NCBI RefSeq assembly: GCF_000179595.2 | Contig: NZ_JH556658.1 | Location: 176,808 to 240,807, forward strand | DNA length: 64,000 nucleotides | Reading direction: 5' to 3' | Origin: Acetivibrio cellulolyticus CD2 | GTDB taxonomy: Bacteria > Bacillota > Clostridia > Acetivibrionales > Acetivibrionaceae | Shown: piece after piece, positions 1 through 64,000 of the stretch | How the letters are laid out: each line of letters starts with the position of its first letter | Numbering within the stretch: position 1 is the stretch's first letter | Made by a program: the position numbers and the translations under genes | The notes under the pieces: model-generated | Database searches by the model: none | Told to the model about the DNA's origin: nothing | The model's input: only the letters and a program-made list of their open reading frames with translations

Positions 1-584
1 CTGAAGAAGGCATAAGGCTATAAGCCATTTTATATACATCGACATCAGGCTTGTCCTTGTAGAAAGCCTTTGAGTTTTTTTATGATAGAATTTATGAACT
101 TTGGGTTATTCTCAGTTACAAAGGTTTCAATACCTGAAGTATCATAAGCGATAGTGGATGCAAGAGTAGTGTTAATTTCCTGGCAAATAGGTTCTGTAAT
201 ATCTACAAGGTGGTTAAAGAAGTTTTCCAGGTAAATAACGAAATCTTGTTTGAACCGTGTAAACTGAGAGTTATGAGGGACGTCTGGAAGGCCACAGAAT
301 TCACGGGCTTCATGGCATAAATTAAGAAAAATAATGAGTAGCGAAACTGTAGGAATGCCAAGAATTTTCTGCAGAACTAATGCTGAAAGCATTGAAGAGA
401 GTGAATATTTACGGTCTCTCCCTAGAGTTTTGTGGTAAGACCAATAAAAATCCTGTGGTATAAGCGAAGATAAATCAAGATGTTGTGAGAGTAGCTTAAG
501 AAATTTTGGCTTATTATTTTGAAAAACATCTTTACATTCTTCGAATGTGTCAGCAAAAGAAATTTGTTTATAAAGTTTTACCAT
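1..584 (-). pseudogene. IS transposase, frameshifted and cut by the window edge
   Basis: This is the N-terminal part of a DDE-type insertion-sequence transposase. It has the InsH/DUF772-like N-terminal region (start ATG at 584, preceded by AAGGGGAAAACAA) followed by the beginning of the catalytic domain (IAYDTSGIETFV). The frame ends at 45. The minus strand from about 75 to 1, read in another frame, continues in the same style (FYKDKPDVDVYKMAYSLMPSS minus its last residue). The break lies at a run of seven A followed by CTC near 72-82. Changing frame there needs a +1 shift, so it looks like a one-base indel and not the usual -1 programmed slip. The rest lies outside the window. Family assignment (IS5/IS1182 group) is from overall look only. 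Confidence 0.7.
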
Positions 585-748
585 TTGTTTTCCCCTTCTC
601 TTGTTTAAAATTGGATTAGATACCTATATTTTACTAGAAGCGGAGGGGGAAAACAATAAAAATATCAATTTGAAATGCAGTAAATTCAAGCGTTATAGCA
701 TTTCGCAAATAACTAATAAATAACATAATTTAATAAGGGGGAAGAAGA

Positions 749-3700
749 ATGGGTAAAAAAAGAAATTCAATGATCTCTTTTTTGGTTTTACTCGCATTAT
801 TGATGGGTGGCTTGCCTCTCAATACTTTTGCAGCAACTCAGGCATTTACTGACTGGTCCGGATCGGTTGATATCTCATGTAAAGGCGATTACGAGCTTTA
901 TGTAAACGGAGAGTTCGTAAGCCTTGGTTTAGGTCTTGATAGCTCGAAAATGGAACTTAAGCAGGCCGATTTCAAGACAGGTAAAAACGTTGTTGCAATA
1001 AAGGTAAGAGGAGATTACTCTGCCGAGGCAAAATACCTTTTATCGGTGATAAAAGTCACTACAGGACCATCTGGTTTTGTAAACTACCGTTTTGCAACCG
1101 GAACAAATACGAAGGCATATACAGCTTCGCCATATAACTTTGATGAAAGCTGGAAAGCAAAATCAGCAGGTGAGTTAACAATTTTTGATAAACAAGACTG
1201 GATGAAACCGTCATTCAGTGATGCAAAATGGGAAAATCACAAGCCTTATGAACGCTTGAGGGGTAGCGATGGAAACCAGTTTGAATACATTTTTCCGTCA
1301 CTATTATCTACCAACGACAGGTCTCCCGATCCGTCAAAAATAGCTACACCAGGTGCAAGGTGGATTTGTCCACAGACAATGTCTGATACTGAGGATACAG
1401 CTTATTACAGATATACATTTTATCTTGGTACCAACACCGAGGAACCATCACCATCAGTTGTACCGTCCAATCCCAGTATAATTGTTCCTACTCCAATAGT
1501 AAATCCACCTGATGAAATAAAAATTCTTCCAAGACCTGACACAATAAAAGGTTCCCTTTATTACAAAGGTGGAACAGTCGATAATAAAATCGAATACCTT
1601 CCGCTAAAGAACTTCAGTTTTTACATTTGTCAGAAAGGAGTCTCACAGGCCGTTGCAGATGGAAAAACCGATGAAAATGGCAATTTTACAATCAGTAAGC
1701 AGTTTCCCGATGATTTTAATATTACAAATTATGGTGGAGATGAGGTTTATTTGCTGATTAAGGCATCTGACCCTTCTTATATATCGGATGCTTATGATGT
1801 TTCATCAGGTTCACAATTAGTCACATTCACATCTCAAGGCAAGAAATTGCAAACAGGAACTATCGATTTTGGTAAAATTGAATTGGATTCAAACGGTGCC
1901 TTTAACTCTGTAGCCGGCGCAAGAAGAGCTTCTGAGTTCTGGATAAAGAATACTAGAAATATAGATAAAATTGGGAATGTTGGTATCAAATTGAGAAACG
2001 ATATAGAAATCAGCAATTATGATCCAAAAGTCAAAATAATTAATATGGATACACAAAAAATAAAATCTGCTTATGGGCCTACTACTATTGTTCACGAATA
2101 TGGGCATTTTTTAATGGATCGTTTCGCAACAGTACCATATCAAAAGGATGAAGAACTGGTGAATCATACATATACAAAGAAAACAAGCCCAGAAGTTGCA
2201 TATTCCGAAGGATGGGCAGAATATTTTGCTCTGGTTGCAAACGGTACGCATACTTATTCTCATCAAGTAGAAACTCCTGAATTAAACAATGTTTTGGTAA
2301 ATATGGATTTTGATAATATTTCTGTCAATGCAAAAAATGAAGCCGGTCAAAATGTAGCTATTCAGGGATTGGAAGCTTTCACAGATAAAAACCTAAGGGG
2401 TACAAATGTGGAAGGCTCAATTGTAGCATTGTTTTGCGAACTTGAGAATTATATCAATTCCCTGGATACCGATAAATCCGATGGAGTCAATGAAGGGTTT
2501 TTCAAAATAGCCACAACCATGATACTTAATAAAAGTAATTATAGCTTAAGACCAAGATTCAATATTGTAACTTTTGCTAAAAAGTGGTATGAGCTTGGAT
2601 ATGCAAAAGGTCATGAGTATGAAACATGGAAAATATTTGCGCAAAGAGGATGTGAGTTTGATGATGAGCCTCCAAAAATATTATCCATACAACCTGTAAA
2701 TTCCTTGGTTTCGTCAGATACTGTTGTTCAAGCCGAAGTTACAGACAATATAAAAGTTGGTCGTGTTGAATTCATAGTATCGACCAGTACGGGTGATAAA
2801 ATTGTAAAAACCTGTACAGCACCACCGTTTGAATATATGATAAAACCCTCCGATTTTGAAACTGGAAATTATACGTTAAAGGTCAGAGCTTATGATGCCA
2901 GAGGTGATAAACCTGCAACCAGTGAAGATATAAATATTAAGGACAGTTTGAACAGACTCCAAACTGGGGCTTATATTCACGAGCCTATTGATGAAACCAA
3001 GTATAATCATATAGCTGAGGGAATGGTTTCATTTCAAATTGAAAACGGAACTGGAGATATTATTCCAGGAACAATACCTTCCGATATTGCACAAATAATG
3101 CAAGATGACGGATACAGCAATGTGACTGTTAATGATGCTGTAATAGCCAGTAACGAAGCTGCCAAAACCTTTCAGCTTCCTGTTGTTGCTGGAAGAGTAT
3201 ACAATATTAGGGTTGACAGCAGTGATGGTCTTTATGGACTCGAAATAAAAAGACCGGATGGAACAGTATACGAAAAAATTGACGAACCTATGTCTTCACA
3301 AAGTATAATTTTTACAGGAAGCACTACCGGTGACTGGAGTGTTTCAGTAATTCCTATTAACATACCTGGTAGTGAAAGCACAGTTAGGTATGGTGCGGGA
3401 GAAAAATCAGAAGGTATCATTATAACAGGTATACACTATAATCCGCAGGATGGGAAGTACGAAATATCCGGATTTGCACAAGGCTGTGACGAAATCTCAC
3501 TTTCATCGAAGGATGAGAAAGGAAATATCAGAGACTTTACTCTGGCAGTAAGTAATGACAATTTTAGCTTTGAAGATTCATTCGAAACAGGTACCTATAG
3601 TTTTGATTTTCAGGGTAAAATGGGCGGTAGTGATGTGGGAGCAGTTAAATCCTATGAAATATTCCTTGATACCAGTATTAATGTTGAGATTAATTTTCAA

Positions 3701-6700
3701 GCATACCGTGAGAAGATGATTAGGAATAAACAGGAAACAATTCCTTCGCTGGCAGGTTTGGAACCGCAAATTACCCATCTTAAAAACGGAGCTATGGCTT
3801 ATTATGATGACAATGTCATTACATACGAAGATGGAAGCAGTACAGCTATTTGTTTAAATGGTCAAATGGCTTCTACATGGAAAATGCTCGGTGATAAGAT
3901 AAAGGATGGGCTTGGTCTTCCCGTTGCTGAAGAATCAGATTATGGGCGGCTTACAGATGTTACAAGTGTACCTACCCAGTATGGTGCCATTTTTTGGGAT
4001 AAAGGCAAACAATATGGTCCCACTGCTGTTTTTGGTGAGATATATGAGAAATATTTTAGAGGCATTAAGTACTTACCAATACAAAATCAACATTATTGTG
4101 ATGATGGTGAAGGTATGGTAGTAGAATTGGATTCCAACGCCATATACTACTATCCAGGCTTGGGTGCTCATATATTTGGATACTCTCCTATTCTTAAAAA
4201 ATGGGAGGAGCTTGGAAGAGAAAAAAGCAAATTAGGTTATCCTATTGATGATGGTATATATACTCAGAATTTTCAAAATGGATATATAACAGCTATCAAC
4301 AATACTGTTTATGTAATTACAAATACTAAAGAACGAGAAGCGGCTATTGATGATAAGGCAAAGAGCATACCGGAATTGGGACAACCGGAATCTTCCTATG
4401 TGCATATTACAACAGGAGCATATAGGAAGTATCAGAATGGTGTGGTGTTTTATTCGGATCAGGATGATAGAACATATACCATACATGGTGAAATAGCCAG
4501 GAAGTGGTCTGAGATTATTGACAAGAAAATTATTCCTATCGGAATGCCAATTGGAGACGAACAATATGGTGGTGAGGGCAAGAGATACTCAGAATTTGAA
4601 AATGGAGCTATTTTTGAGACAGACAGTACAGGCGTGATGGTGATTTACGGCGATATATATAAAAAATGGAAAACAAGGTATCTGTACTATGGTTTTCCAT
4701 CTAGTGACCAAGTGTATTGTTCAGATGGAGTAGGCATGAACTGCCGCTTTGAAAATGTTGCAATATACTCTAAAGCAGGTATAGGAACTTATGCTATTGA
4801 TTACATACATGATTATAGAACCTGGGTAGCTATGGGAGCTGAAAAAAGTATTCTTGGTTATCCCATAAGTGATTTAGACGTAGAAGGTACCAATTTCCAA
4901 TACGGTAAAATTGACGGTTATATTTATATGAACAACGAAAGTAGCCCAATTTACTTCTATCAGGGAACTATCTCAAAGCAAAAATCACTTTTTGTTAATG
5001 GTAGAATGGATCAAACTATAGACCTTGGAGGCTACTATTGGTTTAATCGTTGGAATATTAACTGCAGTAATACAGGAGGATTAGAAGTGCCTTCGTATAA
5101 AAACTATGTATTATACAGTTTTGATATTGAAATAAGCCCCGACAAAGTTAATTGGATTACTATTGACAGCATTTCTCAAGGGAGGGGTGAATGGGAAGGT
5201 CCTATTTACCAAAAGTCTGTTGAAAGTTTCGTAACGAGATATATAAGGGTTAAGAAAACTAGACATAATGATTGGTCTTATGTAGATTATTTCCAAGGTG
5301 TCGAATTCAAACTTGGTCTCTTTAACGATGAGGCGTCAAATATCGACAATACTGCCGACGATATCATAAAAAACAGCTATACATACCAGATTCCTTTTGG
5401 GGACAATCTTGCAGGTAATCCGCAGATTACAATCGATCCTGTAACCGATCACTTGGGTGGTGTTTTTTTTAATGATGAAAATTATACTGTAGCATTCGAT
5501 GCATATATTTCACCTGATGCATCGTTTCAAGATATTACCGGTGACATCAAGATAGCATCGGGCGCTGGAACTGAAAACTCTTTTGAAGCTTACTACCCTA
5601 TAGCTAAAAAGGGTCAGTGGATACACTATGTTTATAAAATACCTGATGGAAAAGTAACTTTCTCACCGGAAATTTTATCCAATCCTCCTAAAAAAGGTTA
5701 TATCCGCTATCGTAATATATCTTATAAATATACTAAATGTGGTCATTACAAAAGAATTACATATCCAATTAATAATTATGTTCTCAAAACTTCAGGTGGA
5801 GTGATTCAAACATTGCCTGAGACATATTATTACAACAGTAGGGAATCATGGAGTAGACTAGGATCCAGAGATGTTGCAAATCAGAATATAACAGAAGGGA
5901 TTGCAACAATATGGTCAATCGATAGAGATGCGGGCAAGACCTGGCTGATTTTGGATCTCGGGGCAAGATACAGGATAAACAGATGGAAATTATCCAAACT
6001 TGTTCCAGCTGATAGCATTTCTTTGATGGTTACTGACGATAGCACTTGCTTGAATAGTCATCAATACTCTAAAAAGCCGACAGATAGCTGGATACAGATT
6101 GATGAAGTCAAAAACAGTACTGGTACCGAAATTAACCGATCTGTTGTTGATTTTTCAACACAGTATATAATGGTCTATTTTGATAATGAAACCTATAATG
6201 ACGATTTTAGATTAAGCGAGCTTGAATTGTACTATGACTCCTATACCGACTCAAGTATTAGCAAGACCAAATATAATATAAACATTGCAGAAGGCAAAAC
6301 TACAATGGCAAGTACTTCAGATACAGCTTCAGGTTTTACTTCCGATAAGGCTGTAAATGGCATTGAAAATGAAACTGATGATATGTGGAGCCCTGAAAAG
6401 GGAAAAGAAAAAAATTCATGGATCACAGTTGACCTTGGGGACTTCTATAAATTAAGCCAATGGAAGGTATTACAGGATTCCACTAATGGTGTTGCAAGGG
6501 GTTATACTTTGCAGGCGATTCTAAAAGGTCAGAACCGTTGGCAGGATATTGATACCGTAACCAATAATACCGGCAGCATATCAGACATGAAAACAAATGA
6601 ATTTGAAGCAAGGTATGTAAGGCTTCTGATTACAGACCCGGGAGATGCCACACAAATAGGCATAAAAGAATTTGAAGTATTTTATAGCAATGCAAACACA

Positions 6701-9157
6701 ACAAACTTAATATATGACAAAATAGCAGGGACTGAGAAAAACGGTTTAAATGCATATTATAAAATCAATAACTACTATTCAAGTTCTTTCCCTATTGAAA
6801 AACAAATGGCTAGAATTGATACTCAAATAGACCTGGATTTTACGAAGAAGCAATTTGATAATTTATATGAGATAGACAAAAACAATGAAGTAATGCTTAA
6901 TACATACTGGTTTGGATATTTGAAACCAAAGGTTTCAGGTGACTACAAGCTTTATTCCAATAATCCCGATATGGCAGTGTATATAAATAATCAGAGGGTG
7001 GACCCAAATACCCCAATTGCACTGGATGAAAACCAGTACTATCAGATAAAGGCGGCATGTTTAATTAGGGAACTGAATTTATCGCCTTATAGCCAACTTA
7101 CACTGTTCTGGGAAAGTGATAAATTCAGTAAGGAGGTTGTTCCGGCGGGGTGTCTTTACCCGGTAAGTACCAATACCGGTACACCTGCTCCGGTTAATAA
7201 TACAGCCAATGAATCAAATGGTCTCACAGCCCAGTATTATTCAGATGATTGCCTCCATGAGTGCGAACTGATTAAAACAGACTCAAAAATTGATTTTGAC
7301 CTGTCGCTTTCTGAAAACAGCTGGTTTAAAGATCATGGTTCAGTTCGCTGGGAAGGTACCATCAAAGCATCGGAAGAAGGAATCTATAAAATGTCAAAAA
7401 CCGGTAAAAAAGTATCCATTTGGGTCGATGGAACATGCCTTATGCTTGAAGACAACTATGATGCAACTTATGGAACAGTCTATATGGAAGCTGGCAAGGA
7501 ATATACCATAAAAATTACATGTCGTGATACGACAAAAGATGTAAAGCTTTATTGGGAAAGCAGCTTGAAAGCAAAAGAAGTTATACCTTCTGAAAACCTG
7601 ATTCCTTTAAAATTCGAAACGGTAGTTGAAGATAAGGAAATAATAGATGCCGGTGCCAATCATATAATTGCCGGACGGTTTATGCCTGACAGGGATTATA
7701 CAAATATGGTTGCATTGGTAGACGGATACTATGCAAGCGATGTTGAATATAACCTTAATACTGCCACTTATAATTACGAGGTGAATCCCGAAGACTTGCC
7801 ATATGGACAACATACTCTGGACATTGTCGGACAGATAGCTGCCAGAGAGGTTCCTATTGCAAGGTACTCAATAAACTCAAATGTTCCCCAGCTTAATATT
7901 GATAACCTTGATAACAATCAAATTGTTTCGGGTAAAATCACAATAGATGGTTGGGCCTGGGCACAAAACAATTCAGCTGATAAAGTTGAAATATACAGGG
8001 ATGGTAAATATTTGGGGTGTGCTTCTGTCAGTATTCCAAGATCTGATATTACAGGACATCCCGAACTTGCAGGTACAAATCCGGGCTTCCAGTTTATATT
8101 AGACACCCAATCCCTAAGCATTGGAGTACATGAATTGAAATTTGTTTTAAGAACAACCAATTCAAATGATGACAAAAAAGTTTATGTAAAAAGAAGTATT
8201 ATAATTGATGATCTTAGAAAATTAAAAGTAAGCAGCAGTAATGACTCTATTGCTGATACGGTAAATATTATACAGCCGTTAATTGAAGTGACGAATACAG
8301 GCAGTGTAAATATACCTCTATCAAGCATTAAGATCAGATATTTCTTCACAGATGAAACTGGAAAAGCTCCGATTGCTGATATGTACTACTCAAGTGCAGG
8401 TAATGACAAGACCACAACAAACTTTGTTCTTTATGACAGTACGTCGGTAGCAAAGAAATATTATCTTGAAATAGGATTTAACGATAATGTGACAATGTTA
8501 AAGCCTAATGAAAAGGTTACTGTAAAAGTAGGTATTCATACAAGTGATTATTCATATTACAGTCAGGCAGACGACCACAGCTTCATTAATGAGAATACTC
8601 TTAAGGAAAATCCAAAAATTGTTGTTGCGTTGGGATATAAGACAATGTGGGGACAGGGACCTGATATGTCAATAATTGAAAAACCTGCTGCTCCTTCAAT
8701 AAGTGTACAATATCTATCTGAAGACAGTTCTCCACAAGCCAACATGATTAAACCGGCTATTACCATAATGAATACTGGAACTGACTCAATCAACCTTTCA
8801 GATGTTAAAGTGCGTTACCACTACACCAACGAAACAACTAAACCTCAGACTTGTACAATATTCTGGGCAAGTTGCGGAAATAATAATGTAAGTACAAGAT
8901 TCCAGAAAACATCAATGATGCCTTCGGGTACAAATTACTATATTGAATACAGCTTTGGACCTGATGCAGGAATTCTTGCGCCTGGAAGTACAGTAGTTAT
9001 AAAATCCGGAGTTAATACTTCCGATTATATGACTTATACCCAGACAAATGACCATTCCTTTATGCCATCCGCTTATATATGGACACAAAACAGCAATATC
9101 AGCGGATATGTTGGTAATGATCTTATTTGGGGAACCGAACCTATTGTCAGAGACTAA
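749..9157 (+). CDS. Giant secreted multidomain protein: HEYGH metallopeptidase-like domain, LGFP repeats, discoidin, PA14 and two CBM3 modules
   Basis: A 2802-residue exported protein with a strong ribosome site (AAGGGGGAAG) and a signal peptide ending near residue 28. Order of parts: N-terminal beta domains (about 30-230); Pro-rich linker (232-260); a zincin-like domain with HEYGH at 449-453 and SEGWAEYF at 486-493, which would supply the Zn ligands and catalytic Glu; Ig-like domains (about 640-960); LGFP-type repeats (about 980-1400); three F5/8-type discoidin-like domains (about 1405-1525, 1665-1830, 1845-1980); two PA14-like domains (about 1988-2138 and 2153-2285); an Ig-like stretch; and two CBM3 cellulose-binding modules (about 2490-2638 and 2648-2802). 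No dockerin, SLH or LPxTG motif is seen, so it probably binds cellulose directly after secretion. The protease function is inferred from the motif only. Domain borders are approximate. Confidence 0.85.
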   Translation: MGKKRNSMISFLVLLALLMGGLPLNTFAATQAFTDWSGSVDISCKGDYELYVNGEFVSLGLGLDSSKMELKQADFKTGKNVVAIKVRGDYSAEAKYLLSVIKVTTGPSGFVNYRFATGTNTKAYTASPYNFDESWKAKSAGELTIFDKQDWMKPSFSDAKWENHKPYERLRGSDGNQFEYIFPSLLSTNDRSPDPSKIATPGARWICPQTMSDTEDTAYYRYTFYLGTNTEEPSPSVVPSNPSIIVPTPIVNPPDEIKILPRPDTIKGSLYYKGGTVDNKIEYLPLKNFSFYICQKGVSQAVADGKTDENGNFTISKQFPDDFNITNYGGDEVYLLIKASDPSYISDAYDVSSGSQLVTFTSQGKKLQTGTIDFGKIELDSNGAFNSVAGARRASEFWIKNTRNIDKIGNVGIKLRNDIEISNYDPKVKIINMDTQKIKSAYGPTTIVHEYGHFLMDRFATVPYQKDEELVNHTYTKKTSPEVAYSEGWAEYFALVANGTHTYSHQVETPELNNVLVNMDFDNISVNAKNEAGQNVAIQGLEAFTDKNLRGTNVEGSIVALFCELENYINSLDTDKSDGVNEGFFKIATTMILNKSNYSLRPRFNIVTFAKKWYELGYAKGHEYETWKIFAQRGCEFDDEPPKILSIQPVNSLVSSDTVVQAEVTDNIKVGRVEFIVSTSTGDKIVKTCTAPPFEYMIKPSDFETGNYTLKVRAYDARGDKPATSEDINIKDSLNRLQTGAYIHEPIDETKYNHIAEGMVSFQIENGTGDIIPGTIPSDIAQIMQDDGYSNVTVNDAVIASNEAAKTFQLPVVAGRVYNIRVDSSDGLYGLEIKRPDGTVYEKIDEPMSSQSIIFTGSTTGDWSVSVIPINIPGSESTVRYGAGEKSEGIIITGIHYNPQDGKYEISGFAQGCDEISLSSKDEKGNIRDFTLAVSNDNFSFEDSFETGTYSFDFQGKMGGSDVGAVKSYEIFLDTSINVEINFQAYREKMIRNKQETIPSLAGLEPQITHLKNGAMAYYDDNVITYEDGSSTAICLNGQMASTWKMLGDKIKDGLGLPVAEESDYGRLTDVTSVPTQYGAIFWDKGKQYGPTAVFGEIYEKYFRGIKYLPIQNQHYCDDGEGMVVELDSNAIYYYPGLGAHIFGYSPILKKWEELGREKSKLGYPIDDGIYTQNFQNGYITAINNTVYVITNTKEREAAIDDKAKSIPELGQPESSYVHITTGAYRKYQNGVVFYSDQDDRTYTIHGEIARKWSEIIDKKIIPIGMPIGDEQYGGEGKRYSEFENGAIFETDSTGVMVIYGDIYKKWKTRYLYYGFPSSDQVYCSDGVGMNCRFENVAIYSKAGIGTYAIDYIHDYRTWVAMGAEKSILGYPISDLDVEGTNFQYGKIDGYIYMNNESSPIYFYQGTISKQKSLFVNGRMDQTIDLGGYYWFNRWNINCSNTGGLEVPSYKNYVLYSFDIEISPDKVNWITIDSISQGRGEWEGPIYQKSVESFVTRYIRVKKTRHNDWSYVDYFQGVEFKLGLFNDEASNIDNTADDIIKNSYTYQIPFGDNLAGNPQITIDPVTDHLGGVFFNDENYTVAFDAYISPDASFQDITGDIKIASGAGTENSFEAYYPIAKKGQWIHYVYKIPDGKVTFSPEILSNPPKKGYIRYRNISYKYTKCGHYKRITYPINNYVLKTSGGVIQTLPETYYYNSRESWSRLGSRDVANQNITEGIATIWSIDRDAGKTWLILDLGARYRINRWKLSKLVPADSISLMVTDDSTCLNSHQYSKKPTDSWIQIDEVKNSTGTEINRSVVDFSTQYIMVYFDNETYNDDFRLSELELYYDSYTDSSISKTKYNINIAEGKTTMASTSDTASGFTSDKAVNGIENETDDMWSPEKGKEKNSWITVDLGDFYKLSQWKVLQDSTNGVARGYTLQAILKGQNRWQDIDTVTNNTGSISDMKTNEFEARYVRLLITDPGDATQIGIKEFEVFYSNANTTNLIYDKIAGTEKNGLNAYYKINNYYSSSFPIEKQMARIDTQIDLDFTKKQFDNLYEIDKNNEVMLNTYWFGYLKPKVSGDYKLYSNNPDMAVYINNQRVDPNTPIALDENQYYQIKAACLIRELNLSPYSQLTLFWESDKFSKEVVPAGCLYPVSTNTGTPAPVNNTANESNGLTAQYYSDDCLHECELIKTDSKIDFDLSLSENSWFKDHGSVRWEGTIKASEEGIYKMSKTGKKVSIWVDGTCLMLEDNYDATYGTVYMEAGKEYTIKITCRDTTKDVKLYWESSLKAKEVIPSENLIPLKFETVVEDKEIIDAGANHIIAGRFMPDRDYTNMVALVDGYYASDVEYNLNTATYNYEVNPEDLPYGQHTLDIVGQIAAREVPIARYSINSNVPQLNIDNLDNNQIVSGKITIDGWAWAQNNSADKVEIYRDGKYLGCASVSIPRSDITGHPELAGTNPGFQFILDTQSLSIGVHELKFVLRTTNSNDDKKVYVKRSIIIDDLRKLKVSSSNDSIADTVNIIQPLIEVTNTGSVNIPLSSIKIRYFFTDETGKAPIADMYYSSAGNDKTTTNFVLYDSTSVAKKYYLEIGFNDNVTMLKPNEKVTVKVGIHTSDYSYYSQADDHSFINENTLKENPKIVVALGYKTMWGQGPDMSIIEKPAAPSISVQYLSEDSSPQANMIKPAITIMNTGTDSINLSDVKVRYHYTNETTKPQTCTIFWASCGNNNVSTRFQKTSMMPSGTNYYIEYSFGPDAGILAPGSTVVIKSGVNTSDYMTYTQTNDHSFMPSAYIWTQNSNISGYVGNDLIWGTEPIVRD

Positions 9158-9194
9158 CCAAAAGTTATTTGGGGAAGATATAAGTATTTTATCT

Positions 9195-9221
9195 GGGGAA
9201 CCTTCGGGTTCCCCTTTCTTA
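9195..9221 (+). terminator. Intrinsic terminator with UUCG loop
   Basis: GGGGAACC (9195-9202) pairs with GGTTCCCC (9207-9214) around a TTCG tetraloop closed by C-G. A T-rich tract follows. It lies 37 bases after the giant CBM3 gene. Confidence 0.92.
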
Positions 9222-9266
9222 TATATTTTTTCGAATTGAGTAAAAAGAGCTAATTCAGATTAATAT

Positions 9267-11996
9267 TTACTCCTTTACATATAAAGACTCAATTATCCCT
9301 GCATATTTTAAAGTTATGGCCGATCGTTTCATTTTCAGGTTTGCGGTGAGATCACCGCCTTCAATTGATAGGTTATCAGTCAGGATAGCCCATTTTTTTA
9401 CTTGTTCCGGGTGTGAGAGCTGCAGGTTTACTTTTTGTATAGCGCTTTCAATTGCTGTCGGATCAGCCGCACAACCCCAGAGAAGTGCTGTGCAATATGG
9501 CTTTTTATCACTATATACCATAACATTATTGATTCCAGTGGCTTCTCTGAGCATTAATTCAATTTTTACAGGGTTGATATTCTTACCGTAAGAATTAATT
9601 ACTATTTCTTTTTTTCGACCGGAGATCACAAGATAATTGTTATCAGTCAAAAAGCCAAGATCCCCTGTATGCAGCCAACCTTCCTCTAATGGCGATTCAT
9701 CCTTGTCTTGAAAGTAATCTTTCATAACCTGGGGACCATTGACCAATATTTCTCCATCATCGGCAATACGGATACTTGTATCCGGAAGAGTTTCACCTAC
9801 AGTATCTGTTCTATTAGCCATATAACGGTTTAAGGTGATGAGGGGTGCTTCCGTCAGACCATAAGCATTATGAATATCTATTCCTATTGATCTGAAATTT
9901 TCCAATAGTCCGATACTTGCCGGTGCAGAACCAACGATTAATTGAGCGCAACGGTCAATACCTGCTATCTTCTTCACAACCACACGGAGAATAATTGCAA
10001 ATAACTTTTTTATAAAACTGTTCCTGCTTCTTAAATATATGCGACCAATAAAACTTTTTGCACCTTGTTCCCAAATCTTTTCATAGAATCTGGGAACTGA
10101 AAAAAAGATAGTCGGCCGGATTTTGGGAAGCATTTTCTGAAGATCATGGAAGTTTTCCAGATAATATACATCCACAGGTGCCGGGGCATAAAAAAGGGCA
10201 TATGAAGTAAGAATTCCTTCTACCACATGGTTCATAGGAAGGAAAGACAGGTAAAATACCTTTTGAGTCCTGGCTTTCCAGGGAGGTAAAGAGGCGATTG
10301 TTTCTGCCATCCAACTCAGGCTGGCGTGATTGAAAGCAGCTCCTTTAGGGCGACCCGTTGTTCCGGAGGTATAGCGGAGAGTGGCTATATCACCAAATCC
10401 TGCAGGTGATTTCATAGAGGCTTCACAACCGTCCCAGAGCATTAAAAAGTTCTGCCAACTCATGAAGTTTTCAGGTAAAACGCATTTTGGATTTTCACGG
10501 CAAAAAGAAACCACCGGTATTTTTAAACTGGTGCCGACCAATTTCTCCAGAATTTCCGGCACACCTACAAACAGCAACCTGCTGCCGGAGGTATCAATGA
10601 TGTCCGTCAGTTCTCTGACAGGACTGCTGTAATATAAAGGTACGCTGACAGCGCCGCTTAATCCGATAGCGACATCAATTACGAAATAGCATGTACTGTT
10701 AAATCCTATAATGGCAATCCGGTCACACGGATGAATTCCCATCTGCTTAATTGAAGAGACAGCCCTTCCGATTTCATAACTGATCTCACCAGGGTCACGT
10801 GAAATTATTTTATCTGAGGTTACATCATGAAATCTTACCGGACGGCTTTTACCGGATAGACGGAAAAGAGCCTGCTCATGTACCGTCCGCTCTGAACGGT
10901 GCATAAATCCATGTTGCACAGCAAATTTTAGGATTTGCGGGAAGAAATTTTGCCAATTTTCCTTGTAAGCTCCGAGCAGTCTATCAATATTATCACGCTC
11001 ATAAATACGGTCTTCTTCAAAGTAAGGAGCTAAAGAAAGCAGTGAATGAATAACATTCTTTCGTGGAAGGAATCGACCAATCCACTGAAATCGGCTAACA
11101 GGGAACGGCAGAAAAATTGGTGTTGGAAGCTTAAGATGAAGATTTTCCTTAGCCCAATTTCTGGTGAAATTAATCATTTCTTTTACGGTAGGAAGTGATT
11201 CATTGGGCAGAGTTAAATGAAAGCTTAGTCCTTGTGCTTTTGGATCGAAGGTTAATTTGACGATGGCTTCAGATACATAATCACAAGGAACCATATTTAT
11301 TTTCAATGATGGGTTGACAGGGAAGAACTTCAATTTTCCGGTTAAATATAAACGAAGCGGAAAATATATAGTGTTAAATGTTTTTATGGCTCCGTTTTTC
11401 GAATCACCAATAACCATTCCGGGACGGAAAACAGATATAGGCAGTTCTTTTCCTGCTGCCATTACATAAGACTCAGCTTCAAATTTACTTTGCTCATAAT
11501 TGTTGGAGAATCCATAACAGTTGGTCAAGGCATCCTCTGAAATCCTTCCTTTTCGTCTTCCGGCTACATAGGCGGTGGAAACGTGGGAGAACCTGACTAA
11601 TCCATGATGCTGATGAACCGCATAGGCAAGATCCAATATATTTTGAATGCTATCAACATTCGTTTTGCGAAGTCTGTCAAGCGGCTCATTAAGCCGTATA
11701 TCTGCAGCAAGATGGATTATGTAGCAAACAGATGAAATTAGTTCGTTATAGGATGAATCAATCAGACCCAATTTGGGAAGGCTTAAGTCACCGTTTAATA
11801 CCTTAATACGGTTATCAATTTCATGGACCAGATTGGGCCAATCCCACCAGATTCTTTCCAGCCTATGTTTAACAGAAATTAAATTCTGGCCCCGAACCAG
11901 AACAATTACGGGAAGTTCAGTCTGTTCAAGGATCAATCGTGTAACTTGCGTTCCCAAAAAACCGGTAGCTCCAGTAATTAAGATTGCACCATTCAC
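9267..11996 (-). CDS. Fusion of acyl-thioester/fatty-acyl reductase (N) and long-chain acyl-CoA synthetase (C)
   Basis: A 909-residue, two-enzyme polypeptide. The N-terminal half is an extended SDR of the NAD_binding_4 (male-sterility/thioester reductase) type, with GATGFLG near the start and a YEQSK catalytic Tyr-Lys pair. The C-terminal half is an AMP-dependent ligase with the P-loop TSGTTGRPKG, the adenine-site YGLTEAPLI and the hinge region EGWLHTGDLG. Expected chemistry is acid to acyl-AMP/acyl-CoA, then NAD(P)H reduction to aldehyde. The domain order is the reverse of carboxylic acid reductases, and no phosphopantetheine carrier domain is visible between the halves. The start is a GTG at 11996 with a perfect AAGGAGGT six bases upstream. 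It overlaps the stop of the upstream gene (GTGA). It is the last gene of a four-gene operon. The lipid substrate is unknown. Confidence 0.85.
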   Translation of the reverse strand: MNGAILITGATGFLGTQVTRLILEQTELPVIVLVRGQNLISVKHRLERIWWDWPNLVHEIDNRIKVLNGDLSLPKLGLIDSSYNELISSVCYIIHLAADIRLNEPLDRLRKTNVDSIQNILDLAYAVHQHHGLVRFSHVSTAYVAGRRKGRISEDALTNCYGFSNNYEQSKFEAESYVMAAGKELPISVFRPGMVIGDSKNGAIKTFNTIYFPLRLYLTGKLKFFPVNPSLKINMVPCDYVSEAIVKLTFDPKAQGLSFHLTLPNESLPTVKEMINFTRNWAKENLHLKLPTPIFLPFPVSRFQWIGRFLPRKNVIHSLLSLAPYFEEDRIYERDNIDRLLGAYKENWQNFFPQILKFAVQHGFMHRSERTVHEQALFRLSGKSRPVRFHDVTSDKIISRDPGEISYEIGRAVSSIKQMGIHPCDRIAIIGFNSTCYFVIDVAIGLSGAVSVPLYYSSPVRELTDIIDTSGSRLLFVGVPEILEKLVGTSLKIPVVSFCRENPKCVLPENFMSWQNFLMLWDGCEASMKSPAGFGDIATLRYTSGTTGRPKGAAFNHASLSWMAETIASLPPWKARTQKVFYLSFLPMNHVVEGILTSYALFYAPAPVDVYYLENFHDLQKMLPKIRPTIFFSVPRFYEKIWEQGAKSFIGRIYLRSRNSFIKKLFAIILRVVVKKIAGIDRCAQLIVGSAPASIGLLENFRSIGIDIHNAYGLTEAPLITLNRYMANRTDTVGETLPDTSIRIADDGEILVNGPQVMKDYFQDKDESPLEEGWLHTGDLGFLTDNNYLVISGRKKEIVINSYGKNINPVKIELMLREATGINNVMVYSDKKPYCTALLWGCAADPTAIESAIQKVNLQLSHPEQVKKWAILTDNLSIEGGDLTANLKMKRSAITLKYAGIIESLYVKE

Positions 11997-13300
11997 GAAA
12001 TCACCTCCTTGGGCTGGGGGTTCCGTTTCGCTTTAGTTCTTATCCATGCAGTCTGGGTTATAAATTCTGCAAGGAGATCTATGTTATATTTAGAACGCAT
12101 TTGTTGTATTTGACTGTTTTTACGGAGGATTATCTGTTGGCAGGCAGGATTTTGCAATAAAGATTCAACTCGCTCATCTAGCAATTGAAAGAGTTGTGGC
12201 GATGAGTGCTCCAAAAAATACTGGTCATAGATTCCTAGATCCCGGTAAAGATCACGTAAGCGTTGATCATGGCCCATGGCTACTTGAGGCACAGCAGCAT
12301 CCAGAGAAAGCACTCCTGCATGATAGCGGGAGGTAATCAACAGATCAAGACTCCTTAGTATTGCTGTTATCTGGGATGCATTATACTCCCGGGATGAAAA
12401 AATCCTGGTTTCATCTTTGTGACGCATTGATGATTGAATTAGCCTTGCAAAAGATTCGTCCAGCTCTTCCATGCAAATAAAGGTAATGGGCCGCCCATGT
12501 TTTTCGATAGTTCGATCTGCGAAACGGGCGTAGTTCTCTGCCATGGTTTCGCGGGCAACGCGACGTTCACGGGAATCAGAGTAATAGAAAGGCCAGCGGT
12601 AACAGTTTTTACGCCGTCCCCAGAGACGGAATACCACAGGCCAGAGATAAAAATCTACTGCTGCAATCCCTATAGTGCCCGAAGCTGCCTTAGGCCATAT
12701 TCTTTTCAATAAGTCATTGTCGTCAGGATCGGTGTGAAAATCAAATGCACAATCCGCAGTTACTGCAATAGGAGCACTTATTTTCCCGGCTTTGAGACGA
12801 TCTGCTGAGGCTTGGGTACGGGTAATGATTAAATCTGTTTTAGATGCTACTTTTTGCACCAGCATTCTGTTTAGTGCGGATAGACTTCCGGAATCAACGG
12901 CATAAGCAACAACAGGTATACTGTTTTTAAAGCCGCACCAGGACACCCATAAAAAGGCCCAAAGCAAATAAAAGCTCCATGTATCCATATAGCAGCTGCC
13001 TTCAGTAAGTAGGATCAGATCGTGTTCCCGAACCAATCTGCGTAAGGTTAAAAAATATACTGGCGGATATTCTGCAATTTTTAGTTTTGGACCTTCCTTG
13101 ATATACCGGCGAAGATTGTCACTGAACATTGTTGGAATAGTAATTTCGATATCCTCTCCTAATACTTTACGAACATCTTCAATGATGGTTAAAAGACGTG
13201 CTTCCGAACCGGTATTATTGGCACCGTTATAACCCATCAAAAGCACCTTATGTATATTTGGTTTGTTTTCAATTATTGGTTTTGTTTTTTCTACTATCAT
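11993..13300 (-). CDS. Polysaccharide pyruvyl transferase family protein
   Basis: The 435-residue product resembles the polysaccharide pyruvyl transferase (WcaK/CsaB) family. The N-terminal GYNGANNTGSEARLL matches the family's glycine-rich opening, and a C-terminal TSRYHAGVLSLDA matches its conserved SRxHxxxxA element. Members transfer pyruvate from PEP to sugar residues; others act as glycosyltransferase-like enzymes. There is no signal peptide, so it acts in the cytosol or at the membrane face. It starts at ATG 13300 within ATGA, overlapping the GMC gene stop, with GGAGAG upstream. The acceptor is not predictable. The overlap with lipid-type enzymes on both sides suggests a glycolipid or modified lipid product (inference). 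Confidence 0.8.
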   Translation of the reverse strand: MIVEKTKPIIENKPNIHKVLLMGYNGANNTGSEARLLTIIEDVRKVLGEDIEITIPTMFSDNLRRYIKEGPKLKIAEYPPVYFLTLRRLVREHDLILLTEGSCYMDTWSFYLLWAFLWVSWCGFKNSIPVVAYAVDSGSLSALNRMLVQKVASKTDLIITRTQASADRLKAGKISAPIAVTADCAFDFHTDPDDNDLLKRIWPKAASGTIGIAAVDFYLWPVVFRLWGRRKNCYRWPFYYSDSRERRVARETMAENYARFADRTIEKHGRPITFICMEELDESFARLIQSSMRHKDETRIFSSREYNASQITAILRSLDLLITSRYHAGVLSLDAAVPQVAMGHDQRLRDLYRDLGIYDQYFLEHSSPQLFQLLDERVESLLQNPACQQIILRKNSQIQQMRSKYNIDLLAEFITQTAWIRTKAKRNPQPKEVIS

Positions 13301-14574
13301 ATAAATCTCTCCATTATTATTTTACCTACTCTACCTGCCACAGCCATGATGGTAAGTATGGGCGGATTTCCTAAAGATTGGGGGAACAGGGTCGCATCTG
13401 CAATATACAGGTTTTCAGGAAGCCTTGAATTGTGAAAGGTTTCTGATTCCTTAATTGTAAGTGGCAGCATACCTCCAGGATGTCCTGCATTAATTGTTCC
13501 GAGGAAAGTATTCTCTTTTTTGATACCGTATCTTGAAAAGATCTCCCTGCAAATGTCCACTCCATCCTGTAATCTTTCCTTATCAACCTCTGTAAGTGTT
13601 TTTCTTATACGATTGTTATCAGTACATCCATTACTTGAGTCTCCAAGCTTAACCATAAGTGTCAGTATATCGGCAGCAGGGTGCCGCCAGTTTTTATTAA
13701 AGAAAAAGCTTAGAAAATCAAAATATGGCGATAGGATATAATGTTCCTTCTGTACAGCAAAGGGCATGGAAAGCTCTTTGTTCATAAAGCTTCCCTTAGA
13801 TTCGGCAGCTACGCAGAGAACAGGGTCGACAAACAGCTTGTTTTCACACTTAATTCCTGAATTCCGAAGGATTACTGGGGTTGAAAAACCGCCTGCCGCA
13901 AGTATAACAATATCAGCAGCATAGAAACCTTTTTGTGTATGTACTCCGCTAACCAGGCCTTTTTCTAAAGCAACTTTGGAAACTTTGCAACCTGTGACAA
14001 TTTCTGCGCCCAGATCCTGTGCAGCTTTTAGAAATTGGCGACTGTCCCATTTAACACCGAACTGACAGCCCAGAACACATCTTCCGCAATTGGTGCAACC
14101 TTTGTAATCTCCAAACTTCGGTATAGGCTTCGGATTCAAGTCCATTTGCCTGCATATTTCAAATAATTTTCTTGTTGCATCCCGCCATTTATTCTGATGA
14201 TCGTATGTAATGGGAATTTCTCTGTAAAGCTCTTCAAACTCATCGTCCAAATTAATTCCAAGCTCCTTAAATCCTTTGTCTATGCGAAGTGCATTTCCGG
14301 CAGAAAGGGTAGTGGTTCCGCCCAGACCAATCCCATTGACCATGACCATTCTTTCTTCGGTTTTACGGATTTTCATTGATGGGAACAGCAGTTGTATTTC
14401 TCTTTCATCGAAAAACAGTCCTGTCTTTTTAAGCTTTTCAAAGGCGGATAAATTAAAAGAGAAAGGCTTAAAATAGCTACCTGATTCCAGAACAGTCACA
14501 TGAAACTTTCCCTGTAACTTCTTGGCAACAGCTGCTCCACCAGCTCCGCTACCAACTATTATTACCTTTTTCAT
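13297..14574 (-). CDS. GMC-family FAD oxidoreductase (fatty-alcohol/choline-oxidase-like) with Cys-rich insert
   Basis: A 425-residue flavoprotein. The dinucleotide motif VGSGAGGAA is at the N-terminus, GLGGTTTLSAGNA is the second FAD-contact region, and INAGHPGG with SLGNPPILT forms the C-terminal His/Asn active site of GMC oxidoreductases. A cluster CTNCGRCVLGCQFG resembles the Cys-rich element seen in bacterial long-chain alcohol oxidase/dehydrogenase members and could hold a metal or Fe-S centre. The start is set at 14574 (MKKVIIVG) because AGGGAGGG lies eight bases upstream. This gives an ATGA overlap with the preceding gene; a longer frame to 14610 is unlikely. Its place in the operon suggests oxidation or reduction of a lipid alcohol/aldehyde. 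Confidence 0.85.
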   Translation of the reverse strand: MKKVIIVGSGAGGAAVAKKLQGKFHVTVLESGSYFKPFSFNLSAFEKLKKTGLFFDEREIQLLFPSMKIRKTEERMVMVNGIGLGGTTTLSAGNALRIDKGFKELGINLDDEFEELYREIPITYDHQNKWRDATRKLFEICRQMDLNPKPIPKFGDYKGCTNCGRCVLGCQFGVKWDSRQFLKAAQDLGAEIVTGCKVSKVALEKGLVSGVHTQKGFYAADIVILAAGGFSTPVILRNSGIKCENKLFVDPVLCVAAESKGSFMNKELSMPFAVQKEHYILSPYFDFLSFFFNKNWRHPAADILTLMVKLGDSSNGCTDNNRIRKTLTEVDKERLQDGVDICREIFSRYGIKKENTFLGTINAGHPGGMLPLTIKESETFHNSRLPENLYIADATLFPQSLGNPPILTIMAVAGRVGKIIMERFI

Positions 14575-15164
14575 TTCAAAAACCCTCCCTTTAAATAACC
14601 TTTGCAGCAACTGCAGCCTTCAGGTATCCTTTGATAAAAACGCAGCCTTCCGCCTAAAAGGCCTGCTGCCAGCCCATTATCTAACGAAGAAAGAAGCTTG
14701 CAAGCTTCTTTGGAATAATATTTACTGAAAAAGCACCGCTTTATTATAAATTTATCCTGCTCATATTTAAAATCTATCTCAATAAGCTTATAAATGACCT
14801 CAAGCATTGCAACTGCCTCTTCCCGGGATGCAATATGAAAACTTTTCTTAAGGTTCTGGCCATAAGTATAGGAGTTTTTATATAATCGCTGTTTTAATTC
14901 ATCAAGAGGGAGGCTACTCTGAAAATAACCCTCAGCCTGAACCTTCGTAAATAATGCGTATTCTGACAGAATCCTTGCAAAAGTAAGTCGCCGTAAATCC
15001 GGCGGTTCACATTGAAAAGCATCAGCAGTTAAACGGAATAATTCAAGCATTTTTTTCTTCTTAATAAATCCAGGTATGTAGAGCTTTATTATTTTCAAAA
15101 GCATCATCAAACTTCTTTTTTTCCAACTTATTATGGCATCTTTCATTTTCCAATTACCCTTCAT
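14571..15164 (-). CDS. Conserved-looking cytosolic protein with C-terminal Cys motif, first gene of lipid operon
   Basis: A 197-residue protein with no signal peptide or clear membrane segment. It is basic at the N-terminus (an alternative start at the seventh residue is possible). It ends in a Cys-rich tail, EGCSCCKGYL, preceded by SKEACKLLSS. The pattern faintly recalls the L-2-amino-thiazoline-4-carboxylic acid hydrolase-like family, but I do not assign that function. It heads the operon and overlaps the GMC oxidoreductase by four bases (ATGA). That suggests a partner, chaperone or cofactor-handling role for the flavoprotein (inference). Confidence 0.7.
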   Translation of the reverse strand: MKGNWKMKDAIISWKKRSLMMLLKIIKLYIPGFIKKKKMLELFRLTADAFQCEPPDLRRLTFARILSEYALFTKVQAEGYFQSSLPLDELKQRLYKNSYTYGQNLKKSFHIASREEAVAMLEVIYKLIEIDFKYEQDKFIIKRCFFSKYYSKEACKLLSSLDNGLAAGLLGGRLRFYQRIPEGCSCCKGYLKGGFLK

Positions 15165-15344
15165 TAACTTTCAACCTTCACATAATTAGATACGTAGTAC
15201 TGCCAAAAAAGTCTGTAAAAATTTTCTTATAATAACACTTTCGTTTCTTATGTGGTTGATTAGGTGAACCTTATGTTTTGCAAGCTTGTAACAATATTTT
15301 CTCTATATTGATAAAATCGTATGTTTGACTTTAATTACCTTATA

Positions 15345-15373
15345 TTTACACAATAATAATTTTGTGATATTAT
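15345..15373 (+). promoter_or_regulatory. Sigma-A-type promoter for the Ntn hydrolase gene
   Basis: TTTACA (15345-15350), 17-base spacer, TATTAT (15368-15373). The 244-base divergent gap also holds the start of the lipid operon on the other strand, for which no convincing promoter was found. Confidence 0.6.
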
Positions 15374-15408
15374 AAACTAAAAAATCAAATTAGGGGGAAT
15401 AATGTAAA

Positions 15409-16677
15409 ATGAGAAAGAAAATTTTAGCAGTACTGATGTGTATAGTGATTTCAACATTTATTATACCTTCAACATCAATGGCAAAAGCTTGTAAACCTGT
15501 TAAAATGATTGGCAAGGATACTCATTATGAGGTGGTTCTCGATTATACAACTGGTTTATCTCATTATCAAATGGGTGCAGAATACGGTAAGGAAATAATT
15601 GAGTCGGTTCCTGAATACGAAGCTTTATGTGATTCCTATATTGCTGAGGTAACAGGTAATGAAGCAGTTTATAACGAGTTTTTGTCGAGAGTTGAAGATA
15701 TCAAACCGCAGATTAAACAGGAATATATTGATGAAATTGAAGGTCTGGCATCAGGGTTTTCCGGAGGAACAGAGAATGTCATAGGAGACAATAAACTTTC
15801 AGTTGACGAATGCTTTATTTTTAATTTATTCCCGGATATTGCCAGAGGAACTCAGTGCTCAGCACTTTCTGTGTATGGAAAACGTTCAGAAATTAATAAA
15901 ACCATGTCTGCTAGAATTCTTGATTGGTATGCTGGTTCACAAAACCAAATCGCTAAGCTTCAAGCTGTTCTTACTATAAAAAATGGCAGGAAATCAATTT
16001 GCACAATTGGATACGTTGGATTTATGGGTGTTATTACAGGATTAAATGACAATAAGGTATTTGCAGCGATCCTAGATTCAAAAACAGGTATGCCTTATTC
16101 ATCCGATTCAAGATCATCGTATGTATTCGATATAAGGTATGCATTGGAGAACTATAAAAAGTTGGATCAGGTTGCAGATTACTTGAAATCAAGTGATAGA
16201 AATTATACTTTCAGTCACCTGGTTTTCCTATCAGATAGTAAAACTAGTGCCGTTTTAGAAAATAACATTAGTACAGGAAGTAATTGTTTAAGAGAGGTCC
16301 GAACAGCAGATTCTGTTTTAAATGATGGAGTTAACTGGGGGATAAGTGATAGTGTCGGAACTGTAAATTCTTTTATGATAAACGGGAATTTTGATAATTA
16401 TACTGGGAATATATTTAACGTTACAAGGTGGGATTCAATGAAATCTCAACTTTTATCTAAGGGTTCTAAAGTTACACTTTCGGAATTAAAGGAAGTAGCT
16501 ACATTTCATAAAGGTACCAATCCTGGTCCAATGAATGAAGGTAACCTTTATAATGATAGAACACAGCAAATAATTATATTTATTCCGGATAAGATGCATC
16601 TTGAAGTGTTTTTCAGGCCCATATCAGGGGATTTACCTGAAGTACCTACATTTGAAACAATTAGAACAGGTATATAG
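15409..16677 (+). CDS. Secreted C45/acyltransferase-like Ntn hydrolase
   Basis: A 422-residue exported protein with a signal peptide ending near residue 25 (SMAKA). The segment GTQCSALSV (about residue 145) is the typical N-terminal nucleophile Cys context of peptidase C45/acyl-CoA:6-aminopenicillanate acyltransferase-like and phospholipase-B-like proteins. The preceding region would be removed by self-processing. Later motifs such as MNEGNLYNDRTQ also fit. Such enzymes cleave or make amide bonds. The substrate here is unknown, perhaps an N-acyl amino acid or a beta-lactam. It has a good GGGGG ribosome site and stands alone between a divergent operon and a terminator. Confidence 0.75.
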   Translation: MRKKILAVLMCIVISTFIIPSTSMAKACKPVKMIGKDTHYEVVLDYTTGLSHYQMGAEYGKEIIESVPEYEALCDSYIAEVTGNEAVYNEFLSRVEDIKPQIKQEYIDEIEGLASGFSGGTENVIGDNKLSVDECFIFNLFPDIARGTQCSALSVYGKRSEINKTMSARILDWYAGSQNQIAKLQAVLTIKNGRKSICTIGYVGFMGVITGLNDNKVFAAILDSKTGMPYSSDSRSSYVFDIRYALENYKKLDQVADYLKSSDRNYTFSHLVFLSDSKTSAVLENNISTGSNCLREVRTADSVLNDGVNWGISDSVGTVNSFMINGNFDNYTGNIFNVTRWDSMKSQLLSKGSKVTLSELKEVATFHKGTNPGPMNEGNLYNDRTQQIIIFIPDKMHLEVFFRPISGDLPEVPTFETIRTGI

Positions 16678-16684
16678 TCTAAAC

Positions 16685-16721
16685 AAAAAATCAGCTACCC
16701 CTTTAGGGGTAGCTGATTTTT
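16685..16721. terminator. Bidirectional intrinsic terminator
   Basis: AAAATCAGCTACCCC pairs perfectly with GGGGTAGCTGATTTT around TTTA. It has A and T tracts on both sides and serves the convergent hydrolase (+) and anti-sigma (-) genes. Confidence 0.92.
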
Positions 16722-16734
16722 ATAAATGCTGGAC

Positions 16735-18696
16735 TTAGAAACTTCCTGTAACCAAGTCAAGTGCTATATTTTGGGGATTACCCTTAACTGAATACCATTT
16801 ATTGTTAAAGTATATATAGTTTTCATAAATTTCTACTCTAAGTGTACTTGAATCAGCCAATATAAAATCAAAGTACGATATTTCACCTAAATTGCGTTTG
16901 ACCATTTTATTAGAATCGATTTCGCTTCCCATGTAGCTTTTTATAGCTCTTACACATTTTCCAACCTGAGGACCGGTACCTGACTCGTTTCCAAAAACAA
17001 CTTTTTGCGCATTGAAAAGATAATTTATATTATTTTTATTATCGTTAGCAGGTGTTGGAATCAGAGATTTAATATATTCAACAAAACCTTTGCTAACCTT
17101 TATAAATCTTACAGGTACACGCTCGTAATTAAGGTAAGCATAGTAGTTATACCTTTCAGGAGGAATAACGATAGCAAGTTTGTCTTCTCCTGCAACAACA
17201 AACCGGTAATTACTCTGTCCGGATGCTGAATCCATCTTCCATTCAAGAGAGTAGAATGGATATATAGCTTCCCTTTCAAATTGGATGCCTCCCTCATAAA
17301 ACTCAAGGTCATCAATGGATGTAAGACTTTGGGCAACTGATTCTTTCTGAGATTGGCTAAGTATAATGCTTTTCTCAATATCGTTAGCATTTAACTTTAT
17401 TTCGGTTGAGTTCAGTATTTCTTTTCTGATTTTATCAGCAAAATCGACTTTGTCAATTTCAGGGTTTATTAAAGCATCAAGGTTAATGCCATCGAAAGAG
17501 GTTATCAGTTCGTTTGATTTTACCCAACCACTGATAGGGTATTGGTATTTATATGCTTCATTAGAATCTGCCTTTGTAACACATTTGCCTATAAATTCAT
17601 TATATCCGTTTGAGATTTTAGTCCATTCTCCGTTTACAGACTCAATAACCACAGGAACCATTAAAGCTGTAGCTTGGAAAGACTTTGAAACAGGAGAGTT
17701 TTGATCCGCTCTTTCATAAACTTTAGTATTCTTCTGAATAAACCCTTGATTTGTAGAAGTACCTTTTTTACAGAGCTTGTAATTATCGTTGTTTATCCAA
17801 CCTGTATAGCAAGTAAAATCTTTTTCGGTATCCGTTAATTTTTTTACAAGGCTCCATTTGGAATCTAGTCTAATAACACGTATAAGGTCGCCATTCTTTA
17901 CATCAGCAACAGAGTCGCTGCTTGAATCTGGCAGCATTTTCAGTTGAACATCATTTTCCTCAGTTTCATTTGAAATGACATAATCAAATGTAGATGCTTC
18001 TGATATGCTGAGTCCAAGGTTATCAAGAGAAAATGTGAACCTGGCATTTAGGTCAATATTTTCGATGTTAATCCAAAACTCGGTATTTGAATCGTCAGGC
18101 ATTAATTTGGCACGGCACCAGTTGGTATCCTTTTCAGCGCTATCTAATACCCATATAAGCTTTCCATATTCCAAATTAATAACATCTTCAAATTGTGACC
18201 CGGGACCAGTCTTTCCGCTGCATGGTACTGTGACAGCAGTGATTGTGGGCGTACATATTCCTAATTGGGAATAATAAAGTATTGTGGGATAATTCTGACC
18301 TTCATGGGTATCATGATTTTCCGTCTTATTGACGACAGCTGAATAAGTGTTGTTTACAAATTGGAATAGCTGCTTTCTAAACATAAAGGAAGTAAAAATG
18401 ATTGCCAGACATGCCGCTATTGAAATAGCAGGCTTAATTGCTTTGCGGAATTTGAATAGTACCAGATTGTTTTTTGAATACCTCTCTTTATCCAGATTGT
18501 TTATAATATCCTTGTGAAAATTCTTATCTGCATAAGCTTCGCTATTGGAGAACTTATCTGTAAACATCAGAGCAGTGTATGTATTCCGACAAACCTCACA
18601 GGAATTAATATGATTTTCCAAGCCTTTTTTTTCTTCTTCAGACATCGTATTATCAGTGTATTTTATAATATCTTCAAAATTATATTTACATTTCAT
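16735..18696 (-). CDS. Anti-sigma factor: zinc-finger ZAS domain, one TM helix, extracellular SH3-like domains
   Basis: A 653-residue membrane regulator. The N-terminus has the zf-HC2/ZAS signature (H29, C33, C36 in HINSCEVC), one transmembrane helix at about 88-106, then a long exterior part. That part shows bacterial-SH3-like segments (for example around GSQFEDVINLEYGKLIWVLD and the regions near 225-310 and 315-395) and a C-terminal domain of unknown type. It starts two bases after the sigma gene stop, with GAGAGGAG upstream, so the pair is co-transcribed. By family rule the ZAS domain holds the ECF sigma factor. The SH3-like exterior suggests sensing of peptidoglycan or another wall polymer (inference). 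It is unusually long for an ECF anti-sigma factor. Confidence 0.8.
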   Translation of the reverse strand: MKCKYNFEDIIKYTDNTMSEEEKKGLENHINSCEVCRNTYTALMFTDKFSNSEAYADKNFHKDIINNLDKERYSKNNLVLFKFRKAIKPAISIAACLAIIFTSFMFRKQLFQFVNNTYSAVVNKTENHDTHEGQNYPTILYYSQLGICTPTITAVTVPCSGKTGPGSQFEDVINLEYGKLIWVLDSAEKDTNWCRAKLMPDDSNTEFWINIENIDLNARFTFSLDNLGLSISEASTFDYVISNETEENDVQLKMLPDSSSDSVADVKNGDLIRVIRLDSKWSLVKKLTDTEKDFTCYTGWINNDNYKLCKKGTSTNQGFIQKNTKVYERADQNSPVSKSFQATALMVPVVIESVNGEWTKISNGYNEFIGKCVTKADSNEAYKYQYPISGWVKSNELITSFDGINLDALINPEIDKVDFADKIRKEILNSTEIKLNANDIEKSIILSQSQKESVAQSLTSIDDLEFYEGGIQFEREAIYPFYSLEWKMDSASGQSNYRFVVAGEDKLAIVIPPERYNYYAYLNYERVPVRFIKVSKGFVEYIKSLIPTPANDNKNNINYLFNAQKVVFGNESGTGPQVGKCVRAIKSYMGSEIDSNKMVKRNLGEISYFDFILADSSTLRVEIYENYIYFNNKWYSVKGNPQNIALDLVTGSF

Positions 18697-18697
18697 T

Positions 18698-19261
18698 TTA
18701 AGAACTCCTCTCCATCTTCTTAAATTGATGGCAAATACTTTCCTTTGCCCTTTGAACTTTCATCTGTGCTGCTTGAGGAGATATATTAAGGATCTTACCG
18801 ATTTCACTATACGAAAAACCTTTCACGTGTTTTAATACAAGCGCGATTTTTTGATCAGGTTTTAAGTTGTTTATCAGTTTTACAACCTTAGCATAATGCT
18901 CCTTTTTCTCATAAATAATATCAGGATAATCTTCAAAGCTGCAGGATAGTTGGTCGAGTGCATTAATATTGTCAAAATTCCGATTGCGTTTATTTTTCTT
19001 ATAAAAGTTATTAAAAGCGTTAGCAGCGATTTTGTATATCCATGTAGAAAAGCTCCAGTTGCTGTTATACAAATAAAGGTTTTTATAGACGCTTATAAAT
19101 ACTTCCTGTAAAAGCTCTTCAGCATCCTCCTTTGAAAGGGTCATTTTAAGGAGAAATGCAAATATGCGGTCCTTGTACTTTAAAACCAGATTCGAATAAG
19201 AATCCATATCACCCTTCAAGGTATTATTTATTAATAATTGTTCTGTATCCAATAAGAACAC
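18698..19261 (-). CDS. ECF RNA polymerase sigma factor
   Basis: A 187-residue ECF sigma factor. Region 2 contains KEDAEELLQEVFISVYKNL and WSFSTWIYKIAANAFNNF. Region 4 has the helix-turn-helix GFSYSEIGKILNISPQAAQMK followed by VQRAKE (first stretch quoted without its final residue in the usual alignment). It is the first gene of a sigma/anti-sigma operon. No ECF-type promoter could be recognised upstream, so self-control is not shown by the sequence. Confidence 0.9.
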   Translation of the reverse strand: MFLLDTEQLLINNTLKGDMDSYSNLVLKYKDRIFAFLLKMTLSKEDAEELLQEVFISVYKNLYLYNSNWSFSTWIYKIAANAFNNFYKKNKRNRNFDNINALDQLSCSFEDYPDIIYEKKEHYAKVVKLINNLKPDQKIALVLKHVKGFSYSEIGKILNISPQAAQMKVQRAKESICHQFKKMERSS

Positions 19262-19392
19262 TCACCCCTGTTAAATTTTTTTGTTAGGCCTAAAAAGCAA
19301 TTGCTTAAAGAGTCTTTTTGTATCTCTCTAATAATTAATACAATAATTTGGCAGAAACATAACGGTTTTCTAAAAAAATTATTTTATAGGTA

Positions 19393-19614
19393 TAGATAAC
19401 GAACAGTAAAGTTAAATTTATATGGCACTTAAACGTTATCTACTTTAGATGAAAAACATACTTCAAATTTAGTTTTAGAGTTTTTCATCTATAATTACAG
19501 TATAAAATTAATTAAGCTGGAAAACAAATAAGAATAGTTATTGACTAATACTTCCGGAGTTTTCTTCTAAAACAAAAGCGAACCTTAAAAGATTCGCTTG
19601 TGTTTTAGAAGAAA
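19393..19614. repeat. Three consecutive inverted repeats in a gene-free gap
   Basis: The 434-base gap 19262-19695 holds three inverted repeats: TAGATAACG/CGTTATCTA (19393-19401, 19434-19442); a perfect 12-base pair TAGATGAAAAAC/GTTTTTCATCTA (19446-19457, 19480-19491); and a 22-base pair with one mismatch (19561-19582, 19593-19614). None has a proper T tract on its own. They may be one structured RNA, a regulatory region for the sigma operon, or a mobile palindromic element. Confidence 0.55.
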
Positions 19615-19645
19615 GCTGTGAAACAATTATATTTTAAAAAGGCTT

Positions 19646-19683
19646 TAACAAAAATGGCAGACATGTTCAATTGGTTCTGCCAT
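19646..19683 (-). terminator. Intrinsic terminator of the Fe-alcohol dehydrogenase gene
   Basis: ATGGCAGA (19654-19661) pairs with TCTGCCAT (19676-19683). On the minus strand the stem is followed by TTTTGTT. Confidence 0.8.
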
Positions 19684-19695
19684 TAGTAACAGCTA

Positions 19696-20895
19696 CTAAA
19701 GAGAGTTTGTATATATAGTTGAAACTGATTCTCTGGTTGCTTCAACAGGTGCAAGGCTTAGAAGCAATCCGAGACTTGGCGTGTTGAATGCAAGATCGGT
19801 CAATTTCTGTACATCGGATTCATTAAAGCCGATACTCTTAAGGCCTGGTTCAACGCCCATTTCCGAAAGCCATTTCCTTAGGCCTTTAAAGGCTTTATCT
19901 GCTTCATCAGGTGATCCGCTCAGATCGTTTACTATTGGGGATAGAATATCTGCTAATACCTGGCTTGAAACAGGATAAATCTGCTTTACTACAGCAGGAA
20001 CGAGAACCGCCAGACCAAGGCCATGTGCAAGATCCGGTTTGACGCCGCTCAATGGATGTTCCAAAGCATGAGTGTAATGTAAGAGGCTATTATCAAAAGA
20101 AATACCTGCAATTAGTGAAGCATAAAGAAGATAATATCTTGCAGTAAGATCTTTTGGGTTACTCTTTGCGATGGGCAGGTACTTTGCTACAAGTCTGACA
20201 GTTTCTTTGGCCAGCAGTATGGAATAAGGATTCGCTGCAGTTGTAGTGGCAGATTCGATAACATGGTTTAAAGCATCTATTGATACATAAACCGTTTGAT
20301 CGGCTGCAAGTGAAGTCATTAGCGCAGGATCGTCAATAGAATAAAGCGGGTATATGAAATCGTAGGCTATGACAGGTTTGAACTCTTTTTCCGGAATACT
20401 TACTACAGAGAATCTATCAGCCTCAGTACCAGTACCATGTGTAAGATTTATAGTAACGATCGGAACTGCTTTTTGAGGTGTAAACTGGTATTCAAATAGA
20501 TCTCTTGAATTTTTATCCGGATATTCAATCATTATAGCAACAGCTTTGGCAGCATCAATAGGACTTCCTCCACCAATGGATAACACAGCTTGTGCACCAA
20601 ATTCAACTGCAAGTTTGGTAGCAGCATCGACCTGGTCTACAGTTGGGTTTGCAGTTACGCCATTATAAAGTACATAACTGATTTGACTTTCTTCAAAAGC
20701 TTTGACTACATAATCCCAGGCACCTGATTTAATATAAGAACCTTTTCCAGTGACAACTGCCACTTTGGAGATGCCTTTTGAGTTTAATTGCATGCAGATA
20801 TCGCTGATTTTTTTAATTGCTCCTACTCCTAAATATACTGTTGATCTTGCCCTGATTTCAGCTACATCATTGATATTAATACTGTTTTCCCACAT
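19696..20895 (-). CDS. Iron-containing (class III) alcohol dehydrogenase
   Basis: A 399-residue cytosolic NAD(P)H-dependent dehydrogenase of the Fe-ADH family. It has the nucleotide loop SIGGGSPIDAAKA, the GTGTEADRFSV segment, and all metal ligands: Asp and His in SIDALNHVIE, His in LEHPLSG, His in LAHGLGLA. Length matches the family. The likely role is reduction of acetaldehyde or butyraldehyde to alcohol in fermentation; substrate preference cannot be read. The ribosome site AAGGGAG precedes the ATG. It is monocistronic, with a terminator behind and a separate glycosyltransferase gene upstream. Confidence 0.92.
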   Translation of the reverse strand: MWENSININDVAEIRARSTVYLGVGAIKKISDICMQLNSKGISKVAVVTGKGSYIKSGAWDYVVKAFEESQISYVLYNGVTANPTVDQVDAATKLAVEFGAQAVLSIGGGSPIDAAKAVAIMIEYPDKNSRDLFEYQFTPQKAVPIVTINLTHGTGTEADRFSVVSIPEKEFKPVIAYDFIYPLYSIDDPALMTSLAADQTVYVSIDALNHVIESATTTAANPYSILLAKETVRLVAKYLPIAKSNPKDLTARYYLLYASLIAGISFDNSLLHYTHALEHPLSGVKPDLAHGLGLAVLVPAVVKQIYPVSSQVLADILSPIVNDLSGSPDEADKAFKGLRKWLSEMGVEPGLKSIGFNESDVQKLTDLAFNTPSLGLLLSLAPVEATRESVSTIYTNSL

Positions 20896-21020
20896 AACTT
20901 CAACTCCCTTAAGAAAATTTGCCCAATAATGGATGTGTTGCCTAAATGGGTCATGTAATAATAATAACCTATAGGTTAAAAATAGTAAATATGGTATATG
21001 GAGGAATGTGGCATTTTAAC

Positions 21021-22244
21021 TCATACTACGCACATATTAAATGAAAACAACGTTACCAGCATGCCCATTAAAAGTATACTTGCAAGTGTCCAGGCTTTAT
21101 CGAAAACTACTTTCTTGCCCATTAAACCCAGGAATAAGAAAACAGCAGGAAGAGTCAGTATGTAACGTGAGTTTGCTATTGCCTGACCACTTGTTGCAGA
21201 AATAAGCAGCGCTGAAAAACTGTATAGGGAAATTGATGTATCCTTTTTTAAGGTATACCTGCAAGCAATTATTGCAAGAATTATAATCGAAATTTCTATA
21301 AAGCAGAAAACAAACGTTTGCATATTACCTTCAAGCACAAACCCAATATATTTTTTCCAGTAATATATAGTATTCTTAAGATTAAAAGGGCTTAATCCAA
21401 AGACATTTCTTTCTACTATGCTAAAATTCTTTCCCCAAAAGGATATCTTCCAGATAATAAACACCGCCATTGGAAAAAGTGCGGGAAGTCCCATTCTAAC
21501 TATATTCCATGTTTTTGTTTTTTTGGCTCTGTAACTCTCCCAATCAACATCTTTTAGAACTTCTACCACTAACGGAATAATTAGTGTAATGCCCACAGCC
21601 CTCGTAAGTATTGCTAAAGCTGCTATAATTGATGAGGCCAGGTACTTTTTTCGCTTCATTAGAACAAGAGATGAAAATGTAAATGCTACAAACAAACCTT
21701 CAGTGTATACCTGAAGGAGGAAGAAGCTTGTAGGAAATATCAGAAAATAGAAAGCACTCCTGGTAGCACCCTCAGCGCCTAATTTGTCTTCAAAAAGCAG
21801 GTATAAAGAAATTATCCCAATAAGTGCACCAAATGCTGAAATAAATAAGCCTGCAAGTACTGATGCTGCTATTGGCTCCATTCCCAAAGCCCTCGGCAGG
21901 TAGGAAAGTAACCTTATTGACATGGGGTATAACGGCATAAAAGCATAATTATAAGAATAGATTTTATCATCATAGTTAATCTTTCTGATACTATCACTAT
22001 CATATCCTTCCATCGCAATGCTTAAGTAGAACTGGGAGTCCCAAGCTACGTGGGTATTCATAAATTTATTGGATAAATACACATTGCTTTCATTACTATT
22101 AGTGTAGGTTTCCTTAACGCACCAGTCAAGTACATAGTCCGGATGGATTACATTGGTTCGCATTGTTACAATAGCCTGAAAACCAATTAATATAATCAAC
22201 CAGCAAAACCATATCAGAATTAATGTTCTTATTTTCTTTATCAT
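21021..22244 (-). CDS. Membrane mannosyltransferase of the PIG-V type
   Basis: A 407-residue polytopic membrane protein (about 9-10 helices). The first external loop carries HVAWDSQFYLSIAMEGY, followed by AFMPLYPMSIRL. Later come SFFLLQVYTEGLF and ALAILTRAVG. These match the PIG-V/GPI-mannosyltransferase-like family, which uses a polyprenyl-phosphate sugar on the outer membrane face. It probably glycosylates a cell-surface polymer or protein. It is divergent from another membrane glycosyltransferase at 22429, so the two may serve one pathway. The acceptor is unknown. Confidence 0.75.
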   Translation of the reverse strand: MIKKIRTLILIWFCWLIILIGFQAIVTMRTNVIHPDYVLDWCVKETYTNSNESNVYLSNKFMNTHVAWDSQFYLSIAMEGYDSDSIRKINYDDKIYSYNYAFMPLYPMSIRLLSYLPRALGMEPIAASVLAGLFISAFGALIGIISLYLLFEDKLGAEGATRSAFYFLIFPTSFFLLQVYTEGLFVAFTFSSLVLMKRKKYLASSIIAALAILTRAVGITLIIPLVVEVLKDVDWESYRAKKTKTWNIVRMGLPALFPMAVFIIWKISFWGKNFSIVERNVFGLSPFNLKNTIYYWKKYIGFVLEGNMQTFVFCFIEISIIILAIIACRYTLKKDTSISLYSFSALLISATSGQAIANSRYILTLPAVFLFLGLMGKKVVFDKAWTLASILLMGMLVTLFSFNMCVV

Positions 22245-22297
22245 ATTTACCCCCCAAAGAAATCAAAATGGCTTCTTAAAAAGTGTGATTAAGGCTA

Positions 22298-22326
22298 TTA
22301 ACTTTTAAAATCATATACGATATAAT
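22298..22326 (+). promoter_or_regulatory. Sigma-A-type promoter for the GT39-like gene
   Basis: TTAACT (22298-22303), 17-base spacer, perfect TATAAT (22321-22326), in the gap between the two divergent glycosyltransferase genes. Confidence 0.55.
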
Positions 22327-22428
22327 ATTGAAATAGAGAAATTATTGGCATATATATTATATTATGTAAAGATATCTACTGACAAGCACAATAAAAACTA
22401 AAATTCATTTTTGGGGAGAATATACTAA

Positions 22429-24318
22429 ATGAAAATAAGATTACCTGAAAAGGATTATAAGTTTATCATTAGCTGGATACTACTTTTAGCAGCAGGGTTA
22501 TACTACCTCAATATTGGAATTTTAAGTAATAACTTATGGCATGAGGAGACATTAACTGCTGCAATTATTAAACATCCGATTTCAGATATTTGCCGAATTG
22601 CATATAATAATGGACAGCCGCCATTATATTTCATACTCTTAAAGATATTTAGTGATATTTTCGGTTATACAGAATTCACTTTGCGTTTTCCTTCAGTTAT
22701 AGGTGTTATATGCATTGCTGCCTTGGGGGCAGGGCCGGTTAAAAGAATTTTTGGAAAAAGAGTTGGGTTTGTATATGCTTTCTTTATATTGTCAACTCCT
22801 TTTATTACAAATATTGCTCATGAGGCAAAAATGTATACCTGGAGCATCTTTTTTACTACTTCAAGTATTCTCTATGGATATTTAGCTGCGATGGAGAACA
22901 GGAAAACTGACTGGTTAAGGTTTTTACTTTTAACGGTGGCATCCTTGAATATATATAACTATGCAGTATTTCCAGCAGCAATAGCCATGTATATTATGCT
23001 AAGATGGATATTTGTGAAAAACAGGTACGCTCTAAAGAGATATATTATATCAGCTGCAACCGTTATAATTATCTATATTCCATCGGCATTGAATTTCTTC
23101 AAACCAATGGTTAAAAACCTTTCGGATTTTATATGGCCTCTTGATACCCTACCTGCTATATTAAGAGCATTTCTTGCACCATTTTCAAATTTTTATGGTA
23201 TAAGTTTATATATAGAAATACCTATATTTATTATTTCTGTAGCTTTTATTGCAGTAGCCCTCTTTAACACATTTATTAACAAAAAAGCCCACGGATTAAT
23301 GATTTCTTTTGGGATGGCAGTATATTTGATAACTATAATTTTAGGAGCAATTTATTCAACTGTTGCTTCTCCTGTTTTTTTTGAAAGGATTAGTATACCG
23401 GTTATGGGGGTCTTTATTATAGCATTCTCCTACGGTGTCTCCCTTATTAGAGAAAGAGAATATCTAATTTTGATATGTATACTATTTTTCATTATTTCAC
23501 TACCTCATGCCTTTTATATTTCTTCTGAGAATTTATCTTCACCTATTGAGAAAACAACAGAGTATTTGGAAAAACGTATTGCCCCTAATGACGTTTTTGT
23601 TCATTTTGATGAAGAAACATACAACTTGTTTTCATATTACTTTCCCAAGAATAAAAACATTCTATATATAGGTAATAATAATCACAAGGAGCTTTCTGCC
23701 TATGATGCTTACTATCCTAATGAAATTGTAACATGGTTTAACTTTTACGAGTCAATCAAAGATTATAAAAATATCTGGCTTATTAACCATCCTAATTCAG
23801 AAAATTATTCATATCAGACAAAGCTCATATATCTAGGCGCTATAAAAAGTACTGAAAGCACCAAAAGGTTTTTTAGCCAGATACCTTTTTTTGATATTTC
23901 AATAACCAAAGCAGTTGCTGGAAATAGAATAAGTGAATCAATCCCATTAACCAGTGATATCAAAGTTAAAATAAATTTGCTTAATAGTTATTCCGGCCAA
24001 GTTATTGTAAAGCTGTTTAATAAGAATTGGAATGGGCCCTTTATAAATAAAACAGGTAAGACCAATGATGCTAATACATTTGCAACACAAAAGGGGAGTA
24101 TAATAAAGAATGCTACTTCAGAGGTGACTTTTGAGAATATTCCGTACGGGAACTATTCTATATTTGCATTTCATGATAAAAACAATAACAATATACTTGA
24201 TTTTAAAGATGGTAAAATTAAAGAAGGTTTTGGTAATGTTATGTTTTATAATCCCGGGATCTTTTTTGTTGAATCTGAAAAAACTCAAGTTGAAATTAAC
24301 CTTATATATCCCCCTTAA
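22429..24318 (+). CDS. GT39/ArnT-like membrane glycosyltransferase with C-terminal DUF2141-like domain
   Basis: A 629-residue protein. The N-terminal two thirds hold about ten membrane helices with the first-loop motif NLWHEETLTAAII and NNGQPPLYFILLKIF, as in protein-O-mannosyltransferase/ArnT-type enzymes that use lipid-linked sugars. After a soluble stretch, residues about 505-629 form a DUF2141-like beta domain (YGNYSIFAFHDKNNNNILDF with a following KEGFGNVMFYNP), normally found as a stand-alone exported protein. This fusion is unusual. The ribosome site GGGGAGAA lies before ATG 22429. The likely role is glycosylation at the outer membrane face. The DUF2141 part may bind the acceptor or calcium (inference). 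Confidence 0.75.
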   Translation: MKIRLPEKDYKFIISWILLLAAGLYYLNIGILSNNLWHEETLTAAIIKHPISDICRIAYNNGQPPLYFILLKIFSDIFGYTEFTLRFPSVIGVICIAALGAGPVKRIFGKRVGFVYAFFILSTPFITNIAHEAKMYTWSIFFTTSSILYGYLAAMENRKTDWLRFLLLTVASLNIYNYAVFPAAIAMYIMLRWIFVKNRYALKRYIISAATVIIIYIPSALNFFKPMVKNLSDFIWPLDTLPAILRAFLAPFSNFYGISLYIEIPIFIISVAFIAVALFNTFINKKAHGLMISFGMAVYLITIILGAIYSTVASPVFFERISIPVMGVFIIAFSYGVSLIREREYLILICILFFIISLPHAFYISSENLSSPIEKTTEYLEKRIAPNDVFVHFDEETYNLFSYYFPKNKNILYIGNNNHKELSAYDAYYPNEIVTWFNFYESIKDYKNIWLINHPNSENYSYQTKLIYLGAIKSTESTKRFFSQIPFFDISITKAVAGNRISESIPLTSDIKVKINLLNSYSGQVIVKLFNKNWNGPFINKTGKTNDANTFATQKGSIIKNATSEVTFENIPYGNYSIFAFHDKNNNNILDFKDGKIKEGFGNVMFYNPGIFFVESEKTQVEINLIYPP

Positions 24319-24399
24319 TATCTGTACCATGGAATGAATTTGAGCTATACTTTCAGTTGATGCTATGGTTTAAGAAAATTGTTATTTTGGAGGGGAATT

Positions 24400-25017
24400 A
24401 TGGATTTTAATCAGGCTGCAAATAATTGGGATACTGAACAGAGAAAGAAGAGGGCTGAAATAGTTGCAAATGAAATACTTCAGTCGGTTCCAGTAAATAG
24501 AGAATATAGTGTTCTGGAATTTGGATGTGGAACTGGGCTTGTTAGTTTTAATCTTTATCAGAAATTTAGGAATGTAACGCTTATTGATAATTCAGAAGGA
24601 ATGATAGAAGTACTAAACAGAAAGATTTCTGAAGAAAACATTAAAAATATGAGCGCATTTCAAATAGGTATACATGAGGCATTTGAAGGGTGTCTAGGAG
24701 AATATGATTTGATATATTCATCAATGGCATTGCATCATATAAAAGACATAGAAAGTGCAATTGAAATATTATTTAAGTTACTAAAAAAGAATGGGTATCT
24801 ATCTATTGTTGACTTAGTAGAGGAGGATGGAAGTTTTCATAAATTAGAAACAGATTTTGATGGGCATAATGGTTTTAATCAAAATGTATTAATTAGGGTA
24901 TTAGAGAAAGTAGGTTTTAAAAATGTTAATTCACATGTATTCTATAAAGACTATAAAATAATTGAAGATTCAAGGGTTGACTATTCTCTATTTATTATAA
25001 CTGGTAAGAAGACATAA
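24400..25017 (+). CDS. Class I SAM-dependent methyltransferase
   Basis: A 205-residue cytosolic methyltransferase. The motif I glycine loop is VLEFGCGTGLVSFNL, an acidic residue follows in VTLIDNSEGMI, and the post-I motif is YDLIYSSMALHHI. The start is ATG 24400, five bases after GGAGGGG; a frame reaching a TTG at 24379 is less likely. It resembles small UbiE/SmtA-like enzymes, but the substrate cannot be told. It follows the glycosyltransferase by 81 bases and may be co-transcribed with it. Confidence 0.85.
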   Translation: MDFNQAANNWDTEQRKKRAEIVANEILQSVPVNREYSVLEFGCGTGLVSFNLYQKFRNVTLIDNSEGMIEVLNRKISEENIKNMSAFQIGIHEAFEGCLGEYDLIYSSMALHHIKDIESAIEILFKLLKKNGYLSIVDLVEEDGSFHKLETDFDGHNGFNQNVLIRVLEKVGFKNVNSHVFYKDYKIIEDSRVDYSLFIITGKKT

Positions 25018-25117
25018 TTTGGGATGTTTTATTGAAGTTGGATTCTAAATATGATTTAATCAAAGTGTATTATTAATAATTTGAGTTTTTTTATTGATTT
25101 ATAAAGGGGATGATTGG

Positions 25118-25487
25118 ATGAGGAACAATGAAAGAGTATACAGAATAGTTATTGCATGTTTATCAGCTGTAATATTAGTTGGTGCGTATTCCTATTATAG
25201 GCAAAATGAAAAAAGTAATAGATATTATATTAAAACAGGGCCCTGTTTATATTTGTACTGCCGATATTGATTGGGAAAATGATAAGATTATTGAGTTGAA
25301 TTCTGAACAACTTGATATCATATACATGATGAAAGGAATAGAGGTCGAATTGTCAGAAATAATAGAAAGGAATGGGTATGGAGGAAACTATAATAATTTC
25401 TCTCCAAACGGGGAGCAATTTAGAGATAAAGGTTGGAAAAATATTATAAAAGAGTTTTCTATATATGCTACCAAACTTCAAGTTTAA
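25118..25487 (+). pseudogene. Broken small membrane-anchored protein gene
   Basis: ATG 25118, behind AAGGGGATGATTGG, opens a frame with a signal anchor (RIVIACLSAVILVGAYSYY) that stops after RYYIKTGPCLYLYCRY. Removing one base from the GGGCCC at about 25239-25244 would join it to the second frame (GPVYICTADIDWENDKII, onward to 25487). So one gene of about 122 codons appears split by a single-base insertion, or the read is wrong there. No family is recognised. Confidence 0.6.
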
Positions 25488-26388
25488 AACGAAAGGGCTC
25501 GGAAAATTGTGGCTAATTAGTTTTCTAAGTGATAATATACAAGAGATTCTTCAATTTAAAAAGGAAATAGGAGATTTAAAATCGGAGATGAAAGACTTCG
25601 CTAAAAATAAAAAACTTATAATACTATATGAAATATTTATCGCAGTTTTGGCTTTAGTTGCAGTAGTTATGGCTATTATGGATTTTACAGGCATTATATC
25701 AATAGAATCATCTACTGAATTCTATTTGATAGATACAAGTATTCTCATAATATTTGCGGTTGATTACTTTGTGAGATTGGGCATTTCAAAAAATAAAAAG
25801 GCTTTTTTTAAGGAGAACATTATTGACTTAATAGCTATTATTCCGTTTAGTTCGATATTTAGAATATTTAGAATGTTCAGATTATTCAGAATAGTACAAT
25901 TCGTTAGGTTTGTGAAAATCCTTAAAGTTTTCAGGATACTTTCTTTTGTAAAAAGGTTTTCATCAAAATCTAAAAAATTTGTATATACAAATGGTTTTGT
26001 GTATGTAATTTATTTTACATTAATTACTATTATCCTTGGGGCAATAGGGATTTATTTTGCAGAAAAGAATAACACAATTAATAGCTTTCAAGATGCGATT
26101 TGGTGGAGTTTTGTAACTGCATCAACAGTAGGATATGGTGACATATCTCCAAAAACAACATTAGGTAGGATTATTGCTGTAATTCTTATGTTAGTAGGTA
26201 TTGGTTTTATTGGAATGCTTACAGGGACGATAGCTACTTATTTCGTTAAGAAGGTAGACAATTCTAATAAAACAAAAGATGAAATTAAAGAGGAAGATAT
26301 GATTGGTTTATCAGATTTAAATACTGATGAGATTAATGAAGTCATGAAATATATTGAGTTTCTTAAGAGTAAAAGAAATAATGACTAA
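25465..26388 (+). CDS. Voltage-gated-type potassium channel
   Basis: A protein of up to 307 residues with six membrane helices. S4 is a clear voltage sensor with an Arg or Lys at every third position (RIFRMFRLFRIVQFVRFVK without its end). The pore loop carries STVGYGDISP, the K+ selectivity filter. A short charged coil follows S6. The start is uncertain: ATG 25465 overlaps the broken gene upstream, and TTG 25507 behind AAAGGG is an alternative. It is likely to control K+ flux and membrane potential. A perfect palindromic terminator follows. Confidence 0.88.
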   Translation: MLPNFKFKTKGLGKLWLISFLSDNIQEILQFKKEIGDLKSEMKDFAKNKKLIILYEIFIAVLALVAVVMAIMDFTGIISIESSTEFYLIDTSILIIFAVDYFVRLGISKNKKAFFKENIIDLIAIIPFSSIFRIFRMFRLFRIVQFVRFVKILKVFRILSFVKRFSSKSKKFVYTNGFVYVIYFTLITIILGAIGIYFAEKNNTINSFQDAIWWSFVTASTVGYGDISPKTTLGRIIAVILMLVGIGFIGMLTGTIATYFVKKVDNSNKTKDEIKEEDMIGLSDLNTDEINEVMKYIEFLKSKRNND

Positions 26389-26392
26389 TAGG

Positions 26393-26420
26393 ATGGGGAA
26401 AGCATATGCTTTCCCCATTT
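26393..26420. terminator. Palindromic bidirectional terminator
   Basis: ATGGGGAAAGC and GCTTTCCCCAT pair around a short AT core, between the convergent K+ channel and xylanase genes. Confidence 0.8.
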
Positions 26421-26452
26421 AAAATATATTGATAACAATGTTATTACATAAG

Positions 26453-28546
<2,094 letters not shown>

Positions 28547-28813
28547 TCACTGTAAAATACGAAAAAGTGAATTTTTTTGGTCGGGTATTTTAAAAAAACA
28601 GATTTTTCGCGGGGCTAGTTGTTCTGCTTTGCTATATTGTTTGTGCTTTGGATATGGAATAAAATTGGTGGCATTTTGATGTTCAATAATGCTATAATAT
28701 TTTGTGAGAATACATGGAAATACTATATTGTTTAAGGAAGTTTGATATGAATATATTTCCATTTCGACACATAATGTCACAAATATTTTAAACCAAAATT
28801 ATGGAGGAACGAT

Positions 28814-30352
28814 ATGAAATTTTTTGACAAATCAAAATTCTTTATTGCAGGTGTTGTTACAACGCTCTTAGTAACTACAACGATAACGGCATATACTTCA
28901 ACATTAAAGAAAACTATTACAGTTGATTACAATGATATCAAGATCAACATTGACGGAAAACTAATCCAGCCTGTAGATGGATATGGAAAAAGAGTTGATC
29001 CATTTATTTATGAAGGGACAACTTATTTGCCAGTAAGGGCTGTTAGTCAGGCTCTTGGAAAAAGTGTAACATGGGATGGAAATACCAAGACTGTAAAAAT
29101 ATCATCCGGCCAAATTGCAAAGACTAATGCAACATTAAGTATGTGGATTATGCCAAATTCTGCATACCCCGAAAATGATTTAATGGAAATTGCCAAACCT
29201 TATTTGGGCAATAATTCTAATATTGAACTAAATGTTACTTTAGTGGACTGGGGAAGTGCATGGACAAAAATAACAGCAGCAGCAACATCAGGTGATGCAC
29301 CGGATATTACACAGCTTGGGAATACATGGGTAGGAGCGATTTCTTATATGGGAGCCTTGGCTGATCTTACAGGAAAAATAAATGAGGATGAATTTCTTCC
29401 TCAAACACTTAAATATTCTAAAATGGCTGGAAGCTCAAAAGTGACTTCTGTGCCTTGGTTTGCAGAAACAAGAGCTTTGTTTTATCGTAAAGATGCATGT
29501 CAAAAGGTAGGAGTTGACCCTAAAAAAGATTTTGCTACATGGGATTCGTTTAAAGCAGCACTAAAAAAACTGAATAATGTCGAAATAAATGGCAAGAAAT
29601 TGCCTGCTCTCGGTATGGCCGGCAAAAATGACTGGAATGTTGTACATAACTTTGCTCCATGGATTTTTAGTGCGGGCGGGAGTTTTTTAAATTCAAATAA
29701 TACCAAAGGATTACTTAATAGCCAGGAAGTATTCAAGGGTGTTAAATTTTATTCTGAGTTGGCATATGAAGGATTGATTGATTGGGCTGCACTTGATACG
29801 AATACAGCAGATATTGAAACGGCATTTGCAAATGGTAAATATGCAACTTCTATCATAGGTCCATGGAATATTCAAACATTAGAAGATAACAAAATAAATA
29901 ATGGTAATAAACTTGTTGATAATGTTGGAGTTGCATTGTTTCCGGCAGGACCTAATGGTAGAAAAGTATTTTTAGGCGGATCAACACTTTCGGTTTTTGA
30001 AAGTTCAAAAAACAAAACTGAAGCTATAAGACTTATTAATTTCCTTACAAGTAAACAGGCACAAATTGATTACTGTAAAAAGACAGGAAACCTTCCGGTT
30101 GTGAAAGAAGCATATGAAGATACTTGGATAACAGGAAATAGCATGAGAAAGGTTTTTAAGGATCAAATGAGTTATGCTGTTGCTTATCCAACTATACCCT
30201 ATTGGGGTCCAGTAGAAATATATGCGCAAGAAGGACTAAGCAAAGTTTGGGATAATGTTTTAGGAGTTAATGGCAAGTATGACCCAAATAAAACTATGAA
30301 TGCTCTAAAGGAAGCAAATGAACGTATAAACGTAGTATTAGACTCATATTAG
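28814..30352 (+). CDS. Stalk-domain (Cu-amine-oxidase N-like) fused to family 1 solute-binding protein, copy 1
   Basis: A 512-residue exported protein. An N-terminal signal anchor (FIAGVVTTLLVTTTITAY) has no lipobox Cys. A copper-amine-oxidase-N/stalk-like domain follows at about 33-97 (FIYEGTTYLPVRAVSQALGK), then an extracellular sugar-type solute-binding protein domain from about residue 108 (SAWTKITAAATSGDAPDIT; YATSIIGPWNI). ABC solute-binding proteins of Gram-positives are normally lipoproteins beside permease genes, and neither holds here. It is highly similar throughout to the next gene. It may act as a wall-bound ligand reservoir or sensor partner instead of a transporter subunit (inference). 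The ribosome site is GGAGG. Confidence 0.85.
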   Translation: MKFFDKSKFFIAGVVTTLLVTTTITAYTSTLKKTITVDYNDIKINIDGKLIQPVDGYGKRVDPFIYEGTTYLPVRAVSQALGKSVTWDGNTKTVKISSGQIAKTNATLSMWIMPNSAYPENDLMEIAKPYLGNNSNIELNVTLVDWGSAWTKITAAATSGDAPDITQLGNTWVGAISYMGALADLTGKINEDEFLPQTLKYSKMAGSSKVTSVPWFAETRALFYRKDACQKVGVDPKKDFATWDSFKAALKKLNNVEINGKKLPALGMAGKNDWNVVHNFAPWIFSAGGSFLNSNNTKGLLNSQEVFKGVKFYSELAYEGLIDWAALDTNTADIETAFANGKYATSIIGPWNIQTLEDNKINNGNKLVDNVGVALFPAGPNGRKVFLGGSTLSVFESSKNKTEAIRLINFLTSKQAQIDYCKKTGNLPVVKEAYEDTWITGNSMRKVFKDQMSYAVAYPTIPYWGPVEIYAQEGLSKVWDNVLGVNGKYDPNKTMNALKEANERINVVLDSY

Positions 30353-30520
30353 TATTTTCAGTATGCGTAAGTATTTTATCGGAAAAATACAACACTAATA
30401 ATGAGTTTATACTTTATACCTAGAATTTGGTATGATATACTATTTATTATTGTGAAAATTCGACGGTTAATTGTGATTGTGTTAGTATAATTCACAAAAG
30501 TAAAAAATAGGGGGTACAAA

Positions 30521-32149
30521 ATGGATTTCTTTGGCAAAGCAAAAATCTTTATTGCAGGTGCAATTTCGGCAACTTTAATAACTACTACGATAACAGCTTA
30601 TACTTCGACAATGAGGAAAAATATCACAGTTGATTATAGCAATATTAAGATTAATATTGACGGAGAGCAAATTGAGCCTAAGGATGGAAATGGCAATAGT
30701 GTTGAGCCGTTTATTTATGATGGAACTACATACCTGCCTGTAAGAGCTGTTAGTGAGTCACTCGGGAAATATGTTGATTGGGATGGTGATTCGAAAACTG
30801 TGTATATTTCATCAGTTCCGACTAAAATTAATAGAAATGAAAAAGAGCTTAATATGTGGGTTATGTACAATTCAGCATGGCCTGATGCAGATTTATTAGA
30901 AGTTGCTAAACCATATTTAGCAGCTAATCCTGATGTAGGATTGAATCTTACTGTTATAGATTGGGGGAGTGCATGGACTAAACTAACAGCTGCAGCAGTA
31001 TCAGGGGAAGGACCGGATATAACTCAGATTGGGACTACCTGGGTTGGAGCAATTTCTTACATGGATGTTTTGACAGACTTTTCAGGAAGAATAAAGGAAG
31101 ATGACTTCCTACCTCAGACATTGAGTACAGCCAGAATGGAAGGAAGCACACAAATGACTGCTGTACCTTGGTTTGTTGAAACAAGAGCATTGTTTTATAG
31201 AAAAGATGCATGTGAAAAGGCTGGAGTCGACCCGGCAAAGGATTTTGAAACATGGGACTCTTTCAAGGCGGCACTTAAAAAATTAAACAATGTCGTGATA
31301 GACGGTAAAAAATTATCCTCTCTTGGTATGCCTGGGAAAAATGACTGGAATGTTGTACACAACTTTGCACCATGGGTTTATGGTGCAGGAGGCAGTTTCT
31401 TAAATTCGGACTATAGCAAGTCAACTCTTAGCAGCCAGGAAACTTACGAAGGTATTAAGTTTTATTCTGAGTTGGCCACTGAAGGTTTAATGGACATGAG
31501 CGCACTTGAAAAGAATACATCAGATGTTGAAATGGAATTTGCAAATGGTGAATATGCAACTTCTATTATAGGGCCATGGAATATAAGTACTCTTGAAGAT
31601 AATAAAAAGAAATTTGAAGTTAACCCTGCTGAAGGAAGTGACCTTATAGATAAAGTTGGAGTTGCAATGCTTCCAGCTGGACCTAAAGAAAGATGTGGAT
31701 TTTTGGGAGGAAGTAATTTATCGGTTTTTAAGAGTTCAAAGTATCAGGCAGAAGCTATCGGTTTTGTCAAATACCTTACAGGAACAAAAGCACAAATTGA
31801 TTATTGTAAAAAAACAGGAAACCTTCCGACAGTTAAAGCAGCATATGAAGATCCATGGATAACAGAAAATAGTATGAGAAAAGTATTTAAACAACAAATG
31901 AGTTATACAAAGGCTTACCCTTCTTTACCTGAATGGGGACCAATAGAAACCTATATACAACAGGGTTTAAGTAAAGTTTGGGATAACGTTACGGAATACA
32001 ATGGGAATTATAGCGAAGAAAGAACCATGAAAGTATTAAAGGAGACTGATGAAACAATAAACATATTATTAAGTCAACCTTATGGTGATGCTGATATAGG
32101 AATTGATTATGATGATAGTGTAGAAATTGATAATGATAATTTACGCTGA
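30521..32149 (+). CDS. Stalk-domain fused solute-binding protein, copy 2
   Basis: A 542-residue paralogue of the preceding gene with the same order: uncleaved-looking signal anchor, stalk-like domain (FIYDGTTYLPVRAVSESLGK) and family 1 solute-binding domain (SAWTKLTAAAVSGEGPDIT). It differs by an acidic C-terminal tail (YDDSVEIDNDN). No transporter genes adjoin. The 168-base gap between the copies has no clear terminator, so both may share a transcript. Tandem duplication followed by divergence is the simplest origin. The ligand is unknown, perhaps oligosaccharides, given the setting. Confidence 0.85.
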   Translation: MDFFGKAKIFIAGAISATLITTTITAYTSTMRKNITVDYSNIKINIDGEQIEPKDGNGNSVEPFIYDGTTYLPVRAVSESLGKYVDWDGDSKTVYISSVPTKINRNEKELNMWVMYNSAWPDADLLEVAKPYLAANPDVGLNLTVIDWGSAWTKLTAAAVSGEGPDITQIGTTWVGAISYMDVLTDFSGRIKEDDFLPQTLSTARMEGSTQMTAVPWFVETRALFYRKDACEKAGVDPAKDFETWDSFKAALKKLNNVVIDGKKLSSLGMPGKNDWNVVHNFAPWVYGAGGSFLNSDYSKSTLSSQETYEGIKFYSELATEGLMDMSALEKNTSDVEMEFANGEYATSIIGPWNISTLEDNKKKFEVNPAEGSDLIDKVGVAMLPAGPKERCGFLGGSNLSVFKSSKYQAEAIGFVKYLTGTKAQIDYCKKTGNLPTVKAAYEDPWITENSMRKVFKQQMSYTKAYPSLPEWGPIETYIQQGLSKVWDNVTEYNGNYSEERTMKVLKETDETINILLSQPYGDADIGIDYDDSVEIDNDNLR

Positions 32150-32340
32150 CGATACTAATGTGATATTTGTTGGTGCAAAGCATAAGTTTTAAAGTTGACT
32201 GAATGGATTAATAGAATAAATATATTTGGCATTTAGTGTTATAGATAATTAGACCACTAAGTGCGAAACTTTTCTATAAACCAGCGATAAAGAAAACTAT
32301 GCAAAACTGATTATTTAAATTTTTTAAGGGGATAAAGAAT

Positions 32341-33309
32341 ATGAATGAAGCAAGTTCAAAGTTTGTAGACAATCTAGCCATTGATAAATTATTAAATGAA
32401 AAGTTGAAAAAGGTTAATCATTCGCCTAAGCATTCCTTGTTTGTTCCGGCAGAAGGCCTTTTCACAAAAAAAACGAACAGTCTGAATTTTGGTAGAGTAA
32501 ATTATATTAAAAACAGTAGTACCAATAAGAAGATTGAAATACCGTCGTTTGAAACTTCAACATATTATCATGAGAATAACATGATACATCTTTATTATCA
32601 TCCGGCACAAAATGCAAGATATAATATTTTATTTGTTCATGGGCTGTTTGATGACAATATGCTAAACTATGGTTATTTATTTAAACTACTTAATGATTTG
32701 AGGGTTAATGTTTATTTCATGACAATGCCTTATCACTTCGAAAGAAAACCAAAAGCAAGTTTATTTAGCGGAGAATATTTTTTCAGCGGAGATATTTTTA
32801 GAACACAAAATGCTTTTAAGCAAGCGGTATTAGATATTGAGGCATCCTTTCAATTTATAGAAAAAGAAAATGACCTTCCGAATATTTTGGTGGGATTTAG
32901 CATGGGTGGTTGCGTATCTTTACGAAATTATATTTTAAATAAACAGAAAACACCAACGTTTTTAATCAATCCGGTTACAGATTTATGTGAGGTGTTATGG
33001 GACTCACCTTTGTTTGTCACAATTGGAAGTGATCTTATAAATTCAGGCTTTGATATGAAGAAGTGTGAAAATATTTTTCTTGAAATGGATCCAAGTAAGA
33101 ATCTGGATAGTAATTTTAGCAATAGTAGAATAGCAATGGTTTATTCAAAGTTTGATCAGGTTATCGACGAAAAGAAGTATAAAAGATTTATTGACATGGC
33201 AGGCATAAAGAATGCCTTTGCTTATCATTCAGGACATCTGAATGTTTTGAGAGTACCTAAACTGGCTAAAGACATATACGATTTTGCTGAAGCATTATCT
33301 ATTCAATAA
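32341..33309 (+). CDS. Alpha/beta hydrolase (ABHD18/DUF2048-like)
   Basis: A 322-residue protein without signal peptide. The oxyanion segment is ILFVHGLFDDN and the nucleophile elbow is GFSMGGC. A C-terminal His lies in AYHSGHLNVLR, with an acid before it in YSKFDQVIDE. The middle segment PYHFERKPKASLFSGEYF resembles the ABHD18-like family. It is probably an esterase or thioesterase of unknown substrate. The ribosome site AAGGGG precedes ATG 32341, and it is monocistronic with its own terminator. Confidence 0.75.
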   Translation: MNEASSKFVDNLAIDKLLNEKLKKVNHSPKHSLFVPAEGLFTKKTNSLNFGRVNYIKNSSTNKKIEIPSFETSTYYHENNMIHLYYHPAQNARYNILFVHGLFDDNMLNYGYLFKLLNDLRVNVYFMTMPYHFERKPKASLFSGEYFFSGDIFRTQNAFKQAVLDIEASFQFIEKENDLPNILVGFSMGGCVSLRNYILNKQKTPTFLINPVTDLCEVLWDSPLFVTIGSDLINSGFDMKKCENIFLEMDPSKNLDSNFSNSRIAMVYSKFDQVIDEKKYKRFIDMAGIKNAFAYHSGHLNVLRVPKLAKDIYDFAEALSIQ

Positions 33310-33354
33310 GTTTTTGTAGCGCAAAAAATAAAAGAAATAAACAAGTTGATTTTG

Positions 33355-33376
33355 GGGGCGGATTCGCCCCTCTTTA
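33355..33376 (+). terminator. Intrinsic terminator
   Basis: GGGGCG GATT CGCCCC followed by TCTTTAAATTT, behind the alpha/beta hydrolase. Confidence 0.85.
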
Positions 33377-33434
33377 AATTTAACAATAAAATGAGAACAC
33401 ATAAAAACGAATATTAATATGGTTATGAGTTTGC

Positions 33435-35060
33435 TTACTTAAGAACATTTACGGTTATAGTTTTACTGCTTGTTGAACCAAATTCATTTCTAAGCTCCCA
33501 CCTGTAAGTGTATGTTCCTGGAACAGTTGCTTTAAATGTAACTCTCCTCGCTTGAGGACGGGGGGTTTTATCTACAAGATCAAACTTTGTATATTCTTTG
33601 CCGTTTTGGTATAAAATCAGTGAGGTTCCATTGTTACCACTCTTTAAATAAAAATGTATAGTGTATTGATTACCTACATGAACCTTGTAAAAATCCGAGC
33701 TTATACGGACTTCGCCAGGAACGCTGCTTGCTTTTTTTGTGACAGTAGTTGGGATTGGGGAAACTTTAGTAGATTTTACAGGTGTAGCAACTGCATTTGT
33801 ATTAATAGGTCTGGTAGCAGGTACAATACTATCAGAGGGTTCGAGTACAAGTATTGCAGATGTTTTTGTTGGTGTGCTGTCCACAGAAGGAGTAGATGTA
33901 ATTTCGGGTTCAACAGTATTTATAGCTTCTGCAATCAAATTATCAGATGTATTTTTTTGTGTGTCTGTAGCATTTTTGTTATAACTTGGTACGGGAGTGA
34001 CCTCAGTATTGTAAGCGGCTACTGGCTTATCGTTATTAATAACCAGCATACATCCCTGATATATTGCATAAAAGATTATTATACTGGTCACTGCGCAAGC
34101 TGCCACTATATATTTCATATTCGCATTCTTTTTTTGTATCCTATAACTTCCAAATTTGATTTGTTCACCAACTTTGCTGGTTTTACTGAGTTTAATGGTT
34201 AGAAATTCACCCTGAAGTGTAAAAAGAATTGCTTGATCATTGTTAACTTCAAGTATAACTCCAATATTTTCACTATAGTCATTTCTTAAGTTTACATTTT
34301 TTAAATAACTGCATAACAGCTTAAGATTATTCTTTAGAATCAAGGTGAGAGCTATAATGTATTTTTTATGTTTATAAAAGATTCGTTTATCTACCTTTAT
34401 ACTATCAGTAAAGTCTTCTAAAGAGAGAGTCTTATCTTTAGCAACTTTTTGGAAGAGATCATTATCATTATATAACTTCCTGGCGATTCTTACACATATT
34501 CCAATATTTTGCTTTTCATCAGGAGACAAATTAGGTAATTCGCCAAGTTTTATTCCATACTCCCATAGATTCATTTTGAATTGTGATATATCCTTTGTGG
34601 ATTCATAATTACAATAAAGGTAATATTTCTCTTCATCAATCTGGTCCAGAGTGTGATTAGTGTTTCCTTCTCTTATATAACTTAGCACCCATTCCTTTAT
34701 GATTTGTTCTGAAAATAAGAGAAAATCCTTATCTTTATCAGGATTAAACAAATCAATTGAATGATCAAAAGCATCCAATCCAATATCAAATTCAGGACTG
34801 TTTTTAGGAACTGTAGACTTGCCTAAAGAATGTGAAATTGTTTCTAAAATAAAACCTTTATGCCTATCTGTAAAATCCTTTCTTGCAATAGCATCACCTT
34901 GTTTTATCCTATCAATAGAATCTAAATATTCATTTCTGACAACCTTTTTTGTTCCAGGGAACTTTAAAAGATCACGTTTAGTAACCTTTTTATTTTTAAC
35001 AAATTCTAAAAGTTCCTCTCTGGAAAACTTCATTGTCTTAAAAAACTCTAAAATTTTCAT
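33435..35060 (-). CDS. Single-chain SigI-RsgI fusion: sigma factor plus membrane anti-sigma factor
   Basis: A 541-residue protein. Residues about 48-131 match SigI region 2 (SPEFDIGLDAFDHSIDLF, then FSEQIIKEWVLSYIR). Residues 166-256 match the SigI C-terminal domain (YGIKLGELPNLSPDEK; KVDKRIFYKHKKYIIA). After about ten residues, 264-305 match the RsgI N-terminal anti-sigma domain (IGVILEVNNDQAILFTLQGE). One TM helix (about 316-340), a Pro/Thr/Ser-rich linker and a C-terminal Ig-like domain (about 458-541) follow. In B. subtilis and C. thermocellum these are two proteins from neighbouring genes. The DINPS-type motif where RsgI cleaves itself is absent. The SigI recognition helix (usually VSRKTIERNRKYI) is altered. 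The start is ATG 35060 behind TTGGGGAG. Confidence 0.9.
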   Translation of the reverse strand: MKILEFFKTMKFSREELLEFVKNKKVTKRDLLKFPGTKKVVRNEYLDSIDRIKQGDAIARKDFTDRHKGFILETISHSLGKSTVPKNSPEFDIGLDAFDHSIDLFNPDKDKDFLLFSEQIIKEWVLSYIREGNTNHTLDQIDEEKYYLYCNYESTKDISQFKMNLWEYGIKLGELPNLSPDEKQNIGICVRIARKLYNDNDLFQKVAKDKTLSLEDFTDSIKVDKRIFYKHKKYIIALTLILKNNLKLLCSYLKNVNLRNDYSENIGVILEVNNDQAILFTLQGEFLTIKLSKTSKVGEQIKFGSYRIQKKNANMKYIVAACAVTSIIIFYAIYQGCMLVINNDKPVAAYNTEVTPVPSYNKNATDTQKNTSDNLIAEAINTVEPEITSTPSVDSTPTKTSAILVLEPSDSIVPATRPINTNAVATPVKSTKVSPIPTTVTKKASSVPGEVRISSDFYKVHVGNQYTIHFYLKSGNNGTSLILYQNGKEYTKFDLVDKTPRPQARRVTFKATVPGTYTYRWELRNEFGSTSSKTITVNVLK

Positions 35061-35232
35061 GATAATCGGCTCCCCAATAAGCAAAGTAAAATTAATTAAG
35101 AATATAAAACTTTACAGCTAATTATATCAGATTTTATTATGAAATAGAAATATATTTGTTTTTATTGCTTGAAAATCAAAGTCATGCAATTAATAGATAC
35201 AAAAATGGAGAATTTGTGAATCTAAAGAATAA

Positions 35233-35261
35233 TTGACTCTAAAAAAATAAATTATTAATAT
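35233..35261 (+). promoter_or_regulatory. Possible promoter for the GGDEF/HD-GYP gene
   Basis: TTGACT (35233-35238), 17-base spacer, TAATAT (35256-35261). The 262-base divergent gap shows no SigI-type CCCCC/CGWA promoter for the fusion gene. Confidence 0.4.
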
Positions 35262-35322
35262 TGAAATTTTGGATAATTTTGTGTAGACTTAGAGGTTGAA
35301 AATGGATTTTTGAGGTGATTTG

Positions 35323-36927
35323 ATGTATAGTAAGTTTGACAGCAAATTAGTTAAAAGCTTTAAATCTAATTTGCCTACGTTAGCGTATTTGATTAGTTTT
35401 GCTATTTTAATAATTCTTACGGCCAGGGAATGCAAAGTTTTCAATCTGTTTATTATTTTGATTACTATTTTTTCTGCTTTGATGCTTGCAGCTAAGTTTT
35501 TAACAAATAATTGGTATATAAAGCGTTTATTAAGTGTAGTGGCTTTTGTTGTATATATCGCAATTGTTAAAACGAATTCAATGGAGTATATTTTTAAATT
35601 TATAACAAACAAGTGGAGTTTTATAGTGATCGTATATGTTCTACTTTTAGATGATTGGATTATTCCGCTTATTGTAGGATTGTATCCAGCATTAAGGCTT
35701 GCCTTATTGATTCCAGAAGTGATTGAAGGAAACAGCAAATATGCATTGGCACAAGTAATCGGAAATGTAAATGGACAATTGGCATACACTGTTTCTACTG
35801 TAATTATATACCGGATGTTTTCAAAGCTGATTGTTGAGAGAAATCGATATCGTAATTTGAGTATTAATGATTCGCTCACGGGAATGGTGAATTTTTCTCA
35901 TACAATAGAAATGGCTAAGAAAATGCTTCAAAAAGGCAATATTTCAATTCTATTGACTGATATGGACAGGTTTAAACAGGTGAATGAAACATATGGGCAT
36001 ATTGCTGGTAATAAGGTGTTAATTGAAGTAGCAAAACTTTTGAAAAAGGAAGTAGAGGGGTTTGAAAGCATTATTGGAAGACTTGGTGGAGATGAATTCA
36101 TTATAGTATTAAGAAATGATGGAAGTCAGGAAATTTTGAATTTGGGAAAAAGGCTTCAGGAAATTATGGCGGATAAGGTTTTTGTTATAGACCCTGAAAT
36201 AGACCCTATAAGTCTTTCATTCTCTGTTGGCCAGGCCAATTCAACATCAATGGAGGATGATGTCGAAAAGCTCCTTAATAAAGCAGATATTAACATGTAT
36301 TATAACAAGTATAAAAACCACAGGTTAAATATTTTTATAAATAAAGATACTCCAAAACTTTGCAAGGAAGGGTATGAACTTTTAAATGTCCTTGCAGAAA
36401 AGGATATGTACACTTATGTACATTCTGGATATACTGCTCAATATGCAGCTGCGCTTGCCAGAGAACTGGGGTATTCGGAAGATAAGGTAAACTCACTTTA
36501 TACTGCCGGATGGCTTCATGATATAGGGAAAGTACTGATTTCAAATGATATAGTAAGAAAGTGCGGTTCATTAACAGATGAGGAATATATTTTTATTAAG
36601 AATCATGTTAATTATGGAATCAGTATTTTGAATGACTTGGAGCTTTCTAAAGAAACACTTAATTGTGTTCAATATCATCATGAATTTTGGGATGGTTCAG
36701 GCTATCCGCAAGGGCTTGAGGGAGAAAATATTCCTCCCGAAGCGAGAATTTTGCAAATTGCCGATTCTTATTCTGCAATGATAATTAAAAGAGTATACAG
36801 AAAGACATTTACACCAGAGGAAGCTCTTGAAGAAATAACCAAAAATAAAGGTAAACAGTTTGATCCGGAGTATGTTAATGTATTTGAAGGTTTTATTAAA
36901 AGCAGTATGGGCATGGAACTTGCCTAA
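35323..36927 (+). CDS. Membrane GGDEF plus HD-GYP cyclic-di-GMP protein
   Basis: A 534-residue protein. It has about five N-terminal membrane helices, then a GGDEF domain with an intact active site (GRLGGDEFIIV, near residue 254), then an HD-GYP phosphodiesterase domain (GWLHDIGKVLI near 397; YHHEFWDGSGYPQGL near 458). Both catalytic motifs look complete, so the protein may make and break cyclic-di-GMP, with one half acting as regulator. Start ATG 35323 lies behind GAGGTG. It is divergent from the SigI-RsgI fusion. A terminator overlaps its stop codon. Confidence 0.9.
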   Translation: MYSKFDSKLVKSFKSNLPTLAYLISFAILIILTARECKVFNLFIILITIFSALMLAAKFLTNNWYIKRLLSVVAFVVYIAIVKTNSMEYIFKFITNKWSFIVIVYVLLLDDWIIPLIVGLYPALRLALLIPEVIEGNSKYALAQVIGNVNGQLAYTVSTVIIYRMFSKLIVERNRYRNLSINDSLTGMVNFSHTIEMAKKMLQKGNISILLTDMDRFKQVNETYGHIAGNKVLIEVAKLLKKEVEGFESIIGRLGGDEFIIVLRNDGSQEILNLGKRLQEIMADKVFVIDPEIDPISLSFSVGQANSTSMEDDVEKLLNKADINMYYNKYKNHRLNIFINKDTPKLCKEGYELLNVLAEKDMYTYVHSGYTAQYAAALARELGYSEDKVNSLYTAGWLHDIGKVLISNDIVRKCGSLTDEEYIFIKNHVNYGISILNDLELSKETLNCVQYHHEFWDGSGYPQGLEGENIPPEARILQIADSYSAMIIKRVYRKTFTPEEALEEITKNKGKQFDPEYVNVFEGFIKSSMGMELA

Positions 36928-36957
36928 GAACTGCAAATTCACTTTAGGCCTCTTTTT
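36922..36957 (+). terminator. Terminator overlapping the GGDEF/HD-GYP stop codon
   Basis: GCCTAA (36922-36927, including the stop codon) pairs with TTAGGC (36944-36949), followed by CTCTTTTTT. It partly insulates the protease gene 29 bases downstream. Confidence 0.7.
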
Positions 36958-36985
36958 TGAGTTGTTTTTTGGGAGGGAAAATATT

Positions 36986-38884
36986 ATGAAAAGCCATGTA
37001 AAGTCGGCGATGGTTCTTTTTGGTGCACTGTTTATAATATATTTTCAGCAAATGTTAGTTGTTGCTGCACCTCATAATGGAGAGGTCTATTCATTAAAAC
37101 AGCCTGACAACTCTTATGTACAGGTTAAAGTATATGGTGATGAGTTTTATCAGAGAATTGAAAGCATTGATGGTTATACTTTGGTGCGTGACTCGGATAC
37201 AAACTGGATATGCTATGCGGAGGTTAACAAAGGTCAGAATGATTTTGTTTCCACAGGGATTAAATATTCAAAAGATGAAAATAAAGAACAGCAGGTAGAA
37301 GTAAAAAGAAAACTAACAAAAGGTCAAAAACTTAATAGAAAAGTAATTGAAAATAAGGCTGATAAAGCTAAAAGAATATTTTTTTCACAAGGTTTCTCTC
37401 AGCAAAACAATATAAGTTTATGCTCGGAAAATAATTTATTGCAGGTTCAACAGACAGAAGAAGGTACAAAAATTCTAGGATTAACTCTTCTAATTAAATT
37501 TTCTGATAAGGACACTGATATAGCCAAGCAAAATGTTTCTGATATGATAAATAAAGTTGGCTATGATGGTTATGGCAATAATGGATCAGTAAGAGATTAT
37601 TTTTATGATGTTTCAGGTGGAGAAGTTATCTATAATAATTATGTTACAGACTTTTATGTTGCAAAAAAACCGAAGTCATATTACGAGGATACCGATATAG
37701 AAGTAGGGGTGAGGGCAAATGAGTTAATTCAAGAAGCATTGCAGGATCTTGAGTCAAAAGGGTTTGATTTTTCTATACTATCTACAAATAGTAATAAAAT
37801 AGTCCTGGCTCTTAATGTATTATATGCAGGCAGCCCTGATACGGGATGGGGAAAAGGGCTCTGGCCGCATTCTGGATGCTTGGACGAAACCTTTACTGCT
37901 GATGACGTAAAGATATCAGCTTACCAGATAGCTCCATTAGAGAAAAGTCTCAATATTACCACATATATTCATGAAAATGGGCATATGCTTTTTGGATGGC
38001 CGGATTTGTATGATTATGATTCTGATTCAAAAGGAGCGGGTTTATATTCTGTGATGTCTTATTCATATGGTGCAAATCCTGTACCACCAGATCCTTATTT
38101 AAGAAGCATATGTTGTGGATGGGGGAAAGTAACGACGCTGAATGATTTACCGGATAAAACTACAGTTTCTGTAAAGGCAGGGTCGTTAGAAGTGTTCAAA
38201 TTTGATGGACCTAATCCGGAAGAGTATTTTTTGATTGAGAACATTAGTAAAACCGGAAGATGGGCTAAGATTCCCGATGAGGGGTTAATTATATGGCACA
38301 TTGATGAGAATGGAAGTAATAATTGGCAGGATATGACCTATGAAAAACATTATATGGTTTCTGTTGAACAGGCAGATGGAGAATTTGATTTAGAGGGGAA
38401 TATTAATTACGGAGATAGTAGTGATTTGTTTGATGGTTCTAACTATACTGCCTTTAATGATACAACAAGCCCGAGTTCTAAATTGTGGGATGGACAGTCA
38501 TCAGGATTGAACATAACCAATATAAGTATTGCGGGAGATACTATGACATTTACAATTAATAACTCCAATAGTTCGAAAACAACAGCTACAGCAACGCCTA
38601 CACCAATACCTACAGCAACGCCTACACCAATACCTACACCAACACAAGATTTATCCCCAACACCTACAATAATCATAGGCGATGTAAATGGTGATAATTC
38701 AGTTAATTCCTTGGATTTTGCTTATACAAGGATGTATCTGCTAGGTATAAGCAGTGCTTTTCCAAGTAAAAATGGGATAATAGCGGCTGATGTTAATGCT
38801 GATAGCTCAATCAATTCAATTGATTTTGCCTATATTAGACAGTATTTACTTGGTTATATAGATAAATTTCCAGCTATTCCTTAG
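36986..38884 (+). CDS. M6-family metalloprotease with C-terminal dockerin
   Basis: A 632-residue secreted protein (signal peptide to about residue 28). The M6/immune-inhibitor-A zinc motif HENGHMLFGWPD (329-340) matches HExxHxxGxxD. A Thr/Pro linker with a duplicated 24-base unit follows. The C-terminus is a two-repeat dockerin (DVNGDNSVNSLDFAYTRMY; DVNADSSINSIDFAYIRQY), about residues 565-632. It would be carried on a cohesin scaffold, which puts a protease into the cellulosome. Start ATG 36986 has GGGAGGG eight bases upstream; the frame is open further up but lacks a site. It overlaps the convergent gene by 11 bases. Confidence 0.92.
   Translation: MKSHVKSAMVLFGALFIIYFQQMLVVAAPHNGEVYSLKQPDNSYVQVKVYGDEFYQRIESIDGYTLVRDSDTNWICYAEVNKGQNDFVSTGIKYSKDENKEQQVEVKRKLTKGQKLNRKVIENKADKAKRIFFSQGFSQQNNISLCSENNLLQVQQTEEGTKILGLTLLIKFSDKDTDIAKQNVSDMINKVGYDGYGNNGSVRDYFYDVSGGEVIYNNYVTDFYVAKKPKSYYEDTDIEVGVRANELIQEALQDLESKGFDFSILSTNSNKIVLALNVLYAGSPDTGWGKGLWPHSGCLDETFTADDVKISAYQIAPLEKSLNITTYIHENGHMLFGWPDLYDYDSDSKGAGLYSVMSYSYGANPVPPDPYLRSICCGWGKVTTLNDLPDKTTVSVKAGSLEVFKFDGPNPEEYFLIENISKTGRWAKIPDEGLIIWHIDENGSNNWQDMTYEKHYMVSVEQADGEFDLEGNINYGDSSDLFDGSNYTAFNDTTSPSSKLWDGQSSGLNITNISIAGDTMTFTINNSNSSKTTATATPTPIPTATPTPIPTPTQDLSPTPTIIIGDVNGDNSVNSLDFAYTRMYLLGISSAFPSKNGIIAADVNADSSINSIDFAYIRQYLLGYIDKFPAIP
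38587..38634 (+). repeat. Tandem 24-base repeat in the dockerin linker
   Basis: Two exact copies of a 24-base unit encoding TATPTPIP, within the Thr/Pro linker of the M6 protease. Likely to vary in copy number by slippage. Confidence 0.85.
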
Positions 38885-39626
38885 TTTGCAACTGCTTTTC
38901 AGTTAGAAAGTTCCAATATCTTGCGGGCAAATTGCGTTTTTGAAGTTTGGGATTTATCCTCTCTTTGATACATATATTTGTAAAGTAGTTTTTCCAAAGA
39001 TCCTCATAATTATCGTTGCTTTCAGAATCAGATAGCTGAGATTCGTTGGCAAGGTCTATAAAGATACAATCATTTTTATCAAACACTGCAGCATAGTTTC
39101 TTTTTATATCGTGAATTATCCAGTTCTGGTCTGAAAATCTCCTGGTAAAATGGCCTGATATCAAAGTCGTAATATTATGATCAGGAGTGTATTGAGCATA
39201 ATAGACATTGTTTTCAAGCTGTTTGAATCTCAAAATACCAAGTATCAGATGGCTTTCACGCGTTACTTTTCTTGCGGCGGAATGGACAGGCAAAACTCTG
39301 TCATCAGAAAGATGAAGGTCTACTTGTCGGCCTTCCTTATATCCAAGCCTGATATAATTAAGAATTTGAACCTCAATATCGTTTAACTCTGATAAATAGG
39401 CATGATAGACATTTTTTAAGGCCTGGTAAGAGATTTTTTCGCGAATACTGTTGTAAACCTTCGATGCCTTTTCAGCATCAGTAGTAATATGTACATTAGT
39501 ATCCAGCAAACTCTGCTGAATGCATGTTGATGAAAAAATGTGGGCAGGTATTTCGTGTCTGTAATATGCTTCATATATTGCTGTAAGAAGACCTTCAAAT
39601 GTGCTGTCATAAAAGTAATTGATCAT
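38874..39626 (-). CDS. Putative DNA metabolism protein (TIGR03915-like), partner of a radical-SAM repair protein
   Basis: A 250-residue protein. Its C-terminal part (NWIIHDIKRNYAAVFDKN; RNLPARYWNFLTEKQ) and its pairing with the upstream gene fit the TIGR03915 family, which always neighbours the radical-SAM DNA modification/repair family TIGR03916. Its start shares one base with the partner's stop (TAATG), so translation is coupled. The exact chemistry is unknown. An N-terminal DUF4130-like fold related to uracil-DNA-glycosylase partners is likely. It is under the SOS-type promoter at 40958-40997. Its 3' end overlaps the convergent M6 protease gene. Confidence 0.8.
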   Translation of the reverse strand: MINYFYDSTFEGLLTAIYEAYYRHEIPAHIFSSTCIQQSLLDTNVHITTDAEKASKVYNSIREKISYQALKNVYHAYLSELNDIEVQILNYIRLGYKEGRQVDLHLSDDRVLPVHSAARKVTRESHLILGILRFKQLENNVYYAQYTPDHNITTLISGHFTRRFSDQNWIIHDIKRNYAAVFDKNDCIFIDLANESQLSDSESNDNYEDLWKNYFTNICIKERINPKLQKRNLPARYWNFLTEKQLQTKE

Positions 39627-40927
39627 TATAGCTCACCTGCCAAACTCATGAATTTATCCTCAGGGGTTGGTATCTCGACCAGATTGGAAAACATGGAGAT
39701 TTGCTCCCAGTTATCCTGAGATAATTTACTTTTATCTGTGAGAGCCTGCCTTATATGAAATTCGTTTAAGGCTATATTACTAAAGTATTTGCCTTTGCAG
39801 GTTATAAAGAATCTTGCGCGTTTTAACACTATACCTAGTTTTTTTAAATCATCAAAATCCAGCAGTTTGACTCTTCTTGCCGCAATGATTTTCTGAGCGG
39901 AGCGAACACCTACACCTGGAATTCTAAGAAGCATTTCATAGTCAGCCTTATTAATGTCTACAGGAAACAGGTGAATATTCCTAAGAGCCCAGCTCGATTT
40001 TGGATCCAATTCTGTATCGAAATCCGGATATTTTTCATCAAGTAATTCACTGCTGTTAAACCCATAGAATCTTAACAGCCAGTCTGCCTGGTATAGGCGG
40101 TGTTCTCTCAAAAGAGGCGGTTTGCTTATGAGAGGTAGTTTGGGGTTGGTTGAAACTGGTACATAAGCAGAATAATATACTCTTTTAAGCTTATATCCCT
40201 TATAAAGGCTTTCTGAAAGCCGCAAAATCTTGAGATCATGGTCAGGAGTAGCTCCTACAATTAACTGTGTACTTTGACCGGCAGGAACAAAGTTTGAGGA
40301 AGACTTAAAAAACTTTCTATTATCTTTTGTTTCAATTATTTTAGAATTTACGAAACCCATAGGCTTTAAAATTGTTTCTCGGGTTTTCTGTGGCGCCAGA
40401 AGCTGCAATCCTTTATTTGAGGGTAATTCAATATTTAAGCTCATACGGTCTACCAGTCTGCCAGAGGCTTCAATAAGGCTAAGATCTGCACCTGGAATTG
40501 CCTTGAGATGAATATAGCCATTGAAATTATATTCCTCACGTAATAATCTAACTGATTCATAGAGCTGTTCCATTGTATAATTAGGGCTCTTAATTATTGA
40601 GGAACTTAAAAAAAGTCCTTCTATGTAATTTCTTCTGTAGAAATTTATAGTTAAACCAGCTACTTCATGAGGGGTAAAAGTAGCTCTGGGAATGTCGTTG
40701 GAAAGTCTGTTAACGCAGTAAGCACAGTCGTATATGCAACTGTTGGTTTGCAGGATTTTTAGCAGAGATATACATCTTCCATCATCTGACCAGCTGTGAC
40801 ATATACCACACGCTGAACCGTTACCCAGTCCACCTTTTGTATTTTTTCTAGAGCTGCCGCTTGAAGAGCAGGAAACATCATACTTTGCAGCTGCCGAGAG
40901 TATTTCAAGTTTTTTTTGTAGCTCCAT
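39626..40927 (-). CDS. Radical-SAM putative DNA modification/repair protein (TIGR03916-like)
   Basis: A 433-residue enzyme. The radical-SAM cluster motif is CIYDCAYC (Cys 64, 68, 71), close after a second Cys set, CGICHSWSDDGRC. The C-terminal region has a helix-hairpin-helix DNA-binding element (LLRIPGVGVRSAQKIIAARR). This layout defines the TIGR03916 radical-SAM family linked to UDG-like proteins. It is related in fold to spore photoproduct lyase. It is probably a radical-based DNA lesion repair enzyme, with the product of the following gene. The ribosome site is CTGGAGG. The LexA-like box 57 bases upstream indicates DNA-damage control. Confidence 0.88.
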   Translation of the reverse strand: MELQKKLEILSAAAKYDVSCSSSGSSRKNTKGGLGNGSACGICHSWSDDGRCISLLKILQTNSCIYDCAYCVNRLSNDIPRATFTPHEVAGLTINFYRRNYIEGLFLSSSIIKSPNYTMEQLYESVRLLREEYNFNGYIHLKAIPGADLSLIEASGRLVDRMSLNIELPSNKGLQLLAPQKTRETILKPMGFVNSKIIETKDNRKFFKSSSNFVPAGQSTQLIVGATPDHDLKILRLSESLYKGYKLKRVYYSAYVPVSTNPKLPLISKPPLLREHRLYQADWLLRFYGFNSSELLDEKYPDFDTELDPKSSWALRNIHLFPVDINKADYEMLLRIPGVGVRSAQKIIAARRVKLLDFDDLKKLGIVLKRARFFITCKGKYFSNIALNEFHIRQALTDKSKLSQDNWEQISMFSNLVEIPTPEDKFMSLAGEL

Positions 40928-40957
40928 TTGTTGTACCTCCAGGGTTTTAATAAGAAA

Positions 40958-40997
40958 ATTCTACCACAATTGCATGTAAAAATCAAACGTATGTTCG
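40958..40997 (-). promoter_or_regulatory. Promoter with LexA (SOS) box for the radical-SAM repair operon
   Basis: On the minus strand, CGAACATACGTTTG (40984-40997) matches the Gram-positive LexA box CGAAC-RNRY-GTTYC at all but the last base. It overlaps a promoter: -35 TTGATT (40981-40986), 17-base spacer, -10 TAGAAT (40958-40963). Repressor binding there would block the polymerase. Confidence 0.75.
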
Positions 40998-41140
40998 ACG
41001 AAAGCGTAAAAAAATTATAACCTGAAATATTTAACAGTGTTTTTGTAACAGTTACTGTATATTCGAATCAAACTGTTAAGTTTTGTATATGGGAATTCGA
41101 TATTATTGATGTGGGATAAAATGTGTTCGGAGGCACTATG

Positions 41141-43699
41141 ATGCTTTTTAAAATATTAAGGTTTATGTTTATATTAATAGCAAGTATATTCATAAGTTGC
41201 CAGGTTGTATATGGTGATAAACCTGTTGTTGTTTATCAATCTGAAGACAATTATCCACCTTATAAATTCAGCCAAAATGGAAAATTTAATGGTTTTGAAA
41301 TTGAACTATCAAATATTATTTTTGCTGATGGTGATTATAATGTTGAATTTTCAACAGATTCCTGGAGCAGAGTTTATGATGGTGTTGCTAATGATAAAAT
41401 CGATACTTGTGGTTTAGTTGCTATAAATGAAGAAAGAAAGAGAGAACTCTTATTTTCAAATGTTGTATTAAAAGGCTATATTTCAATATATACCAGAAGC
41501 GATTTTAATATTGTTTCCGTTAAGGATTTGGAGCAGTATCATGTTGGCGTTGGATATAAGCAGTACACCGAGGAGATATTACATGATGTTGTTGGAATTA
41601 AAAATTATTCTACATTCAGCACGGTAGAAGAAGCTTTAGAAGCATTGGATAAGGGAACGATAGATGTTCTTTTTGAAAATCAGGAAGCAGTGAACTACTA
41701 TTTGATTGAAAAGGAACTAAAGACAAGAATCAAGTCGCAGGAAAGTAATCTTTATCCGGTTCAGCTGGCATATGGTGTGAGGAAGGGAAATAAGGACCTT
41801 GTAAAATATGTAAATAAAAAGCTTGAATATCTGATAAGTACAGGTGAGTATGAAAATTTATATCAGAAATATTTTGGCGCTCACTCAGAGTATTATGATA
41901 ATTATCATAGAAACAAGTTTATATTCATTACAGTTTTGATAATTATTATTTTTATTTTGCTACAGGTTCATATTAAGCGTCTTAAAAAGAAAATAACGAG
42001 AGCTTATAGGGAGCTTAGAAAACATCATGAGTGGTTGGAAGTAACTATTTCAAGCATAGGTGAAGCGATAATTGCGACTGACGAAAAGGGCGTTATTATG
42101 TTTACAAATCTTGAGGCACAAAAAATGTTTTCCTTATCCGAAGATGAGTTTATGAAAAAATGTCTGAATGAAGTTCTTGGTGGATTAATGGATGAGAATG
42201 GAGCGCCATGCAGCTTTTCCGTGGAAGAAGTAATAAATCGAGGAGTTAAACTAAACCTGGAAAGTATATCGGTATTAGCCTCTACTGATGGTAACGAACA
42301 TCTTGTTACAGGAGCGATTTTGCCAATAAGAAATGAATTAGGAGAAATAATTGGTACGGTGAGTGCGATTAAGGATATTACTGAAATAAAGAGGTCTGAA
42401 AAGAGAATATATGATATGGAGTATTATGACTCTCTTACGGGTTTGCCGAATAAGGCGTTATTTTCCGATAGGCTCAATATGGCATTGGCTAATGCACGTA
42501 GAAGTGGTTTAAAATGTGCAATTATCATTCTTGATCTCGACAATTTTAAAACAATTAATGATACATTAGGACATGCTTGTGGTGATGAAATATTAAAACA
42601 GATGGGTGAAAAGATCAAAGGCTATATAAGAGAAGTTGATACGGTTGCAAGGTTTGCCGGAGACGAGTTTATTATCCTACAGCCTAATGTAAGGCTTTTA
42701 ACTGATATTACAAGAGCTGTAGAGAGGATAATTGAAAAGTTCCAAAAGCCATGGATTTTGGAGGGAAGAGAATATTATGTAACTGCAAGTATTGGAATAG
42801 CTGTTTATCCTAATGATGGAGAAGATGAGCAGACCTTAATAAGAAATGCCGACATAGCAATGTACAAGGCAAAAGAAACCGGGAAAAATAGTTATGAGAT
42901 GTTTATGGAATCAATGAATAAAAATATAATTGACAAGCTTGATATGGAAAATAGCTTAAGACATGCACTAGAGAAAGAGGAATTTGTACTGTTCTATCAA
43001 CCTCAGATAGACATTAAAACTGGAAATATTATTGGGGTGGAAGCTCTAATAAGGTGGAATCGTGAGGGGATTGGACTTGTACCTCCAATGGAGTTCATAC
43101 CTATGATTGAAGAATCGGGTTTAATTATCCCTTTAGGGGAATGGGTACTTAGAGCCGCATGTATGCAGAATGTTGAATGGATAAGAAAGGGTATTAAACC
43201 GGTATTAATAGCCGTAAACCTTTCTGCAAAGCAGTTTCAACAGCAAAACCTTGTTAAAATAATTGAGAATGTGCTCAATGAAACCGGTCTTGATCCAAAA
43301 CTCCTTGAACTTGAAATAACTGAGAGTATTGCGATGCAAGATATTGATTTTACGATAGCAGTTTTAAAAGAATTGAGAGAAAAGGGAATTAGAATTTCCC
43401 TGGACGATTTTGGTACAGGGTATTCATCTTTAAATTATTTAAAGATGCTGCCAATCGATACACTGAAGATAGATAAGAGCTTTGTGCGAGATATAACATC
43501 AAACTCCAATGAAGAAGCTATTGCTAAGTCAGTTATCAGTCTTGCTCATAAAATGCATCTTTCAGTGGTGGCAGAAGGTGTAGAGACAAAAGAACAGCTG
43601 GAATTTCTAAAGGAGCATATGTGTGATAAGGTGCAGGGATTTTTATTAAGCAAACCGTTACAAGCAAATGAGGCTGAGATATTATTGAGAAAAATGTAA
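41141..43699 (+). CDS. Solute-sensing SBP3-PAS-GGDEF-EAL cyclic-di-GMP phosphodiesterase
   Basis: An 852-residue membrane sensor. After a signal peptide, a family 3 solute-binding domain (about 25-255; NYPPYKFSQNGKFNGFEIEL minus its end) faces outside. A TM helix lies at about 268-288, followed by a PAS domain (about 305-425), GGDEF with a changed site (FAGDEF, near residue 505) and EAL (GVEALIRWN near 633; DDFGTGYSSLNYLKMLPID). The EAL motif is intact and the GGDEF is degenerate, so the main activity should be cyclic-di-GMP breakdown, with GGDEF perhaps binding GTP. The ligand is likely an amino acid or small solute. Start ATG 41141 follows GGAGG by seven bases. Confidence 0.9.
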   Translation: MLFKILRFMFILIASIFISCQVVYGDKPVVVYQSEDNYPPYKFSQNGKFNGFEIELSNIIFADGDYNVEFSTDSWSRVYDGVANDKIDTCGLVAINEERKRELLFSNVVLKGYISIYTRSDFNIVSVKDLEQYHVGVGYKQYTEEILHDVVGIKNYSTFSTVEEALEALDKGTIDVLFENQEAVNYYLIEKELKTRIKSQESNLYPVQLAYGVRKGNKDLVKYVNKKLEYLISTGEYENLYQKYFGAHSEYYDNYHRNKFIFITVLIIIIFILLQVHIKRLKKKITRAYRELRKHHEWLEVTISSIGEAIIATDEKGVIMFTNLEAQKMFSLSEDEFMKKCLNEVLGGLMDENGAPCSFSVEEVINRGVKLNLESISVLASTDGNEHLVTGAILPIRNELGEIIGTVSAIKDITEIKRSEKRIYDMEYYDSLTGLPNKALFSDRLNMALANARRSGLKCAIIILDLDNFKTINDTLGHACGDEILKQMGEKIKGYIREVDTVARFAGDEFIILQPNVRLLTDITRAVERIIEKFQKPWILEGREYYVTASIGIAVYPNDGEDEQTLIRNADIAMYKAKETGKNSYEMFMESMNKNIIDKLDMENSLRHALEKEEFVLFYQPQIDIKTGNIIGVEALIRWNREGIGLVPPMEFIPMIEESGLIIPLGEWVLRAACMQNVEWIRKGIKPVLIAVNLSAKQFQQQNLVKIIENVLNETGLDPKLLELEITESIAMQDIDFTIAVLKELREKGIRISLDDFGTGYSSLNYLKMLPIDTLKIDKSFVRDITSNSNEEAIAKSVISLAHKMHLSVVAEGVETKEQLEFLKEHMCDKVQGFLLSKPLQANEAEILLRKM

Positions 43700-43722
43700 T
43701 GGTCTTTTGACCATTTTTTTTT
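43699..43722 (+). terminator. Intrinsic terminator
   Basis: ATGGTC TTTT GACCAT followed by eight T, directly behind the EAL gene; the first stem base belongs to the stop codon. Confidence 0.92.
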
Positions 43723-43888
43723 GCACTATTACATGGATGAACATAATTATAATGTGTGACCGATAAAACAATTACCAAAAAATAATGTCAAAAAACAAGC
43801 TATTTAAGAAGAATAGTATATTGCTAATGTGAGGATGGACGAGTATAATTACTACTATGATAAATTTTTGTCAAAGGGGGAATTGGAT

Positions 43889-44158
43889 ATGAGAGCGATA
43901 GTGACTGTTATTGGAAAGGATAAAGTTGGAATTATTGCTTCGTTGAGTAATATACTTGCTAATTGCAATGTAAATATTTTAGATATTTCACAGACTACAA
44001 TGCAGGATGTTTTTACGATGATAATGTTGGTTGATATTTCGGGGTTGTCTATTTCTTTTTCAGGTTTAGCTGAGCAACTGGAGAAAAAAGGTGTTGAAAT
44101 AGGCTTATCTGTTAAAATTCAGCATGAAGATATTTTTGACTCCATGCACCAGATATAA
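43889..44158 (+). CDS. ACT-domain protein (UPF0237)
   Basis: An 89-residue single ACT domain that fills the whole protein ([20 protein letters not shown]). Family members are small ligand-binding regulators, often next to UPF0210 genes, as here. Start ATG 43889 has AAAGGGGG upstream; the longer frame from 43829 lacks a ribosome site. It lies 13 bases before the UPF0210 gene, so the two are co-expressed. It probably senses an amino acid and regulates or assembles with that partner. Confidence 0.9.
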
Positions 44159-44171
44159 GGGGGGAATCTTT

Positions 44172-45530
44172 GTGATAAGACCTTTTGAGATAATTGAAAC
44201 AATAAAAATGATTCAGGAAGAAAATCTTGATATAAGAACCATAACAATGGGTATTTCTCTCAGAGACTGTTGCAGTCATGATGGAAATGTTGCAAGGAAG
44301 AAAATATACGACAAAATTACCAGACTTGCAGCTAATCTTGTAAAGGTTGGAGAAGATATTGAAAAAGAATATGGGATACCAATTATAAATAAAAGAATTT
44401 CAGTTACACCAATATCTTTGATTGCCGAGAGTTCTGATGAGGAAGATTATGTTAAATTTGCACAGATCATGGACAAAGCTGCTGATGAAGTAGGTGTTAA
44501 CTTTATAGGTGGATTTACTGCATTGGTTCATAAGGGATATACCAATGGCGATAAAAAACTGATACAATCTATTCCTATAGCTTTAAGTACTACAAAAAAG
44601 GTGTGTTCATCAGTAAATCTTGCTACTACTAAATCAGGAATAAATATGGATGCTGTTAAGGAAATGGGGCAGATTATCAAGAAAGCTGCTGAACTAACTG
44701 CTGATAGTGGGGGCTTAGGCTGTGCGAAACTGGTTGTTTTTGCAAATGCACCCGAGGATAATCCGTTTATGGCTGGGGCTTTTCATGGGGTAGGTGAGCC
44801 TGAATGTGTTATTAATGTAGGTGTAAGCGGACCGGGTACTGTGAAAAGCGCTCTTACAAAGGTAAAGGGAGCAGATTTCGAAACTGTTTCAGAAACAATC
44901 AAAAAGACTGCTTTTAAAATAACAAGAATTGGCCAATTAGTAGCAAGGGAAGCGTCAAATAGGTTGGGCGTTTCATTTGGGATAGTTGACCTTTCGTTAG
45001 CTCCAACACCGGCTATAGGGGATAGTGTGGCATATATACTGGAAGAAATGGGACTTGAAAAGTGCGGTACTCATGGAACTACTGCTGCGTTGGCATTGTT
45101 GAATGATGCAGTTAAAAAGGGTGGTACAATGGCATCATCCTTTGTAGGAGGGTTGAGCGGAGCGTTTATTCCTGTAAGTGAGGACGCTGGTATGATAAAT
45201 GCTGTAGTTGATGGAGCTCTTTCAATAGAAAAGCTGGAGGCAATGACCTGTGTGTGTTCTGTAGGTCTTGATATGATAGTAGTACCTGGAGATACAAGTG
45301 CAGAAACCATCTCGGCGATTATTGCCGATGAAGCGGCTATAGGAGTTGTAAATAATAAGACCACTGCAGTTAGAATTATACCGGCTCCAGGCAAAAAAGT
45401 CGGTGATATGGTCGAATTTGGAGGACTTTTGGGATCAGGTCCAGTTATGAAGGTGAACCAGTTTAGCAGTAAGGAGTTTGTTGATAGGGGAGGACGTATT
45501 CCAGCGCCTCTACACAGTCTTCGAAATTAG
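44172..45530 (+). CDS. UPF0210/DUF711 family protein
   Basis: A 452-residue cytosolic protein of the PFL/UPF0210 (DUF711) family. Typical segments are [14 protein letters not shown] near the start, [15 protein letters not shown], and the C-terminal [12 protein letters not shown]. Start is GTG 44172 behind AAGGGGGG; the frame from 44124 would overlap the ACT gene. Despite solved structures in the family, the enzyme activity is not established. The conserved pairing with the ACT protein suggests a metabolite-controlled step. Confidence 0.9.
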
Positions 45531-45563
45531 AGAAAAATGTGAAAATCAAGTTTACAAAAAAAG

Positions 45564-45583
45564 TGGGGGCTTATTTGCCCCCA
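45564..45583 (+). terminator. Hairpin terminator-like structure
   Basis: TGGGGGC TTATTT GCCCCCA, 34 bases after the UPF0210 stop. The T tract behind it is weak on the plus strand and strong on the minus strand. Confidence 0.65.
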
Positions 45584-45791
45584 TAAGTATGTTATTTGGA
45601 GTTTAATGAGAGATTTGATTATGCTAATTTATTGGAAAAACTGCACTAAGTATTTCCTAAATATATTCGATCAATGGTGTTTTATCTTGACGAGTCTGTA
45701 CTAAAAATATCATAATTTTCCAAAAATATCAAATTAATAATAGCATCGTATTAGACTATTTAGTCGATTTAAATTGAATTATATGATTTAA

Positions 45792-45821
45792 TTTACAAAA
45801 TGCGCATAATTTATTTATAAT
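45792..45821 (+). promoter_or_regulatory. Strong promoter in a gene-free gap
   Basis: TTTACA (45792-45797), 18-base spacer, perfect TATAAT (45816-45821). It points into a short hairpin-terminator unit and not directly into a gene. Confidence 0.7.
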
Positions 45822-45827
45822 GGGTGA

Positions 45828-45921
45828 GTACCTTGTTCCATTAAGAAGGTACGAATATTTTATAAAATTAACTTTAGCCCCTGGGTCATGTTATCCTAGA
45901 TCCCAGGGGCTTCAATTTTTT
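45828..45921 (+). ncRNA. Candidate small RNA of about 94 nt
   Basis: Behind the strong promoter the predicted transcript begins with a hairpin GTACCTT/AAGGTAC (45828-45834, 45846-45852). An AT-rich single-stranded stretch follows, then a near-perfect terminator: AGCCCCTGGG (45876-45885) with CCCAGGGGCT (45902-45911) and TTTTTT. No ORF with a ribosome site is inside. It is a self-contained transcription unit in a 516-base gap, or less likely an attenuated leader of the sigma operon 125 bases further on. No known RNA family is recognised. Confidence 0.6.
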
Positions 45922-45988
45922 AGATGACACATTCGACATACCTCATACACATTGACTGGAACGCCAGTGTAAAATTGTTTTTTACTGG

Positions 45989-46015
45989 TGTAACCTTTTA
46001 ACACAATCATACGTT
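45989..46015 (+). promoter_or_regulatory. ECF-type promoter before the second ECF sigma gene
   Basis: TGTAAC (45989-45994), 17-base spacer, CGTT (46012-46015). This is the form of ECF promoters of the SigM/SigX/SigV kind. It lies 31 bases before the sigma gene, so self-activation is likely. Confidence 0.6.
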
Positions 46016-46046
46016 ATAATTATTAGAAAAACATCCCGAGGAGAAT

Positions 46047-46520
46047 ATGGATAATTTTACAGGCATTTATAGAAAGTACTACAACAAAATATACTGCTAT
46101 ATTCTTAATCTCTGTAACAATTCCAAACTTTCGGAAGATATCGTGCAAGAGACTTTTTACAAGACTCTGATGCTGATAAATGCCGGCAAACTTTCGGAGT
46201 TTGGAGAGGCATGGCTTGTAAGGGTGGCACACAATTTGTTCATAGATTATGTGAGAAAGAAAGACAGGTGGTTGATTAATGAGGATTACGAAAGGTCAAT
46301 GGATTATATTCCACAGGAGAGACTACTGTCAAATATGACTATTAATATTACCCTTGACAAGTTACCTGTCAGATACCGGTCCATAATTCTTCTTAAGGAC
46401 TATTTCGGATTTTCTCTGAGGGAAATTGCTTCAATTTTAGGTATTACCGAAAATTCCGCAAAAGTCACTCTACATAGGGCACGAGAAAAATTTAGAGAGG
46501 TGTATGAAAATGAAAAGTAA
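46047..46520 (+). CDS. ECF RNA polymerase sigma factor (SigM/X/V-like)
   Basis: A 157-residue sigma factor. Region 2 has CNNSKLSEDIVQETFYKTL and AWLVRVAHNLFIDYVRKK. Region 4 has FGFSLREIASILGITENSAK followed by VTLHRARE. The ribosome site CCCGAGGAG precedes the ATG. It overlaps the anti-sigma gene by 11 bases, a standard coupled pair. Similarity and the upstream TGTAAC/CGTT promoter point to the cell-envelope-stress ECF group. Confidence 0.92.
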   Translation: MDNFTGIYRKYYNKIYCYILNLCNNSKLSEDIVQETFYKTLMLINAGKLSEFGEAWLVRVAHNLFIDYVRKKDRWLINEDYERSMDYIPQERLLSNMTINITLDKLPVRYRSIILLKDYFGFSLREIASILGITENSAKVTLHRAREKFREVYENEK

Positions 46521-47730
46521 TGATTGCAAATCCATATTATCAAAGTTAAAAAAATACATAGACGGTGAACTGTCCGAAAGTGAAACAGTTTTGGTAGAGC
46601 AACACCTGAAAGAGTGTGAGGAATGTCAGCGATCAGTAGAAGATATGGAAGATAAAACCTTTGTTTCTCGGGATAAGAAAATCTTGAAAGGCTTGAAAAA
46701 ATTGAGAATACAGTTCTATTTCAAAGTTATTGCGATATCTGTAGCTGCAGTTGCATTTTCTCTTATATTTGTAAACTTTATTGGTCCTGAAATAATGAGA
46801 AATGTTTATTCGGAAAGAGACCTTAACTATCAGAGAGCTATACTTGACAATGTTACCCTCAAAAAGTTTCTTGTCTCAGATGTTCATATAACACATAAAC
46901 CAGGGCTATTAAAAACAGTAATCGAGTGCGAATACTCAGCGAATATTTTTGGAGAAAATTTTTCGAAACAGAAGGAACGGTATATACTGCCAAATATATT
47001 TGGAAAGATAGAACATAAAACTGATCTGGATTTATTGTATGGAAAAACAGATAGTAAGCTCGCTTGGATTACTCTTGATAATTTTCTTACTGAAGAAAAA
47101 TACGAAAACCGTTATAAAAAACTTGGTGAACAGTTTGACAAGCTCGAAAATTCTCCACAAGGTTCTATTACCCAAGCAATTACAATTTTCAAAAAACCTT
47201 ATAAAGTTGAGGAACTTCCAGACATCTTAAGGGATATTGGTGATGTTAAGCTGGAATACTGCTGGTTTTCTGTAGACACCGGATTCCAAAAGATTTATGA
47301 TGCCAATAAGGACACAAACTCTCTTCGCTTTTTCATCACACATCCCGTAGGTTTTTCTGTTTTCACGCCGGAGGATGTTTCTACAAACGCATACCTTGAT
47401 TACCAGCGGGGTATGTTTTATAGAGGTCTTAAATTTGATATGCAGGTAAAATATCCTGCAAGTCTTTTTGAAAAGGAGTTTGCTTGGTTTGAAGGCAACT
47501 ACAAATATTTTTTCGATCTATACAAAAGTGAAAATACGGATGTTGAATTAAAGCAGGATGATTTTGAAGAGGCAAAAAAAGTATTGACCCACATGAAGGA
47601 GTATATCAAATCAAATGGAGTTATGGTTAAAACAGCAATTATTACAGCTCCTACTCAAAATATTATGAAACTTAGAAATAACGATAATCTTCTTGGTTTT
47701 GAAATAATAAATGTTGATTTTGACTATTAA
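46510..47730 (+). CDS. Anti-sigma factor with ZAS and Sigma_reg domains (YhdL-like)
   Basis: A 406-residue membrane protein. The N-terminal zinc-finger ZAS motif is HLKECEECQ (H32, C36, C39). One TM helix lies at about 70-91, followed by an extracellular part resembling the sigma-factor regulator N and C domains of B. subtilis YhdL (anti-SigM). Start 46510 fits the GAGAGG site better than the ATG six bases earlier. It should hold the sigma factor at the membrane. The last codons and the following terminator have a decayed second copy at 54092-54205. Confidence 0.85.
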   Translation: MKSNDCKSILSKLKKYIDGELSESETVLVEQHLKECEECQRSVEDMEDKTFVSRDKKILKGLKKLRIQFYFKVIAISVAAVAFSLIFVNFIGPEIMRNVYSERDLNYQRAILDNVTLKKFLVSDVHITHKPGLLKTVIECEYSANIFGENFSKQKERYILPNIFGKIEHKTDLDLLYGKTDSKLAWITLDNFLTEEKYENRYKKLGEQFDKLENSPQGSITQAITIFKKPYKVEELPDILRDIGDVKLEYCWFSVDTGFQKIYDANKDTNSLRFFITHPVGFSVFTPEDVSTNAYLDYQRGMFYRGLKFDMQVKYPASLFEKEFAWFEGNYKYFFDLYKSENTDVELKQDDFEEAKKVLTHMKEYIKSNGVMVKTAIITAPTQNIMKLRNNDNLLGFEIINVDFDY

Positions 47731-47736
47731 TCTGAT

Positions 47737-47771
47737 GAAAAGGTAGAGTTTGATAAATTCTCTACCTTTTC
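47737..47771 (+). terminator. Intrinsic terminator
   Basis: GAAAAGGTAGAG (47737-47748) pairs with CTCTACCTTTTC (47760-47771), just after the anti-sigma stop. Confidence 0.75.
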
Positions 47772-47882
47772 GTAAAGTTTCACTTTATCAGCTTATCTTC
47801 ACAGGCATCAATTTGTTAAATGTATATAGTTTTTTATGAATATTTGCACAAAATTCATCAATTAGGTAAATAAGGTGCATGG

Positions 47883-47911
47883 TTGGTAGATGCTCCAATT
47901 TATTGTATACT
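47883..47911 (+). promoter_or_regulatory. Sigma-A-type promoter for the pectinesterase gene
   Basis: TTGGTA (47883-47888), 17-base spacer, TATACT (47906-47911), 45 bases before the GTG start. Confidence 0.5.
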
Positions 47912-47955
47912 ATTATTAGATTGAACCATGTGAATGTTAATGAGGAGGAGTTTTT

Positions 47956-49179
47956 GTGCAAAAAAGGTTTTCTGCTTTCTTAACTGTAATTTTTACTATT
48001 GCAACATTATTTACAAACTCTAATACTATTGTAACTTCTGCCGCGGTTAGTGCAGATATAATAGTTGCTAAAAACGGTACCGGTGATTTTAGCACTGTAC
48101 AAGCGGCAATTGACTCAGTACCGTCAGATAATTCGGAAGAAGTTGTCATACTTGTAAAGAATGGAACATACAAAGAGGTCGTGACAATAAGAAAGAATAG
48201 AGTTCATCTTATTGGGGAAAGTAGCACTGGAGCAATAATAACATATGATAATTATGCTGGAAAATTAAAATCAGATGGTACTACATATGGTACATCTGGT
48301 TCAGCGTCATTTTATCTCTACGGAACGGATGCAATTATTGAGAACCTTACTATCGAAAATTCCTTTGATGAAAATATCAATACTGACGGTAAACAGGCTG
48401 TAGCTGCCTATATGCGCGGTGATAGGCAAATAGTAAAAGATTGTATCTTTATTGGGAATCAGGATACATTATATGCACACTCAGGCAGACAGTATTATTC
48501 AAAATGCAAAATTATTGGTGATACAGATTTCATTTTTGGTGGTGCAACAGCTGTATTTGATAATTGTGAAATAGTTTCAACTTCAAGAGGTGGTTATGTT
48601 ACGGCAGCAAGCACAGATATTGCAAATTACGGATACCTGTTTTTAAATTGCAACTTAAAAAGTGATGCTGCAGCAAATTCAACATATTTGGGAAGACCAT
48701 GGCGCCCGAATGGAAATGTAGTTTATAAAGAATGTTATTTGGGAGCACATATAAAAGACATCGGTTGGACTAGTATGAGCGGCAATTTACCAGAGAATGC
48801 CCGCTTTTTTGAATACAAAAGCACTGGTCCAGGGGCGGTTATTAATTCATCCAGAAGACAATTGACTGATGACGAAGCTGCATTATATTCAATAGATAAC
48901 TTGTTAAAAGGAACCGACAATTGGAAACCGGATTCTGATATAATTGCAACCCCAACTCCTACACCAAATATTATTTATGGAGATTTAAACGGAGATGGAA
49001 GCGCAAACTCTATTGATTTTGCATTAATGAGAGGATATCTCCTTGGTATTACTAAATTGGCAGAGGATAAGCTTGCAGCATCAGATTTAAACCTTGATGG
49101 TAGTGTTAATTCACCGGATTTTGCAATATTTAGAATGTACATATTGGGCATGATAAAAGCTTTACCATTAAGAATATAA
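47956..49179 (+). CDS. Cellulosomal pectin methylesterase (CE8) with dockerin
   Basis: A 407-residue secreted enzyme starting at GTG 47956 (GAGGAGGAG five bases upstream), with a signal peptide to about residue 31. CE8 motifs are GNQDTLYAHSGRQYY (about 168), GDTDFIFGGA (about 188, catalytic Asp) and YLGRPWRP (about 244). A short Thr/Pro linker leads to a C-terminal dockerin at about 340-402 (DLNGDGSANSIDFALMRGY; DLNLDGSVNSPDFAIFRMY). It removes methyl esters from homogalacturonan, making pectin open to lyases. Confidence 0.95.
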   Translation: MQKRFSAFLTVIFTIATLFTNSNTIVTSAAVSADIIVAKNGTGDFSTVQAAIDSVPSDNSEEVVILVKNGTYKEVVTIRKNRVHLIGESSTGAIITYDNYAGKLKSDGTTYGTSGSASFYLYGTDAIIENLTIENSFDENINTDGKQAVAAYMRGDRQIVKDCIFIGNQDTLYAHSGRQYYSKCKIIGDTDFIFGGATAVFDNCEIVSTSRGGYVTAASTDIANYGYLFLNCNLKSDAAANSTYLGRPWRPNGNVVYKECYLGAHIKDIGWTSMSGNLPENARFFEYKSTGPGAVINSSRRQLTDDEAALYSIDNLLKGTDNWKPDSDIIATPTPTPNIIYGDLNGDGSANSIDFALMRGYLLGITKLAEDKLAASDLNLDGSVNSPDFAIFRMYILGMIKALPLRI

Positions 49180-49211
49180 ATTTACAAACAGATATTATGG
49201 GGAGACAGAAT

Positions 49212-50864
49212 ATGCAGATAGTAGTAATTATAGTAAGCATACTTATTTTAGTATGTATATCAAGCATTTACAATCGAAATAAAAAAATTAGAAAACTTCG
49301 CAAGTTTATAAAGTGGCAGTTTGGTAAGAAACCTATGGTATCTAAAAATGACGTTGAAAAAATTGGTTATTATTGGGGTGAGTATTCAGAATCAATACCA
49401 AATGATGAAAAATTAGATAGCATAACATGGAATGATTTGGAGATGGACAAAATATTTTTTAGGATTAATAATTGTAATTCTTTTGTGGGGGAGCAGATAT
49501 TATATTTTTTACTTCATTGTTTGCCTAAAAACAATACGCATACAGAATTATTAGAAAAGAAAATTTGTTTTTTTGCATCTAATGATAAGGAAAGAGAAGA
49601 AATTCAGTTATTACTAAGTGGACTTGGCAAGGATGAAAAGTGCTATTACTTGCCCAAATTTATAGCAAATTTAGATGAATTTAAGATTTCAGGCATATGG
49701 AGATATCGGTTTATGCAAGTATTATTAGCACTATCCGTTCTTCCGGCGATTATCCTGCAGAATTTTGAATTCTTATATCTAACAGCATTTATATTTGCTA
49801 TTAATTTAGCAATTTACCTAAAAGGTAAGATAGTGTATGAGGCTAACCTTGACACGCTCGATAGTATAATTGATTTAATAGCTGTAGGTAATCGAATTGT
49901 TAATACAAAAAAATTCATGTATGAGAGTAAATTTAATGACTTGAAGAAAGAGGTTGTTTTATTCAAAAGGCTATCAAATATTGTTAATAGAATAAAAAAC
50001 CAAAAAGATGCTACTATATCAGGAGATTTCATTGGTATTTTATCCGATTATCTAATAGGTGCGACTTTATGGGATTTTGTGAGATATGACCGGATTATTC
50101 GTGAACTAAAGAATAAGCAAAATGAGTTTATAGAGTTGTATAAAAGGGTTGGAGAGATTGATGTGGCAATAACAATAGCCTCATTTCGAAAAAGTCTGTC
50201 TTTGTTTTGTACCCCGACTTTTCATAAAGAACATATACTAAAAATAGAGCAAATATATCATCCATTAATTGATGAACCTGTTTGTAATTCAGTAACAATA
50301 GACAAAAGTTGCATTATTACCGGTTCAAATGCTTCTGGTAAATCTACATATATAAAAGCGGTTGCTATAAACATAATTCTTGCGCAAAGTATACACACAT
50401 GTATGGCTAAACAGATGATTTTACCATTTGCAAGAATTATTACTTCAATGGCGGTACGTGATGATTTGATGGCAGGAGAGAGTTACTATATTAAGGAAAT
50501 AAAATATTTGAATCGAATTATTAAGAATTTAAGTGAAGAAAGATTAGTTATCTGTGCGATTGATGAGATTTTACGTGGAACTAATACTGAAGAAAGAATT
50601 GCGGCATCTGCTTCAATATTAAGGTTTTTACATAAAAAGAATTGCATTGCAATAGTTGCATCTCATGATATTGAGCTAACAAAAATCTTAGATAAAATGT
50701 ATGATAATTATCATTTTCGTGAACAGATGCAAGATAAGGATATTACTTTTGATTATAAAATATATAAAGGAGCATCAACTTCAAAAAATGCAATAAAACT
50801 TCTGGAATATGTAGGATTTCCTGATGAGATAATAGATGGAGCGAGAAATTTAGATTGGCGTTAG
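49212..50864 (+). CDS. Membrane-anchored MutS-like ATPase
   Basis: A 550-residue protein with the MutS core and ATPase (Walker A TGSNASGKSTYIKA near residue 370; AIDEILRGTNTEER as Walker B region; ASHDIEL). It lacks the mismatch-recognition domain. It carries an N-terminal membrane helix (VVIIVSILILVCISSIY) and a helix pair near 160-200. This fits the poorly studied small MutS-like subgroup with membrane segments, not mismatch repair MutS or MutS2 (no Smr domain). Start 49212 follows GGGGAGA. It lies 32 bases behind the pectinesterase gene and may be read through from it, though the functions are unrelated. Confidence 0.82.
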   Translation: MQIVVIIVSILILVCISSIYNRNKKIRKLRKFIKWQFGKKPMVSKNDVEKIGYYWGEYSESIPNDEKLDSITWNDLEMDKIFFRINNCNSFVGEQILYFLLHCLPKNNTHTELLEKKICFFASNDKEREEIQLLLSGLGKDEKCYYLPKFIANLDEFKISGIWRYRFMQVLLALSVLPAIILQNFEFLYLTAFIFAINLAIYLKGKIVYEANLDTLDSIIDLIAVGNRIVNTKKFMYESKFNDLKKEVVLFKRLSNIVNRIKNQKDATISGDFIGILSDYLIGATLWDFVRYDRIIRELKNKQNEFIELYKRVGEIDVAITIASFRKSLSLFCTPTFHKEHILKIEQIYHPLIDEPVCNSVTIDKSCIITGSNASGKSTYIKAVAINIILAQSIHTCMAKQMILPFARIITSMAVRDDLMAGESYYIKEIKYLNRIIKNLSEERLVICAIDEILRGTNTEERIAASASILRFLHKKNCIAIVASHDIELTKILDKMYDNYHFREQMQDKDITFDYKIYKGASTSKNAIKLLEYVGFPDEIIDGARNLDWR

Positions 50865-50943
50865 AGCTAATGGTCTGTTTATGAGTAGCATAATATCATA
50901 CTGAGTTTAAACATTTCAGTATTGAATTGCGAATTGGAGATAA

Positions 50944-50982
50944 AAAAAGGCCTTACAGAGTTCTTCCAAAGGCCTTTTTATG
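50944..50982. terminator. Bidirectional intrinsic terminator
   Basis: AAAAAGGCCTT pairs with AAGGCCTTTTT, between the MutS-like gene and the convergent prfH gene. Confidence 0.92.
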
Positions 50983-51093
50983 AATAGCAAAAACAATCAA
51001 TTTACTAACTATTATACACTATTTAAACATTCTTAAGGTGGTGGGGTTAGCCCTTAACCGTATTTGTATTGACATTTCAGCTGAATTTAAACT

Positions 51094-51708
51094 TTATTTT
51101 GTCTCTTTGAGTTTAAAATTCAAACCCTCATAAATCCTGATCGGGTTGCCTCTTTCAAGGTCGTTATGCTGCATCCACATTGTTTTTTTATGTGATGCTG
51201 AATCCTCGTTATTTATTGCTTTTATAAGGTTTGATAACCTGCCAAGTGCCAATTTTTTATTCATATACTGTGACCTTTCCTCACTTGCCGTCACTGTCAA
51301 GCCAGTGGGGAGGTGAATTGCCCTGACGGCGGATTCAACTTTGTTGACATTTTGACCACCGGGACCTGAGCTTCTCATTGACTCAAAACTTACATCCTTT
51401 TCAGAAAAGTTGAGTTTTTCAGTGGATTGAAAAGCCTCTACATTTATAAACCAGTTTTTTCTCTTATGGTTAGGACGGTATGGGCTTTTGCAAATCCATA
51501 GAACGGTACCGTTTAATTCTTCTTGCGCCTGACATTCCAGAGACAGGAGCACCGATTTTAAGTTGCCTGATATGTTACCAGGTATTGCGTCGATTACGTT
51601 TGTTATTATTCCTTTATTTTTACATTCATTCTGATATGATTTCAGGAAAAGGCTCACAGCGAGCTCGCACTCATCAGGCCCTTTTCCAGAACTAATCTGT
51701 ATCCACAT
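51094..51708 (-). CDS. prfH: Peptide chain release factor H
   Basis: A 204-residue release-factor homologue. The GGQ motif of peptidyl-tRNA hydrolysis is at 117-119 (SSGPGGQNVNKVESAVRA), with the basic tail KLALGRL. It lacks the stop-codon-reading domain of RF1/RF2, as PrfH does. It follows rtcB by eight bases in one operon. Known work on PrfH-RtcB2 pairs indicates that PrfH acts on ribosomes cut in the 16S rRNA decoding centre and RtcB2 reseals the RNA. The same role is likely here. Terminator behind. Confidence 0.92.
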   Translation of the reverse strand: MWIQISSGKGPDECELAVSLFLKSYQNECKNKGIITNVIDAIPGNISGNLKSVLLSLECQAQEELNGTVLWICKSPYRPNHKRKNWFINVEAFQSTEKLNFSEKDVSFESMRSSGPGGQNVNKVESAVRAIHLPTGLTVTASEERSQYMNKKLALGRLSNLIKAINNEDSASHKKTMWMQHNDLERGNPIRIYEGLNFKLKETK

Positions 51709-51716
51709 AAATCCTC

Positions 51717-52820
51717 CTAATTTTTATACGTTAATAATGGTTTAAAAGTTGCAATGATACTTATCAACCCAAAGTCAATCAAACTCTGAATTACTATATC
51801 AATATTCTTGTAAGCTTCCGGGGCTTCTTCAAAAAGCAATTTTGTATCATCACAAACAACTCTGCCTTTAAGCTTGGTTGACTTGATACTTTCTTTTGTA
51901 TATTTGCTTTCAAGTCTTGACCTACACAAGCTTCTCTCCCATTTCCGGCCTGCACCGTGTGCTAAAGAATAGCCTGAGACACAAGTTGCATCCGTTGGCA
52001 TCACCAAATATGTTAGCGAGCCTCTTGACCCGGGAATTACAACAGCGCCTTTATCTGTGGGTAGTGAACCTTTTCTATGAAGGTATTGCAATTTGTCATC
52101 AGATTTCTTTATACTTACGCTATTATGGCAACAATCTATCAACCTATCAGCTTGAGTACTTATTCCCAGTGCTTTAAGAAGTCTATATGCAATTAACTTC
52201 CTATTGAGGGATGCCCAATAAACTGCATTGTCATGTTTTGAAAGATATTCTGCAGCTGCTTCAGAAGACTGTGATAAACCGTTTTGAGCGGAATGAATTC
52301 TTATACAATCATCAAGAATTGCCTGACCGTAACCCCTTGAACCACTGTGGATCAGAAGCGTAATTCTGTTCTTGTCAAAACCAAGGCTATTAAATGCTTT
52401 TTCCTCGAATATTGTATCAACCTCCTGAAATTCTGCAAAATGGTTACCTCCGCCTATAGTACCAAGGCTTGCGCCAAGGGGAGAGGAGGTCTGATTTGTT
52501 TCTTCTGATTCGGGTAATGGAATTTCTTTTAAATTTTGAATATCTTCAGCTTTTTTAACCATTCTATCTATTTTTAATTTCCTTTTTTCTATGTCTGTCG
52601 CAAACATGCTCATTCCGCAGCCGATATCATTTCCTATCAGGTGAGGGTAAATGATACCCTCAGTGATAATTGTTGCTCCAACAGGTGTTTTACCAGGGTG
52701 GAGATCAGGCAATCCGACTGCTTTTACTACGCCAGGCAGTGTACTGATCTGGTTAAGTTGGTTTACAGCATTTTGTTCAAGCCAATTCTTCTCAGATGAA
52801 ATAATAGTTACATTATTCAT
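51717..52820 (-). CDS. rtcB2: RtcB2-type RNA ligase coupled to PrfH
   Basis: A 367-residue RNA ligase of the release-factor-H-coupled RtcB group. Metal and guanylate-site motifs are GNDIGCGMSMF, GGGNHFAEFQE, LIHSGSRGYG and YSLAHGAGRKWERS, the last with the nucleophile His. It joins 2',3'-cyclic-phosphate and 5'-OH RNA ends using GTP and Mn2+. The ribosome site GGAAGGAG lies 14 bases before ATG 52820, an unusually long spacing. A long structured leader with a short ORF and two terminator-like hairpins lies upstream, suggesting control by attenuation. Confidence 0.92.
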   Translation of the reverse strand: MNNVTIISSEKNWLEQNAVNQLNQISTLPGVVKAVGLPDLHPGKTPVGATIITEGIIYPHLIGNDIGCGMSMFATDIEKRKLKIDRMVKKAEDIQNLKEIPLPESEETNQTSSPLGASLGTIGGGNHFAEFQEVDTIFEEKAFNSLGFDKNRITLLIHSGSRGYGQAILDDCIRIHSAQNGLSQSSEAAAEYLSKHDNAVYWASLNRKLIAYRLLKALGISTQADRLIDCCHNSVSIKKSDDKLQYLHRKGSLPTDKGAVVIPGSRGSLTYLVMPTDATCVSGYSLAHGAGRKWERSLCRSRLESKYTKESIKSTKLKGRVVCDDTKLLFEEAPEAYKNIDIVIQSLIDFGLISIIATFKPLLTYKN

Positions 52821-52866
52821 ATATATTTATATTTCTCCTTCCATATATCTGACCCTTAAAGGGCAT

Positions 52867-52893
52867 AAAAATACCGTGATATAGTAACCACGG
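52867..52893 (-). terminator. Terminator-like hairpin A in the rtcB2 leader
   Basis: On the minus strand CCGTG (52889-52893) pairs with CACGG (52874-52878), followed by TATTTTT. It lies 47 bases before the rtcB2 start. Confidence 0.65.
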
Positions 52894-52934
52894 CGTCATT
52901 TACTGGATCATAATCCTATTTTAAAAATGGCAAT

Positions 52935-52959
52935 AAAAAAACACGATAACTTATCGCGC
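52935..52959 (-). terminator. Terminator-like hairpin B in the rtcB2 leader
   Basis: On the minus strand GCGCGATAA and TTATCGTGT form a tight stem (two G-U pairs), followed by seven T. It precedes hairpin A. Confidence 0.65.
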
Positions 52960-53056
52960 TTATATAGCAAAATTCTATATTGCTATCAGGTGACGGTTAC
53001 TTTTAAGGTTGGCCACAAGAACAGAATAAATATAGCTCTTTTGGCCCAATATTAAA

Positions 53057-53095
53057 TTATAAACATAACACCTCATTATTTATTGTTGTTTGCAT
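53057..53095 (-). CDS. Twelve-residue leader peptide upstream of rtcB2
   Basis: ATG 53095 is preceded by GAGAGGAG at a spacing of eight bases, the best ribosome site in the leader. The frame encodes MQTTINNEVLCL and stops with TAA. Its ribosome site touches a segment that can pair with 52985-52993. A ribosome stalled or missing here would change the downstream pairing (inference). No amino-acid run of the type seen in amino-acid attenuators is present, so any signal would be ribosome state and not a charged tRNA. Confidence 0.5.
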   Translation of the reverse strand: MQTTINNEVLCL

Positions 53096-53148
53096 TTTCA
53101 ACACTCCTCTCACCTGATTATTATGGGTTAATATGTAAGTACTATTTA

Positions 53149-53178
53149 ATCATATTATAGGATTAGCATAAATGTCAA
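53149..53178 (-). promoter_or_regulatory. Promoter of the rtcB2-prfH operon
   Basis: On the minus strand, perfect TTGACA (53173-53178), 18-base spacer, TATGAT (53149-53154). Transcription would begin near 53142, giving a leader of about 320 bases. Confidence 0.75.
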
Positions 53179-53238
53179 TATGCAAATTTGAATTGTAAAA
53201 TAACTTTTTATATATAAAAAGTTCCATAGATTAAATAA

Positions 53239-53400
53239 AATAATTATTGTAGTAGTCGTAATCAAATTTATAAAGAAGTGGGGGGATATTTCATACTGGG
53301 AGGTACGTATGGTAGAGCTATGAATGGTTATGGAAAATGTACAGAAATTCAAGTATCTGTAATGAGAGGGTGGTTTGGTTTAACTGATCATGGTTTTTAA
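53239..53400 (+). other. Open frame remnant without a start, unknown
   Basis: A 53-codon open frame ending at TAA 53400 (for example GGYFILGGTYGRAMNGYGK), with no good start or ribosome site. It may be a decayed gene end. Otherwise the gap 53179-53456 shows only the ribosome site of the antitoxin gene. Confidence 0.2.
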
Positions 53401-53456
53401 TGTATTGCTATTGTAAATACATTTGGATATAATATTAATAGAAGGAGTGATTGGTT

Positions 53457-53762
53457 ATGGCTAAGACGACAAATTTATATGTAAGACTTGAACCAGAACT
53501 GAAGGAGCAGGCAGAATCTGTTCTGGAACAATTAGGTATTCCACTATCTAATGCAGTGAATATATTTTTAAAGCAGGTTGTTATGCATGGAGGAATTCCT
53601 TTTGATGTTAAGCTTCCTGCTCAAAAACCTGTGGCAGTTTCCAGCTTAACTGAAACTGAACTGGATACGGAGTTGGAAAAAGGTTTTGCAGATTTGGTGA
53701 AAGGGAATACAAAACCTGCAGATAAGGTGTTTTCCCGCATCCGTAGGGATTATAACATATGA
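53457..53762 (+). CDS. RelB/DinJ-family antitoxin
   Basis: A 101-residue antitoxin. The N-terminal ribbon-helix-helix is TTNLYVRLEPELKEQAESVL, followed by GIPLSNAVNIFLKQVV, the RelB/DinJ hallmark. Start ATG 53457 follows AAGGAG by nine bases; a TTG at 53451 is less likely. The C-terminus would wrap the toxin. It overlaps the toxin gene by four bases (ATGA). The pair should repress its own promoter. Confidence 0.9.
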   Translation: MAKTTNLYVRLEPELKEQAESVLEQLGIPLSNAVNIFLKQVVMHGGIPFDVKLPAQKPVAVSSLTETELDTELEKGFADLVKGNTKPADKVFSRIRRDYNI

Positions 53763-54085
53763 AATACAAAATAGTTATAACAGAACAAGCAGATGCTGAT
53801 TTAAGAAGGATTTATGAGTACATCGCATTTAACTTGCATGAGCCTGCGATAGCAGAAGGCCAATTGAAAAGTATCGAAAAAGGCATACGGGGTCTTGATG
53901 AAATGCCGGGTCGGTTTCGTAGGCTTGAAATAGAACCATGGCGTAGTAGGAGGCTTTGCCAAATGCCTGTAGACAATTTCATAGTGTTTTATATTCCCCA
54001 AAACGAGGATAAAACAGTCACTGTTATCCGTGTTTTATATGGTGGAATGGATATAGATAAAGAAATTAAAAAGACCAGTATATGA
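53759..54085 (+). CDS. RelE/ParE-superfamily toxin
   Basis: A 108-residue toxin of the RelE/ParE fold (MKYKIVITEQADADLRRIYEY; FYIPQNEDKTVTVIRVLYGG). Its partner is the RelB/DinJ antitoxin just upstream. Whether it cuts mRNA on the ribosome (RelE/YafQ) or poisons gyrase (ParE) cannot be decided by eye; the segment RFRRLEIEPWRSRRL looks more ParE/RelE-general than YafQ. Decayed DNA follows, as often found around mobile toxin-antitoxin loci. Confidence 0.88.
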   Translation: MKYKIVITEQADADLRRIYEYIAFNLHEPAIAEGQLKSIEKGIRGLDEMPGRFRRLEIEPWRSRRLCQMPVDNFIVFYIPQNEDKTVTVIRVLYGGMDIDKEIKKTSI

Positions 54086-54091
54086 CTATTC

Positions 54092-54205
54092 ATAAATAAC
54101 GATAATCTTCTTGGTTTTGAGTAATAACTGTAGATTTTAATCACTAATTTGATAAAAAAGATAGAGATATATTATTTGTTCTCTAACTTTTTATAAAGTT
54201 ATGCC
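54092..54205 (+). pseudogene. Decayed copy of the 3' end of the ECF anti-sigma gene and its terminator
   Basis: The sequence from about 54095 (AATAACGATAATCTTCTTGG and on through TTTTGA) repeats the last codons of the anti-sigma gene at about 47680-47730. It continues with recognisable similarity through the stop and hairpin region (ATAAAGTT near 54195 against GTAAAGTT near 47773). The copy has early stops and cannot code. It shows that a second sigma/anti-sigma copy, or a segment of it, was once here or was copied here. Confidence 0.6.
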
Positions 54206-54511
54206 TTATTTACAGGCTTTGTAATATAGAATTTCTTTTCTGCCAGCTTATCTTCAACAATCCTCCGGGATTCTCCAAAACACTGTAAGCTTCATTGTCT
54301 GCCTTTTTATTGTCATCCTGTTAAATGTTTCAAGTTCGCAATTGATTTTTTATTTGAATTTTTCTATAATTTTCATTGTAGCTGTTATCTCGATGGGCAT
54401 TTGTATTTTAAAATACTGGATATGATTTATTAAGAACTTTTGATCAATTACAGCGAATTGAAATTTGGAAAACCCAAGATGTCAGACCGGGAAGGGAAGG
54501 AGAATTCTGGA
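54203..54511. pseudogene. Zone of decayed gene fragments
   Basis: On the minus strand a frame ends in RIVEDKLAEKKFYITKPVNKA with its stop at about 54203-54205; the preceding codons (KKADNEAYSVLENP) are in another frame, so a frameshift separates them. On the plus strand, about 54270-54425, an open stretch encodes a membrane helix end (FSIIFIVAVISMGICILKYW) with no start. Neither is a whole gene and no family is recognised. Confidence 0.4.
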
Positions 54512-54814
54512 TCAATTGCATTTGCAGAAAAACAAGAGGATAGTGCAATGATGCATTAATTCCTCATAATAAATAGCATTTGTGGCCATTATGTACGGAA
54601 AAGATATTACTGTGCCTACAAGAAAGGTTACATAGGCAGAATTATAAGTTTGCTTTAATTTTGGCAGAAACAGCTGAACTACATTGTCTTTTGTTAATTC
54701 CAAAGCCGGGAGTTTGCTGTTACCGGCAGATATTGAGATAGAGTTACCGGACTTACTTTCGATGACAGAAATTATTAAAAGTAAGCATAAAGCCAAAATT
54801 AGAAAGCGTTTCAT
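54512..54814 (-). CDS. Small secreted protein of unknown function
   Basis: A 100-residue frame with a clean signal peptide (MKRFLILALCLLLIISVIES) and an AAGGAGG ribosome site eight bases before ATG 54814. The mature part starts SGNSISISAGNSKLP and includes TKDNVVQLFLPKLKQ, which faintly recalls DUF3888-type small exported proteins. The C-terminal half (hydrophobic, ending FFCKCN) does not fit, so the gene may be frame-disrupted after about residue 60. The gap to 55043 holds an inverted repeat GTGTTATAT/ATATAACAC (54862-54870, 54903-54911). Confidence 0.45.
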   Translation of the reverse strand: MKRFLILALCLLLIISVIESKSGNSISISAGNSKLPALELTKDNVVQLFLPKLKQTYNSAYVTFLVGTVISFPYIMATNAIYYEELMHHCTILLFFCKCN

Positions 54815-55043
54815 TGTTTGTTCCTCCTTATTACTATTGCAATAGTTTAGGAAAGTCAATAGTGTTATATTTTTAGAGACATTATGAAATTTCGACTTAG
54901 TAATATAACACCACTTAATCTGGAAATCTTTATTATATTACTGTAATAATATATGTTATAATTTGAAATAGGAGTATTTGTATAGTTCATATAAATTATT
55001 GCGGCAGAAAAATGTAAATATCACAAAAGGAACCGGATAAATT

Positions 55044-55403
55044 ATGAAAGATAATAGTCAAAAGAATTCACATACTGGGATCATTGAAACAGGTGGAACA
55101 AAAGATAATTTTATTGAATTGTTTTCTAGATTCCTTTTGAATACTTTTAAAATTTTTGTTGGAGGTTTTATTGGAGATTTAGTATTATCAATTGTGTGTA
55201 TGATTATTTATGCAGTGCTGAGTAAAGTATATTTGAGTAAATTGGCTGTTTTAATTTATTTGGCTCTGCCAATAACTATATTTATAAAATTATTCAAAAA
55301 TAAGAAAGCTTTATATGTGCCAGTGGGTTTGTGTTTTATGCATTTTATATTTTTCCCAACTGCATTTTTATATATACTTAAATTTATACATATTATTGAT
55401 TAA
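55044..55403 (+). CDS. Small membrane protein, unknown
   Basis: A 119-residue protein with a polar N-terminus (KDNSQKNSHTGIIETGGT) and three to four membrane helices (for example FVGGFIGDLVLSIVCMIIYA). No family is recognised. It lies 11 bases before the next gene, which is also a membrane protein, so they form a two-gene unit. It is possibly an immunity-type or accessory membrane protein, but nothing in the sequence proves it. Confidence 0.55.
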   Translation: MKDNSQKNSHTGIIETGGTKDNFIELFSRFLLNTFKIFVGGFIGDLVLSIVCMIIYAVLSKVYLSKLAVLIYLALPITIFIKLFKNKKALYVPVGLCFMHFIFFPTAFLYILKFIHIID

Positions 55404-55414
55404 GTGGTGAGAAA

Positions 55415-56158
55415 ATGATTGTAGAGAGTATGTACTTAAAAATGGTTTTAATATGTGTTGCTGTATTGCCATTATACGGGGCTACAGAGTTGATTTACAG
55501 GCTTTATTTTAATAATCATTTACTTAAGATGATTCGAAAAATCGGAATTGTATTTTTGTCTATTCTTTTTATATTTACATTATGTTCTTTTGTAATTCTT
55601 TATATAAATGCATATCCATCTTATTCCAGTTTGAAAGAAATAAAAATTTCTGAAATAGATAAGCTTTCTCAAATTGAAGAACAGTGTAGTAAAATAGCAA
55701 AAGAGTTTGATACAGATTTTGAACTTAAAGAGTTTTCTATGTATATAAATAATAATGATACAAAAAAATTAACAAATGATACCAAGCTGATATTTAATTA
55801 TACCTGCTTAAACAAATATGAAATTGGTGATTGTTTATTAGGTTGCGATATTAGTGTAAATTACAATAAGAAAGTAATCACAGATGTCCGTTATTACAAT
55901 TATGATGTGCCGAGAGATTGTCATCATTGGGAAATGAAGCGAATAGGAGAATTTGAAGATTATATTAATGTCTCAGATTTTATAAATTATTTTAGTGACC
56001 AAATCAAAACAAAATATCATTATATTAAAAATCCGGTTGTTTGTGTAGAAAAAATATTCAGGGATAAGTTTAATGCTCAATTAAGAGATGATGATATTGT
56101 TATTGCAGAATATGATGTTTTATCGAAAAAAAATAAAATAGAGTTTAAAGAAAGGTGA
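55415..56158 (+). CDS. Membrane protein with extracellular domain, unknown
   Basis: A 247-residue protein with two N-terminal membrane helices (MVLICVAVLPLYGATELIY and IVFLSILFIFTLCSFVILYI). A soluble domain of about 180 residues follows, with two Cys (GDCLLGCD) and a CHHWEMKR element. The ribosome site GGTGAG precedes the ATG. It is co-transcribed with the small membrane gene before it. No function is assigned. Confidence 0.6.
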   Translation: MIVESMYLKMVLICVAVLPLYGATELIYRLYFNNHLLKMIRKIGIVFLSILFIFTLCSFVILYINAYPSYSSLKEIKISEIDKLSQIEEQCSKIAKEFDTDFELKEFSMYINNNDTKKLTNDTKLIFNYTCLNKYEIGDCLLGCDISVNYNKKVITDVRYYNYDVPRDCHHWEMKRIGEFEDYINVSDFINYFSDQIKTKYHYIKNPVVCVEKIFRDKFNAQLRDDDIVIAEYDVLSKKNKIEFKER

Positions 56159-56159
56159 A

Positions 56160-56307
56160 TTCAAACTGCATGATCTATATCCAAATAACAACGTGATAGA
56201 GCAAACTATTGAAGCCCTTTATAAAGAGGGGGTTACTTATAAGAAAAAACTATTTGGGATTTTTTGACCAATACTTATGAAGAAAATGGAGAATGGGTAA
56301 AACAATA
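56160..56307 (+). pseudogene. 3' fragment of a lost gene, frameshifted
   Basis: An open stretch KLHDLYPNNNVIEQTIEALY continues to KKLFGIF and stops. Skipping two bases near 56262 joins it to DFLTNTYEENGEWVKQ and a stop at about 56307. There is no start codon with a ribosome site. It looks like the tail of a gene whose front was removed. Confidence 0.45.
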
Positions 56308-56328
56308 ATTCTTGTGATGAGGTGACAC

Positions 56329-59300
56329 ATGCTTTTCAATAAAAAAGTTCCTGATAAAAAAGATTTACTAAAAGAATTAGATTTACTTGGCTATTCGGAC
56401 AGGGTGAAAAAAATGGCTATTATGGGCCGTGACAATAATAGTTCAAAGCAATATCATAAATTGCTTTCTTCATTACTTGAGGATGGTGCATATGAAGCAC
56501 AGCTTGCGCTTACAGGTGCTTCAGTAACCAAAAACACTGATATAATCTTGTCGGCCTTAAAGCATCGCATGGTTAGTGTTAGAAAAAAAGCAGCAGGACT
56601 TTTGGCAAAAGCAGCCTCAGATGATGACATAGTAAAAGAGATAGAAAATTTATCTCAGGATTGCCGTAGATGCCTACTACGCAATATTACAAAAATTAAT
56701 CGTCAGGTATTGGCGGAACGGTTGATTGGATTGGTGTACAAAAGGTGGGGAGCACATGAGGCAGCAATTCTGCTGCCGGCTTGTAGTAAAGAAACTGTTG
56801 AAAAATATCTTTTGGACATCGGACATGTAATAAGCAGTTGGCATATGCTAGCTTATAGGAATCTTGATGTGGTTTCGGACTATTTTAAGACGTCCTTAGA
56901 AAAAGCATCATCAAGGCAAAAAACTTATATTTGGTGGTGGTTCTCCACTGCAATTCAGCTTATGTGTGAATTGAAACCGGATTTTATTCTGGATTGTGCA
57001 ATGAATTTGGGGCCAAAGGATATAGTACATCCTTTATTGAAAACCAACATAGGTATTTTAGTGCGTAAATGTCCTGAAAAAGTATATGATTTGTTGGTCA
57101 GGAATGAATCACGCAAAGAGTTGATTTCAAACGGAATACCTACAACTTTATTAAAAAACCTAAAATGTTTCTCAAAAGACCAACAGATTGGGTTAGGTAA
57201 ATTGCTTGCTGAGAAACCTGCGCATATAGCAGAATTTCTGCATCATATCGCTCCTTCAGACCGGGAAGATTTGTTTGAGGCTGTATATGAGAAAGAAATC
57301 CGAAAGGAAATAGTTTTTCCAGAAGCATTATTATATGAATTGCCGCATAAATTACGTGACAGAGAAGCCGCTCGTATGCTTGGACTTCGCCAAATCAACG
57401 AAAGCCGGGCAAAAACTTATATGATTACTTTATATCGTGATATAGATAATGCAAGAGAAATACTACAAACAGCAGCACGTTCATCAAACGCAGAGGAAAG
57501 GGCACAAGCACTTACCTGGCTGATTAGAAGCACAGCTTTATCAAGGCATGGCGTTGATGAGACTTTGGCCTTCCTATGCCGTATCAAAAATGAGCAGGAC
57601 CCGGTGCGGAGTGCAGTATTTACTGAGCTTTCAAAATGTAATGCATCTATTTATACTGAGAATAACATAAAAGAACTTACTTTGCTTGTTGACAGTGTCA
57701 TAGAAGCTAGAGATACTTCATATTCAACAAGGTATGCTGTACAAAAATTTGCTTTTGCAATTATGATCCATAATGCATCAAATCCAGGTGGCGAGCTTTT
57801 TAAGTTCTCCATGGATATAACTAAAAAACTTACAAAGCAGACTGGACAATTGGCTTTTCCATCACTGGAAAAGAATATACCCCGTGGTCTGGAGAAAAAC
57901 ATATTTGACGAGATTTACCCATTGGTAGTGGATGCCAATAGACATGAAAACTATAGTATGGTTATTGCATTGGCAGCAGCGCTTGGAAAAAGGGGCTATG
58001 AGATAATAAAGCTTCAAAATTTATTGAAAGAAGCAATTGCTGCAAAACCTGATAATGTAGCAATTCAGGCTGCAAGGCATTGGCTTGCACCTAAAAAAAC
58101 TCGTGATGAAAGGGTAAAAGAATTAATTGGTCTTGATAAATCCTTTATTACGATTCCACAAGTATTTTTGCATTTGCATATGAGACGTCAGGAATGGTTA
58201 GACCCATTTATTTCAGGTGATGTTATACGAGGGAAGTTTCTAACTGGTAATACAATTTATGTTGTACCGGCTGATAAAGGATTTCAAAGGTGGCTGCCGC
58301 GTCAGCAAAATTCGTTACTTTGTATGCTGGAAAGGATAGCATCCGATAGCAAACGTAGCCAATGGGAACGTGTAAATTGCATAAAAATAATGGCGAGAAT
58401 GCCTGATATTTGCCCAACCAAAGTGATTAAATTCATGGATAGTAATGAAGTTCCAATAGTTGAAGCAGCTCTTTATGCAACATCATTGCTTGAAGAGCCG
58501 GAAAAGTCAATTCCGATTTTACTCGAAAATATTGACGGAGATAGAGCACGTGTTGCAATGTACTCAATACCAAAATGTGCCCGCTTTGTTAATCCGGATT
58601 TATTGTCTTCAAAACTTAACGAACTTTTAAGCAGGGATAATCTTAAAATAACTGTTAGAAAAGAAGCAATAAGGTTAGTTGGAGCATACAAAAGCATTAA
58701 TAGTTTATCGCTGCTGATGGGCGAATTGAAAAAAGCAAATCCGCACAAGGATGTCTTAATTGCAGTTGGTCATGCAGCCAGACAACTTCTCGATAATAAG
58801 GATGCATGGTGTGTTTTGAATGAATTAGCATCTTCATCACAAATTGATGTTGCAAGAAGCTTATTATATCAACAGCCGGATCAATTGCAAGAAGACTTCA
58901 GAACTAGGTATTTGGAATTGATAATTAGAGTGGCAAATTATAATGAGGCAGATGTCAGGAAAGAAGCCTTCTCATATATGAAACAATGGATTAATAGAAA
59001 CGAAGAAACAGTTGCTAATGCTGCTTTAGCGGCTATTACCGATCTTGAATGCAGTTCTGTTTGGAATGCTGCTACGGATACACTGATAGAAGCATGCTGT
59101 GATGGAAAAGTCAATGAAGTGGTAATAAATGTTTTTAAAGACCTGGTCAATGTAGATATAATTGAAGAATACAATGCCAATGCTCAAAGAGATTTACCCC
59201 ATCGCCAGCGTCTAATGAAATTGGTGAGTAAACTTACGTCTTTGCCAAGTTCCACACGTTTGAATCTTGTACCGTTATATAAGGGCATTATTGAGTGTTT

Positions 59301-59694
59301 TTCAAAAGAGAAAACATTAAAAAATGCTCTGATAAAAGTTCACGTTGCATCAATTGATTGGAATGATGTAGAGAATTCAATTATTATACTAAATAATATT
59401 GTTAATTGTATTATTGATTATCCTCATCTTATAAACAATGCTTACAATGAAGTTTTACAAAATTTAAAAGATAATAAAGGTTATTGGGAGCCGGAAACGT
59501 TATTGAAGATAGTTGATATGATTTGGCATAAAGGTTGTCGTGAAGCTCAATATATTTCACTGGCACTGCTGGAAGTTGCCGGTAGTACCTTGTTTTGGCA
59601 TCAGGATTGTGGAAATCGATTAAAGTTATATAGAAATTATAACGACGTTATGATATGTACTCGTGCGTTAGATATTTGGACAGCAATAGAATAG
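56329..59694 (+). CDS. 1121-residue HEAT-repeat (alpha-solenoid) protein
   Basis: A cytosolic protein with no signal peptide or membrane helix. It is almost wholly helical with degenerate HEAT/ARM-like repeats of about 30-40 residues, for example ALKHRMVSVRKKAAGLLAKA, AARSSNAEERAQALTWLIRS and EVPIVEAALYATSLLEEPEK. No catalytic domain is visible. Such scaffolds bind other proteins or nucleic acids. The ribosome site GAGGTG lies four bases before ATG 56329. It stands alone, with remnants upstream and a large palindrome downstream. Function is unknown. Base use looks like its neighbours, so recent transfer is not obvious. Confidence 0.8.
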   Translation: MLFNKKVPDKKDLLKELDLLGYSDRVKKMAIMGRDNNSSKQYHKLLSSLLEDGAYEAQLALTGASVTKNTDIILSALKHRMVSVRKKAAGLLAKAASDDDIVKEIENLSQDCRRCLLRNITKINRQVLAERLIGLVYKRWGAHEAAILLPACSKETVEKYLLDIGHVISSWHMLAYRNLDVVSDYFKTSLEKASSRQKTYIWWWFSTAIQLMCELKPDFILDCAMNLGPKDIVHPLLKTNIGILVRKCPEKVYDLLVRNESRKELISNGIPTTLLKNLKCFSKDQQIGLGKLLAEKPAHIAEFLHHIAPSDREDLFEAVYEKEIRKEIVFPEALLYELPHKLRDREAARMLGLRQINESRAKTYMITLYRDIDNAREILQTAARSSNAEERAQALTWLIRSTALSRHGVDETLAFLCRIKNEQDPVRSAVFTELSKCNASIYTENNIKELTLLVDSVIEARDTSYSTRYAVQKFAFAIMIHNASNPGGELFKFSMDITKKLTKQTGQLAFPSLEKNIPRGLEKNIFDEIYPLVVDANRHENYSMVIALAAALGKRGYEIIKLQNLLKEAIAAKPDNVAIQAARHWLAPKKTRDERVKELIGLDKSFITIPQVFLHLHMRRQEWLDPFISGDVIRGKFLTGNTIYVVPADKGFQRWLPRQQNSLLCMLERIASDSKRSQWERVNCIKIMARMPDICPTKVIKFMDSNEVPIVEAALYATSLLEEPEKSIPILLENIDGDRARVAMYSIPKCARFVNPDLLSSKLNELLSRDNLKITVRKEAIRLVGAYKSINSLSLLMGELKKANPHKDVLIAVGHAARQLLDNKDAWCVLNELASSSQIDVARSLLYQQPDQLQEDFRTRYLELIIRVANYNEADVRKEAFSYMKQWINRNEETVANAALAAITDLECSSVWNAATDTLIEACCDGKVNEVVINVFKDLVNVDIIEEYNANAQRDLPHRQRLMKLVSKLTSLPSSTRLNLVPLYKGIIECFSKEKTLKNALIKVHVASIDWNDVENSIIILNNIVNCIIDYPHLINNAYNEVLQNLKDNKGYWEPETLLKIVDMIWHKGCREAQYISLALLEVAGSTLFWHQDCGNRLKLYRNYNDVMICTRALDIWTAIE

Positions 59695-59803
59695 TTATTC
59701 AAAATAATAAATGTGAAGGTGTTTTATACAATCTTAGGGAGAATCCAGAAATAAACGTGATTGAAAGTATAGAGGACCTCTAGCAACTTGATTTAAAAAG
59801 AGG

Positions 59804-59897
59804 GGCTGATACAAAAGTTCACTTATATCAATCATATTGTGCAGTTTATAAAGCTTAAGTACAATATGGATTGGGAATAAGGCATTTTGTATCAGCC
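59804..59897. repeat. Nested palindromic element between convergent genes
   Basis: Outer arms GGCTGATACAAAA (59804-59816) and TTTTGTATCAGCC (59885-59897) are perfect inverted repeats. Inside lie CAATCATATTGT (59829-59840) and ACAATATGGATTG (59861-59873), complementary except for one extra base. The whole can fold into one long hairpin. It is either a bidirectional terminator or a small non-coding mobile palindrome (MITE-like). The rest of 59695-59997 shows nothing else. Confidence 0.65.
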
Positions 59898-59997
59898 TAT
59901 CTTTGTTTAAAAGTTCTTATTAATATTAAGGTACCTTGTTAAATAAATTGTTACTACTATTAATCTATCTGTTATTTTATTGTTTTATAACAAAATC

Positions 59998-62004
59998 TCA
60001 ATTAATTTCTGTTGAACCTAAAACATTGATGACGCCTGGAACAATTGTTGTATTTAAATTATTAAGATCAATATCTCCAAATGTTGCATTAACTACATTA
60101 ATAGAAGTGATTCCACACTTTGTAGGTAATACTTTAAAAGTAAGGTTTGTAAACAATCCATTCGAAGTGATATATTCATCCTTCATTGTGCAATCAACAA
60201 ACAGTATTTTTATGGTTCCATCCTCCAACTTGTTTATTGCAAAGTTCATATCAGGATTTTTCACAATACTTCCAACCTCATTTTCTACAAACTCCAATTG
60301 AGTAGAATCATAGGTAATAGTCATATTGCATGCGGCAATTCCTTTATCCGGAACATTTTCAAAGTTAACTGGAATAGTTATAGTATCACCAATTTTTGCA
60401 TCACCAGAACCGACTTTACAACAAAAATCAGATTGAGGGTTTGGTGTTTGTACTGCAGGAATATCAATGATGACCGAGCCAGGATATACTGCTGTAGGTA
60501 CTGAATAAAGGTTTATATCTCCAACTGTTTGATTAGATATGTTTATATGGGTAACTTCATATGAAGAACCTATAACTTTAAAATTGAGGTTTGCAACTAT
60601 TCCACCTGATTTTATAAATTCATTTTCCATTGTAAAATCAATGAACAGCAATTTTAAAGATCCCTCACTGGTTTTGACCAAACTAAAGTTTGTATCTGGA
60701 TTTGGGACTATACTTCCAGGCTCATATGATAAGAATTCCAGTTGTTTAGGGTCGTAAGTAATTGTAAAATCACATGTACTAATCCCGATAGCAGGAACAT
60801 CGTCAAAATAGATAGGAAGAGTTACATTTTCATTTGGTGAAGCTTGCTTTGAACCCACAGTAATCTCGAATGAAGATAAAGGTGTAGGTGTTACTAAAGA
60901 ATTAATGGTGACTGAGCCTGAACATAATTCTGTAGCTATTACATTAAGATTTAGGTCTGCAACTGTTGCATAGCATAAATCTATAAAAGTTAATCCAGAC
61001 GTATGACCTACAACCTTAAAATTAAGGTTTGCAACAATTCCATCAAAATTGATACATTCATTTCCTATTGTATGATCAAGGAACAATAATTTTAGACACC
61101 CATCTTCTGCTTTGTTTATAGCGAAGTTTACATCTGGGTTTGGAACTATGTTTCCAGGCTCATATGATATATACTCCAATTGTTGAGGATCGTAAGTGAT
61201 TGTAAAATTACATGCACTAATTCCGTTAGCAGGAACATTCATATAATTGATAGGTAGAGTTATATTGTCATTTTCTGCAGCATTGAGTGTTCCAGCGCCA
61301 ATACGCAATGTATATGTAGAAGGTGTAGAGGATGGTTCAGGTGTTGTCGGTGGTGGCGTCGTCATGGACGGAATGCTTGGGTGTGGCGTCGTCTCGGCAA
61401 TATAAACATAACCATCAATTGCCTTAGTGGGTACGCTAGCATAATTTCCATCACCGACTGTTATATCATATATTTTAATTGAAGTTTGATAGGACACAGA
61501 AATATTTATTTTAAAATTAAGTTCTGCAAATACTCCGTCTGTGCAAATATGTTTATCTAGATTTGTGGTGTCAACGAAGAGTAATTTTAGTACCCCAGGA
61601 GATGTTTCGGCTATAGCAAAGTTTGCATCTGGATCAGGAACTATATCTCCAGCACTGCCACCTGTATATTTCAAAATGGAAGTGTCGTAACTGATACTCA
61701 TGTCAGTTGATACTATACCATTATCAGGAACGCATGTAAGTTTAATTGGTACACATACTTCTTTACCTGTTTGTGAATTAACTGATCCTCCTTCGATCAC
61801 AAGTGTTTCGGTAGCAGTAGGTGTTGGTGTTGCATATTTTGGAGTTTTAGGCGGTTTTACTGGTTTTGAAGGATGCTTATGGTGCTTTGTTACTGCTTGT
61901 GTGGGACCATTTGGTGCAGCTGAGGCTGTACATAAATTGACCACTGTTGAAAACATAGTAACAAGCATGGCAATAGTTACAATTTTACACAGTATTTTTT
62001 TCAT
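59998..62004 (-). CDS. Secreted scaffoldin of four cohesin domains
   Basis: A 668-residue exported protein; start ATG 62004 with GGGAGG nine bases upstream, signal peptide to about residue 30 (TASAAP), then a His/Lys/Pro-rich linker. Four type-I-like cohesins lie at about 68-203, 231-367, 379-514 and 527-662. Each has a GI(S/A)xC(D/N)FTITYD-type core, and repeats 2-4 share GxIVxNPDxNF. Cohesin 1 is the most divergent. No CBM, dockerin, X module, SLH or sortase signal is present, so it is probably a free scaffold that can load up to four dockerin enzymes, such as the three in this window. A few Cys occur inside cohesins 2 and 4, which is unusual. Confidence 0.92.
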   Translation of the reverse strand: MKKILCKIVTIAMLVTMFSTVVNLCTASAAPNGPTQAVTKHHKHPSKPVKPPKTPKYATPTPTATETLVIEGGSVNSQTGKEVCVPIKLTCVPDNGIVSTDMSISYDTSILKYTGGSAGDIVPDPDANFAIAETSPGVLKLLFVDTTNLDKHICTDGVFAELNFKINISVSYQTSIKIYDITVGDGNYASVPTKAIDGYVYIAETTPHPSIPSMTTPPPTTPEPSSTPSTYTLRIGAGTLNAAENDNITLPINYMNVPANGISACNFTITYDPQQLEYISYEPGNIVPNPDVNFAINKAEDGCLKLLFLDHTIGNECINFDGIVANLNFKVVGHTSGLTFIDLCYATVADLNLNVIATELCSGSVTINSLVTPTPLSSFEITVGSKQASPNENVTLPIYFDDVPAIGISTCDFTITYDPKQLEFLSYEPGSIVPNPDTNFSLVKTSEGSLKLLFIDFTMENEFIKSGGIVANLNFKVIGSSYEVTHINISNQTVGDINLYSVPTAVYPGSVIIDIPAVQTPNPQSDFCCKVGSGDAKIGDTITIPVNFENVPDKGIAACNMTITYDSTQLEFVENEVGSIVKNPDMNFAINKLEDGTIKILFVDCTMKDEYITSNGLFTNLTFKVLPTKCGITSINVVNATFGDIDLNNLNTTIVPGVINVLGSTEIN

Positions 62005-62210
62005 TTGAACATTCCTCCCTAAAGTAATTTTTATGTATTTATTTAAAGCAAGGTACCTCAAATTTTGGTTAATTTAATTATACAATAGTATTGGAAATTT
62101 ATATCAAAAAGTAAAGAAATAAAATATTAAAATTTTCTAAACTGCATTAGTTTAACAATTAGAAATTAGGCACTGGATTTATAAAGTTATTGAAAATATA
62201 ATTTTGGACA

Positions 62211-62237
62211 AAAAACTCCGGAAGTCCCGGAGTTTTT
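62211..62237 (-). terminator. Intrinsic terminator behind the leucine-rich surface protein gene
   Basis: AAAAACTCCGG and CCGGAGTTTTT pair around a five-base loop, with T tracts on both strands. It ends the gene that runs in from the right edge. Confidence 0.88.
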
Positions 62238-62268
62238 TATTGAAATATGTAAATATCTTTACATTATG

Positions 62269-64000
62269 CTATCTTGATACATAGAAAACTCTTCCGGATA
62301 ATGATGTTTCTGCTCCATTTTTGCCTTTTTCCCTTATCACAATGGTATGTTTGCCTGTTGCAAGTGTGCTGGTATCAAGAGAATATTCAAAACCACTGTT
62401 TGAATTGTTGTATTGCGGATAAACCTTAGCCACATCTGGTCTCGACAGACCATAAGTTGCTGTACCTTTTACAACTCCGTCAACAAGGATTTCTATTTTA
62501 TCAACTCCACTGTTGTCAAGAAACCAGCCCGATACTTTTGATACTCCGGTTATATTTTGTCCACTAGCAGGTTTATCAAGATAACCTTTCGGCATCAATC
62601 TGGCTACATAAATAGTTCTTGCATTTAGTGTTGTCTTTACACCATTGAGTCCGGTTTCTATTATGGAAATTTTATGTGCACCCTCTGATAGAACAAGTGT
62701 GTCAAGTGTATAGTGATAACCAGAATAAGAATTATTGTATGCAGGATAAGCATTATAAACATCCTGCCTAAGATCACCATAAATTGTATTTCCAACTACA
62801 ATTCCATCTACTAGGACCTCAATCTTTGAAACCTTGGAAGGATCTAAAAACCAGCCCCACATCTTGTAATTTCCAGTAACAGTCTCTCCACTATAAGGTC
62901 TATCAATAACTCCTCTTGGAATAAGTCTTGAAACAACTATATTTCTTGCAGGAAGAGTGTTCACAGTACCCAATCGGGAGGTCTCACGAATTGTTATTAC
63001 ATGGCTACCTGTTGTAAGATTTCCTGTGTTTAGCTGATAATGGAATCCAGCATTGGAATTATAATATTTAGGATATGATTGAGCAATATCCTCCCTTAAA
63101 TCACCATATACTGCATCTCCCATTTTAATACCATCAACTAAAACTTCAATTTTGGATACATTTTCAGGATCCAGGTAATAACCTGACAGATTAATTGTAC
63201 CGCTAACTGCATAGCCTTCAGTCGGTACTTCAAGACATCCTAGAACAGGTAGAATTTCAAATTCAAAATCTTTAAACATCAATCTGTCATAAACGTCTTC
63301 TATAGGTCTGTAATCAGTAATTTTATTACCTTGAAGATACAGGTAAATCAGATTATTCAAGTTCTCTAACGGTTTAATGTCACTAATTCCATTATCCTTA
63401 ATATCAAGGGCAATTAATTTTGACAAATTAGAAAGTACCGCAAGATCTTTAATGCCAGTATTACTTATCCCTAACATTTCAAGATTTTCAAGGTTTCTTA
63501 TTATACTAAAATCGCTAACTGAATTACCATTTAAAACCAAGCAGCTAAGCTGAGGCATATTGGACAAAAATGATATATCCGAAAGTCCCAAATTATCCAG
63601 TTCAAGTTGTGTAATATTAGAACATTGAGTTATTTGTTGAATATTACTTATCGGATTGCCTCCAATTCCAAGGTTTTGAACTGATGGCAATGAGCTTAAT
63701 ACACCAATATCTATGACACGGTTATTGGTTATGTAAAGTGATTCAAGAAGTGAAAGCGAAGCTAATGGGCTAATATCAGTAATCTGATTATCACACAAAT
63801 TTAAAAGTGATAAAGAACTTAAACCTGACAAAGGGTTTATATTGCTAATTTGATTACCATTTAATGATAAATACCTTAACGAGGTTTTTCCACATAATGG
63901 AGTTAATTCCCTGATCTGATTGTTATCAAGTTGAAGATCAACCAGATTTAGTTTCGTAAGAGCGCTTATATCGCTAATATTAGAGTTATTCATACTAAGT
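62269..64000 (-). CDS. Leucine-rich-repeat surface protein with three C-terminal repeats (5' end outside the window)
   Basis: The visible 577 or so residues begin inside an internalin-like LRR array (units of 22 residues such as LTKLNLVDLQLDNNQIREL and LYLQGNKITDYRPI) that runs to about 245. Three repeats of about 105 residues follow, each with KIEVLVDG or KIEILVDG, YGxxRxDV and a YxxxNSxxGFxYxLDT-type line, as in GBS-Bsp-like/Ig-like modules. A similar module occurs near residue 2400 of the giant CBM3 protein. The frame is open at 64000 and no ribosome site marks the internal Met, so the true start and signal peptide lie beyond. Likely a surface adhesin or carbohydrate-binding protein. Confidence 0.85.
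   Translation of the reverse strand, partial: LSMNNSNISDISALTKLNLVDLQLDNNQIRELTPLCGKTSLRYLSLNGNQISNINPLSGLSSLSLLNLCDNQITDISPLASLSLLESLYITNNRVIDIGVLSSLPSVQNLGIGGNPISNIQQITQCSNITQLELDNLGLSDISFLSNMPQLSCLVLNGNSVSDFSIIRNLENLEMLGISNTGIKDLAVLSNLSKLIALDIKDNGISDIKPLENLNNLIYLYLQGNKITDYRPIEDVYDRLMFKDFEFEILPVLGCLEVPTEGYAVSGTINLSGYYLDPENVSKIEVLVDGIKMGDAVYGDLREDIAQSYPKYYNSNAGFHYQLNTGNLTTGSHVITIRETSRLGTVNTLPARNIVVSRLIPRGVIDRPYSGETVTGNYKMWGWFLDPSKVSKIEVLVDGIVVGNTIYGDLRQDVYNAYPAYNNSYSGYHYTLDTLVLSEGAHKISIIETGLNGVKTTLNARTIYVARLMPKGYLDKPASGQNITGVSKVSGWFLDNSGVDKIEILVDGVVKGTATYGLSRPDVAKVYPQYNNSNSGFEYSLDTSTLATGKHTIVIREKGKNGAETSLSGRVFYVSR

Follow-up and report, generated by a model that had tools for sequence, protein, structure and literature searches.

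The closest described systems are the SigI/RsgI pairs of Acetivibrio (Clostridium) thermocellum (SigI1, SigI6, and RsgI1). In a 64,000-nucleotide stretch of the Acetivibrio cellulolyticus CD2 genome (contig NZ_JH556658.1; hereafter the window, meaning the whole stretch analyzed), we studied a gene whose product shares with these pairs the SigI_N, SigI_C, and RsgI_N domains, the sigI-rsgI order, and a transmembrane (TM) helix; both also carry an outer module of a polysaccharide-binding type. Unlike the pairs, the fusion is one polypeptide, has lost key promoter contacts, lacks RsgI_M and the DINPS motif, and has no sigma-I promoter. Twelve sigma-I/RsgI pairs have been reported in A. cellulolyticus, and the accessible part of that report does not mention a SigI-RsgI fusion (PMC3413522).

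Sigma/anti-sigma/TM fusions have been described for ECF48, ECF52, ECF53, and some ECF36 proteins (available sections of PMC8999054 and PMC5826349). In ECF52 (SCO4117), ECF48, and ECF53 of Actinobacteria, the sigma domain, an anti-sigma-type zinc finger, and a TM segment lie in one chain, as in the fusion, and ECF52 further shares with it a Pro-rich linker and an outer carbohydrate-binding module. The ECF52-type domains come from other families (ECF sigma and zinc finger), whereas the fusion has SigI and RsgI_N; a Pfam scan of the window protein gave no zinc finger match and no receiver domain. According to the same sections, SCO4117 is a working activator, whereas the sigma part of the fusion is without key promoter contacts.

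A second parallel is PhyR of the alphaproteobacterial general stress response, which, like the fusion, has a sigma-like domain with degenerate promoter contacts. In the available part of PMC8103513, this domain acts on an anti-sigma factor by titrating NepR, which is an established device, and is described as degenerate in its binding of core RNA polymerase as well. PhyR differs from the fusion in that its domain is of the ECF type, sits on a response regulator, and is opened by phosphorylation, with NepR being a separate protein (PMC8103513). ECF52 is a precedent for sigma/anti-sigma fusion and PhyR, separately, for sigma mimicry, and the combination of the two in SigI is new within the literature searched, that is, the accessible SigI/RsgI and tethered-sigma papers (supplements and most subscription papers were outside the scope), where we found no report of a SigI-RsgI fusion. 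The original prediction had called the arrangement new to its signaling family. This holds for SigI within that literature, whereas fusions of sigma, anti-sigma, TM, and carbohydrate-binding parts were already known from ECF52.

Domain order of the fused protein

An uninterrupted frame holding SigI, RsgI_N, a TM helix, a linker, and an Ig-like exterior had been predicted, and both the translation and the profile matches agree. Positions 33435 to 35060 form, on the minus strand, a single 541-residue frame whose sole stop lies at its end; a stop near 34260 to 34300, which would have separated two genes, is absent from this frame. The plus-strand frame of the same interval has many stops. The features are as follows.

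33435-35060, minus strand: fusion gene, 541 codons plus stop; uninterrupted translation, with 15 fused loci (13 intact) in 6/58 genomes of the order
35070-35075, minus strand: ribosome-binding site GGGGAG before the ATG, read from the sequence
34656-34934, minus strand: SigI_N-like (sigma-2 type) domain, residues ~43-135; NCBIfam SigI match over 43-259, AF2 model hits 8i23_F (SigI1, open complex) in Foldseek, E 3.5e-8
34290-34598, minus strand: SigI_C-like domain, residues ~155-257; SigI1C (6ivu_B) matched by sequence at E 1.1e-11 and by fold with TMt 0.71 and Foldseek E 0.032
34263-34304, minus strand: short sigma/anti-sigma linker, residues 253-266; Y252-G267 spacing of 14-15 residues across the fused family
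34152-34268, minus strand: RsgI_N anti-sigma domain, residues 265-303; Pfam PF12791 E 1.3e-9, fold match to 6ivs_A (RsgI1N) with TMt 0.74 and Foldseek E 0.12
34035-34121, minus strand: single TM helix with a VAA motif, residues ~314-342; hydropathy window, AF2 helix at 313-344
33732-34034, minus strand: Pro/Thr/Ser-rich extracytoplasmic linker, residues ~343-443 (~100 residues), read from the sequence
33438-33731, minus strand: Ig-like domain, residues ~444-541, probably resembling the N-terminal domain of chitinase A; AF2 pLDDT 85.3, top Foldseek match Serratia chitinase A with E ~3e-5

Profile searches of the 541-residue protein placed SigI over residues 43 to 259 (NCBIfam NF006173, E 2e-45; TIGR02895 over 52 to 253, E 6.2e-31) and RsgI_N over 265 to 303 (PF12791, above the Pfam cutoff), as expected from the prediction. 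The PDB sequences of SigI1, SigI6, SigI1C, and RsgI1N gave collinear matches. Because all ten NCBIfam SigI matches fall below their curated cutoffs (for example, 155.1 versus 287 and 107.8 versus 185 bits), the protein is, by these profile scores, SigI-like and not an equivalog of this group V sigma-70 factor. The AF2 model (residues 1 to 345, built from six alignment rows; mean pLDDT 72.5, pTM 0.49) supports the predicted folds of the separate domains. It backs the domain folds only, not their mutual arrangement, because the full chain superposes badly on 8i23_F (rmsd, 23.4).

The order of domains comes with a fixed spacing inside the cell and a variable one outside. The distance from SigI Tyr252 to RsgI_N Gly267 is 15 residues in 12/15 fused proteins and 14 in the other three, and the stretch from the TM end to the Ig domain varies between 93 and 175 residues in 13 fused proteins. 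The SigI profile matches 13/13 fused members tested and RsgI_N is matched in 9/13 at an E value of 0.01; RsgI_M is absent from 13/13 in a profile search at E 0.01. The predicted lack of a DINPS-type motif was borne out in the window protein and in the family (0/15 fused proteins versus 10/12 separate RsgIs of the A. cellulolyticus genome). An X-Ala-Ala motif lies within the TM region of 12/15 fused proteins, and motifs of this kind are read by ClpXP in RsgI TM helices (accessible text of PMC12203970).

The best Foldseek matches of the outer domain were Serratia marcescens chitinase A chains (17 to 20% identity), with CARDB and Ig domains scoring close behind. Pfam ChitinaseA_N matched the window protein weakly (E 0.13, under the cutoff). 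From the modeled fold, we infer a likeness to the N-terminal part of chitinase A. The same Ig-like domain is found in genome G047 at the head of secreted proteins, which we interpret as GH18 enzymes and one polysaccharide deacetylase.

Distribution, relatives, and selection

A search for the same order in other cellulolytic clostridia had been proposed, and the arrangement does recur. Of the 58 genomes of the order searched, 6 carry the 15 fused loci; the search threshold (E 1e-60) would miss fusions as distant as the one at locus L078. There was one locus in each of 3/3 genomes of the genus Acetivibrio and four in each of 3/3 genomes of a second genus, that of Pseudobacteroides cellulosolvens; the second-genus carriers include P. 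cellulosolvens DSM 2933, and two other named records are metagenome-assembled genomes. Thirteen of the 15 loci are intact open reading frames (ORFs) of 501 to 568 residues; of the four copies in P. cellulosolvens, two are broken, the first within the linker and the second directly behind the TM helix. Ten other matches listed in the order search span SigI and RsgI_N with a stop in the frame, and hence represent two genes sharing a frame. Identity to the window protein ranges from 28 to 62% in the 12 other intact fused ORFs, with ~60% in the two other genus genomes and ~30% in the second-genus paralogues. All 15 fused SigI domains group in a single clade (100/99) in a tree that also includes 60 separate SigIs and a reference sequence.

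Beyond the order, 391 genomes drawn from the class (E 1e-50), with no Pseudobacteroides-type genome among the matches, gave no further fused case, and 398 drawn from the phylum (E 1e-30) gave one different fusion (G759). Absence from these draws is weak evidence, because only three candidates were scored per genome. One genome of the phylum draw (G437) has a 413-residue frame around a SigI match. Of the 14 RsgI_N matches in the A. cellulolyticus genome (6.16 Mb), 12 are next to separate sigI genes, one is the fusion described here, and the last lies in a frame of 61 residues.

Two interrupted copies in P. cellulosolvens are what one might expect if the fusion were an artefact (two genes wrongly joined) or a decaying pseudogene under no selection. 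Against this, most loci are intact across all six genomes, and the neighboring genes are conserved between the window and genome G001. By the Nei-Gojobori method on 10 pairs, dN/dS of the SigI domains was 0.04 to 0.16 where computable, far below 1, and that of the linker was 0.22 to 0.55; omega was defined in 7/10 pairs for SigI_N and 4/10 for SigI_C, with dS saturated in many cells (some >3). Judged from these ratios, the SigI part is under purifying selection where measurable. RsgI_N had the highest identity among the six segments compared in 6/10 pairs. A frame error between two genes is ruled out by the 13 intact loci, and a relic is disfavored by the low dN/dS (again with dS saturated in many cells), so that we regard artefact or decay as extremely improbable.

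Genome G047 also carries a separate SigI and RsgI pair encoded by two overlapping genes (locus L152), in which RsgI has the same Ig-like domain. The pair shares RsgI_N, the TM helix, the Pro/Thr linker, and the Ig-like domain with the fusion; RsgI_M and DINPS occur only in the pair. Its SigI retains KHKDS and R98 (SigI6 numbering) and has W at R97. The pair plausibly pictures the state before fusion. A position of its SigI as sister of the fused clade is compatible with the data (AU test, P = 0.41), but it was the sole sister in only 5 of 200 bootstrap trees tallied.

Promoter contacts and promoters of the fused genes

We took the DNA-touching residues of SigI6 from the available text of PMC10575876. 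There, the substitutions H171Y/F/N/S/A abolish SigI6 activity, H171K and H171R leave some, and mutating the conserved residues that bind C-14, G-13, and A-11 nearly removes activity, D80A excepted; E74 touches A-12 (PMC10575876). Of 84 SigI-like ORFs listed, nine were excluded (the truncated fusion L078 and eight fragments of fused genes that ran past the end of a locus), and contacts were counted in 60 separate and 15 fused SigIs. Two of the 15, both from P. cellulosolvens, are interrupted; the 60 are the separate SigIs in the loci collected, not every SigI of their genomes, and some are near-identical.

E74, R98, and H171 are retained in 60/60, 60/60, and 59/60 separate SigIs, respectively, and in 0/15 fused ones. 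R97 is likewise retained in 47/60 versus 0/15 and R104 in 57/60 versus 1/15; D101 (58/60 versus 6/15) and K170 (57/60 versus 6/15) persist in part of the fused set. The usual replacements are Y at E74 (13/15), W at R98 (11/15), and D or E at H171 (12/15). Mild swaps also occur (K at R97 in six proteins, K at R104 in five, and R at K170 in three), and one member has K at H171. The window protein has H100 at the position of E74, and its other counterparts lie as follows.

34671-34715, minus strand: counterpart of the -10 recognition helix, residues 116-130; SigI6 R97, R98, and D101 correspond to E123, W124, and S127, and R104 is kept as R130
34500-34523, minus strand: counterpart of the minor-groove motif KHRxS, residues 180-187; SigI6 K170, H171, R172, and S174 correspond to D181, E182, K183, and N185
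34353-34433, minus strand: altered helix-turn-helix region, residues 210-236 (KVDKRIFYKHKKYI); T216 is found in 55/60 separate versus 0/15 fused SigIs

The last of these helices is present in the window protein as the original prediction quoted it. Its change had been offered as a reason to think that the sigma domain had lost DNA binding and works as a decoy or sensor. This reading is supported by the disappearance of E74, R98, and H171, near-invariant -10 and minor-groove contacts, throughout the family; the recognition-helix change itself is not telling, because separate SigIs also differ from one another in the major-groove helix. In the R215 column (major groove), R or K occurs in 15/15 fused and 51/60 separate SigIs, with R226 in the window protein. 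The R221 column is conserved in 60/60 separate SigIs and is K in 10/15 fused ones, and SigI6 itself has K.

Thirteen fold columns are kept in 15/15 fused proteins (G29, E64, F72, I76, F87, I95, L154, I159, L164, P169, I230, L235, and Y241). Five conserved columns not named as contacts are lost in 15/15 (Y41, P43, S66, I100, and T216), and the loss therefore extends beyond DNA contacts. Among columns at least 75% conserved, mean retention was 0.19 for 11 promoter-contact columns versus 0.58 for 59 others (P = 4.6e-4 by a one-sided Mann-Whitney test; the columns are not independent, and 75% conservation with identity scoring was the first choice of settings). The difference persisted with conservative swaps counted as kept (0.41 versus 0.70; P = 0.006), without R221 (P = 7.9e-4), and at 90% conservation (7 versus 30 columns, 0.14 versus 0.61; P = 0.003). 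Per protein, the share of contacts kept was 0.73 to 0.91 in the four most diverged separate SigIs and 0.55 in the lowest of the 60, compared to 0 to 0.45 in the fused proteins. SigI_N has an average net charge of +3.0 in separate SigIs and drops to values between -6 and +1 in fused ones, and the charge of SigI_C is little changed overall. At the level of aligned residues, we show that the SigI fold is kept while key -10 and -35 promoter contacts are lost, and the SigI-like domain very probably recognizes no promoter.

Contact loss and fusion to RsgI seem to have come together twice. Genomes G001 and G002 encode fusions in which a SigI_C-only domain is joined to an RsgI with RsgI_M retained (L078:4378-5673 and L131:1489-2730), and A. 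cellulolyticus locus L142, with the same neighbor gene, has a full SigI and a full RsgI as overlapping genes. We count a second instance because the SigI_C-only fusions are also without the sigma-2 part and H171, which is Asn in both by eye.

The retained core-fold residues of SigI_N and SigI_C might also suit a membrane-held competitor for RNA polymerase, a mimic that binds the core (beta-prime coiled coil and beta flap) and cannot open promoters. The surfaces of SigI_C for the beta flap and RsgI overlap (available text of PMC10575876), which would agree with core binding; however, RsgI_N in cis should cover the beta-flap surface, and the conserved SigI_N residues Y41, P43, and S66 are gone from the entire family. 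We consider this role very unlikely.

The promoters of the fused genes differ from those of separate sigI genes. A sigma-I-type motif (AAA-N12-16-CGWA) lies upstream of 33/58 separate sigI genes (8.88 expected) and of 1/15 fused genes (1.84 expected). The expectations come from 100 Markov resamplings; two separate genes with <80 bases upstream were left out, and two of the fused genes counted have <250 bases upstream. Within the A. cellulolyticus genome, the motif precedes 9/12 separate sigI genes (2.13 expected), and the sequence upstream of the window fusion gene contains no such promoter (AAA...CGWA). A possible alternative is the following.

35121-35126, minus strand: possible sigma-A -10 box TATAAT; weak, also upstream of two genus orthologues at differing distances

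This box proves little, because TATAAT also occurs upstream of 33/60 separate sigI genes.

The contact and promoter data bear on the other role that had been predicted, that of a membrane-tethered sigma factor freed by a different cut. A genuine tethered sigma factor with a new promoter specificity, released by intramembrane proteolysis as proposed for ECF52, would account for the domain order shared with ECF52, the X-Ala-Ala motif in most TM regions (12/15), the basic residue at R215 (kept in the window protein and R or K in 15/15), and the basic residues that some members retain at several further contacts. It sits poorly with the exchange of E74, R98, and H171 in every member, mostly for aromatic or acidic residues, and with the drop in SigI_N charge. 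The absence of RsgI_M (13/13) also speaks against it, as does the lack of a sigma-I-type promoter for autoregulation, and if ClpXP began degradation at the TM motif, it would presumably continue past RsgI_N and reach the sigma domain. The lost contacts and the missing promoter together disfavor a working tethered sigma factor, and we judge it quite unlikely, if somewhat less so than polymerase competition.

Candidate role of the fusion

Most likely, the fusion works as a decoy rather than as a sigma factor awaiting release. Our leading account, to which we give slightly less than an even chance, is that of a conserved membrane-anchored mimic of SigI that has its anti-sigma domain in cis and acts as a partner-switching decoy triggered by polysaccharide. 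At rest, the SigI_C-like domain and RsgI_N would cap each other at the membrane, held by the 14- to 15-residue spacing. Engagement of polysaccharide by the chitinase-A-like outer domain would open the cap or lead to its cutting. The freed sigma mimic could then titrate the RsgI_N domains of separate RsgI proteins, and this titration would free the true SigI factors (sigma factor mimicry, as PhyR does to NepR). The fusion would in this way act through protein binding and not by directing transcription. Kept residues such as I230, L235, and Y241 suggest that the partner-binding face is retained.

The same architecture could also work the other way around, with an active RsgI_N that inhibits a separate SigI in trans and a SigI-like domain that masks RsgI_N as a built-in plug until a signal arrives. 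The high identity of RsgI_N (top of the six segments in 6/10 pairs) would be in keeping with an active anti-sigma domain, and the fixed 14- to 15-residue spacing would suit a plug in cis. RsgI is, however, described as a specific binder of its cognate SigI (accessible text of PMC12203970), and just 9/13 members give an RsgI_N match at E 0.01. We find this version rather unlikely, though the strongest of the alternatives. The sole difference between it and the favored decoy is which half of the protein acts.

Whether the fusion stands for a new signaling class, in which a transcriptionally silent sigma domain and its own anti-sigma domain, membrane anchored under a chitin-type sensor, control other sigma/anti-sigma pairs by mimicry, seems to us an even question. 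If true, the SigI family would gain its first case of sigma mimicry, and no sigma mimic before it would have been tethered to an outer sensor in one chain; in Pseudobacteroides, it would have expanded to four paralogues. Profile-based annotation would tend to label the fusion as SigI or RsgI, and counts of SigI/RsgI pairs would overlook it. The fusion offers a compact single-chain sigma/anti-sigma module for study. It is also a natural test case for a sigma factor turning regulator once free of DNA binding, and for cross talk among paralogous sigma/anti-sigma pairs. For the cellulosome-tuning SigI/RsgI network, the decoy, if real, would mean a hidden layer, in which a surface receptor with a sigma look-alike inside competes for partners.

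Genes near the fusion gene and its outer domain elsewhere

Near the gene that joins SigI and RsgI_N in one frame (the fusion) lie:

window 26453-28546, GH11-CBM6-dockerin-polysaccharide deacetylase protein
window 28814-32149, tandem pair of paralogous extracellular solute-binding proteins

The first is a multifunctional cellulosomal enzyme, and at the N-terminus of each solute-binding protein stands a domain of the copper amine oxidase N1 type. The fusion's Ig-like outer domain also occurs at these loci:

G047, L152:2448-4683, overlapping separate sigI and rsgI
G031, L148:1-7157, open frame of 2385 residues

The RsgI of the overlapping pair combines RsgI_M with this domain, and the long frame holds three copies of it, followed by repeats that, in our reading, resemble RHS/YD repeats.

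Tandem relatives of the fusion

Pseudobacteroides cellulosolvens, L124:4941-8264, tandem fused-gene pair

Both of these genes are interrupted, and a separate SigI/RsgI pair, in whose RsgI we read PA14-like repeats, adjoins them. Genome G017 (L069) has two tandem fused genes, both intact, adjoined by a nearly identical SigI.

Other SigI-RsgI frames

A second type of fusion was found in two other genomes, and an intact separate pair in A. cellulolyticus CD2 itself lies near the same pflA-like gene:

G001, L078:4378-5673, second-type fusion
G002, L131:1489-2730, second-type fusion
CD2, L142:3552-5985, separate SigI/RsgI pair

Both fusions join SigI_C, lacking sigma-2, to an RsgI that retains RsgI_M; by eye, Asn occupies the position of the minor-groove contact H171 (SigI6 numbering).

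G759, L153:1483-3618, single frame of 711 residues

Here one chain unites a full SigI that has the main promoter contacts and a full RsgI that carries DINPS and RsgI_M. No further such case was found among 40 relatives searched (E 1e-60). Given an out-of-frame TGA at the SigI/RsgI junction, this may be a frame change, recent or technical, or else a SigI that is truly tethered.
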